In this document: one piece after another, positions 1-64,000 of the stretch
Position numbering within the stretch: the first letter of the stretch is position 1
How the letters are laid out: every line of letters begins with the position of its first letter
Source: Hyphomicrobiaceae bacterium
GTDB taxonomy: Bacteria > Pseudomonadota > Alphaproteobacteria > Rhizobiales > Hyphomicrobiaceae
Direction: 5' to 3'
DNA: 64,000 nt
Assembly: GCA_025359185.1 (NCBI GenBank)
Contig: JANYHF010000085.1
Span: 28,620-92,619 of the forward strand
The notes under the pieces: model-generated
Told to the model about the DNA's origin: nothing
Database searches by the model: none
The model's input: the letters and a program-made list of their open reading frames with translations, nothing else
Position numbers and translations under genes: made by a program

Positions 1-87
1 ATTCTCACGGTCGCCCTGTTGGCCGGTTTCATCGGCCGTGCGACGCCGCCCAAGGCCGGCGGCGTGCCCTATGTCAAGGAGCGCTGA
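1..87 (+). CDS. ABC transporter permease, C-terminal end (probably nucleoside/BmpA-type), truncated by window
   Basis: Open frame from base 1 reads ILTVALLAGFIGRATPPKAGGVPYVKER*, directly upstream of cdd in a nucleoside operon. Confidence 0.6.
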   Translation: MLTVALLAGFIGRATPPKAGGVPYVKER

Positions 88-89
88 GT

Positions 90-494
90 ATGGCAGAACA
101 CACCCAGGATCTGATCGCGGCCGCCGTCGCCGCGCGGTTGAAGGCGTATGCGCGCTATTCAAAATTTCTCGTCGGTGCCGCCGTGCGCGACGAGCAGGGC
201 CGCATCCACGCCGGCTGCAACGTGGAGAACGCCGCCTATCCCGTTGGCGCCTGTGCCGAGGCGGGCGCGCTCTCGGCCATGGTGCTGGCGGGCGGACTGC
301 GCGCCGTTGAAGTTGCCGTGGTTGGCGCGGGCGCCGGGCTGGTGACGCCCTGCGGCGGCTGCCGTCAGCGCTTGCGCGAATTTTGCGCCGAGGACACCAA
401 GGTGCATGTGTGCGATGAGACGGGCAAGGTGCGCCGCACATTTACACTGGTGGAACTGTTACCGTCCTCCTTCGGACCGGAGAACCTCAAATGA
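90..494 (+). CDS. cdd: Cytidine deaminase
   Basis: CNVENAAYPVGACAEAGALSAM and TPCGGCRQRLREF zinc/catalytic motifs. Confidence 0.95.
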   Translation: MAEHTQDLIAAAVAARLKAYARYSKFLVGAAVRDEQGRIHAGCNVENAAYPVGACAEAGALSAMVLAGGLRAVEVAVVGAGAGLVTPCGGCRQRLREFCAEDTKVHVCDETGKVRRTFTLVELLPSSFGPENLK

Positions 495-1285
495 CTCCAG
501 CGGCCGAAAGACTAAAGAAGCACATTGGAGGCGAACAGCCCGTCTTTGCCATTGTGCTCGGTTCCAGCCTCGGTGGCCTTGCTGACGGGCTCGAAAATCA
601 ACGCGTGCTCAACTACGCCGAACTGCCGGGATTTCCCAAGCCCTCGGTGTCGGGCCACGCGGGTGAACTGGTCACTGGCCGGTTGGGTGGCAAGCCCATT
701 CTGATGCTGAAAGGCCGCGCCCACGCCTACGAACATGGCGACGGTGCCGCCATGCGCCCCGTCATTGAAGCACTGGCAGCCTGTGGCATCGAGCAGATTG
801 TGCTCACCAACGCCGCCGGCTCCTTGCGGCCCGAGGCCGGGCCGGGCAGCCTCATGCTGATCACGGATCATATCAACCTCTCCGGCCTTTCCCCCCTATT
901 CGGCGAGACCGGCGATGAGCGTTTTGTCAGTCTGACCAATGCCTACGACTCCGGCCTCGCCAATCAGATGCGCGCCGCCGCCAAACAAGAGTCCGTCACC
1001 CTGCATGAAGGCGTCTATGCCTGGTTTCCCGGCCCCTCCTTCGAAACGCCCGCCGAAATCCGCATGGCCACGATCATTGGTGCGCACGCCGCCGGCATGT
1101 CCACAGCGCCTGAAACCATCCTCGCCCGCCGCTTCGGACTGAAAGTCGCAGCGCTCTCAGTCCTCACCAATTTGGGCGCTGGCATCGGCGGCGCATCGCC
1201 CAGCCACGACGAGACCAAGCGCGAGGGCGCCAAGGCCACCGCCAACATGGCGCGGCTGATCGCCTGCTTTACGAGAAATCTCTGA
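491..1285 (+). CDS. punA: Purine-nucleoside phosphorylase
   Basis: [26 protein letters not shown] motifs; ATGA overlap with cdd. Confidence 0.92.
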
Positions 1286-1286
1286 C

Positions 1287-2612
1287 ATGCTGGCCCAGGA
1301 AATCATCCGCAAGAAGCGCGACGGCGGGGAACTCTCGGCGGGCGAAATCGCGTCGATCATCAGCGGACTCACCAAGGGCACGGTGAGCGAGGGCCAGGCC
1401 GCCGCCTTCGCCATGGCGGTGTTCTTCAACGGCATGACCACGCCCGAACGGGTCGCCCTCACGCTCGCCATGCGCGATTCCGGCCGTGTCCTCATCTGGC
1501 CGCGCGGCCGCTTCAACGGCCCGATCCTCGACAAGCATTCAACCGGCGGCGTCGGCGACAACGTTTCCCTAATGCTGGCCCCCATGCTGGCTGCGGCGGG
1601 CGCGTTCGTGCCGATGATCTCGGGGCGCGGTCTCGGCCATACCGGCGGCACGCTCGACAAGCTCGAGGCCATCCCCGGCTACAACGCGCAGCCCGGTATC
1701 GAGCTATTCGAGCGCACCGTGGAGCGTGTGGGCTGCGCCATCATCGGCCAGACGCCGGACCTCGCCCCTGCCGACAAGCGGCTCTATGCGATCCGCGATG
1801 TGACGGCCACCGTTGAATCCATTCCGCTAATCACCGCCTCGATCCTGTCGAAGAAACTGGCGGCTGGCCTCGACGGATTGGTGATGGACGTGAAAGCCGG
1901 CTCAGGCGCGTTCATGGCCAAGGAGAAGGACGCGCGCGACCTCGCTAAAACGCTGGTGGCCGTCGCCAACGGCGCAGGCCTCAAAACCACGGCGCTGATC
2001 ACCGATATGGACGAGCCGCTGGCATCGGCCGCAGGCAATAGCGTCGAAGTGATGAACGCGATTTGTTATCTGACCGGTGCGCAACGCGATGCGAGGCTGC
2101 ATGAGGTGACGCTGGCGCTGGGAGCCGAGGTGCTGGCCAGCAGCGGGCTTGCCAAAACTCTGGCCGAGGGCCGCAAGAGGCTTCAGCGGACGCTGGATAC
2201 CGGGGCGGCGGCAGAGCGATTCACAAGGATGGTCGCCGAGCTCGGTGGCCCAACTGACCTCATCGAACATCCCGCCAAGTACATTGCCGCCGCTCCGGTC
2301 CAGATCGAAGTGTATGCGGCTAGCGCCGGGAGTGTCGCGGCCATCGATACGCGAGCGCTGGGCATCGCCGTCATCCTGCTGGGCGGTGGGCGCAAGGTGC
2401 CAAATGACGTGATTGACCACCGCGTTGGCTTGACGGAGCTGGCAGGCAAAGGCGCGGCCGTGGACAACAACCGGCCGCTCGCGATCATCCATGCTAAGGA
2501 CACTGGAAGCGCTGAAGCCGCTGCAGAAGCCATCCGCTCGGCCTTCATTTTGGGAGAACCGCCCACAGCAGGCAAACCCGTCCGTGCCCGGATTGCGGAG
2601 CCCAAGGCATGA
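1287..2612 (+). CDS. deoA: Thymidine phosphorylase
   Basis: [22 protein letters not shown] and [21 protein letters not shown] motifs. Confidence 0.96.
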
Positions 2613-3850
2613 CCCGCGCCATTCTCATTGTGATGGATTCCGTCGGCATCGGCGGTGCGCCGGATGCAGCCGGTTATGGCGATACGGGATCGCATACGCT
2701 CGGCAACATCGCGGCAGCCTGTGCCGCTGGCCGCGCTGACAAGCCGGGATTGCGGACCGGACCGTTGCAGCTGCCAAATCTTGTCCGTCTCGGCCTTGGC
2801 CATGCTGCCCAACTCGCCAGCGGACAGCCGCTCGCCGGGGTCAAACTGCCCGATAGGTTGCAGAGCCAATGGGGTGCTGCCCGCGAAATCTCGCTGGGCA
2901 AGGATACGCCGTCAGGCCATTGGGAAATCGCGGGGTTGCCGGTCACGTTGGCTTGGGGCTATTTTCCGCACACGGAGCCGACTTTTCCGAAGGCGCTCAC
3001 TGACGATCTCATCACCCGCTGCCAGTTGCCCGGCGTCCTTGGCAACACCCATGCCTCGGGCACCGAAATCATCGCGCAGCTGGGCGCCGAGCACATCGCA
3101 ACCGGCAAACCCATCATCTACACCTCGGCCGACAGCGTGATGCAGATCGCGGCGCACGAAGAGAGTTTTGGGCTGGAACGCCTCTATAAGGTGTGCAAAA
3201 CCGCGCGCGTGCTGTGCGATCCTTTGAACATCGGCCGCGTTATCGCCCGCCCCTTCACCGGCGACACACCCACCACCTTCACGCGCACCGGAAACCGCCG
3301 CGATTTCGCCGTGCCGCCGAGCGCGCCGACTCTCTTGGATCGCCTGACATCGGCCGGGCGGGAGGTCGTTTCCATCGGCAAGATCGGCGATATCTTCGCT
3401 CATCGCGGCACCGGGCGCGTCATCAAGGCCAGCGGGCATCCAGCGCTGTTGGACGCGCTCCTCGACACCCTCCGTACGCTGCCAGACGGAGGCCTCGCCT
3501 TCGTCAACTTCGTCGATTTTGACATGCTGTTCGGCCACCGCCGGGATGTGGCGGGCTACGCCGATGCGCTCGAACACTTCGACGCCATGATCCCCCGCAT
3601 CGAAGCCGCGCTCCGCCCTGGCGATCTCGCTATCCTCACCGCCGACCACGGCTGCGACCCCACCGCGCCCGGCACGAACCACACGCGGGAATGCGTGCCG
3701 GTGCTCGCCTTCGGGCCGGGCGTAACTGCAGGAAGCATCGGATTGCGCGACAGTTTCGCAGATATCGGCCAGACCATTGCCTGGCATCTCAGCATTGCTC
3801 CGCTGGCGCATGGTCAAGCCTGGAGGTTGGGAGATGAATGCGATGACTGA
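2609..3850 (+). CDS. deoB: Phosphopentomutase
   Basis: [12 protein letters not shown] start, [18 protein letters not shown] motifs; ATGA overlap with deoA. Confidence 0.96.
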
Positions 3851-4490
3851 CGACGTTTTGGTGGAACTCGCCCGCGTCAAAGCGGTGCCAGTGATCAGGG
3901 CCGGCAGTATTGAGCACGCTATGCGCGCAGCACTGTGGCTCGCAGAAGCCGGCATGACCGTTTTGGAAATGACGCTGACGACGCCTGGTGTGTTCGAAGG
4001 CATCGCGGAACTGCGCAGAATGCCGGGCTTGATCGTCGGCGCGGGCACGGTCCTCTCGAGGCAGGACGCGCGATTGGCCATCGCGGCGGGGAGCCAATTT
4101 GTTGTAACCCCCTGCTGGGTCGAAGGCGTCATCGAGCAAGCTCTTATGGCAAAAATCCCGGCGCTGATCGGCACTGCCAATCCAAGCGAGATTTGGCATG
4201 CACACACTGCCGGTGCTGCGGCTGTGAAGGTGTTCCCGGCTGCCTGCGTGGGCGGCGCTGCGTATGTCAAGCAGGTGCGTGCTGTTTTCCCGGGTGTGCG
4301 CATGATGCCGACGGGAGGTGTCACCGTTGAGACGGCCCCGGACTATCTGGCAGCGGGCGCCTTTTGTATTGGGCTCGGCAGCGAACTTGTCTCGGCCAAG
4401 GCATTGGTGGCCAACGACAAGGCCAGTGTTGTCGCCAAGGCGCGGCAGCTGCTCGAACGGCTGTCGCCATCGCAAACCATGGCCGTATGA
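3834..4490 (+). CDS. eda: KDPG/KDPGal-type aldolase
   Basis: [43 protein letters not shown] motifs. Confidence 0.85.
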
Positions 4491-4497
4491 GCCCCTG

Positions 4498-5409
4498 ATG
4501 TTCGACATCATCGCCCTAGGCGAGCCGATGATAGAGTTTAACGAGGAGCCCGACGGCCGCTATCGTCAGGGTTTTGGTGGCGACACCTCCAACGCGGCCA
4601 TTGCCGCTGCGCGGCTCGGCGCGCGGGTCCGGTACGTGACGATGTTGGGCAAGGATCGCTTTGGCGATGCCCTGATGGCGCTATGGCAAGCCGAGGGCGT
4701 TGACGCTGCCCATGTTGGACGGCACGAACGCGCGCCGACGGCGGTTTATTTCGTCAACCATTCTGCGGCCGGGCACAGTTTCACCTATCTGCGCTCCGGG
4801 TCGGCCGCAAGCCATATGTCACCGTCAGATTTTCCGCAGGAGGCTTTCAAGCAGGCAAAGTTCCTGCACGTATCGGCGGTCAGCCAGGCTATCAGCGTTT
4901 CGGCGCGCGAAACCGTTGCACATGCCATCACCATTGCGGCGGCATCGCATACGCCGCTTTCATACGATACCAATTTGCGTTTGCGTCTGTGGTCCCTCGA
5001 CGAGGCCCGCGAAGTGATCGCTGCGACGGCGAAGAAAGCGTACATTCTCAAGACCTCCATTGATGACGCGCGCACTTTGACCGGGCTAACTTCGCCCGGC
5101 GAGGTGGCGCAGCACTACCTGGAATTGGGTGCCGAAAAGGTGTTGGTGACTTTGGGGTCGGACGGGGTGCTCGTGGCGACGGAAGACGCGCGATGGACGC
5201 TCTCTGCTCACAAGGTCAACTCTGTTGATGCGACTGGTGCGGGAGACGCTTTCGCAGGCGCTCTGTTGGCAATGTTAGCGCAATGGCGCGATATTGGCGC
5301 TGCGGCCCGCTTTGCCAATGCCGCAGCAGCGCTGGCGACGACCGGTTACGGTGCGGTGGCTCCGTTGCCCCGCCGCGAGGACGTGGAACGGTTACTGGCG
5401 CCGGTGTAA
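4498..5409 (+). CDS. kdgK: PfkB family sugar kinase, probable 2-dehydro-3-deoxygluconokinase
   Basis: LGEPMIEFNE, GGDTSNAAIAAARLGA, DATGAGDAFAGALLA; follows the aldolase gene. Confidence 0.85.
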   Translation: MFDIIALGEPMIEFNEEPDGRYRQGFGGDTSNAAIAAARLGARVRYVTMLGKDRFGDALMALWQAEGVDAAHVGRHERAPTAVYFVNHSAAGHSFTYLRSGSAASHMSPSDFPQEAFKQAKFLHVSAVSQAISVSARETVAHAITIAAASHTPLSYDTNLRLRLWSLDEAREVIAATAKKAYILKTSIDDARTLTGLTSPGEVAQHYLELGAEKVLVTLGSDGVLVATEDARWTLSAHKVNSVDATGAGDAFAGALLAMLAQWRDIGAAARFANAAAALATTGYGAVAPLPRREDVERLLAPV

Positions 5410-5416
5410 GGCAACA

Positions 5417-5716
5417 TCAGCCCCGGTGGTTCTGCATATAGCGCTGCAAGGACGCTTCGACACTGGCATAGGGCTCCTGCAAATCGACGCTCCAATATTT
5501 CAGCTGGCTGAGCGGGATCACGGCTCCCGTCACAGCGCAGCGCACAAAATCACCCTTGTTGATGACTTGAAACTCGCCGTTGCCGTAGCGCACGCGGGCC
5601 TCACCGGGGAACCCGGCGAATTTCTCGAACTTGTTCAAAACCCGTGCACTCCACGCTCCGCGCCACCCGGTTTCCGGGACGGTCACAAATCTATGACGAA
5701 CCCGCGCAATCAGCAA
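5417..5716 (-). CDS. DUF2093 domain-containing protein
   Basis: KGDFVRCAVTGAVIPLSQLKYWSVDLQEPYASVEAS; next to xseA as commonly seen in Rhizobiales. Confidence 0.75.
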   Translation of the reverse strand: MLIARVRHRFVTVPETGWRGAWSARVLNKFEKFAGFPGEARVRYGNGEFQVINKGDFVRCAVTGAVIPLSQLKYWSVDLQEPYASVEASLQRYMQNHRG

Positions 5717-5719
5717 TTC

Positions 5720-7300
5720 TCAGAACAGCGATCCTTGTTGAGAGCCTCCGCCGCGCGCGGGGGCGGCGCGCGGCTTGCCAATCGCGGGGACGCCACCTGG
5801 CTTGGTCTGCGGGCCGTCACCTCCGCGAGCCACCGTGCGTGCTGCGATGTGGCCATCTGACAATTCAATGTCGAGCAGGGCGTCGGCGGACACGTCAGCA
5901 GCGGCCCGGAGCATCCGGCCAACGTCGCTGCGCACTATGGCAAAGCCGCGCTCAAGAACGCTCCGGTGGCTTAGCGACGCCAGCAGTTGCGACAAGGCGG
6001 CCAAGCCGCGCGCGCGCCGGCCCATCTGGTTGGCCACGGCCAGCTGCAACCGCGCATCCACATCGCTAAGCCGTTGCGCGCTACGCTGTAGCTGTTGTCG
6101 AATAGCCAGCGGACGAAGCCCCGCCGCTGTCCGCTCCAACCGGGCGTGTCCAGCTTCCAGACGGCGGCGGGCGGCACGCTGGGCTAGGTCCGAAAGCGTC
6201 GATAGCCTGTCCGTGAACCGTTGCAGCCGGACCTTGACCAGCCCTGGCGAAAGTCGCGCCGCCACCTTCGCGAACCGGTTGGCGTGCAGCTGCGAATTGA
6301 GCCTCAACGCGCGAGGCAGGCGTCCCGCCGCCGTATCAAACCGCTGTCGCGGCATGGCGACGAGGTCCTGCGGCCGGGGCAAGCCGCCGGTGACAGCTTT
6401 GAAGCGGGTCCGCTCGTTGGCGAGTGTCCGTTTCATGCCAGCCCCTAGCCGCAAACTGAATTCTCCCACTTGCAGCAACAGATCGGAACGCTTTGGCACG
6501 GCCCATTCGGCAGCCTTGGTCGGCGTCGGCGCGCGGGCATCGGCGGCCAGATCAATGAGGGTCCAGTCGGTTTCGTGGCCAACGGCCGAGATCAGCGGGA
6601 TCTCGCTTGCCGCAGCTGCGCGCACTACGATTTCCTCGTTGAAACTCCAAAGGTCTTCGAGACTGCCGCCGCCGCGCGCGACGATCAGCACATCTGGCCG
6701 GGGGATGGGGCCGCCCGGTTGCATGGCATTGAAGCCGGTGATCGCCGCAGCCACTTCGGTGGCGGAGGTCTCGCCCTGCACGCGGACGGGCCAGACGAGG
6801 ACATGCACCGGGAATCTCTCGGCGAAACCGTGCAGCATGTCGCGGATGACGGCGCCGGTGGGCGAGGTGACGATGCCGACGACGCGCGGCAGAAACGGCA
6901 GCTTTCGTTTCCGTTCCTCTGCAAACAGCCCTTCGGCGGTGAGTTGCCTCTTGCGCTCTTCGAGGAGCGCCATCAGCGCGCCGACTCCGGCCGGCTCCAG
7001 GCTCTCAATTACGATCTGGTATTTGGACGAACCCGGATAGGTCGTGATCTTGCCGGTGGCGATGACTTCGAGGCCCTCGGAGGGCTTAAAACGTAAAGAC
7101 GAAAATACACCTCGCCAGACCACGGCGTCGATTTTGGCGTTCTCATCCTTCAGCGAAAAATAGCAGTGGCCGGACGAATGGGGGCCGCGATAGCCGGAAA
7201 TTTCGCCGCGCAGACGGATATGCCCAAAGCCCCCCTCAAGCACCCGCTTGATGGCCTGGGCCAGTTCCGAAACGCTGAACTCAGCGACGTTGGCTTTCAC
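5720..7300 (-). CDS. xseA: Exodeoxyribonuclease VII large subunit
   Basis: N-terminal OB region, [19 protein letters not shown] and [12 protein letters not shown] motifs. Confidence 0.95.
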
Positions 7301-7680
7301 GGTGTGCCGTCGATGGTCTTGAGGAGTTTTTCCTCCTCATACTGCACATTCCAGCCGATCATCTGGCGCCACAGCGCCTCGCACAGCTCTGGCGACACGC
7401 CCTGTTCCTTGGCGCGCATACGCACCTTGTCAATCACCTGCTGATTGCGCCAAGGCACGTTGGCCTCGGCCTTTTCCACCAGCTTGAGCTGCCAGGCCCT
7501 TTCTACATAGCCGAAACGGACCGCCATCAGATCGACCAACGCCCGGTCGAGGCGATCGATTTCCTGGCGGACATCGGTCAGCGAGAGGCATTCGCCAGGC
7601 GGCTTCTGACTTTGGGTCACAGTGTTGGGGGTCACAGTGTTGGGGTTCGCAATGTTGGCGCCCGTCATCGCACTCTCCAT
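7297..7680 (-). CDS. Chorismate mutase
   Basis: [28 protein letters not shown] AroQ-type helix; start taken at MESAMTG, overlapping the upstream stop. Confidence 0.8.
7614..7658. repeat. 15-bp tandem repeat (GGGTCACAGTGTTGG x2 plus a degenerate third copy)
   Basis: Direct reading; encodes the [11 protein letters not shown] stretch at the N-terminus of the chorismate mutase. Confidence 0.85.
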
Positions 7681-8555
7681 CACTTGACCTTGGCCGCCGC
7701 AGCGGCAATCGTATCGGGTGTCAGGCTCGCCGGCAGTCCCGCTTTTTCGGGCACGCACCCGTCCGCATCCTTAGTGCCGCCCGCGATCATATCAAACACG
7801 GGTTTGACCTTTGGATGGTCTGCGAGCAACTCCGGCACCTTCGAAGACCCATCCGTTGCAAGCCGAACTTTCGGCGCGACAAGTCGGCATTTGCTGATGG
7901 TTTGCGTGCCTGCCGACTTCAGCGTCATCGCCGCCGTGTGCAACCGCGGGGCATCATCCGGCCGCTGACGGATGAGTTCGGCCAAGGCGTGCGGGTCTGA
8001 CGGTTTGACAGCGAACGCGGCGGCACGGCCGTCGATGCCTGACGAGAAGCCGTCGACCTTGGCCTGTGTCACCGAAAGTTCGCCCACGTCCAGCACATCG
8101 CCGGGGGCGAGCTCGAAGCTGGCAAGACTGCTCTCCCAATGGTCGCTCTTCCAGGGCACCGCCTCTTTGTGCGGGTTGACACCCGCCGAGACGACCTTGC
8201 TGCCATTGCGGCAGGCGACGTGAACGATGTGGTAGATTCCTGAGGGCAGATCGATGACGGCGCCGCCGGACCCATTGCCAAATTGGCTGTTGATGGGGAA
8301 CACGCCGGCCGTCGCAAACCCCGTGGCGTCGGCCCTCGCCAGCACCACGCGGCTTTCAGCGCAGGTCAACCCGGCGATGTTGGCTGACAGCAGAACGGTC
8401 CCTTTGGCGCCGTCATCGCTCGGAGACGCGAACTGAGGCAGGTTGAAGGCTGACAAGGTTGGCAGCGTGAACGCCGATTGCGACGAATAGCTGCTGCAGC
8501 CGGCGAGCAGGGCCGCCAGCAGTCCAGTCGTGATCGGCCGCAGTCGCAAAGCCAT
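7680..8555 (-). CDS. Hypothetical lipoprotein
   Basis: MALRLRPITTGLLAALLAGCSS lipobox; no family recognised for the remainder. Confidence 0.65.
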   Translation of the reverse strand: MALRLRPITTGLLAALLAGCSSYSSQSAFTLPTLSAFNLPQFASPSDDGAKGTVLLSANIAGLTCAESRVVLARADATGFATAGVFPINSQFGNGSGGAVIDLPSGIYHIVHVACRNGSKVVSAGVNPHKEAVPWKSDHWESSLASFELAPGDVLDVGELSVTQAKVDGFSSGIDGRAAAFAVKPSDPHALAELIRQRPDDAPRLHTAAMTLKSAGTQTISKCRLVAPKVRLATDGSSKVPELLADHPKVKPVFDMIAGGTKDADGCVPEKAGLPASLTPDTIAAAAAKVK

Positions 8556-8581
8556 GCCCAAAACCTTCCGGTCCTCACACG

Positions 8582-10093
8582 TCAACTTGTCTTGCGGGAT
8601 TTGCCCGGCGCCGCGCCGGTCCACCAGCGGTTGGAGACCGGGAACCGCCCAGCCGCCTGTTCGATGACCTCGGCCGCCCGGAACAAAGTTTCTTCGTCAA
8701 ACGCCTTGCCGATGAGTTGCAGGCCCAACGGCAGACCATCGGGCGCGAGCCCGGCAGGCACAGCGATACCTGGCAACCCGGCCATGTTCACCGTCACCGT
8801 GAAGATGTCGTTGAGATACATCTGGATCGGGTCGTTGCTCATCGAGCGCAGCGGGAACGCGGCATTGGGTGTGGCGGGCGTCAGCAGCACATCGACCTTT
8901 TGATAGGCCTCGTCGAAATCGCGCTTGATCAGCGTGCGCACTTTCTGGGCCTGGAGATAATAGGCATCGTAATACCCCGCCGACAGCACGTAAGTGCCAA
9001 TGATGATACGCCGCTTGACCTCTTTGCCAAAGCCCTGCGCGCGGCTCTTTTCGTAGGTCTCGATCAGATCTTTGCCTGGCACGCGCAGGCCGTAGCGCAT
9101 TCCGTCATAGCGGGCGAGATTGGAGGAGGCCTCGGCGGGCGCGACGATGTAGTAGGCGGGCAGCGCCAGCTTGGTGTGGGGCAGGCTGACCTCGTGGATG
9201 GTGGCGCCCGCAGCTTTCAACCAATCGATGCCCTGCTGCCAGAGCTTTTCTATTTCTGCAGGCATCCCGTCGATACGGTATTCCTTCGGCACCCCGACCT
9301 TGAGCCCCTTGATGCCCTTGCCCAGCGCCGCCTCATAGTCAGGCACCGGTAGATCGGCGGAAGTCGTGTCCTTTGGATCATGACTGGCCATGGCCTTCAG
9401 CAGGATCGCGGCATCGCGCACGGTTTTGGCGATGGGGCCGGCCTGGTCGAGTGAGGACGCGAAGGCAACGACACCCCAGCGCGAGCAGCGGCCATAAGTT
9501 GGCTTGATGCCGACCGTGCCAGTAAGCGCGGCCGGCTGGCGGATCGAACCGCCGGTGTCGGTCGCTGTGGCGCCAAGGCAGAGCGATGCCGCCACCGCCG
9601 TCGCCGAACCACCGGAGGAGCCGCCCGGCACCAAATCGGCATTTTTGCCGCTGGCGCGCCAGGGGTTCACCACCGGGCCGTAATAGCTGGTCTCGTTCGA
9701 CGAGCCCATGGCGAACTCGTCCATGTTGAGTTTGCCCAACATAACCGCGCCGGCATCCCAAAGGTTCTGCGTGACCGTGCTCTCATAGGTCGGCTTGAAG
9801 CCGTCGAGCACTTGGCTACAGGCCTGTGTATGCACGCCCTTGGTAGCGAACAGATCCTTGATGCCCAGCGGAATGCCCTCCAGAGCGCGGCCTTTGCCCT
9901 TGGCCAGCGTGTTGCCGGAAATCCGCGCCATCGCCCGCGCCTGATCGGCCGTGACGGCGACATAGGCGTTCAGCGATGGATTGGCCTGCTCGATGGCAGC
10001 AAGGAAGGCGTCGGTCAGTTCCAAGGCGGTGAATTGTTTGCCAGCGAGGCCATCGCGGGCTTCGGCAAGGGTGAGTGACGTGAGATCGGTCAT
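8582..10093 (-). CDS. gatA: Asp-tRNA(Asn)/Glu-tRNA(Gln) amidotransferase subunit A
   Basis: [43 protein letters not shown] amidase signature; start [13 protein letters not shown]. Confidence 0.96.
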
Positions 10094-10119
10094 TCGATAC
10101 CTGATTGGATAGGCAAAGA

Positions 10120-10713
10120 CTAATTTGCGAGATGGGTCTTGGCGTAGACGTCGTTGAGAGCGCAGGAGAGTCCAATACACGTCAGAATCAACTTGCCGCC
10201 CTTTTCGATTGTCTCCGGCCGCTCTGGCCAAGCACCTTCGGCATCGCGGCGCAAAAGTTGAGCTTCAATCCGGGTCGATTGCACGACCAGGATCTCGACG
10301 ACGGTTGGTATTGATGCGTACACAAACACATCGTCCCAAGTGTCAGACGAGTTGCCTGGCGACAAAATTTCAACAAGCAAAACCGGGTCCGGCAAGGCAA
10401 TTTGCCCAGCCTCAGTCGGCGAACAGGTCACGCCCACGTCGGGAACACGCATGTTCACATCGGCCCTGATGCGGGTGGCGACCGCAGGCTCCGTAAAAAC
10501 CATGCAAGGGCTCTTTTTCTTTTTGAGACAGTTGCCGATTAGAATCGCGACATTGGCCTGCAACGCCCCATGTGTGGTGCTCGCAGGCGACATCGCCCGA
10601 ATGACGCCATCGACCAACTGGAATTTCTTGTGGACACCATCCCCCGGCCAGTCGATGAATTCATCAACGGTGATTGGCGGCGGTGGCAGCATGTCTTTCT
10701 TTAGTGCGCTCAT
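10120..10713 (-). CDS. Uma2 family endonuclease (DUF820)
   Basis: [40 protein letters not shown]-(D/E)xK-type motifs. Confidence 0.88.
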
Positions 10714-10758
10714 TGAAACGCCTGTCGATCAAAGATAGCCTCCGGCCAGCACTTTGGC

Positions 10759-10998
10759 CTATTCTGACGCCTTTGACGGACTGTCCGCCTGTGCCGCAAG
10801 AATGATGGCGAGAATTCCGACGAGAATCGCGAGCAGCCCGCCCAAAAAGCCCCAGAGCATCCAGCCGATATACATTGGGTCGCTGCTCAACTCGGGCGCG
10901 CGGCTGTAGATCATCACGCGGCTAACCACTGACGACAAAAGGCCCAGCGCCGAATTGCCAATCAGCACAGCCGCCGCGATGATGGTGAAGATCCGCAA
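10759..10998 (-). CDS. Small two-TM hypothetical membrane protein
   Basis: Two hydrophobic segments; lies 4 bp from gatC on the same strand. Confidence 0.6.
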   Translation of the reverse strand: MRIFTIIAAAVLIGNSALGLLSSVVSRVMIYSRAPELSSDPMYIGWMLWGFLGGLLAILVGILAIILAAQADSPSKASE

Positions 10999-11001
10999 GA
11001 G

Positions 11002-11295
11002 CTACTCCACCACCTTGGGCACGACGAAAAAATTGTCCTCAGCCATCGGCGCGTTCTTGACGATGTCGGCGGCCATTTCGCCGTCGGTCACCACGTCGTC
11101 GCGCTGCTTCATGCGCATACTGACAACGCGGGTCATCGCCTCGACGCCCTTGGTGTCAACCGCGCTCAGCTGCTCGACCCATTTCAGGATCGCGTTCAGC
11201 TCGCTCTTCAGGCTGCCGGCGTCGGCGTCCGTGATTTCGAGCCTTGCCAGCCGCGCGATACGTCGCACTGTAGCCTCGTCAACCTCTTGCATCAT
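11002..11295 (-). CDS. gatC: Asp-tRNA(Asn)/Glu-tRNA(Gln) amidotransferase subunit C
   Basis: [12 protein letters not shown]...[16 protein letters not shown] family pattern. Confidence 0.93.
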
Positions 11296-11387
11296 GCCTC
11301 ACCGTTTCTTCAGGGGCGGTCTCGTTAGGGGATTGCCCGAAGCAGTGCCATACAGATAGCCTCAAGCCGCTAAATGATGCAACCAAG

Positions 11388-11876
11388 GTGGCTGTGATGA
11401 CGGCAGAGCGGAAAGACGGGCCGGCGCGGTTTGTGGCGGCTGCGGCGCAGCTTGGACTGACAGTGGATCTTAAGACTTTTGAGCAGAGCACTCGCACCGC
11501 CGAGGAGGCTGCAGCCGCTTGCGGATGCGAGGTGGGCCAGATCGTGAAATCGCTGGTGTTCAAGGGCCGCACCACCGGCACGCCCTATTTGCTGCTGGTG
11601 TCGGGCAGCAACCGCGTCGATCAGAAGGGCGTCGCGGGCCAGATCGGCGAGCCGCTCGACCGGCCCGATGCCGGCTTCGTGCGGGACCTCACAGGCTTTG
11701 CCATTGGTGGCATTCCGCCTCTGGGTCACGATACGCCGCTCAAGACCTTTATGGACGGCGATTTGCACAAATTCGCACTGGTTTGGGCGGCGGCGGGATC
11801 CCCCAATGCTGTGTTCGCGGTCGAACCCGCAGCGCTGCAATCCGCCAGCAAGGCCCAAACCATAAAAGTCATCTAA
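11388..11876 (+). CDS. YbaK/EbsC-family (prolyl-tRNA deacylase-like) protein
   Basis: CEVGQIVKSLVFKG, GFAIGGIPPLGH motifs. Confidence 0.88.
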   Translation: MAVMTAERKDGPARFVAAAAQLGLTVDLKTFEQSTRTAEEAAAACGCEVGQIVKSLVFKGRTTGTPYLLLVSGSNRVDQKGVAGQIGEPLDRPDAGFVRDLTGFAIGGIPPLGHDTPLKTFMDGDLHKFALVWAAAGSPNAVFAVEPAALQSASKAQTIKVI

Positions 11877-11892
11877 TGGCGCCACGCCGCCG

Positions 11893-12972
11893 TTGTCCGG
11901 CCCCAAACTTAGGGTTAGCATGGGTTTTGCGCGCCAGACCGGCGTTGCACTTTTGCGGGGGCCGATGATGATTTTGCCATTCCGATGCTGGCCGATGGCA
12001 ATGCTGATGGTGTTTGCAACCGCCGCCCCTGCCGCCGCGTTCGATTGCGGCAAGGCGCAGACCAAAGTCGAAAAGATCATTTGCGCCGATGCCAAACTCA
12101 AATCCGCCGACGACATGATGTCGGGCGCCTATGCTAAACTGAAAGACAGCTTGGAGGCCAAAACCGAAAAGGAGGCCTTGCGCATCTCCCAACTGCGCTG
12201 GATCAAGCAGCGCGAGGCTTGTGACTATGACGGCGCGACAGACGTTGCAGAATGCGCGCGCGGTTCAACTGCCAAGCGCATGGCGCTGCTGACAGCCCAT
12301 CCACAAACTGGTCCCGGCGACGGTACGGATCTCACCCCTTGGTTCATTCAGAAGGAGGGCAAGAAGGGTGGCTGGGACATCGATCTCAATCTCATTCGCT
12401 ATGCCGGGCCGCAATCGGAAGGCGAATATCTGTTCAACCGCGAGGCCCAGGCGCTGGCGGTTCCAGCCTTGCTGGAAAATTCAACGCTCGGCACCGCCAC
12501 ACTCGAGGTTGCCAAGGACCGGATCTATGGCAAGTCGGTGTCGCTGACGCCCACATACGCTTCCAAGCGCTTCATCTCAGCGCTGGCGGAGGTCTACGAG
12601 GATAGCGGCGGCGCGCATGGCAACAGCTGGTCCTATTCCATCAACATCAATCTCGACGAGGGCCGCCATCTCAACTACGGCGATCTGTTCACGCGCGACG
12701 TCACCGGCATCCTGGCCAAGCTGTGTAGCGATCAGCTGATTACGGCCCGCAAAGTGCGCACTGAGGACAACACAGTGACATTGGAAGAGGGCGGCGACAT
12801 CGTCATTCTCTCCCACATCAAAGATCTGGAGCGCTGGTCGTTCCGTGCTGACAAGGCGACAGTGCTGTTTGATCCTTACGAGATCGGCTCGTTTGCCGAA
12901 GGCGCGTTTACCTGCATCTTCGATATGGCCAAGCTCAAGACCTTGGCCATACCGGGAGCGCCGCTGCCTTAG
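11893..12972 (+). CDS. Secreted LprI-like (DUF1311) plus DUF3298/RsiV-like protein
   Basis: Signal peptide, FDCGKAQTKVEKIICADAKL...LRWIKQREAC, then an EDSGGAHGNSWSYSININLDEGRHLNYGDLF block. Confidence 0.65.
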   Translation: MSGPKLRVSMGFARQTGVALLRGPMMILPFRCWPMAMLMVFATAAPAAAFDCGKAQTKVEKIICADAKLKSADDMMSGAYAKLKDSLEAKTEKEALRISQLRWIKQREACDYDGATDVAECARGSTAKRMALLTAHPQTGPGDGTDLTPWFIQKEGKKGGWDIDLNLIRYAGPQSEGEYLFNREAQALAVPALLENSTLGTATLEVAKDRIYGKSVSLTPTYASKRFISALAEVYEDSGGAHGNSWSYSININLDEGRHLNYGDLFTRDVTGILAKLCSDQLITARKVRTEDNTVTLEEGGDIVILSHIKDLERWSFRADKATVLFDPYEIGSFAEGAFTCIFDMAKLKTLAIPGAPLP

Positions 12973-12984
12973 GTTCGGTGCCCA

Positions 12985-13102
12985 GCACCAGGTTGAACTG
13001 CTGGAATATCATTGCGCGATTGCGCTGCCAGTCGCGGCGCTGGGCTCCGTTCAGCTTCAAAATATCGCGGTCACCGGCGAGAATTTCGCCCGTGCTGCAT
13101 TG
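12985..13102 (-). pseudogene. phnC: Internal fragment of an ABC transporter ATPase, probably phnC
   Basis: Reverse-strand translation CSTGEILAGDRDILKLNGAQRRDWQRNRAMIFQQFNLV without Walker A or downstream signature; approximate limits. Confidence 0.7.
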
Positions 13103-13161
13103 CGCGCGCGCCCTTACGCACCTGTCACAATTCCATTAGGTTGACTGCCTAAGGAGAATGA

Positions 13162-13638
13162 ATGTCTGCTTCACATCCTGCGGCCGTGGGCGTTTCGTCA
13201 TCTGCGGAGCGCCGCCACGTGATGGCCGTTTGCGCCCACGCCACGCTTGCCGAACTCGCCGATGGTATCGCTGCCGTCGCTCCAGACCTTGCAGCAACCG
13301 TGGTGCGTCCGCCCGAGCTTGGCCTTGTCATGCTGCGTGGCCGTGCGGGCGGTGATGGCGCTCCGTTCAATTTGGGTGAGGCCACGGTGGCGCGTGCGGC
13401 CGTGCGCTTGTCCAGCGGCGAGATGGGCCTCGGTTATGTGCTCGGCCGCTCGTTGGAAAAAGCCCGGCTTGCCGCGATTGTTGACGCCTTGGCGCAGGTG
13501 CCCGCTCACCGCCCGGCCCTGCAGCGGGCGCTCATCGAACCAGTCGAAGCACGGCGCTTGCGCGAACGTTCGGTGACGGCGGCTGAAACGGCGGCGACCA
13601 AAGTCGACTTCTTTACCCTCGTTCGCGGCGAGGATTGA
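13162..13638 (+). CDS. phnG: Phosphonate C-P lyase system protein PhnG
   Basis: GRAGGDGAPFNLGEATVARAAVRLSSGEMGLGYVLGR pattern; first gene of the phn operon. Confidence 0.93.
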   Translation: MSASHPAAVGVSSSAERRHVMAVCAHATLAELADGIAAVAPDLAATVVRPPELGLVMLRGRAGGDGAPFNLGEATVARAAVRLSSGEMGLGYVLGRSLEKARLAAIVDALAQVPAHRPALQRALIEPVEARRLRERSVTAAETAATKVDFFTLVRGED

Positions 13639-13644
13639 GCGACA

Positions 13645-14238
13645 ATGATCAGTGCCAGCACATCCACTTTCGCCGATCCCGGCCGCGAATCGCAGCAGGT
13701 GTTCCGCGCCGCCATGCGCGCGCTCGCCCAACCGTGCAAGCCAGTTGAGCTTATGGCGAGGGTATCGCCACCGGACGGATTGACGTCAGGGGCCGCAGCC
13801 CTGCTTCTGACCTTGGCGGATTTCGAAACATCGGTATGGCTGGATGCCGTCACAACCGTGCGGCCCGAGATCAGCGGCTATCTCAAGTTCCATACCGGCA
13901 CCCGGATGGTAAAAGATCCCGATCAGGCCAACTTCGCATTGATCACCTTGGCCGGGCGGATGCCGAAACTCTATGATTTCGCGCAAGGCGTGCCGGAATA
14001 CCCGGACCGGTCGACGACCTTGATCGTGGAGACGACCGCCTTCAATCACAGCGACTGGGCGTGCAAAGGCCCCGGCATCGCCGGCACACGGACATTCGGC
14101 GTTGCGGGCGTGCCGTCCGACTTCATCAATTTTTGGGAGCACAACCGCCTCGGCTTCCCGCTCGGTGTGGATATCCTGTTCGTCTGTGGCCATCAGATCG
14201 CAGGTCTGCCGCGCACCACCCGCCTGACGGAGGCCTGA
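13645..14238 (+). CDS. phnH: Phosphonate C-P lyase system protein PhnH
   Basis: FADPGRESQQVFRAAMRALAQPC..; operon position. Confidence 0.93.
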   Translation: MISASTSTFADPGRESQQVFRAAMRALAQPCKPVELMARVSPPDGLTSGAAALLLTLADFETSVWLDAVTTVRPEISGYLKFHTGTRMVKDPDQANFALITLAGRMPKLYDFAQGVPEYPDRSTTLIVETTAFNHSDWACKGPGIAGTRTFGVAGVPSDFINFWEHNRLGFPLGVDILFVCGHQIAGLPRTTRLTEA

Positions 14239-14241
14239 CCC

Positions 14242-15339
14242 ATGTATGTTGCCGTCAAGGGTGGCGAAGCCGCCATCGCCAATGCGCATCGGCTGCTGGC
14301 CTCCGAGCGGCGCGGCGATCCAGCCGTGCCCGAGATATCGCCAGACCAGATCCGCGAGCAGCTGTCGCTGGCCGTCGATCGTGTCATGAGCGAGGGCTCG
14401 CTCTATGACCGCGATCTCGCCGCCCTCGCCATCAAGCAGGCGCGCGGTGATATGATCGAGGCGATCTTTCTTGTCCGCGCCTTCCGCACCACGCTGCCAC
14501 GCTTCGGCTATGCCGCGCCGCTGGACACTGCCGCCATGCAGATCCGGCGCCGCATTTCAGCAACGTACAAGGATCTTCCGGGTGGGCAGCTTCTGGGGCC
14601 GACATTCGACTACACGCACCGGCTGATCGATCCGGCCCTTGCCGGCGATGAAACGGCAGTACCCGCTCCGTTGCGTGCACAAATTGTGAGTACAGAGCTT
14701 GTCCCGCACGTTACTGGCCTGCTCGATGGCGAAGGCCTGATCGAACGCAATGCTCCGCGAGCGGATGGCCTCCCCGCCGGCGACCTCACGCGCGAGGCGC
14801 TGGAGTTCCCGGCGGACCGCGACCTGCGCCTGCAATGCCTGTCCCGCGGCGACGAAGGCTTCCTGCTCGGCATGGCCTATTCGACGCAACGCGGTTTCGG
14901 CCGCACCCATCCCTTCGCGGGCGAAATACGCATGGGCGAGGTGGAGGTGGAGCTCTTCGCCGAGGAGGCAGGTTTCGCCATCCCGCTCGGCGAGATTACC
15001 GTGACTGAGTTCGAGACCGTCAACCAGTTCACCGGTTCCGAATCCGCGCCGCCACAGTTTACACGCGGCTACGGCCTCGTTTTCGGCCATTGCGAGCGAA
15101 AGGCGATGTCGATGGCGTTGGTCGATCGTGCTCTGCGTGCGGACGAATTGGGCGAGGAGTCCGGCGCGCCCGCCCAAGACCAGGAATTCGTGCTCTCGCA
15201 TTGCGATAATGTCGCCGCTACCGGCTTCGTCGAGCACCTGAAGCTGCCGCACTATGTCGATTTCCAAGCCGAACTCGGCCTCATCCGCAAGCTCCGCCGT
15301 GAGCACACTGCCCGGCACGTGAAGGAGGCTGCGGAATGA
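14242..15339 (+). CDS. phnI: Carbon-phosphorus lyase complex subunit PhnI
   Basis: MYVAVKGGEAAIANAHRLL N-terminus; operon position. Confidence 0.96.
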   Translation: MYVAVKGGEAAIANAHRLLASERRGDPAVPEISPDQIREQLSLAVDRVMSEGSLYDRDLAALAIKQARGDMIEAIFLVRAFRTTLPRFGYAAPLDTAAMQIRRRISATYKDLPGGQLLGPTFDYTHRLIDPALAGDETAVPAPLRAQIVSTELVPHVTGLLDGEGLIERNAPRADGLPAGDLTREALEFPADRDLRLQCLSRGDEGFLLGMAYSTQRGFGRTHPFAGEIRMGEVEVELFAEEAGFAIPLGEITVTEFETVNQFTGSESAPPQFTRGYGLVFGHCERKAMSMALVDRALRADELGEESGAPAQDQEFVLSHCDNVAATGFVEHLKLPHYVDFQAELGLIRKLRREHTARHVKEAAE

Positions 15340-15533
15340 TCGTTAGGCGTACTATGTCAGTGAGTCTTGCGTCCCCTCGCCCCTTCGGGGAGAGGGATAG
15401 GGTGAGGGGGCTGTCGCTTGCCGCACATGCTGAGCATTCCACAAACCCCTCACCCTGTCCCTCTCCCCAGCGGGGCGAGGGGACGTTAGGGCCCCAGAGT
15501 ACCGCAATCGCGACAATGGGGGTGTACACATGA
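15336..15533 (+). CDS. Putative 65-aa bridging ORF derived from a palindromic repeat
   Basis: Starts in an ATGA overlap with the phnI stop and ends in an ATGA overlap with the phnJ start; no known family. Confidence 0.3.
   Translation: MIVRRTMSVSLASPRPFGERDRVRGLSLAAHAEHSTNPSPCPSPQRGEGTLGPQSTAIATMGVYT
15370..15485. repeat. REP-like long palindromic intergenic element
   Basis: Inverted arms CGTCCCCTCGCCCC..GAGAGGGATAGGGTGAGGGG / CCCCTCACCCTGTCCCTCTC..GGGGCGAGGGGACG. Confidence 0.9.
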
Positions 15534-16561
15534 CCGATCTCCCGGCCTACAACTTCGCCTATCTCGATGAGCAGACCAAGCGGATGATCCGGCGCGCGAT
15601 CCTCAAAGCCATCGCCATTCCGGGCTATCAGGTGCCGTTCGCCAGCCGCGAGATGCCGATGCCCTATGGCTGGGGCACAGGCGGCGTGCAGGTAACGGCG
15701 GCGATCCTCGGGGCCGATGATGTGCTCAAGGTGATCGATCAGGGGGCAGACGATACGACTAATGCCGTGTCGATCCGCAGCTTCTTTGCGAAGACAGCGG
15801 GCGTCGCCACCACGACGAAAACCAGCGAGGCCACCGTCATCCAGACGCGGCATCGCATCCCGGAACAGCCGCTGACGGACAAACAGGTTCTTGTCTATCA
15901 GGTGCCGATCCCCGAGCCCTTGCGCTTTCTGGAGCCGCGCGAAACCGAGACGCGGGCCATGCACGCGCTCGCCGATTACGGCCTCATGCATGTGAAACTC
16001 TACGAAGATATTGCCAAACACGGGCATATAGCGACGTCCTATGACTATCCCGTCAAGGTCGATGGCCGATACATCATGGACCCATCGCCGACGCCAAAAT
16101 TCGACAACCCGAAGATGGACAATTGCGCCGCCTTGCAGCTGTTCGGCGCGGGCCGCGAGAAACGCATCTACGCCATCCCGCCCTACACTAAGGTCGTCAG
16201 TCTCGACTTTGAGGACCACCCGTTCGAGCGCAACGTCTTCACTGAACCTTGCGCCATCTGCGGCGCCACCGGCGTCTATCTCGATGAGGTGCTGACGGAC
16301 GATAAGGGTGGACGGATGTATGTCTGCTCGGATACGGACTATTGCGAGACGCAGGCTGCCGAGGGGCCTTCCCGCCCCACCCCCACCATGTTCCTCCCCC
16401 CTCAAGGGGGAGGAGACGCTGGGGCCGTGAGAGCGGACGCTATCGCTTCTAGCGTCCCTTCCCCCTTGACGAGGGAAGGACAGGATGGGGGTGGGGCGGG
16501 TGATGTCAGAGGCGCCACCATTACGACTAAGCTCAACAGAACGCGCGACGGTGCCTCATGA
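15530..16561 (+). CDS. phnJ: Alpha-D-ribose 1-methylphosphonate 5-phosphate C-P lyase PhnJ, with an extended C-terminus
   Basis: MTDLPAYNFAYLDEQTKRMIRRAILKAIAIPGYQVPFASREMPMPYGWGTGG; Fe-S/catalytic Cys motif CAICGATGVYLDEVLTDDKGGRMYVCSDTDYC. Confidence 0.97.
   Translation: MTDLPAYNFAYLDEQTKRMIRRAILKAIAIPGYQVPFASREMPMPYGWGTGGVQVTAAILGADDVLKVIDQGADDTTNAVSIRSFFAKTAGVATTTKTSEATVIQTRHRIPEQPLTDKQVLVYQVPIPEPLRFLEPRETETRAMHALADYGLMHVKLYEDIAKHGHIATSYDYPVKVDGRYIMDPSPTPKFDNPKMDNCAALQLFGAGREKRIYAIPPYTKVVSLDFEDHPFERNVFTEPCAICGATGVYLDEVLTDDKGGRMYVCSDTDYCETQAAEGPSRPTPTMFLPPQGGGDAGAVRADAIASSVPSPLTREGQDGGGAGDVRGATITTKLNRTRDGAS
16371..16500. repeat. REP-like palindromic element inside the phnJ coding sequence
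   Basis: Inverted arms CCCGCCCCACCCCCACCATGTTCCTCCCCCCTCAAGGGGGAGGAGACGCT / AGCGTCCCTTCCCCCTTGACGAGGGAAGGACAGGATGGGGGTGGGGCGGG. Confidence 0.9.
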
Positions 16562-17340
16562 CCACCGCGGAACACCCCCTGCTGATAGCCGATGACCTAA
16601 CCCACTCCTACGGCACGCGTATGGGGTGCACAGACGTCTCGTTCGAGTTGTATGAGGGCGAGGTGCTGGCCGTCGTTGGTGAATCCGGCTCGGGCAAGAC
16701 GACGCTGCTCAACGTGCTCTCGGGCCTGTTGCCGCCGTCGCGCGGGCGCGTGATGTACCGGATGCGCGATGGTGTCACCCGCAATGTGCTCGATCTCAGC
16801 GAGGCCGAGCGGCGCTTCCTGCTGCGGACCGATTGGGGCTTCGTGCATCAGGATTCCGCGATGGGTCTCAGGATGCGCGTCTCTGCGGGGGGCAATGTTG
16901 GCGAGCGGCTGATGGCGATCGGCGACCGGCACTATGGCAAGATCCGCACCGCCGCCACCGATTGGCTGGAGCGTGTCGAAATCAGTACAGATCGCATCGA
17001 CGATATGCCCTTGCAGTTCTCCGGCGGTATGCGCCAGCGCTTGCAGATCGCCAAGTGTCTGGTGACAAAGCCACGCCTCGTTTACATGGATGAACCCACG
17101 GGCGGGCTGGACGTGTCGGTGCAGGCGCGTCTGCTCGATCTGATCCGCCAACTGGTGGAAGACCTCGGCCTTGCTGCCGTCGTCGTCACCCATGATCTTG
17201 CCGTGGCGCGGCTGCTGTCGCACCGCATCATTGTCATGCAGCAAGGCCGCATCATCGAGACCGGCCTCACCGACCGCGTGCTCGATGATCCTTGTACGCC
17301 CTATACGCAGCTGCTCGTCTCATCCGTGTTGCAGGCCTGA
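16558..17340 (+). CDS. phnK: Phosphonate C-P lyase system ATP-binding protein PhnK
   Basis: Walker A GESGSGKTT, signature SGGMRQRLQIAK, ATGA overlap with phnJ. Confidence 0.94.
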   Translation: MTTAEHPLLIADDLTHSYGTRMGCTDVSFELYEGEVLAVVGESGSGKTTLLNVLSGLLPPSRGRVMYRMRDGVTRNVLDLSEAERRFLLRTDWGFVHQDSAMGLRMRVSAGGNVGERLMAIGDRHYGKIRTAATDWLERVEISTDRIDDMPLQFSGGMRQRLQIAKCLVTKPRLVYMDEPTGGLDVSVQARLLDLIRQLVEDLGLAAVVVTHDLAVARLLSHRIIVMQQGRIIETGLTDRVLDDPCTPYTQLLVSSVLQA

Positions 17341-18038
17341 TGATGACCGAAATGATGGACATTGATGGCGTCGCCAAGAGTTTCACGCTGCATTTGCGCG
17401 GCGGGACGGTGCTGCCCGTGATGCGTAACGTCAAACTCCATGTCAACACCGGGGAATGCGTTGTGCTTGGCGGCCCCTCGGGCGCCGGCAAATCCTCGCT
17501 GCTACGCATGATCTTTGGCAACTACGCCGCCGATGCGGGGCACATCCATGTCCGGGACGCTGGCGACATGGTGGACGTGGTGACGGCAACGCCGCGCCGC
17601 CTCGTTGAACTGCGCCGCCGGGCCATGAGTTATGTCAGTCAGTTCCTGCGGGTGATTCCACGGGTAAGCTCGCACGACATTGTAGCCCGCGCCGCCGCCG
17701 AGGGCGGGCTGGACGCCGGCGCTGCGGGCTCGCGTGCCGATTCGCTCCTCACATGCCTCAATGTACCGCCATCGCTTTGGCGTCTGCCGCCTGCGACCTT
17801 TTCGGGTGGCGAACAACAACGCATCAACATCGCACGCGGTTTCGCCGTGCCCCGCCCCATCCTGCTGCTTGACGAACCCACTGCGTCACTCGATGCCGCC
17901 AACCGGCAAGTGGTTGTGAATATGATCAATGATGCCAAGCGGGCAGGTGCAGCCGTGCTCGGCATATTCCACGATGAAGATGTGCGCGATCAGGTTGCCA
18001 CGCGCATTGTCGATGTTACCCAATTCAAACCGCAATGA
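17340..18038 (+). CDS. phnL: Phosphonate C-P lyase system ATP-binding protein PhnL
   Basis: Walker A GGPSGAGKSS, SGGEQQRINIARGF; order after phnK. Confidence 0.94.
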   Translation: MMTEMMDIDGVAKSFTLHLRGGTVLPVMRNVKLHVNTGECVVLGGPSGAGKSSLLRMIFGNYAADAGHIHVRDAGDMVDVVTATPRRLVELRRRAMSYVSQFLRVIPRVSSHDIVARAAAEGGLDAGAAGSRADSLLTCLNVPPSLWRLPPATFSGGEQQRINIARGFAVPRPILLLDEPTASLDAANRQVVVNMINDAKRAGAAVLGIFHDEDVRDQVATRIVDVTQFKPQ

Positions 18039-18048
18039 GATCCACTTG

Positions 18049-19200
18049 ATGCCGGAACTTGAAGACTTACTGCTGACCAATGCCCGTATCGTCCTGGCTG
18101 ACCGCGTCATCGAGCGCGGCTGGGTCGCCGCGAGTGGCGGCATGATCACAGAACTGGGCGAGGGCCAGGCGCCCGGACGAGGCGCCGATCTTGACGGTGA
18201 CTTGCTGATCCCCGGCCTCGTGGAGCTGCATACTGACCATATCGAGGCGCATTTTTTGCCGCGCCCCGCTGTCGTCTGGCATCCGCTGGCGGCCGCCATC
18301 GCCTATGACGCGCAGATTGCCGCCTCGGGCATTACCACTGTGTTCGATTGTTTCCGGGTGGGGTCCGACGAACGCAAAGACGTGATGATCGACAATGTGC
18401 TGATGTTGTCGCAGACGGTGCAGCAGGCGCAGGCAGATGGCCTCTTCCGGGTGCGCCACCTGACACATCTGCGCTGCGAAGTGTGCTCGCCTGATGTGAT
18501 CACGGCCGCCGAAACGATGCTCGCGGCCCGCCCTGCCGAGATCATGTCGCTGATGGATCATACGCCCGGCCAGCGCCAGTTCCGCGATATCGAGAAGCTG
18601 AAGGACTACTATCGCCGTGCGTCCGGCATGTCGGAAGCGCAGATGCAGACATTTATTGCCGAACGGCTCGAATTGCATGGACACTATGCCAAAATCAACC
18701 GCAAGGCGCTGGTGGCGGTTGCGCGTACGCATGATATTCGTCTGGCAAGCCATGACGATACGACTACGGAGCAGGTGGTCGAAGCCCTGGGCGATGGCGT
18801 GTCTATCGCAGAGTTTCCGGTGACATTGGAGGCTGCTGCGGCCTCACACGCTGCGGGCATCAAGGTCCTGATGGGCGCGCCGAACGTCGCGCGCGGCGGC
18901 TCGCACTCGGGAAACATCGCTGCGATTGAGCTGGCGCACGCTGGTGTGCTGGACATTTTGTCATCCGATTATGTACCCTCCAGCCTGCTGTTGGCCGCGT
19001 TCCACCTGGCCGCCCAGGTGCCCGGCATCACGCTTCCTGCGGCCATCGCCACAGTGACGCGCGCACCCGCCGAAGCGGCCGGCTTGTCCGACCGGGGTCA
19101 GATCGCGCCCGGCCACGTCGCCGATCTCATCCGGGTCACCGACCGCGCCGAAGTGCCTGTTGTGCGTACCGTCTGGTGTGCCGGACGGAGGGTGGTATGA
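18049..19200 (+). CDS. phnM: Alpha-D-ribose 1-methylphosphonate 5-triphosphate diphosphatase PhnM
   Basis: Amidohydrolase fold, PGLVELHTDHIEAHFLPRP motif; order. Confidence 0.95.
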   Translation: MPELEDLLLTNARIVLADRVIERGWVAASGGMITELGEGQAPGRGADLDGDLLIPGLVELHTDHIEAHFLPRPAVVWHPLAAAIAYDAQIAASGITTVFDCFRVGSDERKDVMIDNVLMLSQTVQQAQADGLFRVRHLTHLRCEVCSPDVITAAETMLAARPAEIMSLMDHTPGQRQFRDIEKLKDYYRRASGMSEAQMQTFIAERLELHGHYAKINRKALVAVARTHDIRLASHDDTTTEQVVEALGDGVSIAEFPVTLEAAAASHAAGIKVLMGAPNVARGGSHSGNIAAIELAHAGVLDILSSDYVPSSLLLAAFHLAAQVPGITLPAAIATVTRAPAEAAGLSDRGQIAPGHVADLIRVTDRAEVPVVRTVWCAGRRVV

Positions 19201-19754
19201 GCACACCCGGCGTCCTGGTTCTGGTCGTTGGCCCGTCTGGTGCCGGCAAGGATACGCTGATCAACGCTGCGCGCGAGAAGCTGGCGGACGATCCCCAGTT
19301 TGTCTTTCCACGCCGCGTTGTCACTCGCACCCGTACGGCCTTTGAGGATCACGATAGCATCGATACGGAGGATTTTGTCCGCGCTGTCACAGCGGGGGAG
19401 TTTGCACTGCATTGGCAAGCCCATAACCTGGGATACGGCGTGCCGCGCACCATCGAAAGCCAGATTGCTAAAGGCCGGGTTGTTGTTTGCAACGTCTCGC
19501 GCACCGTGATCGAACAGGCGCGGGCGCGATTTCCCCGGGTGCACGTGGTCTACATCGATGCAAGTCCCGAAGTCCGGGCCGCCCGCATTGTCAAACGCGG
19601 CCGTGACGCCGCCGAGGGCTCGCGCAGCGATCCAAATCGCGCTGGCCCCGGCCGGCCGTCTTATGATGTACTGATCGACAATTCGGATGCGTTGGAGGGT
19701 GCCGTAGCCCGTTTCATGGTGGTCCTCCTCGAGCTGGCGGCCGAAACCTCGTGA
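19197..19754 (+). CDS. phnN: Ribose 1,5-bisphosphokinase PhnN
   Basis: VVGPSGAGKDTLINAAREKL; order, ATGA overlap with phnM. Confidence 0.93.
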   Translation: MSTPGVLVLVVGPSGAGKDTLINAAREKLADDPQFVFPRRVVTRTRTAFEDHDSIDTEDFVRAVTAGEFALHWQAHNLGYGVPRTIESQIAKGRVVVCNVSRTVIEQARARFPRVHVVYIDASPEVRAARIVKRGRDAAEGSRSDPNRAGPGRPSYDVLIDNSDALEGAVARFMVVLLELAAETS

Positions 19755-19855
19755 TCAACTTCAAACTTTTGGTCGTTTTTTCGTCATGGCAGAGAAAGCC
19801 GCCGTGACGATTGATGGGGGCCGTTGTCTCAATCGCTAAATTCGGATTGCACCAG

Positions 19856-20491
19856 ATGATCAAAACTCCGTCAGGACAAACCCGACTGAGCCTCCAACCG
19901 CTCATTCACGAGGGAGCGTCCGTCACAGCGTCGACGCTCGGTCTCTATACTGAAATCGGGACGCGCACGTCGCTGACCGAGGTCGCACTTGGCGACTACT
20001 CTTATGTTATGAGCGACTGCGAAATCATCTATGCCAGCATCGGTAAGTTCTGCTCGATTGCCGCACACGCTCGCATCCATCCCGTGAACCATCCGATGCA
20101 GCGGGCCAGCCAATCGCATTTCACCTACCGGGCGGCGGACTATTTTGCGGGCGAAGCCCACGAGGAGGATTTTATTGATTGGCGCCGGGCCCAGCGCGTC
20201 CACATAGGTCACGATGTCTGGGTGGGACACGGAGCGATTGTGCTGGCGGGGCGCAAGGCCGGGACCGGCGCGGTGCTGGCGGCGGGCGCGGTCGTCACCA
20301 AGGATGTGGCGCCCTACACGATTGTTGGCGGCAACCCGGCGCGGCTGCTCAAGCGCCGGTTTCCCCAAAGCATCGGCGACCGCCTCGAACGGCTCGCTTG
20401 GTGGGATTGGAGCCACGCGCAGCTGCGAAAGACCCTGCCCGATTTCCAGTCATTGCCCATCGAAGCGTTCCTGGAGAAACATGGCGGTTAG
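19856..20491 (+). CDS. Left-handed beta-helix (hexapeptide) acyltransferase, phosphonate-associated type
   Basis: SYVMSDCEIIYASIGKFCSIAAHARIHPVNHPM and VWVGHGAIVLAG; end of phn operon. Confidence 0.82.
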   Translation: MIKTPSGQTRLSLQPLIHEGASVTASTLGLYTEIGTRTSLTEVALGDYSYVMSDCEIIYASIGKFCSIAAHARIHPVNHPMQRASQSHFTYRAADYFAGEAHEEDFIDWRRAQRVHIGHDVWVGHGAIVLAGRKAGTGAVLAAGAVVTKDVAPYTIVGGNPARLLKRRFPQSIGDRLERLAWWDWSHAQLRKTLPDFQSLPIEAFLEKHGG

Positions 20492-20576
20492 CGGACCGAA
20501 TTCAACGGTTTCCTCCCTCCCACCTCATCATGGCAGCATAGGCTGTTCTAAGTGTTAGGCGCGGACCACCAGGTCC

Positions 20577-21875
20577 CTACTTCTCCCGCACGGCCCGTTG
20601 CATCTGGTCGGTGATCGGCTTCAGGATGTAGCTGGCAAACGTTCGCTCGCCGGTGACGATGAAGGCTTCGGCGGGCATTCCGGGCAGCAGCTTCAGGCCG
20701 TCGAGCCGTTTCATCTCGTCGTCGCTGATGCTGACACCGGCGAGATAAAAGGCAGCGCCGGTCTGGGGTTCGCGCGACAGATCACCGGCGATGCGGCTGA
20801 CCGTGCCAGTCAGTTCCGGGGTCGTGCGTTTATTGAAAGCGGTGAACCGGACGCGCACGTCCTGCCCGAAATGCACCTGGTCGATGTCCTGTGGTGCGAT
20901 TTTTATCTCGACGATCAGCCGGTCGCTCTCGGGCACGATAAGCATCATCGGCTCGGTCGGCGACACTACGCCGCCGACGGTGTGCACGGCCAACTGATGC
21001 ACTTTGCCCGAGATCGGCGCACGGATCTCGATGCGCTTCAATTGTTCCTGCGCCGAGGTCAGCCGCTGCTCCATCTCGCCGATCTTGGTTTCGGTCTCGC
21101 GCAAATCCTTGGAGACGTCCGACAGACTCTCCTTTTCCAATTGTGACTTCTGCAAAACGGTTTCCTTGATCTTGCCTTTGAGCTCGGCGATCTTGGCGAT
21201 CGTGCTGCCGATGACACCTTCGGCCTGCACCACTTCGCGGTCGAGTTGGGTCATGCGCGGGCGCGTCACCAGATGAGCAGCCGCCAGGCCTTGCAACGAC
21301 TGTCGCTCCTTGGCGGCAACTTCGCGCCCGGCTTTGGCTGCGTCGAGTTGCTGTTGCAAGCCATCGATCTGCTCATTGAGCTGACCAATCCGCTCGTCCA
21401 TCTGCTGGCGCTGGCCATCCTGCGACGAGTGACGCGAGACCAGGAACTTGCGTTCGCTGGACAAGACCTCGTCAATCGCATCGTCGTGTTCGGCTTGTTT
21501 GAGGAGATCGGCCGGGAAGCCGATCTCGTCGCGGCCGGCGCGCTCGGCCAGCAGGCGGGCCTCACGGGCGCGGGCCGAGGTGAGGTCGTTGATGACGATG
21601 TTGAGGCTGGCCTTGGTGTCGGTATCGTTGAGGCGCACCAGCAGATCGCCCTCGGTGACGTGCTGGCCTTCGGTCACGTAGAGCGCGCCGACAACGCCGC
21701 CGGTCTGGTGCTGGACCTTGCGCAAGTTGCCCTCGGCCACAACAATTCCGGAGCTGACAATGGCAGAGCCCAGCGGCGCCATGAAACTCCAGGCCGTCGT
21801 GGTGCCGCCGAACAGGGCCACCACGGCGAGCGCCAGCCACATCTGGTGCCGCATTTCGTTCTTTGCGCTGCGCAT
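20577..21875 (-). CDS. HlyD-family type I secretion periplasmic adaptor
   Basis: VVAEGNLRKVQHQTGGVVGALYVTEGQHVTEGDLLVRLND; RAPISGKVHQLAVHTVGGV. Confidence 0.94.
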   Translation of the reverse strand: MRSAKNEMRHQMWLALAVVALFGGTTTAWSFMAPLGSAIVSSGIVVAEGNLRKVQHQTGGVVGALYVTEGQHVTEGDLLVRLNDTDTKASLNIVINDLTSARAREARLLAERAGRDEIGFPADLLKQAEHDDAIDEVLSSERKFLVSRHSSQDGQRQQMDERIGQLNEQIDGLQQQLDAAKAGREVAAKERQSLQGLAAAHLVTRPRMTQLDREVVQAEGVIGSTIAKIAELKGKIKETVLQKSQLEKESLSDVSKDLRETETKIGEMEQRLTSAQEQLKRIEIRAPISGKVHQLAVHTVGGVVSPTEPMMLIVPESDRLIVEIKIAPQDIDQVHFGQDVRVRFTAFNKRTTPELTGTVSRIAGDLSREPQTGAAFYLAGVSISDDEMKRLDGLKLLPGMPAEAFIVTGERTFASYILKPITDQMQRAVREK

Positions 21876-23695
21876 TATTCAGCTCCCATGGCTACGCCCG
21901 CCAGCCGGAGCGGCGCGCCTGACGGTTGACCCATTGCGATGCCCGGCTGGCCAGCGGCCGGGTTGATCGGCACGACCTTGTTCGCATTCTGCACGGTTTT
22001 GGCGAGAATCTCGTCACGCGGGCCAAAGGCAACCACTTCGCCGTGTTGCATAACGAGCAGCTTGTCCACCGCCTGGATGGCGCTTGGCCGGTGCGCAACC
22101 ACGATGACAATGCCGCCACGCTTGCGGACCGACGCGATGGCCTCGCTGACTGCCCCTTCACCCTCGCTGTCGAGGTTGGAGTTGGGCTCATCGAGCACGA
22201 CCAGGAACGGGTTGCCGTAGAGCGCGCGCGCCAGGCCCACGCGCTGTCGTTGCCCGGCCGACAGCTGCGCGCCGCCATGGCCGATGCGGGTGTCGTAGCC
22301 GTTGGCGAACCCCAGCACGGTCTGATGGAAGCCGCTCGCCGTCGCCGCCGCAATCACGGATTTCGATGTGAAATCGGGCTGGAAGCGCGCGATGTTCTCG
22401 GCAATCGTACCATCGAACAGCTGGATATCCTGCGGCAGGTAGCCGATATGGGGCCCAAGCCGTACCGGGTCCCACTGCTCAAGGCCGGCGCCATCGAGAA
22501 TGATGCGCCCACTGACCGGTTTCCAAACGCCAACGATGGCGCGGGCCAGCGAGGTTTTGCCGGACGCGCTCGACCCGATGATGCCGAGGCCCTGGCCCGC
22601 TTCCAGCGCAAAACTCGCCCGCTTGACGATGGTTTGCGGCGTACCCGGAACCGTGACGATGATGTTGTCGATCTTCAGCGATTTCACCGGCGCCGGCAGC
22701 TCGAACGGTTTGGCGCGGGCCGGAAAGTTCGTGAACAGCTGTGTCAGGCGCGCCCGGCTCTGGCGGGCAGCGATCAGGCTCTTCCAGGCACCGATCGCCA
22801 TATCAATGGGGGCGAGCGCGCGCGACGACAAGATGGTGCCTGCGATGATCGAGCCCGACGACATCTCGCCCTTGATAGCGAGATAGGCGCCAAGCCCGAG
22901 CATGGCCGATTGCAGCACATAGCGGAAGGTTTTCGAAATCGACGAGATGCCACCAACGGCGAACGTCAACTGACGGTTGGCGGTCATGGCCTCGGTGTGG
23001 GCGGTTTGCCAGCGGGTGCTCAGCACACCATGCATTCCCATAGCGCGCACGGCTTCGGAATTGCGCTGCGTGGCATCGGCAATGCTGTTGCGTTTGGAGG
23101 TGGCTTCGGACGCTGCCTTGGCCGGACCCTTGCCACGGAAATCGGCCAGCACCGTCAAGCCGATCAGAACGCAGGCGCTGCCCACGGACACTTCGCCCAG
23201 CAGCGGATGCAGAATGAACAACGCCACCACATAGATCGGCACCCAAGGCATATCGAACAGCGCCAGCGGTCCCGGGCCGCCCAGATAGGCGCGCACCGTA
23301 TCGAGATCGCGGAACGGCTGCATGGCCTCGGCCGAGCCGCGCGTGGCGCCGGGCGGCATTTCGATCACGGCTTGGTGGATCTTGGGGCCGGCCTCATCAT
23401 CGATGCGCTCGCCAACAAGTGCCAGCACGCGGGCGCGCATCATTTCAAGAAGTCCCTGGAAAAGATAGGCCCCGATGGCGATCCCCGACAGGGCCCAGAG
23501 TGTCGGCACACTGTGGCTGCCGAGGACGCGGTCATAGACCTGCATCATGAACAGCGAGCCCGTCAGCATTAGCAGATTGATGAGACCCGAGATGGCCGCA
23601 ACGCCCACAAAGATGCTGCGCGAAGACTTCAGCACCGCCGCGATGGGTGATTGGCCTGCCCCCTGTGCCGGCAGTGCCTGGGTTACGCTACTCAT
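21875..23695 (-). CDS. Type I secretion system permease/ATPase (PrtD-type)
   Basis: TM domain, GIIGSSASGKTSLARAIVG, LSAGQRQRVGLARALYGNP, LDEPNSNLD. Confidence 0.95.
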   Translation of the reverse strand: MSSVTQALPAQGAGQSPIAAVLKSSRSIFVGVAAISGLINLLMLTGSLFMMQVYDRVLGSHSVPTLWALSGIAIGAYLFQGLLEMMRARVLALVGERIDDEAGPKIHQAVIEMPPGATRGSAEAMQPFRDLDTVRAYLGGPGPLALFDMPWVPIYVVALFILHPLLGEVSVGSACVLIGLTVLADFRGKGPAKAASEATSKRNSIADATQRNSEAVRAMGMHGVLSTRWQTAHTEAMTANRQLTFAVGGISSISKTFRYVLQSAMLGLGAYLAIKGEMSSGSIIAGTILSSRALAPIDMAIGAWKSLIAARQSRARLTQLFTNFPARAKPFELPAPVKSLKIDNIIVTVPGTPQTIVKRASFALEAGQGLGIIGSSASGKTSLARAIVGVWKPVSGRIILDGAGLEQWDPVRLGPHIGYLPQDIQLFDGTIAENIARFQPDFTSKSVIAAATASGFHQTVLGFANGYDTRIGHGGAQLSAGQRQRVGLARALYGNPFLVVLDEPNSNLDSEGEGAVSEAIASVRKRGGIVIVVAHRPSAIQAVDKLLVMQHGEVVAFGPRDEILAKTVQNANKVVPINPAAGQPGIAMGQPSGAPLRLAGVAMGAE

Positions 23696-24032
23696 CTGAA
23701 CCCACTCCCGCCCTATTAATCGGCCACGCCCATTGGCACTCGAGAGCCAACCCTACGTGCCTGCAAGGATCGCGCCTAGGTAAGGAAGGCCCGGGCTCAT
23801 GGCCCCCGCCGATGGTCCGAAAGGGGGGGGTGAGCGCTCCATTTCAGTCGTCCCGGATCGGCTCCAGCACCCGTCCGATGCCAGTCTCACTCGCGGGTAT
23901 CAAGCATTCGGGTCACTCTGCGATTGGTTAGCGTCATTCATGGCCCATAATGGCACGCCGGTTAAACTTCTGTTCAGCAGTCTCGCACACTCTCAGACAT
24001 CAGGATCGATTCGGGGTTGGGGGGGGCTGGCG

Positions 24033-24932
24033 ATGGCGCGACGGCAGATGACAGCGATGGTGCCGCTGGTGCTGGGCGTTCTGTTGACGGGCTGCGCCAG
24101 CTCTGGCGAGGGGCAATCGCTGTTTTCGACTGCGGATGGGGCGAGCGAACAGACCAGTTCGATAGCGAAGGCCAACACGCCTGCCGGGGCCGCGGCGGCC
24201 AGGGAGTATTGGCAAACCGCCTATGCCAAGAACCCGAGTGACGAAAAAGCCATCATCGGATATGCCCGTATCTTGAAGGGCGAAGGCGCCAAGGACAAGG
24301 CCTTGAGCCTGCTGCAGCAGGCCGCAATCTATAATGCCGATAGCAAGGCCATCGCCTCCGAAGAAGGCCGGCTGGCGCTCGATATGGGCCAAGTGGATCT
24401 CGCCGAGAAGCTGCTGACCCGGGCCAATGATCAGCAAGCGCCGGACTGGCGCGTGTTGAACGCGCTCGGCGCCATCGAGGCCCAACGCGGCAACAAAGCG
24501 CCCGCCAAAGACTATTTCGAGCGCGCGGCGAAACTGGCGCCAAGAGAGCCCAGCGTGCTCAACAATCTGGCGCTGACCTATGCGCTCAACAACGATCCGG
24601 CCAAGGCCGAAGAGATGCTGCGCCGCGCCGCCGCTGCCGGTGGCGACGTGACCAAGGTACGCCAGAACCTCGCGCTGGTGCTGGGTGTCCAAGGCAAACT
24701 CGATGAGGCCCAACAGGTCGCCGAGGCCGATCTCGGCAAAGAGCAATCCAACGCCAACCGGGCGTATCTGCAAAAGATGGTAGCCTCGACGCCGATGGCG
24801 CTCGGCAAGGCACTCAAGGGCGGCAAAGCTCTGGCGGTGCCCGCCAATGCGTGGTCGACCGGGACGCAGGTCGAACCGCTCCCGGTGCCGGGCAGTGCTT
24901 GGTCCGCCAATGTGGCCACCGCAGGCAAATAA
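24033..24932 (+). CDS. TPR-repeat lipoprotein (TadD-like)
   Basis: MTAMVPLVLGVLLTGCASS lipobox followed by TPR units. Confidence 0.8.
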   Translation: MARRQMTAMVPLVLGVLLTGCASSGEGQSLFSTADGASEQTSSIAKANTPAGAAAAREYWQTAYAKNPSDEKAIIGYARILKGEGAKDKALSLLQQAAIYNADSKAIASEEGRLALDMGQVDLAEKLLTRANDQQAPDWRVLNALGAIEAQRGNKAPAKDYFERAAKLAPREPSVLNNLALTYALNNDPAKAEEMLRRAAAAGGDVTKVRQNLALVLGVQGKLDEAQQVAEADLGKEQSNANRAYLQKMVASTPMALGKALKGGKALAVPANAWSTGTQVEPLPVPGSAWSANVATAGK

Positions 24933-25177
24933 CGTCCACACCGAATTGGGGTTACCGTCTTCCCGGATGCGCTGCACCGTGCGTCATGGTGCAGTGCTGA
25001 TCCGGCGCCTTGCCTGCGGCTTCTGCACCCGGCCATTGCACAACAGTCCCGTGACTGCCGCGCATGGGATGACGACGGCTCTGGGTCCAGCCAATGCGCC
25101 GCGCTGGCCGGTTTCGCGCGCTTACCAAACCGGCTACCTTTCCGGGCAAATCTGCCACCCTCGCCCGGAGCTTGCCC

Positions 25178-27589
25178 ATGTCCACATTTCCCACCCATGC
25201 CCGCGTTGTCATTGTCGGCGGCGGCATCGTCGGCGTGGGGCTGGCCTATCATCTTGCGCTGCAAGGTTGGACCGATGTGGTGCTGGTGGAAAAGGGCGAG
25301 CTGACGTCGGGCTCGACCTGGCACGCGGCCGGCCAGTGCCCGCACTTCAACGGCTCATTCAATCTCTCGAAAGTCCATCTCTACGGCACGCAGTTGTATC
25401 CAAAACTGCCAGAATTGACTGGCCAGCAGGTGAGCTGGCATGGCTGCGGCGGCATAAGGCTGGCGCTGACGGACGAGGAGGTGGATTGGTTCCGCCACGT
25501 CCACGCCATGAGCAAGTTGATCGGCTATGAGGCGCATATCATCTCGCCCGAGGAGATCCGTCAGTGCCACCCCTATCTGGAGACGTTCGGCGTCAAGGCC
25601 GGGTTTCTCACCGTGACGGACGGCCATGTGGCCCCGGCAGATGTCACCAACGCTATGGCGGCGGGCGCACGCAAGCTGGGCACGGTGTTTTCACGGCGCA
25701 ACCGGGTGAGCAATATCGAGCGTCTGCCGTCAGGCGAATGGAAGGTGACGACGGCGCAAGGAGAAATCATCTGCCAGCATGTGGTGAACGCGGCTGGATC
25801 CTATGCCGATGTGGTCGGCGCCTGGACAGGCCATAACGTGCCGATCGCCAACATGCTGCACCACTACGTGATCACCGAGCCGTTGCAGGAACTGATCGCT
25901 CTGAAAAAAGAGCTGCCTGTCGTCCGCGATCCGTATTCGCACAGCTATTTGCGCGAGGAAACCAACGGCGTGCTCGTCGGCCCCTATGAGACGGCGGGCG
26001 CGCATTCGGTGTTCGACGACGGCATTTCTTGGGACTTCGAAAGTGAGCTGCTGCCCGCCGAACTCGACCGGCTCATGCCGTGGCTGGAGAAGGCGACCGA
26101 GCGGATGCCGATCTTTGGCAAGGCAGGTATCAAGTCAGTGATTTCGGGCGCCATCACGCATACGCCCGATGGCAATTTTCTCTTGGGGCCAGCACCGGGC
26201 GCGGAGAACTACTGGATGGCCGCGGGTGTTTCCATCGGCATCTGCCAGGGCGCTGGCATGGGCAAATACCTCGCCGAGTGGATGGTGCACGGCGCGGCCG
26301 AGATCAACATGGCCGAGTTTGACCCGCGCCGCTTCGGCAATTGGGCGACCAAGGAGTACACGCGCGCAACGTCGGTGAACGACTATCACAATATGTACAC
26401 CTGCATGCCGCCGGGACGGCAGCACGAGGTGGGGCGCAACCTGCGGCAATCGTCCCTTCACAGCCGTTTGGCGGCTGAGGGCGGACAGTTCATGCAGATC
26501 GCCGGCTGGGAGCGGCCGAGGTGGTACGACAAGAGCGGTGCGGGCGAGGCGTTCAGTTACCGGCGCAGCAATTGGTGGGAGACCGTCGAGCAAGAGTGCA
26601 AGGGCGTGCGCGAGGGCGTGGGGCTGATGGACCTCTCCACCTTCTCGAAATACGATGTGACCGGAAGGGATGCCGCCTCGTTCCTCGACCGGATCTTTGC
26701 CAACAAAATGCCGAAAAAGGATGGCGGCATCGCGCTTGCCCATCTGTTGACGGGCGGCGGGCGGACCGAGAGCGAGATGACCATCACCCGGCTCGGCGAA
26801 GGCCGGTATTACCTGCTGTCGGCGGCGGTGGCGCAGCTGCATGACCTCAGCCTACTGAGGAATGCGGTCAGGGCCAGCGACGATGTGACGATCGCCGATG
26901 TCACGGACGCCTACGGAACTTTGGTGCTGGCTGGCCCCTTGTCGCGAAACGTGTTGCAGAAGCACACGGACACGGACCTCTCGAATGCCAACTGGCGCTG
27001 GTTGACCGGCCGCGAAATCACCGTGGCGGGCGTGCCCACGCGGGCGCTGCGGGTGAACTATGTCGGCGAACTGGGCTGGGAGTTGCACGCACCGATGCCG
27101 GGCCTCGCCGCCATCTATGACGCGCTGAAGCCGCATTGCACGTTGTTCGGCAGCTACGCCATGAATTCGCTTCGCATGGAAAAGGCCTATCGCGGCATGG
27201 GCTCGGAGCTCACCAACGAGATCACCCTGATCGAAGGCGCCATGGAGCGGTTTGTCGATCTGACCAAGCCCGATTTTGTGGGTAAGGCCGCGACGCTTTC
27301 GTCAAAGCAGCAAGGCGCGCGCATCCAGCTGATCTACATCGCCGTTGATGCCGGCGATGCCGATTGTCTGGGCGGCGAACCGGTCACGGCGAACGGCAAG
27401 ATGGTGGGCGTGACCACCTCCGGCGCCTACGGATTTGCGGTAAAACAGTCGCTGGCCTTCGCCTATGTCGAGCCCGAGTTCGCCAAGCCCGGCATGGCGC
27501 TCGAAGTCGAAATCCTCGACCGCGTCTGCAAAGCGCGGGTGCTGAGTGAACCGGCCTACGACGCGGCAAATCTGAAATTGCGGGCATAG
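25178..27589 (+). CDS. FAD-dependent oxidoreductase with C-terminal GcvT-like domain (dimethylglycine/sarcosine dehydrogenase-like)
   Basis: VVIVGGGIVGVGLAYHL Rossmann motif, GSTWHAAGQCPHF, GcvT-like half LVLAGPLSRNVL...GELGWELHAP. Confidence 0.88.
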   Translation: MSTFPTHARVVIVGGGIVGVGLAYHLALQGWTDVVLVEKGELTSGSTWHAAGQCPHFNGSFNLSKVHLYGTQLYPKLPELTGQQVSWHGCGGIRLALTDEEVDWFRHVHAMSKLIGYEAHIISPEEIRQCHPYLETFGVKAGFLTVTDGHVAPADVTNAMAAGARKLGTVFSRRNRVSNIERLPSGEWKVTTAQGEIICQHVVNAAGSYADVVGAWTGHNVPIANMLHHYVITEPLQELIALKKELPVVRDPYSHSYLREETNGVLVGPYETAGAHSVFDDGISWDFESELLPAELDRLMPWLEKATERMPIFGKAGIKSVISGAITHTPDGNFLLGPAPGAENYWMAAGVSIGICQGAGMGKYLAEWMVHGAAEINMAEFDPRRFGNWATKEYTRATSVNDYHNMYTCMPPGRQHEVGRNLRQSSLHSRLAAEGGQFMQIAGWERPRWYDKSGAGEAFSYRRSNWWETVEQECKGVREGVGLMDLSTFSKYDVTGRDAASFLDRIFANKMPKKDGGIALAHLLTGGGRTESEMTITRLGEGRYYLLSAAVAQLHDLSLLRNAVRASDDVTIADVTDAYGTLVLAGPLSRNVLQKHTDTDLSNANWRWLTGREITVAGVPTRALRVNYVGELGWELHAPMPGLAAIYDALKPHCTLFGSYAMNSLRMEKAYRGMGSELTNEITLIEGAMERFVDLTKPDFVGKAATLSSKQQGARIQLIYIAVDAGDADCLGGEPVTANGKMVGVTTSGAYGFAVKQSLAFAYVEPEFAKPGMALEVEILDRVCKARVLSEPAYDAANLKLRA

Positions 27590-27650
27590 GTGGGGCTGGA
27601 AAGCCCCTCATCAACCTCCATCATGTCCATCAAACCTTGCGGCTGGACAC

Positions 27651-28574
27651 ATGATCCCTCACCACCCCATCCTGTGCATCGGGGGCGCGGTCATTGACCG
27701 CACCTATCTGTGTGCGAACGAACCTTCGCCCGGCACCAGCAATCCGGTCAGCAACCGGCGCAGTTTTGGCGGCGTGGCGCGCAATGTGGCCGAGAGCCTG
27801 GCGCGGCTGGGTGCAACGGTGCGGCTGATCACTGCCATCGGTGACGATGAAGCGGGCCGGGCGCTGGTGGCAGGGCTGGCGGCGATGGGAACGGATCTCA
27901 GTGGCGTCCTCACGGTGCCCGATCAACCGACGGCGGAATATACGGCCGCCTTCTGGCAGGGCGAGCTGTTTGCCGGGTTCGCCGACATGGCGATCTTCGA
28001 CCGGTTGACGCCCGAGGCGGTTCTGCCCGTCTTGCCGAAGGGCGCGCGGGAAACCTTGGTGTTCGCCGACTGCAATCTGCCACAGGCAACGCTGCTGGCT
28101 CTCGCCAGCCAGGCGCTGACGGATGGATTTCCCCTGTGCGTTGACGCGCTCTCGCTGGCGAAGGCCGAGCGGCTGCCGCCCCGGCTCGATGGCGTGCACG
28201 TCCTGTTCCTCAATGCCGCGCAGGCCCGGCATATCACTAAAACAGAAGCCCTGCCGGAGGCCATCGACCGGCTGCGGGCACGCGGCGCACAGGCGATTGT
28301 CCTTACCCAAGGGGCGGACGGCGTGTCGGTTTGCAACAGCAATGGCACCAAGCGCTTGCCGCCACCCGCCGTATCCGTTCTCAATGTCAGCGGCGCGGGC
28401 GACGCCATCATCGCGGGCACGCTGCTTGGGCTCAGCGAGGGACAGCCCTTGACCGATGCCGTTCACTTGGGCCTTGCAGCCGCCGCGCTGGCGCTGCAAA
28501 GCATGGAGACCGTGCCACCCGGCCTGACGCGCGCCACACTTGAGGCCAGCAAGGAAAGATACGATGTCCGCTGA
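27651..28574 (+). CDS. psuK: PfkB family kinase, pseudouridine kinase
   Basis: GGAVIDRTY, NRRSFGGVARNVAESLARLG, NVSGAGDAIIAG; adjacent to psuG. Confidence 0.85.
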   Translation: MIPHHPILCIGGAVIDRTYLCANEPSPGTSNPVSNRRSFGGVARNVAESLARLGATVRLITAIGDDEAGRALVAGLAAMGTDLSGVLTVPDQPTAEYTAAFWQGELFAGFADMAIFDRLTPEAVLPVLPKGARETLVFADCNLPQATLLALASQALTDGFPLCVDALSLAKAERLPPRLDGVHVLFLNAAQARHITKTEALPEAIDRLRARGAQAIVLTQGADGVSVCNSNGTKRLPPPAVSVLNVSGAGDAIIAGTLLGLSEGQPLTDAVHLGLAAAALALQSMETVPPGLTRATLEASKERYDVR

Positions 28575-29523
28575 CAAACTCACCCTGTCGCCCGAGGTCA
28601 GCGCCGCGCTCGCTGCCGGAACCGCCGTGGTGGCGCTCGAATCGACCATCATCACCCATGGCATGGCCTACCCCGTCAATGCCGGGACGGCGCGCGAAGT
28701 GGAGGCCGAGGTGCGGGCGGCGGGCGCCGTTCCGGCCACCATCGCCATTCTCGACGGTCACCTGCACGTGGGGCTGGAGCCTGAGCAGCTGGACGCGCTC
28801 GCCCGCAACACCTCGGCCGCCAAGGCCTCGCGCCGTGACATGGCGCTGCTGGTATCGCAAGGCCGCACCGCTGGCACCACCGTTGCGGCAACGATGCTCA
28901 TTGCCGCCCGTGCAGGTATCCCAATCTTTGCCACGGGCGGCATCGGCGGCGTGCACCGGGGCGCAGAATTGACGTTCGATGTCTCGGCCGACCTGATCGA
29001 GCTGTCGCGCAGCCCCGTCGCTGTCGTCTGCGCGGGCGCCAAATCGATCCTCGATCTACCCAAGACGCTGGAAGTTCTCGAAACCTACGGCGTGCCTGTT
29101 TTGGGCTATCAGACTGATGAATTCCCCGCCTTCTTCTCGCGCGACTCAGGCTTGCGCGTCGATGGCCGCCTGGACAGCGCCCACGCCGCCGCCGACCTTA
29201 TCCGCTCGCACCGGAAACTTGGCATGACCGGCGGGATGCTGATCTGCAACCCGCTCCCCGCCGTTGACGAGGTGCCTGCCGCCGAAATGGGCCCGCGCAT
29301 CGAGGCAGCGCTGGCCGAGGCCGCCGCCAAAGGCGTCCACGGCAAGGACGTGACGCCCTTTCTGCTCGCCCGCCTCGTCGACCTCACCGGCGGCCGCAGC
29401 CTGACCGCCAACCGCAAGCTCATCCGTAACAACGCGCGCCTGGCCGCCGAAATCGCCCTGGCGCTCAGCGGTGAGACGATGCCCGGACCGTTCGGGTTCC
29501 TCGCCAAATCACGGCCCGCATGA
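28564..29523 (+). CDS. psuG: Pseudouridine-5'-phosphate glycosidase
   Basis: VVALESTIITHGMAYPVN, TGGIGGVHRGAE, CAGAKSILDLPKTLEVLET, GYQTDEFPAF. Confidence 0.97.
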   Translation: MSADKLTLSPEVSAALAAGTAVVALESTIITHGMAYPVNAGTAREVEAEVRAAGAVPATIAILDGHLHVGLEPEQLDALARNTSAAKASRRDMALLVSQGRTAGTTVAATMLIAARAGIPIFATGGIGGVHRGAELTFDVSADLIELSRSPVAVVCAGAKSILDLPKTLEVLETYGVPVLGYQTDEFPAFFSRDSGLRVDGRLDSAHAAADLIRSHRKLGMTGGMLICNPLPAVDEVPAAEMGPRIEAALAEAAAKGVHGKDVTPFLLARLVDLTGGRSLTANRKLIRNNARLAAEIALALSGETMPGPFGFLAKSRPA

Positions 29524-29555
29524 TAAGAACGATGCGCAAGCTCACAGGATTTTCC

Positions 29556-30284
29556 ATGTTGATCGGTATTCTCGAAACCGGCCGCCCCGTCGACGCCCTC
29601 AAGGATCATGGGTCCTACCCTGAGATGTTCGAGCGGCTGCTCGGCCCCGAGTCCAAGGAGTTCACGTTTAAGACCTACGCTGTCATCGACGGCGATGTGC
29701 CCGCCGACCCTCATGCCTGCGATGCCTGGTTGATCACTGGCTCGCGGCACGGTGTCTATGAGCGCGCGCCGTGGATGCTGGCCACCGAGAACCTGTTGCG
29801 CAAGGCGATCCACGACAAGGTGCCAATGGTGGGGATCTGCTTTGGCCACCAACTGCTGGCGCAGGCGCTTGGCGGCAAGGTGGTGAAATCGCCGAAAGGC
29901 TGGGGCTTCGGGTTACACGACTACACGGTGACGGAGGCTCCATCCGTGGACGGTCAGAGGCCGGACAAAATCACCGTCGCCGCGCTGCACCAGGACCAGG
30001 TGGTCGAGGTGCCCGAGGGCGGGCGGGTCATCGGCTCATCCGATTTCTGCCCCAACGCGGTCATCGCTTACGGCGACACAGCGCTGTCGTTCCAGCCACA
30101 CCCCGAGTTCGACGTACCGTTCCTGCGCGGATTATCCGAACACCGGCTGAAGGGTCTCGCTCCCGACGCCGTGCTGGACGCAGCCGAACGCGACTTCCGA
30201 TCCAAGACGCCCGATCAACCCCTCGTGGCGTCGTGGATCGCGCGGTTTTTATTGGATCAGGCGAAGGCCAAGCGGACGGCGTAG
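29556..30284 (+). CDS. Type 1 glutamine amidotransferase
   Basis: GICFGHQLLAQALGG nucleophile elbow, FQPHPEF. Confidence 0.88.
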   Translation: MLIGILETGRPVDALKDHGSYPEMFERLLGPESKEFTFKTYAVIDGDVPADPHACDAWLITGSRHGVYERAPWMLATENLLRKAIHDKVPMVGICFGHQLLAQALGGKVVKSPKGWGFGLHDYTVTEAPSVDGQRPDKITVAALHQDQVVEVPEGGRVIGSSDFCPNAVIAYGDTALSFQPHPEFDVPFLRGLSEHRLKGLAPDAVLDAAERDFRSKTPDQPLVASWIARFLLDQAKAKRTA

Positions 30285-30290
30285 GCGTAG

Positions 30291-30318
30291 GTTGGGTCGC
30301 TTGAAGGCTTGACCCAAC
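30291..30318. terminator. Hairpin between convergent genes
   Basis: GTTGGGTC-N12-GACCCAAC perfect inverted repeat. Confidence 0.5.
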
Positions 30319-31217
30319 TACAGGGCCATCACCGCTGCCACATTCGCCCTGTGAACCTCTTCATACGGCTCGAAATAGGTGATCGAACCGTCTGCAAGTT
30401 CGCGGGCAACGAAGGTGCGTAGCGATTGGGCGGCAAGGCCGGGCTCACTGTTGCACTGGGCCAAACGCCCCACATAGGCCTCAGTCGCTGCGATCAGGCT
30501 CTTGCCGTAGCCGCCCGCCGCGATCTTGTCCGGGTCGCCGTGGCACGGCAGGATCCGGTCAATCTGCCAAAGGGCCATACGGGCAAGATCGCGCTGGTGA
30601 TTGGCAAAGCCTTCGGCCTCGGCAATATAGGTACAGGTGTCTTCGAGCGCATCGCCTGCCAGCATCAACCGCTGGTCCGGCAGCACCAGCATGGTGCCGT
30701 CGCGGCTGTGGATGTCGACATGGCGCAACTCGACGGCCAGGCCGCCCACGCGCAACGCCAGAGTATCCGTATACACCGTCGTGGGCATGACCACAGGTTT
30801 GATCGCAGGCGGCTGCGCGCCGCTCTCAATATCGGCCTTGTGCTTGATGAGGGCGTCCCGCGTCCACTGATGGGCAATGATCTCGCAATCGGCAAAAACG
30901 GCTGTGCCCGCAATGTGATCCCGGTGCCAATGGCTGAGCACGACACGGATGGTCCGTACACCTGCCTCAACAAGCGTTGCCCGGATGATTTCGGCGTGCC
31001 GGACAGAGATATGCGTGTCGTAGACAACTGCTTCGGTGCCATCGACGAGGGCGAATGTGCATATGCCGAGGCCATAAGCACCGCGGTCGACCCAGTTCGG
31101 CCCGGCGGAATAGCCGCGCCTGCCCGGCACGCGCCCGTCATAGAACGCGATCACGTTCGGCGCCGGGCGAAACACCCGCAAGGTCGAGCCCATCGGAGCA
31201 ATTTCAGTTACACTCAT
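30318..31217 (-). CDS. MBL-fold metallohydrolase
   Basis: VVLSHWHRDHIAGTAVF HxHxDH motif. Confidence 0.87.
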   Translation of the reverse strand: MSVTEIAPMGSTLRVFRPAPNVIAFYDGRVPGRRGYSAGPNWVDRGAYGLGICTFALVDGTEAVVYDTHISVRHAEIIRATLVEAGVRTIRVVLSHWHRDHIAGTAVFADCEIIAHQWTRDALIKHKADIESGAQPPAIKPVVMPTTVYTDTLALRVGGLAVELRHVDIHSRDGTMLVLPDQRLMLAGDALEDTCTYIAEAEGFANHQRDLARMALWQIDRILPCHGDPDKIAAGGYGKSLIAATEAYVGRLAQCNSEPGLAAQSLRTFVARELADGSITYFEPYEEVHRANVAAVMAL

Positions 31218-31289
31218 GATCTGACTCTAGACGAAATGCTGGCGAATGCACGCTGAACGCGGGCAGAGCTGCCACAAGGAAGCCGTTTC

Positions 31290-31739
31290 ATGCTCAAAAA
31301 CCTCTCTCCCCACCTCTCGGCCGATCTCCTCTGGACGCTCAAAGCCATGGGCCATGGCGAGGACCTGCTGATCTGCGACGGCAACCATCCGGCGGGCACT
31401 ATCGCCAAGACGACGGTCAGCGGGCGTATTATCGAAGCGCCGGGGCTGGATATGGGCCAGGCGGTGGCTGCCGTGCTGACAGTGTTTCCGCTCGACACCT
31501 TTGTCGAGGCACCCGTGACGCGCATGGAGGTGGTTGGCGATCCGAGCAAGCGGCTGCCGATATTCGACGAGGTGCAGAGACTCTGCGACGCTGCTGAGGG
31601 GCGTCCGGTAAAAATTGCGGCGCTGGAGCGCTTTGCCTTCTATGCCACCGCGGGAAAGGCCTTCGCCGTTCTGCGCACGTCGGAATTCCGGCCCTATGGC
31701 TGCTTCCTGTTCAAAAAGGGCGTGATCTTTCCGGCGTAA
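31290..31739 (+). CDS. RbsD/FucU family mutarotase
   Basis: [35 protein letters not shown] ... [16 protein letters not shown]...KKGVI. Confidence 0.85.
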
Positions 31740-31781
31740 ACGCTAGGCTAGCATCTGCATTACAAACAGGACTTGCCCGCC

Positions 31782-32320
31782 ATGCGCATCGACGCCATCC
31801 CCACCGGCGTCAACCCGCCCAACGATATCAATGTCATCATCGAGTGCCGGTCGGCGGCGAGCAGATCAAATACGAGATGGACAAGGCGTCCGGCACGCTG
31901 TTCGTCGACCGTTTCCTTTATACGCCGATGGTCTATCCGGGCAATTACGGTTTTGTTCCCCATACGTTGTCGCTCGATGGCGATCCCATCGATGTGCTGG
32001 TTTGCAACACCCGCGCGATTGTGCCCGGCGCCGTCATGAACTGCCGCCCGGTCGGCGTGCTGGTGATGGAGGACAACGCAGGTGGCGATGAAAAGCTGAT
32101 CGAGGTGCCGTCACAGAAGTTGACTCGCCGCTATGATAAGGTGGCGACGTACAAAGATCTGCCCGAGATCACGTTGCAGCAGATCGAGCATTTCTTCGCC
32201 CACTATAAGGATTTGGAGCCCGGCAAATGGGTGAAGATCGACCATTGGGGCGGCATCGACGAGGCCAAAAAATTGCTGGTCGAAGCCATCGAGCGGGCGA
32301 AGGCAAAAGCCAAGGCGTAG
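31782..32320 (+). pseudogene. ppa: Inorganic pyrophosphatase with an apparent 1-nt frameshift
   Basis: [21 protein letters not shown] in one frame continues as [41 protein letters not shown] in another; one G apparently missing after 31844. Confidence 0.85.
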
Positions 32321-32351
32321 GGTGGGCTTGGCAGAAGATGCTCAGCCTACC
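32321..32351. terminator. Hairpin between convergent ppa and agmatinase genes
   Basis: GGTGGGCT-N15-AGCCTACC inverted repeat with one wobble. Confidence 0.4.
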
Positions 32352-32357
32352 CAACAC

Positions 32358-33344
32358 TTACATCCTGCCCACCGGCGCGCCCTTGGCACCCTTCTTGACC
32401 GCCAGCAGGCACAGATAATCATGCGCAAACGTCGCCGCTGCAAGCGCCGTAATCTCGGCGTGGTCGTAGGGCGGGGAGACTTCGACGATGTCCATGCCGA
32501 TCAAATTCAAATCACCCAGCCCGCGCAAAATCGCCAGCGCCTGCCAGCTCGACGGGCCGCCGGGGACGGGCGTGCCGGTGCCGGGCGCGTAGGCGGGATC
32601 GAGGAAATCGATGTCGAAGGAGATGTAGACTTTTGCCTCGCCCACCCGCGCCTTGATGGCAGCAATCGTGGCGTCCACGCCGTTCCGGTGCAGCCAGGGC
32701 GCGGTCAAAATCTCGAAGCCATGCGCGCTGTCGTTATGCGTGCGCAGACCAACCTGCATCGAATGCTTGAGGTCGATCAGCCCCTCGGTGCCCGCGCGCA
32801 AAAACATCGAGCCGTGGTCAAAGGCCGTTGCCGCACCGCCCAGCGCCGGCCAAGTGTCGCAATGGCTATCAAACTGCAGCAGCGCCACCGGGCCGTGCTT
32901 GGCGGCGTGGGCCTTCAGCAGCGGATAACTTATGAAGTGATCACCGCCAAACGTCAGCAGCTGCGCACCCGCCTCCAGCACGCGCGCCGCGTGGGCTTCG
33001 ATAGCCGGCACAACCGTCTCGGGCAGGTGATGGTTGACGGCGCAGTCGCCATAGTCGACGGCGTTGAGTGTGCCAAAGAGATCGAACCCCCATGGAAACG
33101 CTTTCAGCTCCGACAGCCCGACGCTGGCGGCGCGAATGGCGCGGGGGCCGAGGCGCGTGCCAGGGCGCCCCGTGGTGGCACTGTCATAGGGCACGCCCGT
33201 GATGGCGACATCGACGCCCGTCAGGTCGCGCGAATAGGGACGGCGCAGGAAACTGAGGATGCCGCCAAACGTGGGCTCCCACGGGCCGCCCTTGAGATCT
33301 TCCCATTGCGGTTCGGGCGTGGGTTTGGGTTTGCGCGCCATCAC
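32358..33344 (-). CDS. speB: Agmatinase/arginase family ureohydrolase
   Basis: TFGGDHFISYPLL, LLQFDSHCDTW, SFDIDFLDPAYAPGTGTPVPGG manganese motifs. Confidence 0.93.
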   Translation of the reverse strand: MMARKPKPTPEPQWEDLKGGPWEPTFGGILSFLRRPYSRDLTGVDVAITGVPYDSATTGRPGTRLGPRAIRAASVGLSELKAFPWGFDLFGTLNAVDYGDCAVNHHLPETVVPAIEAHAARVLEAGAQLLTFGGDHFISYPLLKAHAAKHGPVALLQFDSHCDTWPALGGAATAFDHGSMFLRAGTEGLIDLKHSMQVGLRTHNDSAHGFEILTAPWLHRNGVDATIAAIKARVGEAKVYISFDIDFLDPAYAPGTGTPVPGGPSSWQALAILRGLGDLNLIGMDIVEVSPPYDHAEITALAAATFAHDYLCLLAVKKGAKGAPVGRM

Positions 33345-33364
33345 GGGGCCTCTTGCGGGGTGAC

Positions 33365-34027
33365 TTACAGGGAAAAGACGGGCTTGCGGTCGAAGCCGGG
33401 CAGGGCGGGCGCTTCGGCGTCAAAAGCGTAGCGGCTGCTCAACCCATCGCCAATGCGCTCGAACACGGTCGCCCGGCCGATTTGCCCTTCGGCAATGATG
33501 GCGATCAGGCGGCCGCCCTCACGCAACTGGTTCCGTAGAGTGGCGGGCACATCGGGCAATGTTCCCGAAACGATGATGACGTCGTAAGGCGCGCCGGAGG
33601 CATCGCCGGCCGCCAGCTCGCCGCTCTTGATGGTGACATTGCCCCGGCCGAGAAGCGCCAACACCGCTTGCGCCTTGGCCGCCAGCGCCGGATCGCTTTC
33701 GATTCCCGTCACCGACTTGGCGATCTGCGAGATCACCGCCGTACCATATCCCGAGGCGCAGCCGATCTCCAGCACACGCTCCTCGAAATCCAGGCTTGCC
33801 AGCTGCACCAGGCGGGCCGTAATGACGGCAGCTGGCAGCGAACGTCCAGACGCCCAGCTGCCCAGCGACACCCCCTCGCCACTATACGCAAGCGCCTGCA
33901 TCGCCTCGGGCACGAAGGCCTCGCGCGGCAGCTCCAGCATGGCGCGCAGCACGCGACGGTCGGTGACATCGTTGGTGCGCACCTGCGATTCGACCATGGT
34001 CTTGCGCAGTGTCGTATAATCCGTCAT
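33365..34027 (-). CDS. pcm: Protein-L-isoaspartate O-methyltransferase-like
   Basis: MVESQVRTNDVTDRRVLRAMLELPREAFVP; VLEIGCASGYGTAVIS SAM motif. Confidence 0.88.
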   Translation of the reverse strand: MTDYTTLRKTMVESQVRTNDVTDRRVLRAMLELPREAFVPEAMQALAYSGEGVSLGSWASGRSLPAAVITARLVQLASLDFEERVLEIGCASGYGTAVISQIAKSVTGIESDPALAAKAQAVLALLGRGNVTIKSGELAAGDASGAPYDVIIVSGTLPDVPATLRNQLREGGRLIAIIAEGQIGRATVFERIGDGLSSRYAFDAEAPALPGFDRKPVFSL

Positions 34028-34245
34028 CCGCCCGCGATCCTCGCAATGCCCCGCCAATGCCCCGCACGTTAGCCCATGTGGCGCAACGCCGGCTAGTGCC
34101 CAAGATCAGGGAAGTGAGAGTGGCGGGGCCCGGCTGTCAATCGAGCGGTAGCGAAGCCGAGCGCGACCGCGCGATCGGCGCTCTGAGCGCCGCGTACCCG
34201 GTACTTTATGGGAGTTGAGAAGCGCCGCTCTTGGCCTGTTAAACG

Positions 34246-34286
34246 AAAAGAAGCGGCACCCTGGCTGCTTGGGCGCCGCTTCTTTT
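34246..34286. terminator. Strong bidirectional-terminator-like hairpin
   Basis: AAAAGAAGCGGC-N17-GCCGCTTCTTTT, 12-bp perfect arms with A/T-rich outer ends. Confidence 0.65.
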
Positions 34287-34636
34287 GGTGAGTGCCCTCG
34301 TCCCCACCGAAAATCACGAGCGGGGTCAGTCCGTCGAGAACGAGGTTTTCGAACTTCCGACGCGGAACATACGGATACGCGAGACACTAACTGGCACACA
34401 CAGCCACTACAACGGAGCGATCGCAAATTTAATTCCCTCCCCGATTGCCTTTTCTTTGCAACCGTGAACGGCCCGCGATTCGTCAGCCGCAAACCACAGC
34501 GTATGGACTTGCCAAACGAGTTCTGTTACCCAATCGCCAGTTGGTTGATGTGGTGCTGCACGGGTTTCTCGAACATGCGCACCTCGCCATGCCGGAATAT
34601 GCCGAAATCCACTCACGCTTAAAGAGGTGACGACGC

Positions 34637-34870
34637 GTGCAGGTCCTCGTTCGTGACAACAATGTTGATCAAGCCCTCAAGGCGCTCAAGAAGAAGATGC
34701 AGCGCGAGGGTATTTTCCGCGAGATGAAGCTGCGCGGGCATTATGAAAAGCCATCGCAGAAGCGGGCACGTGAGCAGGCCGAGGCGGTGCGCCGCGCGCG
34801 CAAGCTCGCCCGCAAGCGTTTGCAGCGCGAGGGTTTGCTGCCCGCCACGGTCGTGACCAAGCGCCGCTAG
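34637..34870 (+). CDS. rpsU: 30S ribosomal protein S21
   Basis: [33 protein letters not shown]. Confidence 0.97.
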
Positions 34871-35069
34871 GCTGTCTGTCTCATCGATACCAATTCAAAC
34901 TCTGGGGCCAATGGTCCCGGAGCTTTTGGTTTTACGTGGACCAGAATGCATACCTTTGGTGTTTCCGTCATCCCGTGCGCGGCAGACACGGGACCATAGA
35001 CAGCGGCAGGTCTGGCGGGTGGCAACGCCGGACGGGCTGGTCTGCTGATTTTCGACCGCTCCAATGCTC

Positions 35070-36854
35070 CTACCAGCCCGCCGCACCATAGACTGGTGTC
35101 GCGATGCTCTCCATCCGCGCCTTGATCTGCAACGCCACATACAGCGAATAATGCCGGGACAATGCCAGATTGCCGCCATGCAACCACAAGGCTTCTTGCG
35201 CCAGCGGCTTCCACATATTGCGCAGTTCGCCCTGCCACGGCCCCGGATCGCCGGCAAAGCCCGATCCATAACCCCAATTGGCTCCGATCCTGTCGGCCAC
35301 CTCCCGCGAGATGATCCCGGCCACCCACTCGTTCATCGGCCGGTAGCCGGTGGCATAGACTATCACGTCAGCGCTGTGTTCCTCGCCATTCGACAGCAGC
35401 ACCGAGCGGGGCCGCACCTCGCTCACCTCGACGCCGCTGCGCACCTCGACATGCCCACGCGCGATCAGCTCCGAGCACCCCACATCGATGTAATAGCCCG
35501 AGCCGGTCCGCAGCGCCTTCATCATCAGGCCCGATTCATCTTGCCCGTAATCGGTCTGGAACCCGGCGCTGTTCAACCGGCCGATGAGATCGGCGTCGCG
35601 CTCTGCAATCGCTATGTAAAGCGTGCGCTGGGCATCCGCCATCAGACGGAATGGCATCGAGGCAAAGATGAGATCGGCGGTCTCCGTTGTTATCCCCGCG
35701 TTCACGGCCGCGTCGGAATAGAGGCCCGCAAACCCCAGGTCCATCAGCGTTTCCGACCGCACCACCGTCGTTGGCGAGCGCTGGATCATGGTGACGTTAG
35801 CGCCATTCTCCCAGAAATCGGCACACATGTCGTGCCCAGAGCTGTTGGCCCCGATGACGATGGCCTTGCACCCCGCAAAGCGCGCCGCCGACGTGTGCCG
35901 GCTCGAATGGTACTGCTCGCCGGTGAAACTCGCTTGGCCCTTGATCGTAATCTCGCGCGGCGGCCCGTAGGAGCCGGTAGCAAACACGAGTTGCTTAGGC
36001 CTCAGAACCACGTCCTGCCCCTCACGCCGCGCCGTCACCGTCCACGTCTTGCTGGCGCCATCGAAGGCAGCACCGGTACAGGATGTCGAGCCCCAGACGT
36101 TCAGCTCCATCAGCTTGGCGTAGCATTCCAGCCAATCGCCCATCTTGTCCTTGGGGGTGAACACCGGCCAATGCTCCGGGAACGGCAGATAGGGCAGGTG
36201 GTCGTACCAGACCGGATCATGCAGCACGAGCGACTTGTAGCGATTGCGCCAGGAATCTCCGGCGCGCGGACTCTTTTCCAGGATGAGCGCAGGCACACCC
36301 AGCCGCTTCAACCGGGCCCCAAGCGCCAGCCCGCCCTGGCCGCCGCCGATGATCACGCAATAGGGTTGCTGCGTCACGCCGAGTTCCGCCTCGTCCTGCG
36401 TGCGCTGCTCAGCCCAAGTCCGGCGGTTCTGGCGCGCGCCATGGGCAACCCCTTGCTCCCGCGACACTCCCGTCTGCTCTTCGTGCCCTTTCAGTTCCAG
36501 GATCGTGGTCAGCAGCGTAAAGGCCTTTCCGTCTTTCAGCCGCAGATGGCCTTTGCCACGCGCAACTCTGGTCTCAAACCTGAACCAGGCCGCGAGGATG
36601 CCATCGTCAAGCCGGGCCTCGCCTTCGATTCGGAACTGCGACGGCCCAACGGCCGCCAACTGATGGCCGAGCATGTCCGCGATGCCGGCCTCTCCCTCCA
36701 TCGTCTTGATGGTCCAGGTGAACGACACGAGGTCGCGCCAGAAGCATTCGGGGCCAAACAATCGGGTGACGGTCTTGATGTCGCCTGACGAGAGCGCCTG
36801 CTCAAAGGCCTGCAACCATGATACGGCGGTTTCGGTGGTGGATGGTGCTGGCAT
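35070..36854 (-). CDS. Flavin-containing monooxygenase/NAD(P)-FAD oxidoreductase with SnoaL-like N-terminus
   Basis: IIGGGQGGLALGARLKRLG, VIGANSSGHDMC, VYATGYRPM. Confidence 0.9.
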   Translation of the reverse strand: MPAPSTTETAVSWLQAFEQALSSGDIKTVTRLFGPECFWRDLVSFTWTIKTMEGEAGIADMLGHQLAAVGPSQFRIEGEARLDDGILAAWFRFETRVARGKGHLRLKDGKAFTLLTTILELKGHEEQTGVSREQGVAHGARQNRRTWAEQRTQDEAELGVTQQPYCVIIGGGQGGLALGARLKRLGVPALILEKSPRAGDSWRNRYKSLVLHDPVWYDHLPYLPFPEHWPVFTPKDKMGDWLECYAKLMELNVWGSTSCTGAAFDGASKTWTVTARREGQDVVLRPKQLVFATGSYGPPREITIKGQASFTGEQYHSSRHTSAARFAGCKAIVIGANSSGHDMCADFWENGANVTMIQRSPTTVVRSETLMDLGFAGLYSDAAVNAGITTETADLIFASMPFRLMADAQRTLYIAIAERDADLIGRLNSAGFQTDYGQDESGLMMKALRTGSGYYIDVGCSELIARGHVEVRSGVEVSEVRPRSVLLSNGEEHSADVIVYATGYRPMNEWVAGIISREVADRIGANWGYGSGFAGDPGPWQGELRNMWKPLAQEALWLHGGNLALSRHYSLYVALQIKARMESIATPVYGAAGW

Positions 36855-36881
36855 CGTGTGTCCCCCTTAAAGGCCCCGCTC

Positions 36882-37616
36882 TCATTTTGTCATGACCTGA
36901 GCCCAATGGGTCACCCCGAATTGCGTCAACACCGCGATCAAAAGCCCCCAGCCAAAGCTCATGAACGTGCCGATGATGATATATTCTGTCATCTGCCGTT
37001 GGCTGGGATCCTTCACATCGCCAAAGCGCAGGATGGATTTGGCGGTGATGAGAAAGCCAACGCCCGCCGGCTGCCCGATGAGAATGAGCAGCATTACCAG
37101 CGCGCGCTCCAGGCAGCCGATGGTGAGGCCGCCGCTCTTGAGCCCTTCAATCCCGCCAGCGATTTCCGAGGTGAACCCGCTGGTGGCCTTGCGGATCAGA
37201 ATGGCGCCCATCGTCAGCGAGGCCATCAGCCCGCTGAGCAAACTGAGGCCAACGCAATAGGCGCCAAGCCAGCCAGACGGCAAATGACTGAGCCAGCCTT
37301 GCGCCACCGTTTGGGGAAAGGCCGCCGCCAACCCGCCGAGCACAGCCAGATGGACAGACTGATCCAACGCGAAGGACCGCACCGTGTCCTTGAGCAGATG
37401 GCTCTTGATGGCATCCATGGCAAAATGGGCCGCCATCAGGATCAGCATCAGCAAAACCGGGCAGGCACCGGTCACCACAATCGCCAGCATCCCCACGCGG
37501 ATCACGTGCAGCCCAAGAACCCTGGGATCGCGTTTGTTCTGGACCATCCAAAGCGGCTGAAACTGAAAATCGGCCAACAGATGCGCTGTCAGCAGTGCTA
37601 TGAAGGTCTCGCTCAT
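36882..37616 (-). CDS. DUF3307 multi-TM membrane protein
   Basis: FIALLTAHLLADFQFQPLWMVQNKRD family N-terminus; multiple hydrophobic segments. Confidence 0.8.
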   Translation of the reverse strand: MSETFIALLTAHLLADFQFQPLWMVQNKRDPRVLGLHVIRVGMLAIVVTGACPVLLMLILMAAHFAMDAIKSHLLKDTVRSFALDQSVHLAVLGGLAAAFPQTVAQGWLSHLPSGWLGAYCVGLSLLSGLMASLTMGAILIRKATSGFTSEIAGGIEGLKSGGLTIGCLERALVMLLILIGQPAGVGFLITAKSILRFGDVKDPSQRQMTEYIIIGTFMSFGWGLLIAVLTQFGVTHWAQVMTK

Positions 37617-37644
37617 GCGGCGGCCAACCCCACCGTACTGAATC

Positions 37645-37664
37645 GACAGCTTATTACGCCTGTC
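37645..37664. promoter_or_regulatory. Palindromic operator-like site O2
   Basis: GACAGCTTATTACGCCTGTC (GACAG-N10-CTGTC). Confidence 0.65.
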
Positions 37665-37672
37665 TTGACTCC

Positions 37673-37692
37673 AACAGCCGTATTAGCCTGTC
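37673..37692. promoter_or_regulatory. Palindromic operator-like site O3
   Basis: AACAGCCGTATTAGCCTGTC (AACAG-N10-CTGTC), overlaps the satD-like stop codon. Confidence 0.55.
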
Positions 37693-38393
37693 TCGCCATC
37701 TGTCCCCGCGCCACCAATCGCCTGCCAGTCCATGGTCTCAAACGCCCTGATCGGCTCCAACAGTGTACGCCAGTTGGCCCCCTTCAGAGAATCGGTGACT
37801 GTCTGCTTGGTTACAGACGGGCTGAGCGCCGCCGCGATCCGCTCATGCGTCGGGGTGTCGAGCGTCAAGGCACAGGCGAAGATCTCGGCCTGACGCTGGG
37901 TCCAGGAGCGGACCAGCCCGCTGCTGAGATGAACGGCCACCTGAACCCATTGCGCGAGGGCCCCCGCGCGCGCCGGCAAGGCGGCGGTCAGCTCGAAGTA
38001 ACCGGTCAGATGGTCGAGCGCATGGCCCGAGAGGGTGAACGCCTCGCCGGTTGAGAGCGACAGTCGCGTTGGGTTGATAAGATCAACCGTACCAATCCCG
38101 ATGGCGATCCGCGTATCGAGATCAAGCTCACCGCGGAGCGTCGCGCGGATCAGCAGCGCCACCCGCAGTGCGAGACGCGGGTCCGCCAGCAGCAGCTGCC
38201 AGGCGTCACCGCGAAAGAAATCGGGTTTTCCCGGGACGATGCCGGGGTGCGCTTGCTCGAACCTGGCCGTCACCTGGAGGACCAACTGCCGGGCCGCCAA
38301 AAGTTGTTTCGGCTCCAGTTCTGTCGAACCGATGAGATCGCCGGTGAGGACGGCGGCGACGGCATCCGGGCGCAATGTGAGGTATCTGGTCAA
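37683..38393 (-). CDS. SatD family protein
   Basis: AVLTGDLIGSTEL ... DFFRGDAWQLLL ... IAIGIGTVDL ... FTLSGHALDHL; HTH-like C-terminus HERIAAALSPSVTKQTVTDSLKGANW. Confidence 0.7.
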   Translation of the reverse strand: MTRYLTLRPDAVAAVLTGDLIGSTELEPKQLLAARQLVLQVTARFEQAHPGIVPGKPDFFRGDAWQLLLADPRLALRVALLIRATLRGELDLDTRIAIGIGTVDLINPTRLSLSTGEAFTLSGHALDHLTGYFELTAALPARAGALAQWVQVAVHLSSGLVRSWTQRQAEIFACALTLDTPTHERIAAALSPSVTKQTVTDSLKGANWRTLLEPIRAFETMDWQAIGGAGTDGETG

Positions 38394-38419
38394 GTTGGCG
38401 CCTCAGATCAGCTGAAGTT

Positions 38420-38439
38420 GACAGGCGAATAAACCTGTC
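38420..38439. promoter_or_regulatory. Palindromic operator-like site O1
   Basis: GACAGGCGAATAAACCTGTC, upstream of the satD-like start. Confidence 0.65.
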
Positions 38440-38758
38440 TAGCTTACGACAGCCTCTATTGGCAGTCAACAGCGATTTGCTGATCCAGTCAGATCCCACC
38501 TGACAGGCGCCAGACCACTTGCCCCTTCGCGATGCAACCCAGCACCGGTGCAGTCCGCTGGCGCCAAGACGGCCTTGCCTCAGATACGAGCGTCTTAGAA
38601 TTGAAAGTGGAACACGGTGTCGAGGTTCGAACGAGATGCGGCTGACGTGTGGCTAATCTAAGTATTTCGGGATAGAGTAAAACCAGCGGCAAGCTAGAAG
38701 GGTGTCATACGGTTCACGAACGTTCGGGGAACTATGCACTTGACTGAACAGGTGGCCT

Positions 38759-38959
38759 ATGGCAAATGAGCAGGGACAGGCCGACGCGATTATGATCATC
38801 ACACCCGAGATGATCGCCGCTGGGTTGGAAGCTATGGTGGGGTATGATCCGGGCTGGGATAATGACAGCCATCTCGTCATAGATATTTACATTGCAATGG
38901 CGGCTAGGGCGTGCCGCCAGGCATCAGCAACTTGTGCACGTAGTTCTTGTGATCGTTGA
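38759..38959 (+). CDS. Small passenger ORF of unknown function
   Basis: IITPEMIAAGLEAMVGYDPGWDNDSHLVIDIYIAMAARA looks protein-like; end overlaps the convergent gene. Confidence 0.4.
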   Translation: MANEQGQADAIMIITPEMIAAGLEAMVGYDPGWDNDSHLVIDIYIAMAARACRQASATCARSSCDR

Positions 38960-39407
38960 AGGCGGCTAGCTTGCGAGCCGCATCCTGGACAGCGGTTCGC
39001 GTCGCCGCGATCTTCTCTGCGAAAATGGGGACAGGTTTGCCAGCGCCCTTGCCTCTATAGACGATCGACATGATATTGAATTCCGGTCCCTTGGCAACTA
39101 CTAGCCCGTGGATATAGAGATTGCGGTCAGCGGTTAGCTGGCCCATCTTCTCTTTGATCTTACCGAGCGTATTGCGATATGATGGATTCAGATGTTCCGT
39201 TGCAATTTGGGCCAGCAACTCCCAGCGTCCGCGCATATCCAGTTTGTAGGTGATGTGCTGGCCGACGTCGATGCCTATTCGCAAAAGGCCCCAGATTGTT
39301 CTCTCTACTTCGTATTCAAGAAAGGACCAAGCGCAGCATAAGCGGCCAATTTCGATCATCAATTCGTCTGATACGGGCGGCGGTAGTGTCGGTACGGTCT
39401 GAGCCAT
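38904..39407 (-). CDS. HEPN-like passenger protein
   Basis: Helical protein with WSFLEYEVERTIWGLL and DRNLYIHGLVV (R-x4-H). Confidence 0.55.
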   Translation of the reverse strand: MAQTVPTLPPPVSDELMIEIGRLCCAWSFLEYEVERTIWGLLRIGIDVGQHITYKLDMRGRWELLAQIATEHLNPSYRNTLGKIKEKMGQLTADRNLYIHGLVVAKGPEFNIMSIVYRGKGAGKPVPIFAEKIAATRTAVQDAARKLAAFNDHKNYVHKLLMPGGTP

Positions 39408-39431
39408 GAACGTAATTCCCTGGAGCGAATG

Positions 39432-39584
39432 ATGCCCAAAAACACACAGCTAAAGGATGAGCCCGGCGCGGAGGATCGTTTCTTTAAGGGCGTCCGGAAG
39501 GCGATGACGATGCCGCCGAAACCGCAAAAGGACGATGTCAAGCCAAGCAAAGGCAAATCCCAAAATGGGAGTGCAAAATCTTGA
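39432..39584 (+). CDS. 50-aa small basic passenger protein
   Basis: MPKNTQLKDEPGAEDRFFKGVRKAMTMPPKPQKDDVKPSKGKSQNGSAKS; divergent from the HEPN-like gene. Confidence 0.5.
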   Translation: MPKNTQLKDEPGAEDRFFKGVRKAMTMPPKPQKDDVKPSKGKSQNGSAKS

Positions 39585-39620
39585 CCGACATCGTCAAAAG
39601 CGGAAGCGGCGGCGGCAACG

Positions 39621-40001
39621 CTAATTCGCCTTACTTAGTGGTGGTGAGTGGGGCCGGATCGCCACCTGAGTTTGAAGTATGCGGCCTAGTTTCTCAGCTT
39701 CGTGAGGTGGCAGCAAATAGTGAAGCCAGCCGAATCTCGGGTCTCGAAGATGCAAAAGACTGTGACCTTGCATCATATCCGGCTCTGTCGCCCATACTGG
39801 ATCGGGGACGGCCCCGACCTTCTGTCCCGTCGCGAAAACGCGGCCAAACTCCGGCATCATCGAAGCTCGAAATTCTCCAAGATGCAGCAAAAGATCGTCC
39901 ACGCCCGCAGCGTCGAGCTGCAAGGCAACGGGCGGGTTTGTCGGGAAAGTGACGGTAACTGTCTTGAGGTCGTCCTCAAGCTTCCAATTTAGACCGTCCA
40001 T
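39621..40001 (-). CDS. Hypothetical passenger protein
   Basis: MDGLNWKLEDDLKTVTVTFPTNPPVALQLDAAGVDDLLLHLGEFRASM is protein-like; preferred over the overlapping + strand ORF. Confidence 0.55.
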   Translation of the reverse strand: MDGLNWKLEDDLKTVTVTFPTNPPVALQLDAAGVDDLLLHLGEFRASMMPEFGRVFATGQKVGAVPDPVWATEPDMMQGHSLLHLRDPRFGWLHYLLPPHEAEKLGRILQTQVAIRPHSPPLSKAN

Positions 40002-40179
40002 GACGGCTCCTTTCTATCGAAGGATGGAACCGGGCGCTTGACGCGGAGTCGCGAGTCTGTAATTTAGAAGTGCTATCGAGTGGGTAATGCGAGACGCAAA
40101 CAGGGGTTGACGTTTGCTGCGTCAACCCCTTCTCTTTTTTCTGATTCTCCCTTCATAGTCCAGCGTTCGCGCCCTGTTC

Positions 40180-41124
40180 TTACGACGCCGTTTCGCGATC
40201 AGGCCGTCGATAGGTCAGGCGCTTGCCGTCGGCGCCCTTGATTGCTGCATTCGCGCGCATCGTGTCGTCGATCCCAAGCTTGATACGGTTGTTCCACTTG
40301 AACGCGGCCTCATCGACATATCGTTGCAGGTGCTGCTCGCTGACGGCGTGGAAGCTGCCGTAGACGCCGCGCTTCAGCAGGGCAAAGAAGCTTTCGACCG
40401 ACTGCGTATGCGTCTTGCCGTCGTCCTTCACGTATTCGCCGGCCGCGTGGTTGACCATGGCATAGTCGGAGAAGTCCTGGCCGGGCGCTACGTTCGCCGA
40501 AGCGGCGTCGGTGTTGAGGATGGAGCTTAGGTCGGCCTTAGCGGTTTGGATCGTCTCGCGAAGCGTCTTTGCCGTCACGTTGGCGATGTGCTTGGCGCGA
40601 ACTTCGCCATCGCGCTCAACCAGCGCATGCACGGCGTGCTTCTTCGGGATCGGCTTGGACCTATGCGCGTTCTTGGCCTTGCCGCCGACGTAGGTTTCGT
40701 CGCTTTCCAGCGTCTTGCCTTCGCCGCCAATCGGGCCGGCCACATCCATATCCGGCGCCATCGCCTCGCGTATGCGCATCGCCATAATCCATGCCGTGCG
40801 ATAAGAGCCGGTGCCGAGCATGCGATGCAACTGATGCGCCGACACGCCTTTCTTGCTTGAGGCCATAATCCGAAAGGCCAGCGCCCACTTGTGCAACGGA
40901 ACGTGGCTGCGCTCCATAACGGTGCCGACGCGGACGGTGAATTTGTCTCGGCATGCGCCGCAATGGAACCAGCCCGGTCCCATGGACTTGCCGGCAAGTG
41001 GCTTCACAGCCTCAGGATTGCCGCAGAAGGGGCAGATAGGCCCGTTCAGCCAACGCTGTTCCTCAAAGAACGCGCGGGCTTTCTCCTCGTCATGAAAGAT
41101 AGCGTTCGTGAGATCGATGGCCAT
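40180..41124 (-). CDS. IS1595-family transposase
   Basis: CPFCGNPEAV...WFHCGACRDKFTVRVGTVMERS zinc-ribbon, DETYVGGKAKNAH, NTDAAS..., HTQSVESFFALLKRGVYGSFH DDE/N core. Confidence 0.93.
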   Translation of the reverse strand: MAIDLTNAIFHDEEKARAFFEEQRWLNGPICPFCGNPEAVKPLAGKSMGPGWFHCGACRDKFTVRVGTVMERSHVPLHKWALAFRIMASSKKGVSAHQLHRMLGTGSYRTAWIMAMRIREAMAPDMDVAGPIGGEGKTLESDETYVGGKAKNAHRSKPIPKKHAVHALVERDGEVRAKHIANVTAKTLRETIQTAKADLSSILNTDAASANVAPGQDFSDYAMVNHAAGEYVKDDGKTHTQSVESFFALLKRGVYGSFHAVSEQHLQRYVDEAAFKWNNRIKLGIDDTMRANAAIKGADGKRLTYRRPDRETAS

Positions 41125-41538
41125 GGGAATTCCTCCATGACCAGAAGATAGACCCTCGGAACTGTTCAGTCAAGTGCATAATTCCCAATTGGGCAAAGAG
41201 GCGCATGACATGGGGTGCGGTGGCTTCTTCGCCCCATCAGCCCGGCATTCCGGTGGCACAACCGTCCCTATGTTCTTGGCAAGTACACTATCCAATCCGG
41301 CCGTCGTCTCGACGGTTCGTCTCTTTTACGACGTGGACGGTACCACCGTCGATTCCAAAGACCTACCTTCCGTTTGATCTCAGACCCTGATTGGCAACAA
41401 GCAGGTTTACGCGCACCGGTCGGCAGGACCCGGTCACCACCGGCCGTCGCCCGATCCGCCGGACTGCCGAGTTTCACGCCGGCCACAACTTCGGCGACTG
41501 TCTTTTGCCAACGAGCTGGACCGGCTGGCCCTTGGCAC

Positions 41539-42756
41539 TCACCCCACCCCATACCTCCGCCTCACATACCCCTCCACAATCTCCTTGAACTCCGCGCCGA
41601 TCCCCGCGCCCCTGAGCGTCATCGCCTTCTTCCCATCGATGAACACGGGCGCGGCCGGGCTTTCCCCTGTCCCGGGGAGCGATATCCCAATGTCGGCGTG
41701 CTTGCTCTCACCCGGCCCATTCACGATGCAGCCCATCACCGCTACTTTGAGCGTTTCGACACCGGGATAGACCTTCGTCCACTCCGGCATTTTTTCGCGC
41801 ACAAACACCTCGATATCGCGCGCCAGTTCCTGGAACACCGTACTCGTCGTTCTTCCGCAGCCCGGACATGCGGCGATCACCGGGATGAACGCACGCAGGC
41901 CCATGGTTTGCAGGAGTTCCTGGGCGGCCCGCACTTCCGTCGTGCGGTCACCGCCGGGTTCGGGCGTCAGGGAATAGCGGATGGTGTCACCGATGCCCTG
42001 TTGCAGCAGGATGCCCATGGCGGCGGACGAGGCGACAATGCCCTTGGAGCCCATGCCCGCTTCAGTAAGACCAAGATGCAGCGCATACGGACACCGGATG
42101 GCGAGCATCTTGTACACGGCGATCAGGTCCTGCACCGCCGATACCTTGGCCGAGATGATGATACGGTCCTGGGGTAGACCGATTTTCACGGCGAGGTCCG
42201 CGCTGAGCACGCCCGACTGCACGATGGCCTCATGCATCACCAGCCGTGCATCGGAAGGGTCCGGCAGCTTGGCGTTGGCGTCCATAAGCCGGGTCAGCAG
42301 GTCCTGGTCGAGCGAGCCCCAGTTGACGCCAATGCGTACCGGCTTGCCGTGCTCCAGCGCCAACTCGATAATCTCCGTAAACTGACGGTCGCGTTTGTCC
42401 TTGAAGCCGACATTGCCGGGATTGATGCGATACTTGTCGAGGGCCACCGCGCAGTCCGGATAGTCCGTGAGCAGCGTATGGCCGTTGTAGTGGAAATCGC
42501 CGATCAGCGGCACGGTCAGGCCGAGCTTGCGGAGGCCATCGCGGATACGCGGCACGGCGGCGGCGGCCTCGGGGCGGTCGACGGTGATGCGTACGAGTTC
42601 GGACCCAGCGCGGGCGAGCGCGGCGACCTGGGCGATGGTGCCGGGCGCGTCGGCGGTGTCAGTGTTGGTCATCGACTGCACCACGACAGGCGCCGTGCCG
42701 CCGACGGTGACGGCACCGACTTTGACCGGGATCGAAACGCGGCGGGCAGACATCAT
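41539..42756 (-). CDS. ispG: 4-hydroxy-3-methylbut-2-enyl diphosphate synthase
   Basis: [49 protein letters not shown] motifs. Confidence 0.97.
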
Positions 42757-42948
42757 GGCGGGCGGCTCACTTTTGGAAGGTCGCCCTCTCTTACCTTAAA
42801 GTGCGATCAGCAGCACTTGCGGCAAACCGGCCATGGAACCTTACGGGTTATACCCGAGTTATACACAGGCCGCGCAAACTCCGCGATTTTGCCACGGTGC
42901 CGTCCCGCTCGCGGTGCAAACGAGCGATATTGTCTCTCAAATCGTCGC

Positions 42949-43000
42949 GAATGCACTCTGAATCGTTCGGAATGCACCATGAATGACCACGAATGAACAC
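42949..43000. repeat. Helically phased GAAT direct repeats
   Basis: GAATGCACTCT/GAATCGTTCG/GAATGCACCAT/GAATGACCAC/GAATGAACAC at 42949, 42960, 42970, 42981, 42991. Confidence 0.8.
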
Positions 43001-43014
43001 CTTGTGACAGTCAA

Positions 43015-44154
43015 ATGACACGTATTTCTCCACAGGCCTACATCATCGCGGCGCGCCGCACAGCCATCGGCCTCACCGGTGGGTTGCATCGGCACCGGCG
43101 CGTCGAAGAGCTCGCGGCGATGGCGTTACAGGCAGCGTTAACCGACGCCCGGTTGAGCCCCAAAGACGTCCAGCAGTTGGTGATCGGCAATGCGTCGGAA
43201 GGCGGCAATCCGGCCCGGTTGATCGGCCTCACCGCAGGGCTGCCGGAGACCTCGCCAGCCTATACCATTGACCGCCAATGCGCCTCTGGACTTGACGCCA
43301 TTCTGACAGCCATCCGGCTGGTGGAAAGCGGTGATGCCGAGGTGGTTGCGGCGGGCGGCGCGGAGTCGCTATCGACCGCGCCCTGGCGGCTCGCCCGGCC
43401 CCACGGCACCGCCCAAACCCCCCGGTTTCTGGAGGCCGGCAATAGCGATTTCGAGGCCGACGAAACGCTGGCCCGGCGCGGGCAGATAACGCGCAAAAAG
43501 CAGGATGCCTATGCGCTTGCCGCGCGCCAGGCGGGAGCGGCGACAGGCGGCGCCAAGGCGGAAATTGTGGCGATGCGGCCCGAGGCGGCAGAGGCCCGCG
43601 ACGAGTGGCTCGGATATGGGTTGGAGGCTGCGGAAATCGCGGATTTACTGCCTTTTTTCGAGGAAGGCGGCACACTGACGAGCGGCAATACCAGCCCATC
43701 GGGAGACGGCGCAGCGATGGTGGTTGTGGTCAGCCAGGCGTGCTATCAGCGGCTCGGCCGGCCACCGGCTTTATGCCGGCTGGCCAGCGCCGCGACAGGG
43801 GCCCGTCCCGGCTCAGAATCTGAGGCGCCGGCGCAGGCTGTCTTGAAGCTCCGTGAACGGCTGAACGGTGACGCCAGACGGCCCGTCGCGACCCACGAAT
43901 TGAACGAAACCTCGGCCGCCCAAGCCATCGCTTTTCGTGACCAACTGGCGATCCCTGCGGACCGCTTTAACCCTGGCGGCGGAGCGCTCGCCCATGGCCG
44001 CCCTTTCGGTGCCAGCAGCGCCGTTGTGGTGGTCCGCCTGTTCGCCCGGCTGCTGGCCTCTGGGGCGTCCATTAAGGGCCAGCTCGGGCTCGCGGCGACC
44101 GGCGCACATGGCGGCCTTGGCGTCGCTGCTCTGTTCGAAACGCACCTCACATGA
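43015..44154 (+). CDS. Divergent thiolase-family protein
   Basis: YIIAARRTAIGLTGG, QLVIGNASEGGNPARLIGLTAGLP, IDRQCASGLDAI, FNPGGGALAHGRPFGAS. Confidence 0.8.
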   Translation: MTRISPQAYIIAARRTAIGLTGGLHRHRRVEELAAMALQAALTDARLSPKDVQQLVIGNASEGGNPARLIGLTAGLPETSPAYTIDRQCASGLDAILTAIRLVESGDAEVVAAGGAESLSTAPWRLARPHGTAQTPRFLEAGNSDFEADETLARRGQITRKKQDAYALAARQAGAATGGAKAEIVAMRPEAAEARDEWLGYGLEAAEIADLLPFFEEGGTLTSGNTSPSGDGAAMVVVVSQACYQRLGRPPALCRLASAATGARPGSESEAPAQAVLKLRERLNGDARRPVATHELNETSAAQAIAFRDQLAIPADRFNPGGGALAHGRPFGASSAVVVVRLFARLLASGASIKGQLGLAATGAHGGLGVAALFETHLT

Positions 44155-44288
44155 GGTCCCCGTTAGGCTTGTTGCAAACCGGGCAACCACCCAATGTGGT
44201 CCCGGCTGGCGTGCCCCCGCAACGGCGTGGTATACTCGACAGGATAAGGCGAAAGCCCTGCCCAGGTGCTAGCGGGAATAGTCTGACA

Positions 44289-47200
44289 ATGCGGTGTTTG
44301 AGTCTCCGGGGCCAAGGGAAAAGAGCCTTGAATCGCTTGGGCTTTATAGCCGCCGGAGCCTATCTGGCCTTGGCTCGCGGGGCGATCGCCGCCGATGCCG
44401 CAAAGAACGTTGCTGCTGCGCCAGATGCGGCCGGCCAACAGGTCACCAATTCGACCGATCTCGTGCGCCTGGTACAGTCCTCGGTAAGCCAGAACCATCT
44501 CCTGCTTTGGATCGGCTATCTTGGCGTCGCCAGTATCGTCAGTACAGGGATCTACAGGTTCGCCAAGTCGTCCTCTGGCAAGAGCCTTGGCAAGCGGCTG
44601 GAAAGCGAGGTGCTCACGAACTGGCGTCTGGCCATGCTCGGCATCACCAGCTTAGCTCTAACCCTCGCGTCAGGCTGGACCACCTGGGACGGGATGACGA
44701 ATTTCACGGGCACCCCGGTCCTCAGTTTCCTGATCACGCTCGGCATCCAAGGCATCATGCTAATCGCCGCCTGGCTGATCGGCGAGAGCTTCGCCGTCGG
44801 CCTCGCCAACGCCGGCAACGGCAACCGCGCCTCTATGCCAGATCGCATCCTCGCTGTGCTCTCGGTGGGGCTACTCGCCATCGGACTTTATTTCGTGTCG
44901 ATGGCGAGCCTGCAACGCGGCACAATCGAGTTCATCGACAGCATGGTCAGCCGGCACAAGAGTGAGCTGGCGCTACCGATCCCGACAACGAATTTCCGTA
45001 TTCTGATCTCCTTAGCTTTCTCGGCTCTGCTGACGGCGCTGCTGGTGACCCAAAAGGAGATTTACGAACCTTATCTGCGCGGTATCAAGGCGATCCTGAA
45101 AACGCTGCCGATCTGGTTCATGTTTCTCGCCTGCGCGATAACATCCGTATTTTTCTCATTCGACTCGCTGTTCTCAACGATTTTCCCCGCTCAGGAGCGC
45201 GAGCGGGCCGCCCAACTGCGCACCACCAATCAGGTCGCAGGCATCGTCGGAGACCTCGGCAGCACCATCACAAAGCGCCAGGGCGCGGGCATTGACGCGC
45301 TGTTTTCCAGCTCCGAATGGAAGGACTATTCGGACCGCATCACCGACATCATCACCATCGCCCGCGCTGCGCCCGATCAGATCGCGGAGTTGGCGCGCAA
45401 AGAGCTGGAGGACCAGCAATCCGTACGCGCTGGATTGCAGGAGCGCAAAGCCTCGGCATCGAGCCAACAGGCCGGTATCAACAAGCGAAAGGCAGAGCTG
45501 CTGGGCGATGTCGGCAAGCTCAAGGAGGAGGTGCCACCGGTCGCCGCCGAAGTCGACCGGCTGAAGGGCGAAGTCTTCAAGGAAGAGAGCGAAATTCTCG
45601 CGAAAAAGGCCGAAATGCAGGCCGAAGCGGGCGGTGTCGGCGGATCCCTGAAGGCGGGCCAGGGGCCGGAATTTGCCAAGCGCCGCAAGGAGCTGGATGA
45701 CTTCGCCAAGCTCAAGGCGATAACCGAAAGTCAGCTCAAGGATCGGGTGGCGCAGCTTAAAGACAAGCGGGATCGCGTGGCAGCAGCCGAAGCTGAACTG
45801 GCGCAGATCGACGGCGAACTCGGCAAACTCACCGGCGAGATGGAGGTTGCGGACAAGCAGATCGCGGTGGCAACGGTCCCCAAGGAGGGCGGCTCTCTGG
45901 CAGCCACCAAGGAAACCATGGCGGTCACCGGTTTCAGCTCACTGGATGATGCTTTTGCACAGTTCCGTCAGCGCCCTGAGCGAAGATCGTTCGATGCCAT
46001 CCAGCAGCAATGTGCAGCGCTGCTGGCGGTGTTTGACAAGGTGCCCGCCATCAAGGCGGCAGCGCAGGTCAAGAACGTTCGCTGCGATCCGAGCGTTGTC
46101 GCCGAGCCGGTCGCGCGCATCCTGGCGCTGAATGAGGGCCAGCTTTCATTCAAAGAGCGTTGCGCCAAGCCCGAAAGCCTGCCGCAAACCACCGTCGATG
46201 ACCTGCTGACGTTCGGCCAGCAATGCGTGCAGACGTCGGGTCTCGCCGGCCAGGATACGGCGTTCTACCGCTCACAGATCAACAGTATCGGCCTTAACCG
46301 GGACGACAAGGCGCACCGGTTCGTAGTCAGCTGGAATGCCTTCCTCGATGGCAACCGGCTCGCCTATCTGGCACTGGGCATTGCCATCGCGTTAGATGGC
46401 CTTGTTTTCATGTCAGGGCTGTTCGGCGCCAACGCCGTGAGTTCGCCGCTGGTCCGGCTGCCGTCGGCAGGCGGACGGTCACCCGGCGATCTTGAAGCCC
46501 GCATGTACGCGGCGCTTGGCAATGACATCTATGGCAATGCCAGGCGAGTACTCAATGCTTTGCATCCAATCAAGGCGCGTGATGGCTTTGTTTCCGAAGT
46601 TCGCTTGGCCGGTCAGGCCCCCAAATATGCCGACGAAATCCGCAGTGTACTGAGTGCAGCTGCCGAACTTGGCGCCGTCCGCCCGGACAGCCGTGAGGAT
46701 GGCGTCTATCTGGTGCGCGGCGAACTCAGCGAATTCCTGAGCAAGGCCTGCCATCGCGAATTGCGCACCAATCCGAATGTAAAAAGGCAGGCCGAACTGG
46801 CGCGTGAAAGCGAAATTGCTGACCATGCCGAGTACGAAAAGAAGCGGCACGGCGAGATGGAAGGTGAGCGGCTTCGCGCTGCCGAAGCGCAGCAGGACGA
46901 ACGCGATCTGCAACGCCGTGCGCGGGCGCTGGAGCCCGTGCTGAAAGCTGCGCTTTTGCCGGACCGCATCGAGGACCGGGAGGCCCTGTTTCATCAGGCG
47001 TCGCAGGTGTTGGCGCATATGCGGCCAACGGCTGGCGGCAAGGATGGTGCCGAGGGCTTCACGTCCGAGATCGAGCTCGGCGAGCGGGAACAGAACGTGC
47101 TGCTGTTGCGCAGTGTGCTAAACGCCGCCGCGACGCGAAAGGCCGTGGTCAAGGCTTCACAAGCGGCCCCGGAACTCTATCTGATCCAGCCTGAATTCAC

Positions 47201-48011
47201 GCTCTGCCTGACGGCCATCCGCGTCAAGGCCTACGAGGATTGGCAGCAGCGCGCCAACAAGCCAAAAATGTTCCCGTGGCTGCGCAGCCGCGATGTGACG
47301 CCAGCCAACCTGACCATTACACCTCCTGCCGTGCCTCGCAATGGCGCTCCATCAGCGGGCATCTTGTCCGGACGGCTGCCCTCAGCCAAACCTGCAATCC
47401 GGTCTGTGCCAGCGCCACCTTCTGCGTCCAGCCAAGAGATTTCCGCAGCCACGGCGTCAACCGTCCGGGCGATGTTCAATGGTCCCGCCCAAACGCAAGT
47501 CGTCGATCCAGAGACACTGGATGCCTTGAACGCCTGGGCCAAACGCAATGCGTTCAGCGATCTAGAGCTCGGCACAGTGCATGAGTTCATCAAGACCGAT
47601 TGGTCAGCGCAGCTGTCGGCCTATCTCGGGCGTATCCTAGGCACACAACGCCTGGCCGACAACGCTTCCGCTGCCCGAGAGCAGGCGCGCAGCCAATTAC
47701 AATCGTTCCTGGACTCAACACCCGAGGGCCGAGTGAACGACGCCGAAACGGCCATCATTGCGCGTGCGTTCTACGATACCTATCTGCTTGACAGTTTGAA
47801 TGCGTCTTTGAGCGTGACCATCGACGGCTATGCGAGCCGCAAAGTGCCTGGCTCGGTCAATGGCGAATACTACGACAGCCTCTGCGAGCTGAAGGACGCC
47901 ATTGGAATGCTACCGGAAGGCGCGGATAACACGTTCCGCGTCTGGGACCGGGCCATCGCCAATCTCAACCGTCTTGACGACACCAATAGCCAACACCGCG
48001 TCGCGGTTTAG
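44289..48011 (+). CDS. Large multi-TM, coiled-coil orphan protein (about 1,240 aa)
   Basis: Long intact ORF with several hydrophobic segments, Glu/Lys-rich coiled-coil region, four-Cys segment, another TM and a soluble C-terminal half; start is inferred. Confidence 0.75.
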   Translation: MRCLSLRGQGKRALNRLGFIAAGAYLALARGAIAADAAKNVAAAPDAAGQQVTNSTDLVRLVQSSVSQNHLLLWIGYLGVASIVSTGIYRFAKSSSGKSLGKRLESEVLTNWRLAMLGITSLALTLASGWTTWDGMTNFTGTPVLSFLITLGIQGIMLIAAWLIGESFAVGLANAGNGNRASMPDRILAVLSVGLLAIGLYFVSMASLQRGTIEFIDSMVSRHKSELALPIPTTNFRILISLAFSALLTALLVTQKEIYEPYLRGIKAILKTLPIWFMFLACAITSVFFSFDSLFSTIFPAQERERAAQLRTTNQVAGIVGDLGSTITKRQGAGIDALFSSSEWKDYSDRITDIITIARAAPDQIAELARKELEDQQSVRAGLQERKASASSQQAGINKRKAELLGDVGKLKEEVPPVAAEVDRLKGEVFKEESEILAKKAEMQAEAGGVGGSLKAGQGPEFAKRRKELDDFAKLKAITESQLKDRVAQLKDKRDRVAAAEAELAQIDGELGKLTGEMEVADKQIAVATVPKEGGSLAATKETMAVTGFSSLDDAFAQFRQRPERRSFDAIQQQCAALLAVFDKVPAIKAAAQVKNVRCDPSVVAEPVARILALNEGQLSFKERCAKPESLPQTTVDDLLTFGQQCVQTSGLAGQDTAFYRSQINSIGLNRDDKAHRFVVSWNAFLDGNRLAYLALGIAIALDGLVFMSGLFGANAVSSPLVRLPSAGGRSPGDLEARMYAALGNDIYGNARRVLNALHPIKARDGFVSEVRLAGQAPKYADEIRSVLSAAAELGAVRPDSREDGVYLVRGELSEFLSKACHRELRTNPNVKRQAELARESEIADHAEYEKKRHGEMEGERLRAAEAQQDERDLQRRARALEPVLKAALLPDRIEDREALFHQASQVLAHMRPTAGGKDGAEGFTSEIELGEREQNVLLLRSVLNAAATRKAVVKASQAAPELYLIQPEFTLCLTAIRVKAYEDWQQRANKPKMFPWLRSRDVTPANLTITPPAVPRNGAPSAGILSGRLPSAKPAIRSVPAPPSASSQEISAATASTVRAMFNGPAQTQVVDPETLDALNAWAKRNAFSDLELGTVHEFIKTDWSAQLSAYLGRILGTQRLADNASAAREQARSQLQSFLDSTPEGRVNDAETAIIARAFYDTYLLDSLNASLSVTIDGYASRKVPGSVNGEYYDSLCELKDAIGMLPEGADNTFRVWDRAIANLNRLDDTNSQHRVAV

Positions 48012-48316
48012 GTCCCTCCCAGATGCTTGCGGATTTGATCGGAGAGGCGACGCTTAGGTGATAGCCCGGCTTCCGCCTCAGTTTGGTTAGGCCCTGACGT
48101 TGGCTCGCTGACGACGGCCTCGGACGTCTCTGCCGGCTGATCGCGAAAAAATTTGGCCGAGCGCAGATCATCCAGCGCCAGCAGCTCCAAATGCTCCGCT
48201 CCCTGCTTTTGTACCAGATACAGCGGCCCCGCCTTGCCAATGACGCGCCCGCTCATCCTGCCAAGGCCGCCCGACACTTCGAACCGCAATCCCAGCAGCA
48301 CATCGTCTTCACTCAT
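48008..48316 (-). CDS. Small hypothetical protein
   Basis: MSEDDVLLGLRFEVSGGLGRMSGRVIGKAGPLYLVQKQGAEHLELLALDDLRSAKFF; stop overlaps the stop of the large convergent ORF. Confidence 0.55.
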   Translation of the reverse strand: MSEDDVLLGLRFEVSGGLGRMSGRVIGKAGPLYLVQKQGAEHLELLALDDLRSAKFFRDQPAETSEAVVSEPTSGPNQTEAEAGLSPKRRLSDQIRKHLGGT

Positions 48317-48493
48317 TGTCCGGCTCCACGTCAGCGATCCCAAGATCTATCGACCGTCTCAGAATTAGCACAACATCATGGCTGTGACTTGGCATCCACA
48401 GGCTCACGCGATTCGATCTCCAGACAAGAATTTTTCTCCTCTCTGAACCGTTTGCGTTGCTAGGTTTAGTGCGTTGGGGGAGGAGTAGTTATT

Positions 48494-49213
48494 ATGCGTT
48501 GGGGGACGATAAGCCGGGCGTTCACGCGCCTGACGGTCATAATGTTGTGCGCGACGGTGGCCTCGTGCAGCGCCAATCCGACAGCGAGCGGGACGTCGGG
48601 CATCACGGACCTGCCGGCCAACGACAGTCCAAACTGGGTGCCGATCGCGCTCACTCCCGTCAGTTTGGCGGCCGTGCGAACAACCGAGATGCCGATTGCA
48701 GATTCGGGCATCGAACACGCCGTCAATCTCTACCGGATGCAGCGTGGCGAAGTCCTCACGCCTTTCGTACGGGCGGGTGCCGATCTCAATGGCGACGGCA
48801 CCGCGGAAGTGGTCGCTTATCTCTCCGCACCTGATTGCGCAGCTTCAGGCTGCCCAATGCTGGTGTTTGCTTTGGCTGGCGGTAGCTACCACTTGCTGTC
48901 GCGTACAGAGCATGTCTTGCCGCCGGTTGGTGTTGCGGCATCGTCGCACAACCGCTGGCGCGATCTGACCGTCCGAAATCTTGCCCGCAAGACGGTGCAA
49001 GTCGGGTTTTCCGGCAAGGGCTATGTGGGGGACGCCGATGGCCTGCCCGAAACCGTTGAGGGTCTGGAAACCCTCATTGCGACTGCCGAACCACAGCTGC
49101 CATCCCCAACGGCCGTGCAGGCTGTCGCATGGCCCCTTGCGAAGGTTGCCAAAGCCCCGTGGGGAGCCGCCAGCAAAGGTGGGGATGCCGAGGAGGCCGC
49201 GGGTGGGCAATGA
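48494..49213 (+). CDS. Hypothetical lipoprotein
   Basis: LTVIMLCATVASCSANP lipobox-like; GADLNGDGTAEVVAYL FG-GAP-like segment. Confidence 0.6.
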   Translation: MRWGTISRAFTRLTVIMLCATVASCSANPTASGTSGITDLPANDSPNWVPIALTPVSLAAVRTTEMPIADSGIEHAVNLYRMQRGEVLTPFVRAGADLNGDGTAEVVAYLSAPDCAASGCPMLVFALAGGSYHLLSRTEHVLPPVGVAASSHNRWRDLTVRNLARKTVQVGFSGKGYVGDADGLPETVEGLETLIATAEPQLPSPTAVQAVAWPLAKVAKAPWGAASKGGDAEEAAGGQ

Positions 49214-49219
49214 ACGGGG

Positions 49220-50392
49220 TTAAGCAGCGGGTTTACGCGGATCATAGCCGAACAGCCAATCATACTCCGTGAGCAGCCCCTTGGGATTGGTCATCCGCAA
49301 GCCAAGGTCGCGCACCGCGGCAACCAGGCCGCTCTGATGGTAGAGGCTGCCATTGCGGCGCGAGGCGTTGGCGACGCGCGTTAGGCGGGGACGGCGCCAG
49401 GCCTCAAACCGGGAAAAAGCGGCGGCATGATTTTCGCCCGGATTGCTGAGGAGGCCAGCCAGCGTGACGGCATCCTCCAGAGCCATGACCGCGCCTTGCG
49501 CAAGGAACGGCAGCAGCGGATGGGCGGCATCACCAACGAGGCACGTGTTGCCCGCGTACCATTGGCCTGCCGCGGGCAGGTCATAGAGCGTCCATCGCCG
49601 CCATTCTGGAGCCTGGGTAAGCAGTGCGCCCATCGCCGGCGACCATCGCGCCACATTGGGAGTGAGATCGGCAATAGCCCCCGGCTGGTCCCAGTCTGGC
49701 GAACCAACGCGGCTCTTGACAATGACAACAATGTTGAGCCGTTCGCCGCCCCGAACGGGATAGTGCACCACATGGGCATCACGGCCAATCCAGAGACCCA
49801 CTTGCGGAGCATCAAAGGGCGCTGTCAGGCGTGGGCGCGGGATTAACGCACGGTAGGCTGAATATCCAGCAGTTTTGGGCATCGGACCGCCTAGCAACTG
49901 GCGGACACGCGACCAAAGACCGTCGGCGCCGATCAGCGACACGCCGGTTTCTGTTCGGCCATCGGCAGCCCGGACTGTCACCGTGCCGTCCGACTGCTCA
50001 ATGGTAGCCACATCGAAATCATGCAGCAAGGTGATCGCTTCCGATGCCTTGGCGGCGGCCAAAAGCGCTGCCTGCAAATCGGCCCGGTGCACGGTGAGAT
50101 AGGGTGCATGGTATCGCTGGGTAACGTCACCTAGATCGATCGCGGTCAGGCGGCGACCAGTGCGGCCCTGAAACACTGCAATGCGCTCGGGCCGGAATGC
50201 GTTTGGCTGGAGCGCCTCAAGCAGCCCCAACGCCGCCAACGCCTTAACGCCGTTCGGACCCATCTGGATGCCCGCGCCCGCTTCGGTCAGTACACTCCGC
50301 TTTTCCAGCAGGCGGACGCTTTGCCCCGTTTGCGCCAGCGCTACCGCAGTCGCCAACCCAGCAATTCCCGCACCTGCAATCAGGATCGCCAC
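49220..50392 (-). CDS. FAD-dependent monooxygenase (salicylate hydroxylase-like)
   Basis: ILIAGAGIAGLATAVALAQTG, LVGDAAHPLLPFLAQGAVMALEDA. Confidence 0.92.
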   Translation of the reverse strand: MAILIAGAGIAGLATAVALAQTGQSVRLLEKRSVLTEAGAGIQMGPNGVKALAALGLLEALQPNAFRPERIAVFQGRTGRRLTAIDLGDVTQRYHAPYLTVHRADLQAALLAAAKASEAITLLHDFDVATIEQSDGTVTVRAADGRTETGVSLIGADGLWSRVRQLLGGPMPKTAGYSAYRALIPRPRLTAPFDAPQVGLWIGRDAHVVHYPVRGGERLNIVVIVKSRVGSPDWDQPGAIADLTPNVARWSPAMGALLTQAPEWRRWTLYDLPAAGQWYAGNTCLVGDAAHPLLPFLAQGAVMALEDAVTLAGLLSNPGENHAAAFSRFEAWRRPRLTRVANASRRNGSLYHQSGLVAAVRDLGLRMTNPKGLLTEYDWLFGYDPRKPAA

Positions 50393-50395
50393 GGC

Positions 50396-50647
50396 TCAAG
50401 CCGCTTTCTGCGTACCTTCGAACAGGCACCCAGGCGGATCGCTCTCAGGGCCGTGCAATTGCGGATCATAGACATAGTGCGTCGAGCAATAGGGGCACAG
50501 CGTGTCGCCACTGGCGCCCATGTCGAGAAACACATGCGGATGATCGAATGGTGGGCGCGCGCCCATGCACTGGAACTCTTTGACACCAATGGTGATTTTA
50601 CCAACGCCCTGGTCGTTGCAGAAATGCGGGACGAGCGATGCCGCCAT
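50396..50647 (-). CDS. Zinc-finger domain protein (NDUFS6-like CHCC)
   Basis: FQCMG...PHVFLDMG..GDTLCPYCSTHYVY. Confidence 0.82.
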   Translation of the reverse strand: MAASLVPHFCNDQGVGKITIGVKEFQCMGARPPFDHPHVFLDMGASGDTLCPYCSTHYVYDPQLHGPESDPPGCLFEGTQKAA

Positions 50648-50725
50648 GGAGGTTCCCTTTCGTGCTGTGCGGAGGCACACTAGGGGTTGGCGGTTGAGAT
50701 TCCTAGCCCGCCAAGTGAGGGCAAT

Positions 50726-51502
50726 ATGCCGATTGAGATGCAGCATTTTTCTTCGGGTGGCGTTGACATCGCCTTCATTGACGAGGGCGCGGCTGAAGCA
50801 ACCAACGGCACGGTGCTGCTAATCCATGGCTTCGCTTCCAATGTCGCGGCCAACTGGGTCGATCCGGGCTGGGTGCGCACACTGGGCCGGGCAGGCTATC
50901 GGGTGATCGCTCTTGACAACCGCGGCCACGGCCAAAGCGCCAAGTTGTATGACGAAGCCGCCTATGGCCCGCGCCTGATGGCCGAAGATGCGCGAGGGCT
51001 GTTGGACCACGTTGGAGTCGAACATGCCCATGTCATGGGTTATTCGATGGGCGCACGGGTGACGGCGTTCCTGTCTTTGATGCATCCCGAGCGGATGCGC
51101 AGCGCCATCTTTGGCGGCCTCGGTGCTAATATGGTGCGTGGATTGGCGGGCGCGCGGCCCATCGCCAATGCACTTTTGGCTCCCTCAATGGCCGAAGTGA
51201 CCAACGCCACCGCCCGCACCTTCCGCGCCTTCGCCGAGGCAACCCACAGTGACCTGAAGGCGCTGGCCGCCTGCATATTATCGTCGCGCGAACCCTTCAG
51301 CGCCGAGATGGCAGGGCAGATCAAGCTGCCCGCGCTAGTCGCAGTGGGCGACCAAGACGTCATCGGCGGTTCGGCGACAGATCTGGCAGCGATGATCCCT
51401 GGCGCCGAAGCCTTCGTTATCGAAGGGCGCGACCACATGAAAGCCGTCGGGGATCTCAGGTTCAAAGAGGCTGTAGTAGCGTTTTTGGCCAAGCACGCGT
51501 AA
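50726..51502 (+). CDS. Alpha/beta hydrolase
   Basis: LIHGFASN, VMGYSMGARV nucleophile elbow. Confidence 0.9.
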   Translation: MPIEMQHFSSGGVDIAFIDEGAAEATNGTVLLIHGFASNVAANWVDPGWVRTLGRAGYRVIALDNRGHGQSAKLYDEAAYGPRLMAEDARGLLDHVGVEHAHVMGYSMGARVTAFLSLMHPERMRSAIFGGLGANMVRGLAGARPIANALLAPSMAEVTNATARTFRAFAEATHSDLKALAACILSSREPFSAEMAGQIKLPALVAVGDQDVIGGSATDLAAMIPGAEAFVIEGRDHMKAVGDLRFKEAVVAFLAKHA

Positions 51503-51537
51503 CAGACCATGGATTGACGTTTTGAAGCGGATACCCC

Positions 51538-52863
51538 ATGCCCCCCCCCATTTCCTTGCACGATCTCTCCAATCTCGACGCGCCCGCCCGCAAGCGGCTG
51601 ACCCAACGCACGGAGGCGGACTTGTCCGTCTACATCGAGCGTGTCAAGCCGATCATCGAAGCGGTGCGGACTGAGGGCGACGTGGCCCTGTCGCGCTTTG
51701 CCGGGGAACTGGACAAGTCGCAGGTGCCCGCCAATGCCATCAAGGTGCGCTCGGCCGAGTTCGCAGGTGCGGACGCAGGCGTATTGCCTGAGGTTCGCGA
51801 GGCCATAGCCTTCGCCATCGAAAACATCCGCAAATTCCACGAGGCGCAAAAGCCAGAGGAGATGTGGATCAAGGAGGTGCGCCCCGGCGTTTGGGCGGGC
51901 GACCGTTGCACGCCCATCGACTCGGTCGCCTGTTATGTACCGCGTGGAAAGGGCTCGTTCCCCAGCGTGCTGATGATGACGGCTATTCCGGCCAAGGTCG
52001 CGGGCGTGCCCAAGATCGCGCTGCTCACGCCGCCGGGACCTGATGGCAAGGTGGATGCGGCGACGCTTTATGCTTGCGGCCTGATCGGCATTACCGACGT
52101 GTACAAGTGCGGCGGCGCGCAGGCGGTGGCGGCGGTGGCCTATGGTACCGAGACCGTGCCCAAATGCTTCAAGATCATGGGACCAGGCAGCCCCTATGTG
52201 GTGGCGGCTAAGCGGCTGCTGTCGGACATTATTGATCCAGGAACGCCGGCGGGCCCTAGTGAATGCATCGTGCTTGCTGACGAGACGGCAGATGGGAGGC
52301 TGGCCGGGCTCGATCTCATCATCGAAAGCGAGCACGGAGCAGATTCCTCCGCCTTCCTCGTCACACCAAGCCGCGCCGTCGCCGAGGCCGCCCGCGCCGC
52401 CATTCCCACCTATTGGGCGCAGATGGGCGAGCAGCGGGTGTCCTTCTCCTCCACAGTGCTCGGCGGCCAGAAGGGCGGCATCGTCCTCACCCGCGACATG
52501 GACGAGGCCATCGCCTTCACCAACGACTACGCGCCTGAGCATCTGCAAGTGCTGACCAAGGATCCGTGGGCGACCGTCGGCCGCCTGCGCAATGCCGGCG
52601 AAATCCTCATGGGCCGCCACACGCCAACGGTGCTGGGCAACTACGTGATCGGCCCCAACGCGGTACTGCCCACGGCGGGCTGGGCACGCACGGCCTCGCC
52701 CTTGTCGGTGTTCGACTATATGAAGCGCACGTCACTAGCTTATGTCACCGAACCTGCCCACGCAGAATTGGCCAAACACGCGCACCGGCTGGCGATTTAC
52801 GAAGGCTTCGATGGACACGCATTGGCGGTTTCGGATGTGCGGGCAAAACTGTTGAAGGGCTAG
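51538..52863 (+). CDS. hisD: Histidinol dehydrogenase
   Basis: CYVPRGKGSFPSVLMM, GPGSPYVVAAKR, GPSECIVLADETADGRLAGLDLIIESEHG, NYAPEHLQ-type NDYAPEHLQ, NYVIGPNAVLPT. Confidence 0.95.
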   Translation: MPPPISLHDLSNLDAPARKRLTQRTEADLSVYIERVKPIIEAVRTEGDVALSRFAGELDKSQVPANAIKVRSAEFAGADAGVLPEVREAIAFAIENIRKFHEAQKPEEMWIKEVRPGVWAGDRCTPIDSVACYVPRGKGSFPSVLMMTAIPAKVAGVPKIALLTPPGPDGKVDAATLYACGLIGITDVYKCGGAQAVAAVAYGTETVPKCFKIMGPGSPYVVAAKRLLSDIIDPGTPAGPSECIVLADETADGRLAGLDLIIESEHGADSSAFLVTPSRAVAEAARAAIPTYWAQMGEQRVSFSSTVLGGQKGGIVLTRDMDEAIAFTNDYAPEHLQVLTKDPWATVGRLRNAGEILMGRHTPTVLGNYVIGPNAVLPTAGWARTASPLSVFDYMKRTSLAYVTEPAHAELAKHAHRLAIYEGFDGHALAVSDVRAKLLKG

Positions 52864-53621
52864 TGCCGCATAACAGCCAGCACACCGGCACGGATAAGCT
52901 CAACAGATACGATCGCAAGACAAACATTCGCGATGAAGTAGAACCGCTCCTGTGAAACGTGTTTTGCCATCCAGACACCGCAGAGCGCCGCAACCACGGC
53001 CATTGGAAACAGCATCACGCTGGCTTCAAAATTGCGGATGTTGATCATGCCCAGCAGCATGAACGGAACAACCTTGATGAGATTGAGCGCCGCAAAACAC
53101 ATGGTCATGGTGCCCGCGAACATCACCGGCGGCAATTTTTGCGGCTGCAAGTAGACCTGCGCCAGCGGCCCACCGGCATGGCTGATGAAACTGGTGAAAC
53201 CGGAGCCGATAGACAGCAAACGCCCCACAGTGCCGCCCACCGGATGGCTCGGCATGGCGTGGAACTTCAAATACGAATTGTAGAACATGAAAACGAGACC
53301 GATGACGCCGACGATGATGGCTATATGCCCTTCGGTCACATAGGCGGCAGTCAGCCAACCGATCCCCAGGCCCGCAATGGAGCTTGGCAGCATGACGGCC
53401 AAGTGGGCTTTGTCGAAGGTCTTGCGGTAGGACCACACGCCGACACAATCCATCGCCAGCAGCACCGGCAGCAGAATGCCGGCAGCGATCGTGGGCGGCA
53501 CAACAAGGGAGAGCAGCGGCACGCCAAGCAGCCCCAGCCCCGTCAAAAACCCGCCCTTGGATAGTCCAACCAGAAACACGATGGGCAAGGCGGCGGCGTA
53601 GAACCAGGGGTCAGTGATCAT
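52860..53621 (-). CDS. Sulfite exporter TauE/SafE family protein
   Basis: VGLSKGGFLTGLGLLGVPLLSL, FTSFISHAGGPLAQVYLQPQ. Confidence 0.9.
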   Translation of the reverse strand: MITDPWFYAAALPIVFLVGLSKGGFLTGLGLLGVPLLSLVVPPTIAAGILLPVLLAMDCVGVWSYRKTFDKAHLAVMLPSSIAGLGIGWLTAAYVTEGHIAIIVGVIGLVFMFYNSYLKFHAMPSHPVGGTVGRLLSIGSGFTSFISHAGGPLAQVYLQPQKLPPVMFAGTMTMCFAALNLIKVVPFMLLGMINIRNFEASVMLFPMAVVAALCGVWMAKHVSQERFYFIANVCLAIVSVELIRAGVLAVMRH

Positions 53622-53774
53622 GGGTCGGGCCTGGGCTCGGCTGAATTGCGGTTGTCAGGTGAGCCGGTTAGCAGAGTGTGCCCTGGCACGTCATGCGGCC
53701 AATAGGTTTGCTTGCTCCAGGCCAGCGGGCTTGGGATACTACGTGACGCACTGATTCTCCGGGCACCTGCACCT

Positions 53775-53981
53775 ATGTCCACCCTCGAAGACCGCCAGAT
53801 TCGCGACAAGCTCTCTCAGCTTCGGCTGCAGCACCGTGATCTAGACATGGCCATCGAAGCGCTGGAGCAGGCCGAGGCCCAGGATCAGCTGCAGCTGCGG
53901 CGGCTGAAAAAGCAGAAACTGAAGCTCAAGGATGAGATCAAGATCCTCGAAGCGCGGCTGCTGCCGGACATCATCGCCTGA
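53775..53981 (+). CDS. YdcH family (DUF465) protein
   Basis: LSQLRLQHRDLDMAIEAL...LRRLKKQKLKLKDEIKILE. Confidence 0.85.
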   Translation: MSTLEDRQIRDKLSQLRLQHRDLDMAIEALEQAEAQDQLQLRRLKKQKLKLKDEIKILEARLLPDIIA

Positions 53982-54157
53982 GGGCAAGAATTTTCTGCAA
54001 TAGAATTCCGTCTGCCCACAATTTCATCACTCGGGTGGGTATAACCCGGGCGTGCTGCACTGCAGCGACGAATCCGGATTGACCGCGATCTCGTCTTCTG
54101 AGTAATTGCCAATCGTCTAGAGCAAAAGCTCAAACACCCTCACGGGAGGAAATCCTC

Positions 54158-55462
54158 ATGAAATTACGCCACACATTTTTGACGGCCTGCGCCGTTTTCG
54201 CCCTCGGTGGCATTGCGCAAGCCGCTGACGTCACGCTGACCATCGCCACGGTGAACAACGGCGACATGATCCGCATGCAGAAAATGACCGATGACTTCAC
54301 AGCCACCAACCCCGGCATCAAGCTGAACTGGGTAACGCTGGAAGAGAACGACCTTCGCCAGAAAGTGACGAAGGACATCTCCACCAAGGGCGGCCAATAC
54401 GACGTGCTGACCATCGGCATGTATGAAACCCCGATTTGGGGCAAGAAGGGCTGGCTCGTTCCACTCGCTGGCATCGATGATCCTGCCGACATTCTGCCCG
54501 CCGTTGCTGGCGGCCTGTCCTACGATGGCAAGCTCTATGCTGCCCCATTCTACGGCGAGAGCTCGTTCGTCATGTACCGCAAGGACCTGATGGCCAAGGC
54601 CGGCCTGAAGATGTCGGATACACCAACATGGGACGAGATCATCACCGCAGCTGACAAGATGACCGATCGCGCTAACGGCGTAAACGGCATCTGCCTCCGC
54701 GGCAAAGCTGGATGGGGCGAGAACATGGCGTTCCTGGGCACCATGGCAAACTCCTTCGGCGCACGCTGGTTTGATGAAAACTGGCATCCCCAGTTCGACC
54801 AGCCTGAGTGGAAAGCCGCCATCACCACCTACTTGAAGGTGATGAAGGATGACGGCCCGGCCGGCGCTTCAGGCAACGGCTTCTCTGAGAACCTTGCTCT
54901 GTTCCAGTCCGGCAAATGCGGCATGTGGGCTGACGCGACAGCCGCCGGTTCCTTCGTGATCGATCCGAAGGCATCCAAGAACGCTGCCGACGTCGGCTTC
55001 ACGATTGCTCCCGACAAGGGCTTTGGCAAACGCGCCAACTGGCTCTGGGCATGGGCTCTTGCAGTCCCCGCCGGTTCGCAGAAGGTTGAAGCTGCTCAGA
55101 AGTTCATCGGCTGGGCAACCTCCAAGCACTACGGCGAGCTGGTCGCTGCCAAAGAAGGCTGGGCCAACGTTCCTCCGGGCACGCGTACATCGCTGTACAA
55201 CAATCCGGAATATCTGAAGGTGCCATTTGCTGCGATGACTTTGGCTTCAATGAACGCAGCTGATCCGATGCATCCGACGGCTAAGCCCGTTCCGTACACT
55301 GGCATTCAGTTCGTTGCCATTCCTGAGTTCGCAGGCATCGGCACCAAGGTTGGCGAAATCTTCTCGTCGGCTCTGGCTGGCCAGATCACCGCTGACGAGG
55401 CTCTGGCTCAGGCTCAGACCTACACGACTGACGCCATGACCAAGGCGGGTTACATCAAGTAG
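54158..55462 (+). CDS. smoE: Polyol ABC transporter substrate-binding protein (sorbitol/mannitol-type)
   Basis: Signal peptide and family-1 SBP features; GGQYDVLTIGMYETPIWGKKGWL; followed by permeases and polyol dehydrogenases. Confidence 0.88.
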   Translation: MKLRHTFLTACAVFALGGIAQAADVTLTIATVNNGDMIRMQKMTDDFTATNPGIKLNWVTLEENDLRQKVTKDISTKGGQYDVLTIGMYETPIWGKKGWLVPLAGIDDPADILPAVAGGLSYDGKLYAAPFYGESSFVMYRKDLMAKAGLKMSDTPTWDEIITAADKMTDRANGVNGICLRGKAGWGENMAFLGTMANSFGARWFDENWHPQFDQPEWKAAITTYLKVMKDDGPAGASGNGFSENLALFQSGKCGMWADATAAGSFVIDPKASKNAADVGFTIAPDKGFGKRANWLWAWALAVPAGSQKVEAAQKFIGWATSKHYGELVAAKEGWANVPPGTRTSLYNNPEYLKVPFAAMTLASMNAADPMHPTAKPVPYTGIQFVAIPEFAGIGTKVGEIFSSALAGQITADEALAQAQTYTTDAMTKAGYIK

Positions 55463-55469
55463 AACTTGA

Positions 55470-55510
55470 GGCGCTCCTTTTCCCAATGCGCGGGAAGGGG
55501 CGCCTTTTTT
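55470..55510 (+). terminator. Intra-operonic terminator/attenuator
   Basis: GGCGCTCCTTTTCCC-AATGCGC-GGGAAGGGGCGCC followed by TTTTTT. Confidence 0.85.
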
Positions 55511-55585
55511 GTATGCCTCAACTTGCTTTTTCAACGGGAGCGAGGCTTGGGCGGATTGCCCCGTTGGCATATTTTGAGCGGCATC

Positions 55586-56452
55586 ATGGCGACACGGCAG
55601 GCTCAGGTACTTGGAAGATGGGCATTGGCCCCAGCGGTTACCGTGCTCGCCGCCTGGTCATTCGTACCTCTTGCACTCACCATCTATTTTGCTTTTTTGC
55701 GTTATAACCTGCAGGATCCGGATAATACGGGCTGGGCCGGATTCTCGAATTTCTACTATTTTTTCAAGGACCCCTATTTCGTCAAGGATCTGATCAACAC
55801 AGTCTTGTTGGTTGCCGGCACGATCGTAACCACTGTGGTTGGCGGCACCCTGCTGGCGCTGTTGCTGGACCAGCCGTTCTGGGGGCGGGGCATCGTTCGC
55901 TTACTGATGATATCGCCATTCTTCGTCTTGCCAACCGTTTCGGCGCTGGTATGGAAAAACCTCATCATGCATCCGGTGTTCGGCCTGTTCGCCGGCATCC
56001 AGCGGTTTTTCGGCTCGCACGAGCCCTTGGACTGGTTCGGCCGGTTGCCACTCTTTTCTGTAGGAATTGTCGTGTCCTGGCAGTGGCTGCCCTATGCCGC
56101 GCTGATCTTGCTGACGGCGCTGCAGTCGCTCGATGAAGAGCAAAAGGACGCCTCCGCCATGGATGGCGCGGGGCCGCTCAGCTATTTCCGCTACATCGTG
56201 CTGCCGCATCTGGCCCGCCCGATCACTGTGGTCATCCTGATCGAAACCATTTTCCTTCTGAACACGTTTGCCGAAATCAAGGTCGGCGGCATCGGCGGCA
56301 TTGCTGGCAACCTCACCTATCTCGTGTTCTCGCAACTCAATGACGCAACCGACGTGGGCATGGCTGCGGCGGGCGGGTTGGTGGCCGTCGTGCTGGCCAA
56401 TGTCGTATCGGCCTTCCTTGTCCGCTTGGTCGGCAAGAACCTGGAGGCCTGA
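55586..56452 (+). CDS. smoF: Polyol ABC transporter permease
   Basis: Multiple TM, EEQKDASAMDGAGPLSYFRYIVLPHLARP EAA loop. Confidence 0.9.
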   Translation: MATRQAQVLGRWALAPAVTVLAAWSFVPLALTIYFAFLRYNLQDPDNTGWAGFSNFYYFFKDPYFVKDLINTVLLVAGTIVTTVVGGTLLALLLDQPFWGRGIVRLLMISPFFVLPTVSALVWKNLIMHPVFGLFAGIQRFFGSHEPLDWFGRLPLFSVGIVVSWQWLPYAALILLTALQSLDEEQKDASAMDGAGPLSYFRYIVLPHLARPITVVILIETIFLLNTFAEIKVGGIGGIAGNLTYLVFSQLNDATDVGMAAAGGLVAVVLANVVSAFLVRLVGKNLEA

Positions 56453-56456
56453 GGAC

Positions 56457-57503
56457 ATGGCGCGCAGACAATCTCCTCGCCGCACTCTGCTTATCACCAT
56501 CGTCGCCTGGACGATTGGCCTGTTGATGTTCTTCCCGATCTTCTGGACAGCGGTCGCCGCCTTCAAGTCTGAGTCGGATGCCTATTCGCTTCCGCAAACC
56601 GTGCTCTCCACGCCCTGGACCTTCGAGAATTTCGGCATCGTCCAGGATCGTTCCGACTACTTCCGCTATGTGTTCAACACCACGGTGATTGTGGTTCTGT
56701 CGACGCTGCTTGGGCTGATGTTCGCCATACCCGCAGCCTGGTCCATGGCCTTTGCGCCGACGGCGCAATCCCGCAGCAGCTTGAGCGGCAGGCAATGGCT
56801 GGCGATCATTTTTTCTGGCCTCGTCATCTGCTTTCTCGGGCTCTACTTCACCGACTGGAAGCCGAGCAACGCGCTAGTTGGCTTCGCGCTGCTGCTGATC
56901 TTCGTCGTACCGGGCTCGCTCTGGGCCTGGTCGCAGAACACCTCCGGCACGCTGCTGTGGATGCTCTCCACCAAGATGATGCCGCCCGCCGGCGCGCTGA
57001 TCCCGATTTATTTGATCTTCAACCGCAACGGACTGGTCTTCAAGGATTGGGGCTGGATCAATTTGTCCGACTACAATCTGATCGACAGTTTTTGGGGCAT
57101 GGTGCCGTTGATGACCCTGCTCAATCTGCCCATCATCATCTGGATGCTGTTCACCTATTTCAAGGAAATTCCCGTCGGCATTCTGGAAGCCGCGCGCATG
57201 GATGGCGCGTCGCTATGGAACGAGCTGTTCCGGGTGCTGACACCCATGGCGCTGCCCGGCATCGCCTCCACCTGCCTGCTCAACATCATCTTGGCCTGGA
57301 ACGAGGCCTTCTGGTCGTTGAACCTGACCAACAAATACGCCGCCCCTTTGAGCTTCTTCATCTCGGAATATTCTTCTCCCGAGGGACAATTCTGGGCCAA
57401 ACTCTCGGCCGCCTCGATCATGGCCATCGCCCCTATCCTGGTCATCGGCTGGTTCTCGCAGAAACAGCTCGTGCGCGGTCTCACCTTCGGCGCCGTCAAG
57501 TAA
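56457..57503 (+). CDS. smoG: Polyol ABC transporter permease
   Basis: Multiple [36 protein letters not shown] loop. Confidence 0.9.
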
Positions 57504-57520
57504 CGATACGGATACGGATA

Positions 57521-58518
<998 letters not shown>

Positions 58519-58522
<4 letters not shown>

Positions 58523-59292
58523 AACGGCTCAACGGCAAATCGGCACTCATCACAGGCGGAGCGGGCGGCATCGGCGCGGCGTTCGCTGCAGGCTACGTAC
58601 GCGAGGGCGCAACGGTCGCCGTCGCCGACATCGACATGGCGCGCGCCGAAGCCACCGCCAAAGGCATCGGCCCCGCCGCCTATGCCCTGCACCTCGATGT
58701 GACCAACCAGACCTCGATCGATGCGGCCATCGCCGCTGTCGAAGCCCGCGCCGGCGGCCTCGACATCCTCGTCAACAATGCCGCCGTGTTTGACATGGGG
58801 CCGATCGTCGACTTGCCACGCGCCAGTTACGACCGGCAGTTCGCTATCAATGTCAGCGGCACGCTGTTCACGCTGCAAGCCGCCGCCAAGTCGATGATCC
58901 GCAACCAGCGCAAGGGGAAGATCATCAACATGGCGAGCCAGGCTGGACGGCGCGGCGAGGCACTGGTGATCGTCTATACCGCCAGCAAGGCGGCAGTTAT
59001 CAGCATGACCCAATCGGCAGGCCTGGAACTCATCAAGCACGGGATCAACGTCAACGGCATCGCGCCAGGCGTGGTCGAGACCGAGATGTGGGATGTCGTC
59101 GATGGCCTGTTCGCCAAATACGAGAACCTGCCAATCGGGGAGAAGAAGCGCCGGGTGGGACTCGCCGTCCCCTACGGCCGCATGGGCGTGCCTGAAGACC
59201 TTGTCGGCATGGCTATCTTCCTCGCCTCCCAAGAAAGCAACTACATCGTCGCCCAGACATACAATGTCGACGGCGGCAATTGGATGAGCTGA
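58519..59292 (+). CDS. smoS: SDR family sorbitol dehydrogenase-like
   Basis: [44 protein letters not shown]. Confidence 0.88.
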
Positions 59293-59297
59293 CCCTG

Positions 59298-60773
59298 ATG
59301 GCCAAATCCTTGTCACTTGCCGCGCTCGGCTCGCTCGGTCCCAACGTCAGTGTGCCCAACTATCGTCGCGACAGCCTTTCACCCGGCATAGTTCATATCG
59401 GCGTCGGCAATTTCCATCGCGCCCATCAGGCCGTCTACATGGACCGGCTGTTCAACAAAGGCATGAACCTCGATTGGGCCATCGTGGGCACAGGCGTTCA
59501 AGCGGCAGACAAGAAGATGTTTGATGCGCTGACGGCCCAGGATTGTTTGTCAACCGTCGTGGAGCAAGAGGCCGGGGGCAGCTCAGCGCGCGTCACTGGA
59601 GTGATGACAGGCTTCATCCGGCCCGGCGACACGGCGGCCATTCTTGCACATCTTGCCGATAGGTCGACGCGGATCGTCACCATCACCGTCACCGAAGGCG
59701 GGTATTTCATCGATCCGGCAACGGGCCAATTCGACCCGCAGGCACCCGAGATCCAGCGCGATGCAGCGAACCCGGATGCTCCGGCCACAGCCTTTGGCCT
59801 TATCGCCAAAGGCTTGTCGCTCCGCCGCAGCGCAGGACTTCGCCCCTTCACTGTGATGTGCTGCGATAACATCCCCCATAACGGGGTGGTCACACGCAAT
59901 GCTGTGGCCGGTCTTGCACGCCTCACTGCCCCCGATCTGGCGAAGTGGATCGCAGCGGAAGCCGCTTTCCCCAATGCCATGGTGGACCGGATCACACCCG
60001 CGACGACCGACCACCACCGCGCGCAACTCGCGGAGAACTACGGCATCACCGATCGCTGGCCGGTGTTCTGCGAGGAGTACATCCAATGGGTGCTGGAGGA
60101 CCACTTCTCGGCAGGACGGCCCGCACTTGAAGACGTTGGAGTCACCTTTGTGCCCGACGTGGCTCCTTATGAGTTCATGAAAATCCGCATACTGAACGGT
60201 GGACATGCCTCGATTGCCTATGCCGGCTCCCTGCTTGATGTGCACTTCGTGCACGACGCCATGGCCCACCCGCTCATCGGCGGTTTCCTTGCCAAGGTCG
60301 AAACGGACGAGATCATCCCCACGGTGCCACCGGTGCCCAATGTTAATCTGCAGGACTACTACGCGCTGATCCATCGCCGCTTCTCAAATCCCAAAATCGG
60401 AGACACCATACCGCGCCTCGCTTTTGATGGCTCCAACCGGCAGCCGAAGTTCATCGTTCCTGTCATCGCCGACCGGCTGAAGGCAGGCGGCAGTATCCGG
60501 GGACTGGCGCTCGAATCCGCCCTCTGGTGCCGCCACTGCGCTGGAACGACGGAGACTGGTAAGCCGATCTCCGCCAATGACCCAAACTGGGACCGGCTGA
60601 GTGCCAAAGCCGACGCCGCACGGGGCGATCCTCAGGTCTGGCTGGAAATGGCGGATATCTACGGCGAGGTTGGCCGTGCAACGGTCATGCGTGAGGCCTT
60701 TGGCGCAGCACTCAATGCAATCTGGACACACGGTGCAGCTGCTGTGATAGCGGACTATTTGAGTACGTCCTGA
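59298..60773 (+). CDS. mtlK: Mannitol dehydrogenase family protein
   Basis: VHIGVGNFHRAHQAVYMDRL, CCDNIPHNG, KIRILNGGHASIAYAG. Confidence 0.93.
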   Translation: MAKSLSLAALGSLGPNVSVPNYRRDSLSPGIVHIGVGNFHRAHQAVYMDRLFNKGMNLDWAIVGTGVQAADKKMFDALTAQDCLSTVVEQEAGGSSARVTGVMTGFIRPGDTAAILAHLADRSTRIVTITVTEGGYFIDPATGQFDPQAPEIQRDAANPDAPATAFGLIAKGLSLRRSAGLRPFTVMCCDNIPHNGVVTRNAVAGLARLTAPDLAKWIAAEAAFPNAMVDRITPATTDHHRAQLAENYGITDRWPVFCEEYIQWVLEDHFSAGRPALEDVGVTFVPDVAPYEFMKIRILNGGHASIAYAGSLLDVHFVHDAMAHPLIGGFLAKVETDEIIPTVPPVPNVNLQDYYALIHRRFSNPKIGDTIPRLAFDGSNRQPKFIVPVIADRLKAGGSIRGLALESALWCRHCAGTTETGKPISANDPNWDRLSAKADAARGDPQVWLEMADIYGEVGRATVMREAFGAALNAIWTHGAAAVIADYLSTS

Positions 60774-60785
60774 GGAGGTCGCCAG

Positions 60786-61562
60786 ATGTATCTTGCCAAA
60801 CTGAGACTAGATGGCCGAGTCGCAGTTGTGACTGGCGCAGGTCAGGGTATCGGTTATGCCTGCGCCGAGGCACTAGGTGAAGCGGGCGCAGTGGTCGTTG
60901 TCGCCGAGATCATGACAGACCGAATGCAGGAGGCCGTGTCACACCTTAAGGCCAAGGGCCTGAAGGTGAGTGGCCTTGTCCTCGATGTCACCAAATCGGC
61001 CGATGTGGACAAGGTCTGCGCCGCCATCATCAAAGAGCACGGGCGTATCGATGTGCTCGTCAACAATGCCGGCATCGCGCGCAGCTTTGTGAAGGCCGAG
61101 GACACCTCTGACGAGCATTGGCGCGCGCACATGGACATCAATCTGGATGCCGTCTTTTGGTGCTGCCGCGCTTTTGGCCGCGAAATGCTGAAAGCGGGAA
61201 GGGGATCGATCGTCAACATCGGCTCGATGTCCGGCATGATCGCCAACAAACCTCAGGAACAAGCGTTCTACAACGCTTCCAAGGCCGCCGTGCATCACTT
61301 GACGCGATCTCTGGCCGCCGAGTGGGCCGCGCGGGGCGTGCGTGTGAACGCCGTGGCGCCGACATATGTTGAGACCCCTTTGACAAAGTTTGCCATGACT
61401 GACATGCCCGACGTTTACAAAACCTGGCTTGAGATGACGCCGATGGGCCGGGTTGGCCAGCCGGACGAGATCGCCTCTGTTGTCCACTTCCTCGCCAGCG
61501 ACGCGTCGAGCCTTATGACGGGCTCCATCGTGCTCGCCGATGGCGGCTATTGTTGCTGGTAG
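60786..61562 (+). CDS. SDR family oxidoreductase
   Basis: VVTGAGQGIGYACAEALGEAGA, LVNNAGIARS, YNASKAAV. Confidence 0.92.
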   Translation: MYLAKLRLDGRVAVVTGAGQGIGYACAEALGEAGAVVVVAEIMTDRMQEAVSHLKAKGLKVSGLVLDVTKSADVDKVCAAIIKEHGRIDVLVNNAGIARSFVKAEDTSDEHWRAHMDINLDAVFWCCRAFGREMLKAGRGSIVNIGSMSGMIANKPQEQAFYNASKAAVHHLTRSLAAEWAARGVRVNAVAPTYVETPLTKFAMTDMPDVYKTWLEMTPMGRVGQPDEIASVVHFLASDASSLMTGSIVLADGGYCCW

Positions 61563-61582
61563 GCGCGCGAAACCCGAGGCAC

Positions 61583-62269
61583 ATGACCAACAAACCGCGC
61601 CCAGCCAAACTCGTGATTTTTGACTGCGACGGCGTGCTCGTTGACAGTGAACCGCTGTCGATCCGCGTGCTCGTCGAAACGTTCCGTGATCTCGGCGTCC
61701 CGTTGACTGAGGCGGAGTGCTACCAGCATTTCCTTGGCCGCAGTTTGTCCAGCCTCAAGGCCACAGTGCTCACCAAGTTCGACCGTGAGCTGACCGATGC
61801 AAAGCTCGAAACCATGCGCGAGCGCCTCTATGATCTGTACAGGCAGGAACTTAACCCCTTGCCAGATATGGAAATCGTTCTCAAGACCTTGAGTCTGCCC
61901 TATTGCGTGGCCTCCTCAAGCCTGCTGGAGCGCATCCAGCTGTCGCTAGATTTGACGGGCCTTGGTAGCTTCTTTGGTAAGCACGTATTCAGCTCCAGCA
62001 TGGTCGCCAACGGCAAACCGGCGCCGGATCTGTTTCTTTACGCCGCAAGCCATATGGGCCACGCCCCGGCCGACTGCATCGTAGTTGAAGACAGTCCCGC
62101 TGGCATAGAAGCAGCGGGCCTTGCCGGAATGCACGCGTTCGCCTTTGTCGGCGGATCGCACGCTGCCGCAGCAAGATTGCGTGAAACAGTTGCAGCCAAG
62201 CAGCCCTATTGTATCTTCGAGCGAATGGCAGAGCTGCCAGCGCTCATCGCGAACATGTCACAGGGCTAG
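61583..62269 (+). CDS. HAD family hydrolase
   Basis: VIFDCDGVLVDSEPLS, VVEDSPAGIEAA. Confidence 0.92.
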   Translation: MTNKPRPAKLVIFDCDGVLVDSEPLSIRVLVETFRDLGVPLTEAECYQHFLGRSLSSLKATVLTKFDRELTDAKLETMRERLYDLYRQELNPLPDMEIVLKTLSLPYCVASSSLLERIQLSLDLTGLGSFFGKHVFSSSMVANGKPAPDLFLYAASHMGHAPADCIVVEDSPAGIEAAGLAGMHAFAFVGGSHAAAARLRETVAAKQPYCIFERMAELPALIANMSQG

Positions 62270-62272
62270 ATT

Positions 62273-63871
62273 ATGCCGGCTGCGGAATTGGTCATAGGCG
62301 TAGATGTCGGCACCGGCAGCGCCCGCGCGGGTGTGTTCACGATGACCGGCCAGTTGCTGGGGCGAGGCCAGCACCCGATTTTGATGCATCAGCCTGCTGC
62401 CGATCATGCCGAACATGACAGCGAAGATATCTGGGCTGCCGTTGGCAGGGCGGTACATCTTGCCATGGCAGCCGCCAAGGCTGAACCCGACGCCATAGCC
62501 GGCATCAGTTTCGATGCGACCTGCTCCCTCGTCATCCGGGACCAGGATGCCAATCCGCTGAGCGTCTCGACAACGGGCGACAACCGGTGGGACACCGTCG
62601 TTTGGCTCGATCACCGCGCTCTCGCCGAAGCAGCGGAATGCACGGCTACCAAGCACAAGGTGCTCGACTACGTCGGTGGCGTCATGTCGCCCGAGATGGA
62701 AACGCCCAAGCTGATGTGGCTGAAGCGGCACTTTCCCGACCGCTGGGCGCGCGCCGGCTACATTTTCGACCTTGCCGACTATCTCACTTGGCGCGCGACC
62801 GGCAGTCTCGAACGGTCGCAATGCACCCTCGCCTGCAAGTGGACCTATCTTGGGCACGGCAATGAGACGTGGCGGCGGGACTATCTCGACATGATCGGCA
62901 TCGGTGACTTACTCGAGCGCGGCGCCTTGCCGGTCGAAGCCAGCCCCATCGGCAAACAGCTTGGCGGGTTGTCAGAGCAGGCAGCGGCCGACCTTGGCCT
63001 GACATCGGCAACCCAGGTCGGTGTCGGCCTGTTGGACGCGCACGCTGGCGCTTTGGGCGTTTTGGCGGGCTATGTCGGCGATGGCAGCGAGATTGAGCGT
63101 CATCTGGCTCTGATCGCGGGCACATCAAGCTGTATTATGGCGCTCTCGGCGGCAGCTAAGCCAGTGCCTGGCATCTGGGGACCTTACTTTGGAGCGCTCC
63201 TGCCCGACCTATGGTTGAACGAGGGTGGGCAGTCGGCGAGCGGCGCTCTGCTCGACCACATCATTCGCGCTCATTCCGCTGGAGTGATCGCCGACACTGC
63301 GATGCACCAGCGAATTACTGCGCGCATCATGACATTGCGCGAGAGGGAGGGCCTGGACTTGGCTGGCCGTCTGCACGTATTGCCGGATTTCCACGGAAAC
63401 CGCTCTCCCCTGGCTGATCCACACGCAGTGGGTGTAATCAGTGGGTTAACGCTGGACGCATCATTCGACAGCCTGTGCCGGCTTTATTGGCGCACTTGCG
63501 TCGCGATCGCCCTCGGCGTCCGGCATGTTCTCGATGCGCTCAACGCTAAGGGCTATGTTATCGACACGCTTCACGTCACCGGCGGGCACACCAAAAACCC
63601 GTTGCTGATGGAACTGTATGCCGACGCCACGGGCAGCGCTGTCGTCGAGCCTGCCGCCGAGGATGCCGTTTTGCTTGGCACAGCCATGGTAGCGGCGGCG
63701 GCGGCGGGTAAATTCGCCGATCTCGCAACGGCGGCCCGTGCCATGCAGCAAGGCGGCCGTGAACATCGGCCGAACCCGAAGGCCCGCAGCCGATTTGATC
63801 GCGACTATGCGGTGTTTCTGAAAATGCATCAGCAGCGCGTGGAACTTGACGCGCTGCTGAGTCGGCCGTGA
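62273..63871 (+). CDS. FGGY-family carbohydrate (pentulose) kinase
   Basis: VIGVDVGTGSARAGVF, ISFDATCSLVI, WLDHRALAEA, MSPEMETPKLMWLK. Confidence 0.92.
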   Translation: MPAAELVIGVDVGTGSARAGVFTMTGQLLGRGQHPILMHQPAADHAEHDSEDIWAAVGRAVHLAMAAAKAEPDAIAGISFDATCSLVIRDQDANPLSVSTTGDNRWDTVVWLDHRALAEAAECTATKHKVLDYVGGVMSPEMETPKLMWLKRHFPDRWARAGYIFDLADYLTWRATGSLERSQCTLACKWTYLGHGNETWRRDYLDMIGIGDLLERGALPVEASPIGKQLGGLSEQAAADLGLTSATQVGVGLLDAHAGALGVLAGYVGDGSEIERHLALIAGTSSCIMALSAAAKPVPGIWGPYFGALLPDLWLNEGGQSASGALLDHIIRAHSAGVIADTAMHQRITARIMTLREREGLDLAGRLHVLPDFHGNRSPLADPHAVGVISGLTLDASFDSLCRLYWRTCVAIALGVRHVLDALNAKGYVIDTLHVTGGHTKNPLLMELYADATGSAVVEPAAEDAVLLGTAMVAAAAAGKFADLATAARAMQQGGREHRPNPKARSRFDRDYAVFLKMHQQRVELDALLSRP

Positions 63872-64000
63872 AGAATTGCCAACCCTTTGATCCGGAATGC
63901 GAAACGGCCTGAATTGTATCGTGGGCGTTGCAAGATTTCAACGGTTGCACAGCGATTTCCTTGCAAATCGCGTTGGCCGATTCCCTCTCCTCACGAACCG

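Follow-up and report, generated by a model that had tools for sequence, protein, structure and literature searches.

The closest described relatives of the locus studied here are the protein families SatD (PF16264) and DUF3307 (PF11750), two labels that many genome annotations carry with no function assigned. SatD proteins have a cyclase-like fold with the motifs GD...S and GD, and an HTH C-terminus. The satD gene of Streptococcus pyogenes is reported to be essential in transposon screens, yet it is an accessory gene (PMC11323703), and literature quoted in that paper traces the name of the S. mutans sat genes to acid tolerance. In Pycsar (PycC with PycTM or PycTIR) a cyclase-fold protein is encoded beside a membrane protein, and a cyclic-nucleotide-binding domain is described for PycTIR (PMC11224242). 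In the open full-text journal articles that we searched, no study treats SatD and DUF3307 as a paired system.

The stretch analysed, hereafter the window, comprises 64,000 nucleotides from a Hyphomicrobiaceae bacterium. It contains a SatD-like gene followed by a gene for a DUF3307-type membrane protein, Table 1. The ORF coordinates agree with the initial annotation, which had described two minus-strand genes 66 bp apart. The GC content of the pair is 61.8%, compared with 62.0% for the window. The promoter and any operator of the SatD-like gene would be expected in the region directly upstream of it, where our search gave no convincing operator; the repeats found are weak, and so is the single promoter pattern, which lies far upstream. 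Two short ORFs further upstream (38904-39407 and 39621-40001, minus strand) are without Pfam matches, and beyond them are an IS1595-type transposase (40180-41124) and ispG/gcpE. The downstream neighbour is a flavin monooxygenase-like gene, and within the window no neighbour of the pair is clearly defensive. Elsewhere in the window, a 1286-aa protein (44151-48011, plus strand) has no Pfam match at E 0.001.

Table 1. Features of the SatD-like/DUF3307 locus, in window positions; residue numbers refer to the respective protein.
Feature	Position	Strand	Description	Evidence
SatD-like gene	37683..38393	-	236 aa, TTG start	ORF call
DUF3307-type membrane protein gene	36882..37616	-	244 aa, ATG start	ORF call, Pfam, AF2
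Intergenic gap of the pair	37617..37682	.	66 bp between the two genes	
Region upstream of SatD-like gene	38394..38903	.	~510 bp, GC 53.7%	
N-terminal DUF3307 domain	37284..37616	-	residues about 1-111	conservation, loop charges
C-terminal SatD-partner domain	36882..37283	-	residues about 112-244	conservation, hhalign
Cyclase-fold domain of SatD-like protein			residues about 10-140; D19 and D63 invariant	HMM, AF2, Foldseek, conservation
Helical linker and winged-HTH of SatD-like protein			residues about 145-220	AF2, HMM

As a single query, the SatD-like protein of the window has no match in Pfam, NCBIfam or PADLOC. A profile of this protein and 50 relatives matches Ma1120, an adenylyl cyclase of class III, with an E-value of 1.3e-4. 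In that alignment TGDlvkS stands opposite DIeeS, and RGD opposite the second GD. In a profile-profile comparison the family matches the PF00211 domain alignment with an E-value of 1.8e-6. The AlphaFold2 model has a pLDDT of 95.2, and Foldseek gives 21 matches at E <= 0.001, every one of them a class III cyclase and the Pycsar cUMP synthase 7r65 among them. The model (pLDDT 95), the Foldseek matches and the match to Ma1120 bear out the cyclase fold that had been proposed from short motifs. The quoted motifs are all present: D-L-I-G-S-T lies in VLTGDLIGST (with D19), FFRGDA contains D63, IAIGIG falls in a predicted strand (94-106), and the C-terminal HERIAAALSPSVTKQTVTDSLKGANW corresponds to predicted helices 183-189 and 196-205. 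These helices, and the matches of the C-terminus of the profile to winged-helix regulators, agree with the HTH-like C-terminus noted earlier. By computation, the protein consists of a class III cyclase fold that has kept its metal sites, and a DNA-binding winged helix.

The label SatD-like needs some qualification. Pfam SatD is matched by nine of the 50 relatives and not by the window protein itself, and the label holds as homology to those relatives. The window branch reads RGD(W/F)Q and SG at the positions of GDEFQ and AR in the classical SatD branch. Profiles made from the window relatives recover annotated SatD proteins and compact-branch members (see below) above the Pfam cut-off.

G18, D19, S23, G62 and D63 are kept in 59 of 59 SatD-like sequences, among them the two metal-binding aspartates that the initial annotation had pointed out; R61 is conserved in 98% and R95 in 93%. 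The fold and these two aspartates are shared with class III cyclases (Ma1120, Rv1900c, 7r65), while the region after strand 4 differs and the winged helix is an addition. Neither an Asn at the transition-state position (the residue 120 equivalent) nor a Lys at the purine-selecting position is found in any of the 59 sequences, and an Arg at the other transition-state position, four residues after residue 120, is present in 28; the first two motifs align reliably, and the Asn and Arg positions were set manually because the automatic profile alignment is unreliable beyond strand 4. Since the catalytic Asn and the purine-selecting Lys are absent throughout, we regard the protein as cyclase-like and not as a canonical cyclase. 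Judged from these alignments, canonical cyclase catalysis is doubtful, as the remark on a possibly degenerate fold had anticipated.

The two genes are strictly linked. A full SatD-like match occurs in 25 of the 399 genomes of a phylum sample, and the partner adjoins in each of the 25; on GTDB contigs it lies directly downstream in 54/54 SatD-like loci with room for it. Among the 45 genomes of the phylum sample with DUF3307-type matches, 25 are paired, four have a long unpaired protein and 16 have short proteins with the N-domain only. The gap between homologous gene pairs ranges from -8 (an overlap) to 225 bp, strand and order are constant, start/stop overlap is frequent and the regulator gene is first in the operon. 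Haloarchaea carry the pair with a 4-bp overlap, and it is also present in Fusobacterium (Fusobacteriota), in Bacteroidota including Segatella, and on Vibrio-related plasmids. The conservation of the SatD-like motifs and the recurrence of the pair across phyla far exceed chance. The distances of SatD and its partner correlate with r = 0.76, which also reflects the shared history of linked genes. The co-occurrence that the initial annotation had proposed to check is thus confirmed, and neither of the observations it had named as contrary, a lack of a cyclase domain or of constant aspartates and a lack of linkage elsewhere, was made.

In the membrane protein, Pfam DUF3307 covers residues 5-93 only (E 3e-13, 50.2 bits against a cut-off of 23), less than half of the 244 residues. 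The AF2 model has eight long helices and a pLDDT of 95.9. A PDB fold search with this model gave no match, and in BFVD the sole structural matches are short DUF3307 proteins of phages, at the N-terminal domain. Each half of the protein has a conserved set of residues. The N-terminal set is rich in His and Asp (H12, D16, Q20, H37, H64, D68, D85, Q86, H89). The C-terminal motifs are IGxLER (166-171), AKSxLRF (192-198), EYxIxGT (211-217) and S220, with a broader consensus across pairs of IGxLER / AKSxxRF / EYxxxGT, and E170, R171, K193, R197, G216 and S220 are invariant in 59/59 membrane partners. Both sets would face the cytosolic side, with the topology judged from loop charges and helix positions alone. 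The His/Asp-rich N-terminal domain appears to resemble a metal or hydrolase site. A YdjM-type hydrolase was considered and dropped, since the profile comparison falls short of significance (19 columns, E 0.098), and for that reason we propose a metal or hydrolase function only conditionally. DUF3307 proteins that consist of the N-domain alone, some 105-150 aa long, are found in phages (BFVD A0A7G7WXF7, A0A8S5PQC1), where they may represent a viral copy of the output domain; solo short genes of this kind are also those of the 16 genomes in the phylum sample.

The conserved partner of SatD, described here for the first time, is by sequence conservation the C-domain behind DUF3307, for which there is no Pfam model among those searched, and not the Pfam DUF3307 domain. 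In SatD-paired proteins the C-terminal motif persists also where the His/Asp set of the N-terminus has degenerated or the whole N-domain is gone. The N-domain is missing in seven SatD-paired membrane proteins and present in the SatD-less ones; in the four long SatD-less proteins S194, R197, F198 and Y212 are lost while the His/Asp set is intact. In compact pairs, SatD is accompanied by a membrane protein of 127 to ~160 aa that consists of the C-domain only and is homologous to the window C-domain (hhalign E 1.9e-20), not to the N-domain. The three SatD proteins of compact pairs that were run against Pfam all exceed the SatD gathering score. The computations show that the C-domain goes with SatD in bacteria and archaea alike, and that the N-terminal DUF3307 domain is separable. 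The name DUF3307 membrane protein in the initial annotation is correct for the N-terminal domain, which is above the Pfam cut-off, and misses the part that is coupled to SatD; this C-domain is not described in PF11750, and solo DUF3307 proteins have lost it or its motif. The long SatD-less proteins (L039 in G372, L231 in G445, L232 in G317, L233 in G342) belong to one alphaproteobacterial family, and where the locus was inspected (L039 and L232) Fe-S assembly-type genes flank them on both sides.

The pair is patchy in the order of the window, with carriers in 2 of 150 genomes. In the tree, the window clade intermixes Alphaproteobacteria, Verrucomicrobiota, Acidobacteriota, Thermodesulfobacteriota, KSB1, Fibrobacterota and Planctomycetota; several of its nodes are starred, and KSB1 and Thermodesulfobacteriota are sisters with starred support. 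The mixing of phyla at starred nodes suggests that the pair moves by horizontal transfer; single cases of mixing may stem from mis-binned contigs. It is also the main cargo of 3.77-kb plasmids of E. coli and Klebsiella. The plasmid pEC34A (L148, 1792-3481), like six others from Klebsiella (3.77-4.4 kb), is tiny and ColE1-like and carries a divergent SatD-DUF3307 pair, a natural test case that is simple to clone. No near match of the pair DNA was found in E. coli chromosomes. A direct search for SatD in phage records and viral contigs found none; four viral or prophage-like contigs (L143, L144, L145, L146), identified through their DUF3307 matches, have SatD adjoining.

We interpret the pair as a regulator that binds both nucleotide and DNA, with a membrane receptor/output protein coupled to it, and give this reading a probability of about 0.5. 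The binding of a ligand, the binding of DNA and the contact between SatD and the membrane protein are all inferred. According to this model, a dimer of the SatD-like protein would bind NTP and Mg2+, with D19, D63 and the phosphate arginine R95 retained. Because the catalytic Asn is gone, it would act as a sensor rather than as a canonical cyclase. The winged helix would control transcription, probably of its own operon. The SatD-like protein would couple to the Lys/Arg/Glu-rich C-domain at the cytosolic face, either by direct contact or through a small nucleotide product, and this coupling would switch the His/Asp-rich N-terminal domain, the putative membrane output. In our view the module is passed on horizontally and probably functions in a conditional response to stress or to phage conflict, having settled into a chromosomal role in Rhodobacterales. 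Three other explanations overlap with this regulator-receptor reading.

The best placed of the three is a housekeeping role, in which a nucleotide-responsive regulator would act in membrane, acid or metal homeostasis and have no part in conflict. Of the flanking proteins tallied with PADLOC and Pfam (121 and 126), most are unrelated to defence; most chromosomal copies are flanked by ordinary metabolic genes, and in Rhodobacterales the pair is stably located between FeS_assembly_P and Fe-S_biosyn genes. The acid-tolerance name of the S. mutans sat genes, as quoted in PMC11323703, also fits. A general defence enrichment of the flanks was dropped in view of these tallies. However, the patchy occurrence in the order of the window, the mixing of phyla in the tree and the copies carried by small plasmids or located within defence islands do not fit housekeeping alone, and we consider this explanation rather unlikely.

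Some copies are found close to known defence genes. On a plasmid of Sphingomonas (S. insulae) the pair is near GajA and GajB (Gabija, E < 1e-229), with a ThsB-like TIR gene (8e-97) and a Pycsar operon beside it. In Brevundimonas bacteroides it adjoins PycC (1.5e-212), on an Enterobacter kobei plasmid it is beside GajB (1.5e-232) and a DUF4365 protein, and on an Agrobacterium pAt it is near DUF4365 and HEPN genes. The DUF4365-linked pairs are on two unrelated plasmids (L152:8123-11980 in Enterobacter kobei, L248:862-2652 in Agrobacterium pAt), one with a long partner and one with a compact partner. Since some copies adjoin Gabija, Thoeris-like and Pycsar genes, a defence role of the pair is possible; since most chromosomal copies have ordinary metabolic flanks, it is unproven and a role in conflict would not be general. 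In a Pycsar-like form of this role, the SatD-like protein would respond to phage infection by making a nucleotide, cyclic or other, that opens the membrane effector and so leads to abortive infection. Such a role would suit the class III cyclase fold with its invariant metal-binding aspartates, the island copies above and the 3.77-kb plasmids with the pair as main cargo, and some SatD pairs have a genuine Pycsar operon nearby. Nevertheless, the catalytic set is incomplete (no transition-state Asn or purine Lys, Arg in 28/59), the SatD protein carries a DNA-binding domain unlike PycC, and chromosomal neighbours are mostly metabolic. A PADLOC search gave no match at E <= 1, and thus none to the PycC profile, and in a Pfam search of the membrane partner DUF3307 was the sole domain, with no cyclic-nucleotide-binding domain. 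By these two criteria the pair is not Pycsar, and the parallel with Pycsar architecture drawn in the initial annotation does not extend to membership. A Pycsar-like mechanism is in our opinion improbable.

A toxin-antitoxin-like module that stabilises plasmids and islands, with a toxic membrane protein repressed or neutralised by the SatD-like protein, would account for the regulator-first operon with its frequent start/stop overlap, for the tiny ColE1-like plasmids and for an accessory S. pyogenes satD being reported as essential (PMC11323703), as an antitoxin would be, but it is equally improbable, as the streptococcal SatD is a distant relative, vertical stability between Fe-S assembly genes in Rhodobacterales is unusual for an addiction module and the invariant metal-binding aspartates require another explanation.

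For the regulator-receptor reading, the significance lies in joining two families that were already named. Together they appear, from their sequences and genomic linkage, to form a widespread and mobile signalling unit of a cyclase-fold protein with a membrane partner. More broadly, SatD and the unannotated C-domain might represent nucleotide signalling common to bacteria and archaea, in which a divergent cyclase-fold enzyme or sensor with a DNA-binding tail signals to a dedicated membrane receptor domain that is fused to variable outputs, for example the DUF3307 His/Asp domain, and some versions at least might act against phages; we put this forward as a tentative proposal. Mutable residues are now named for the SatD-like protein and for its partner, and natural minimal versions exist, i.e. 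the compact SatD with a ~150-aa membrane protein and the 3.77-kb E. coli plasmid. With a cyclase fold that has invariant metal sites and a conserved membrane-domain partner, two labels of unknown function become a testable signalling pair.
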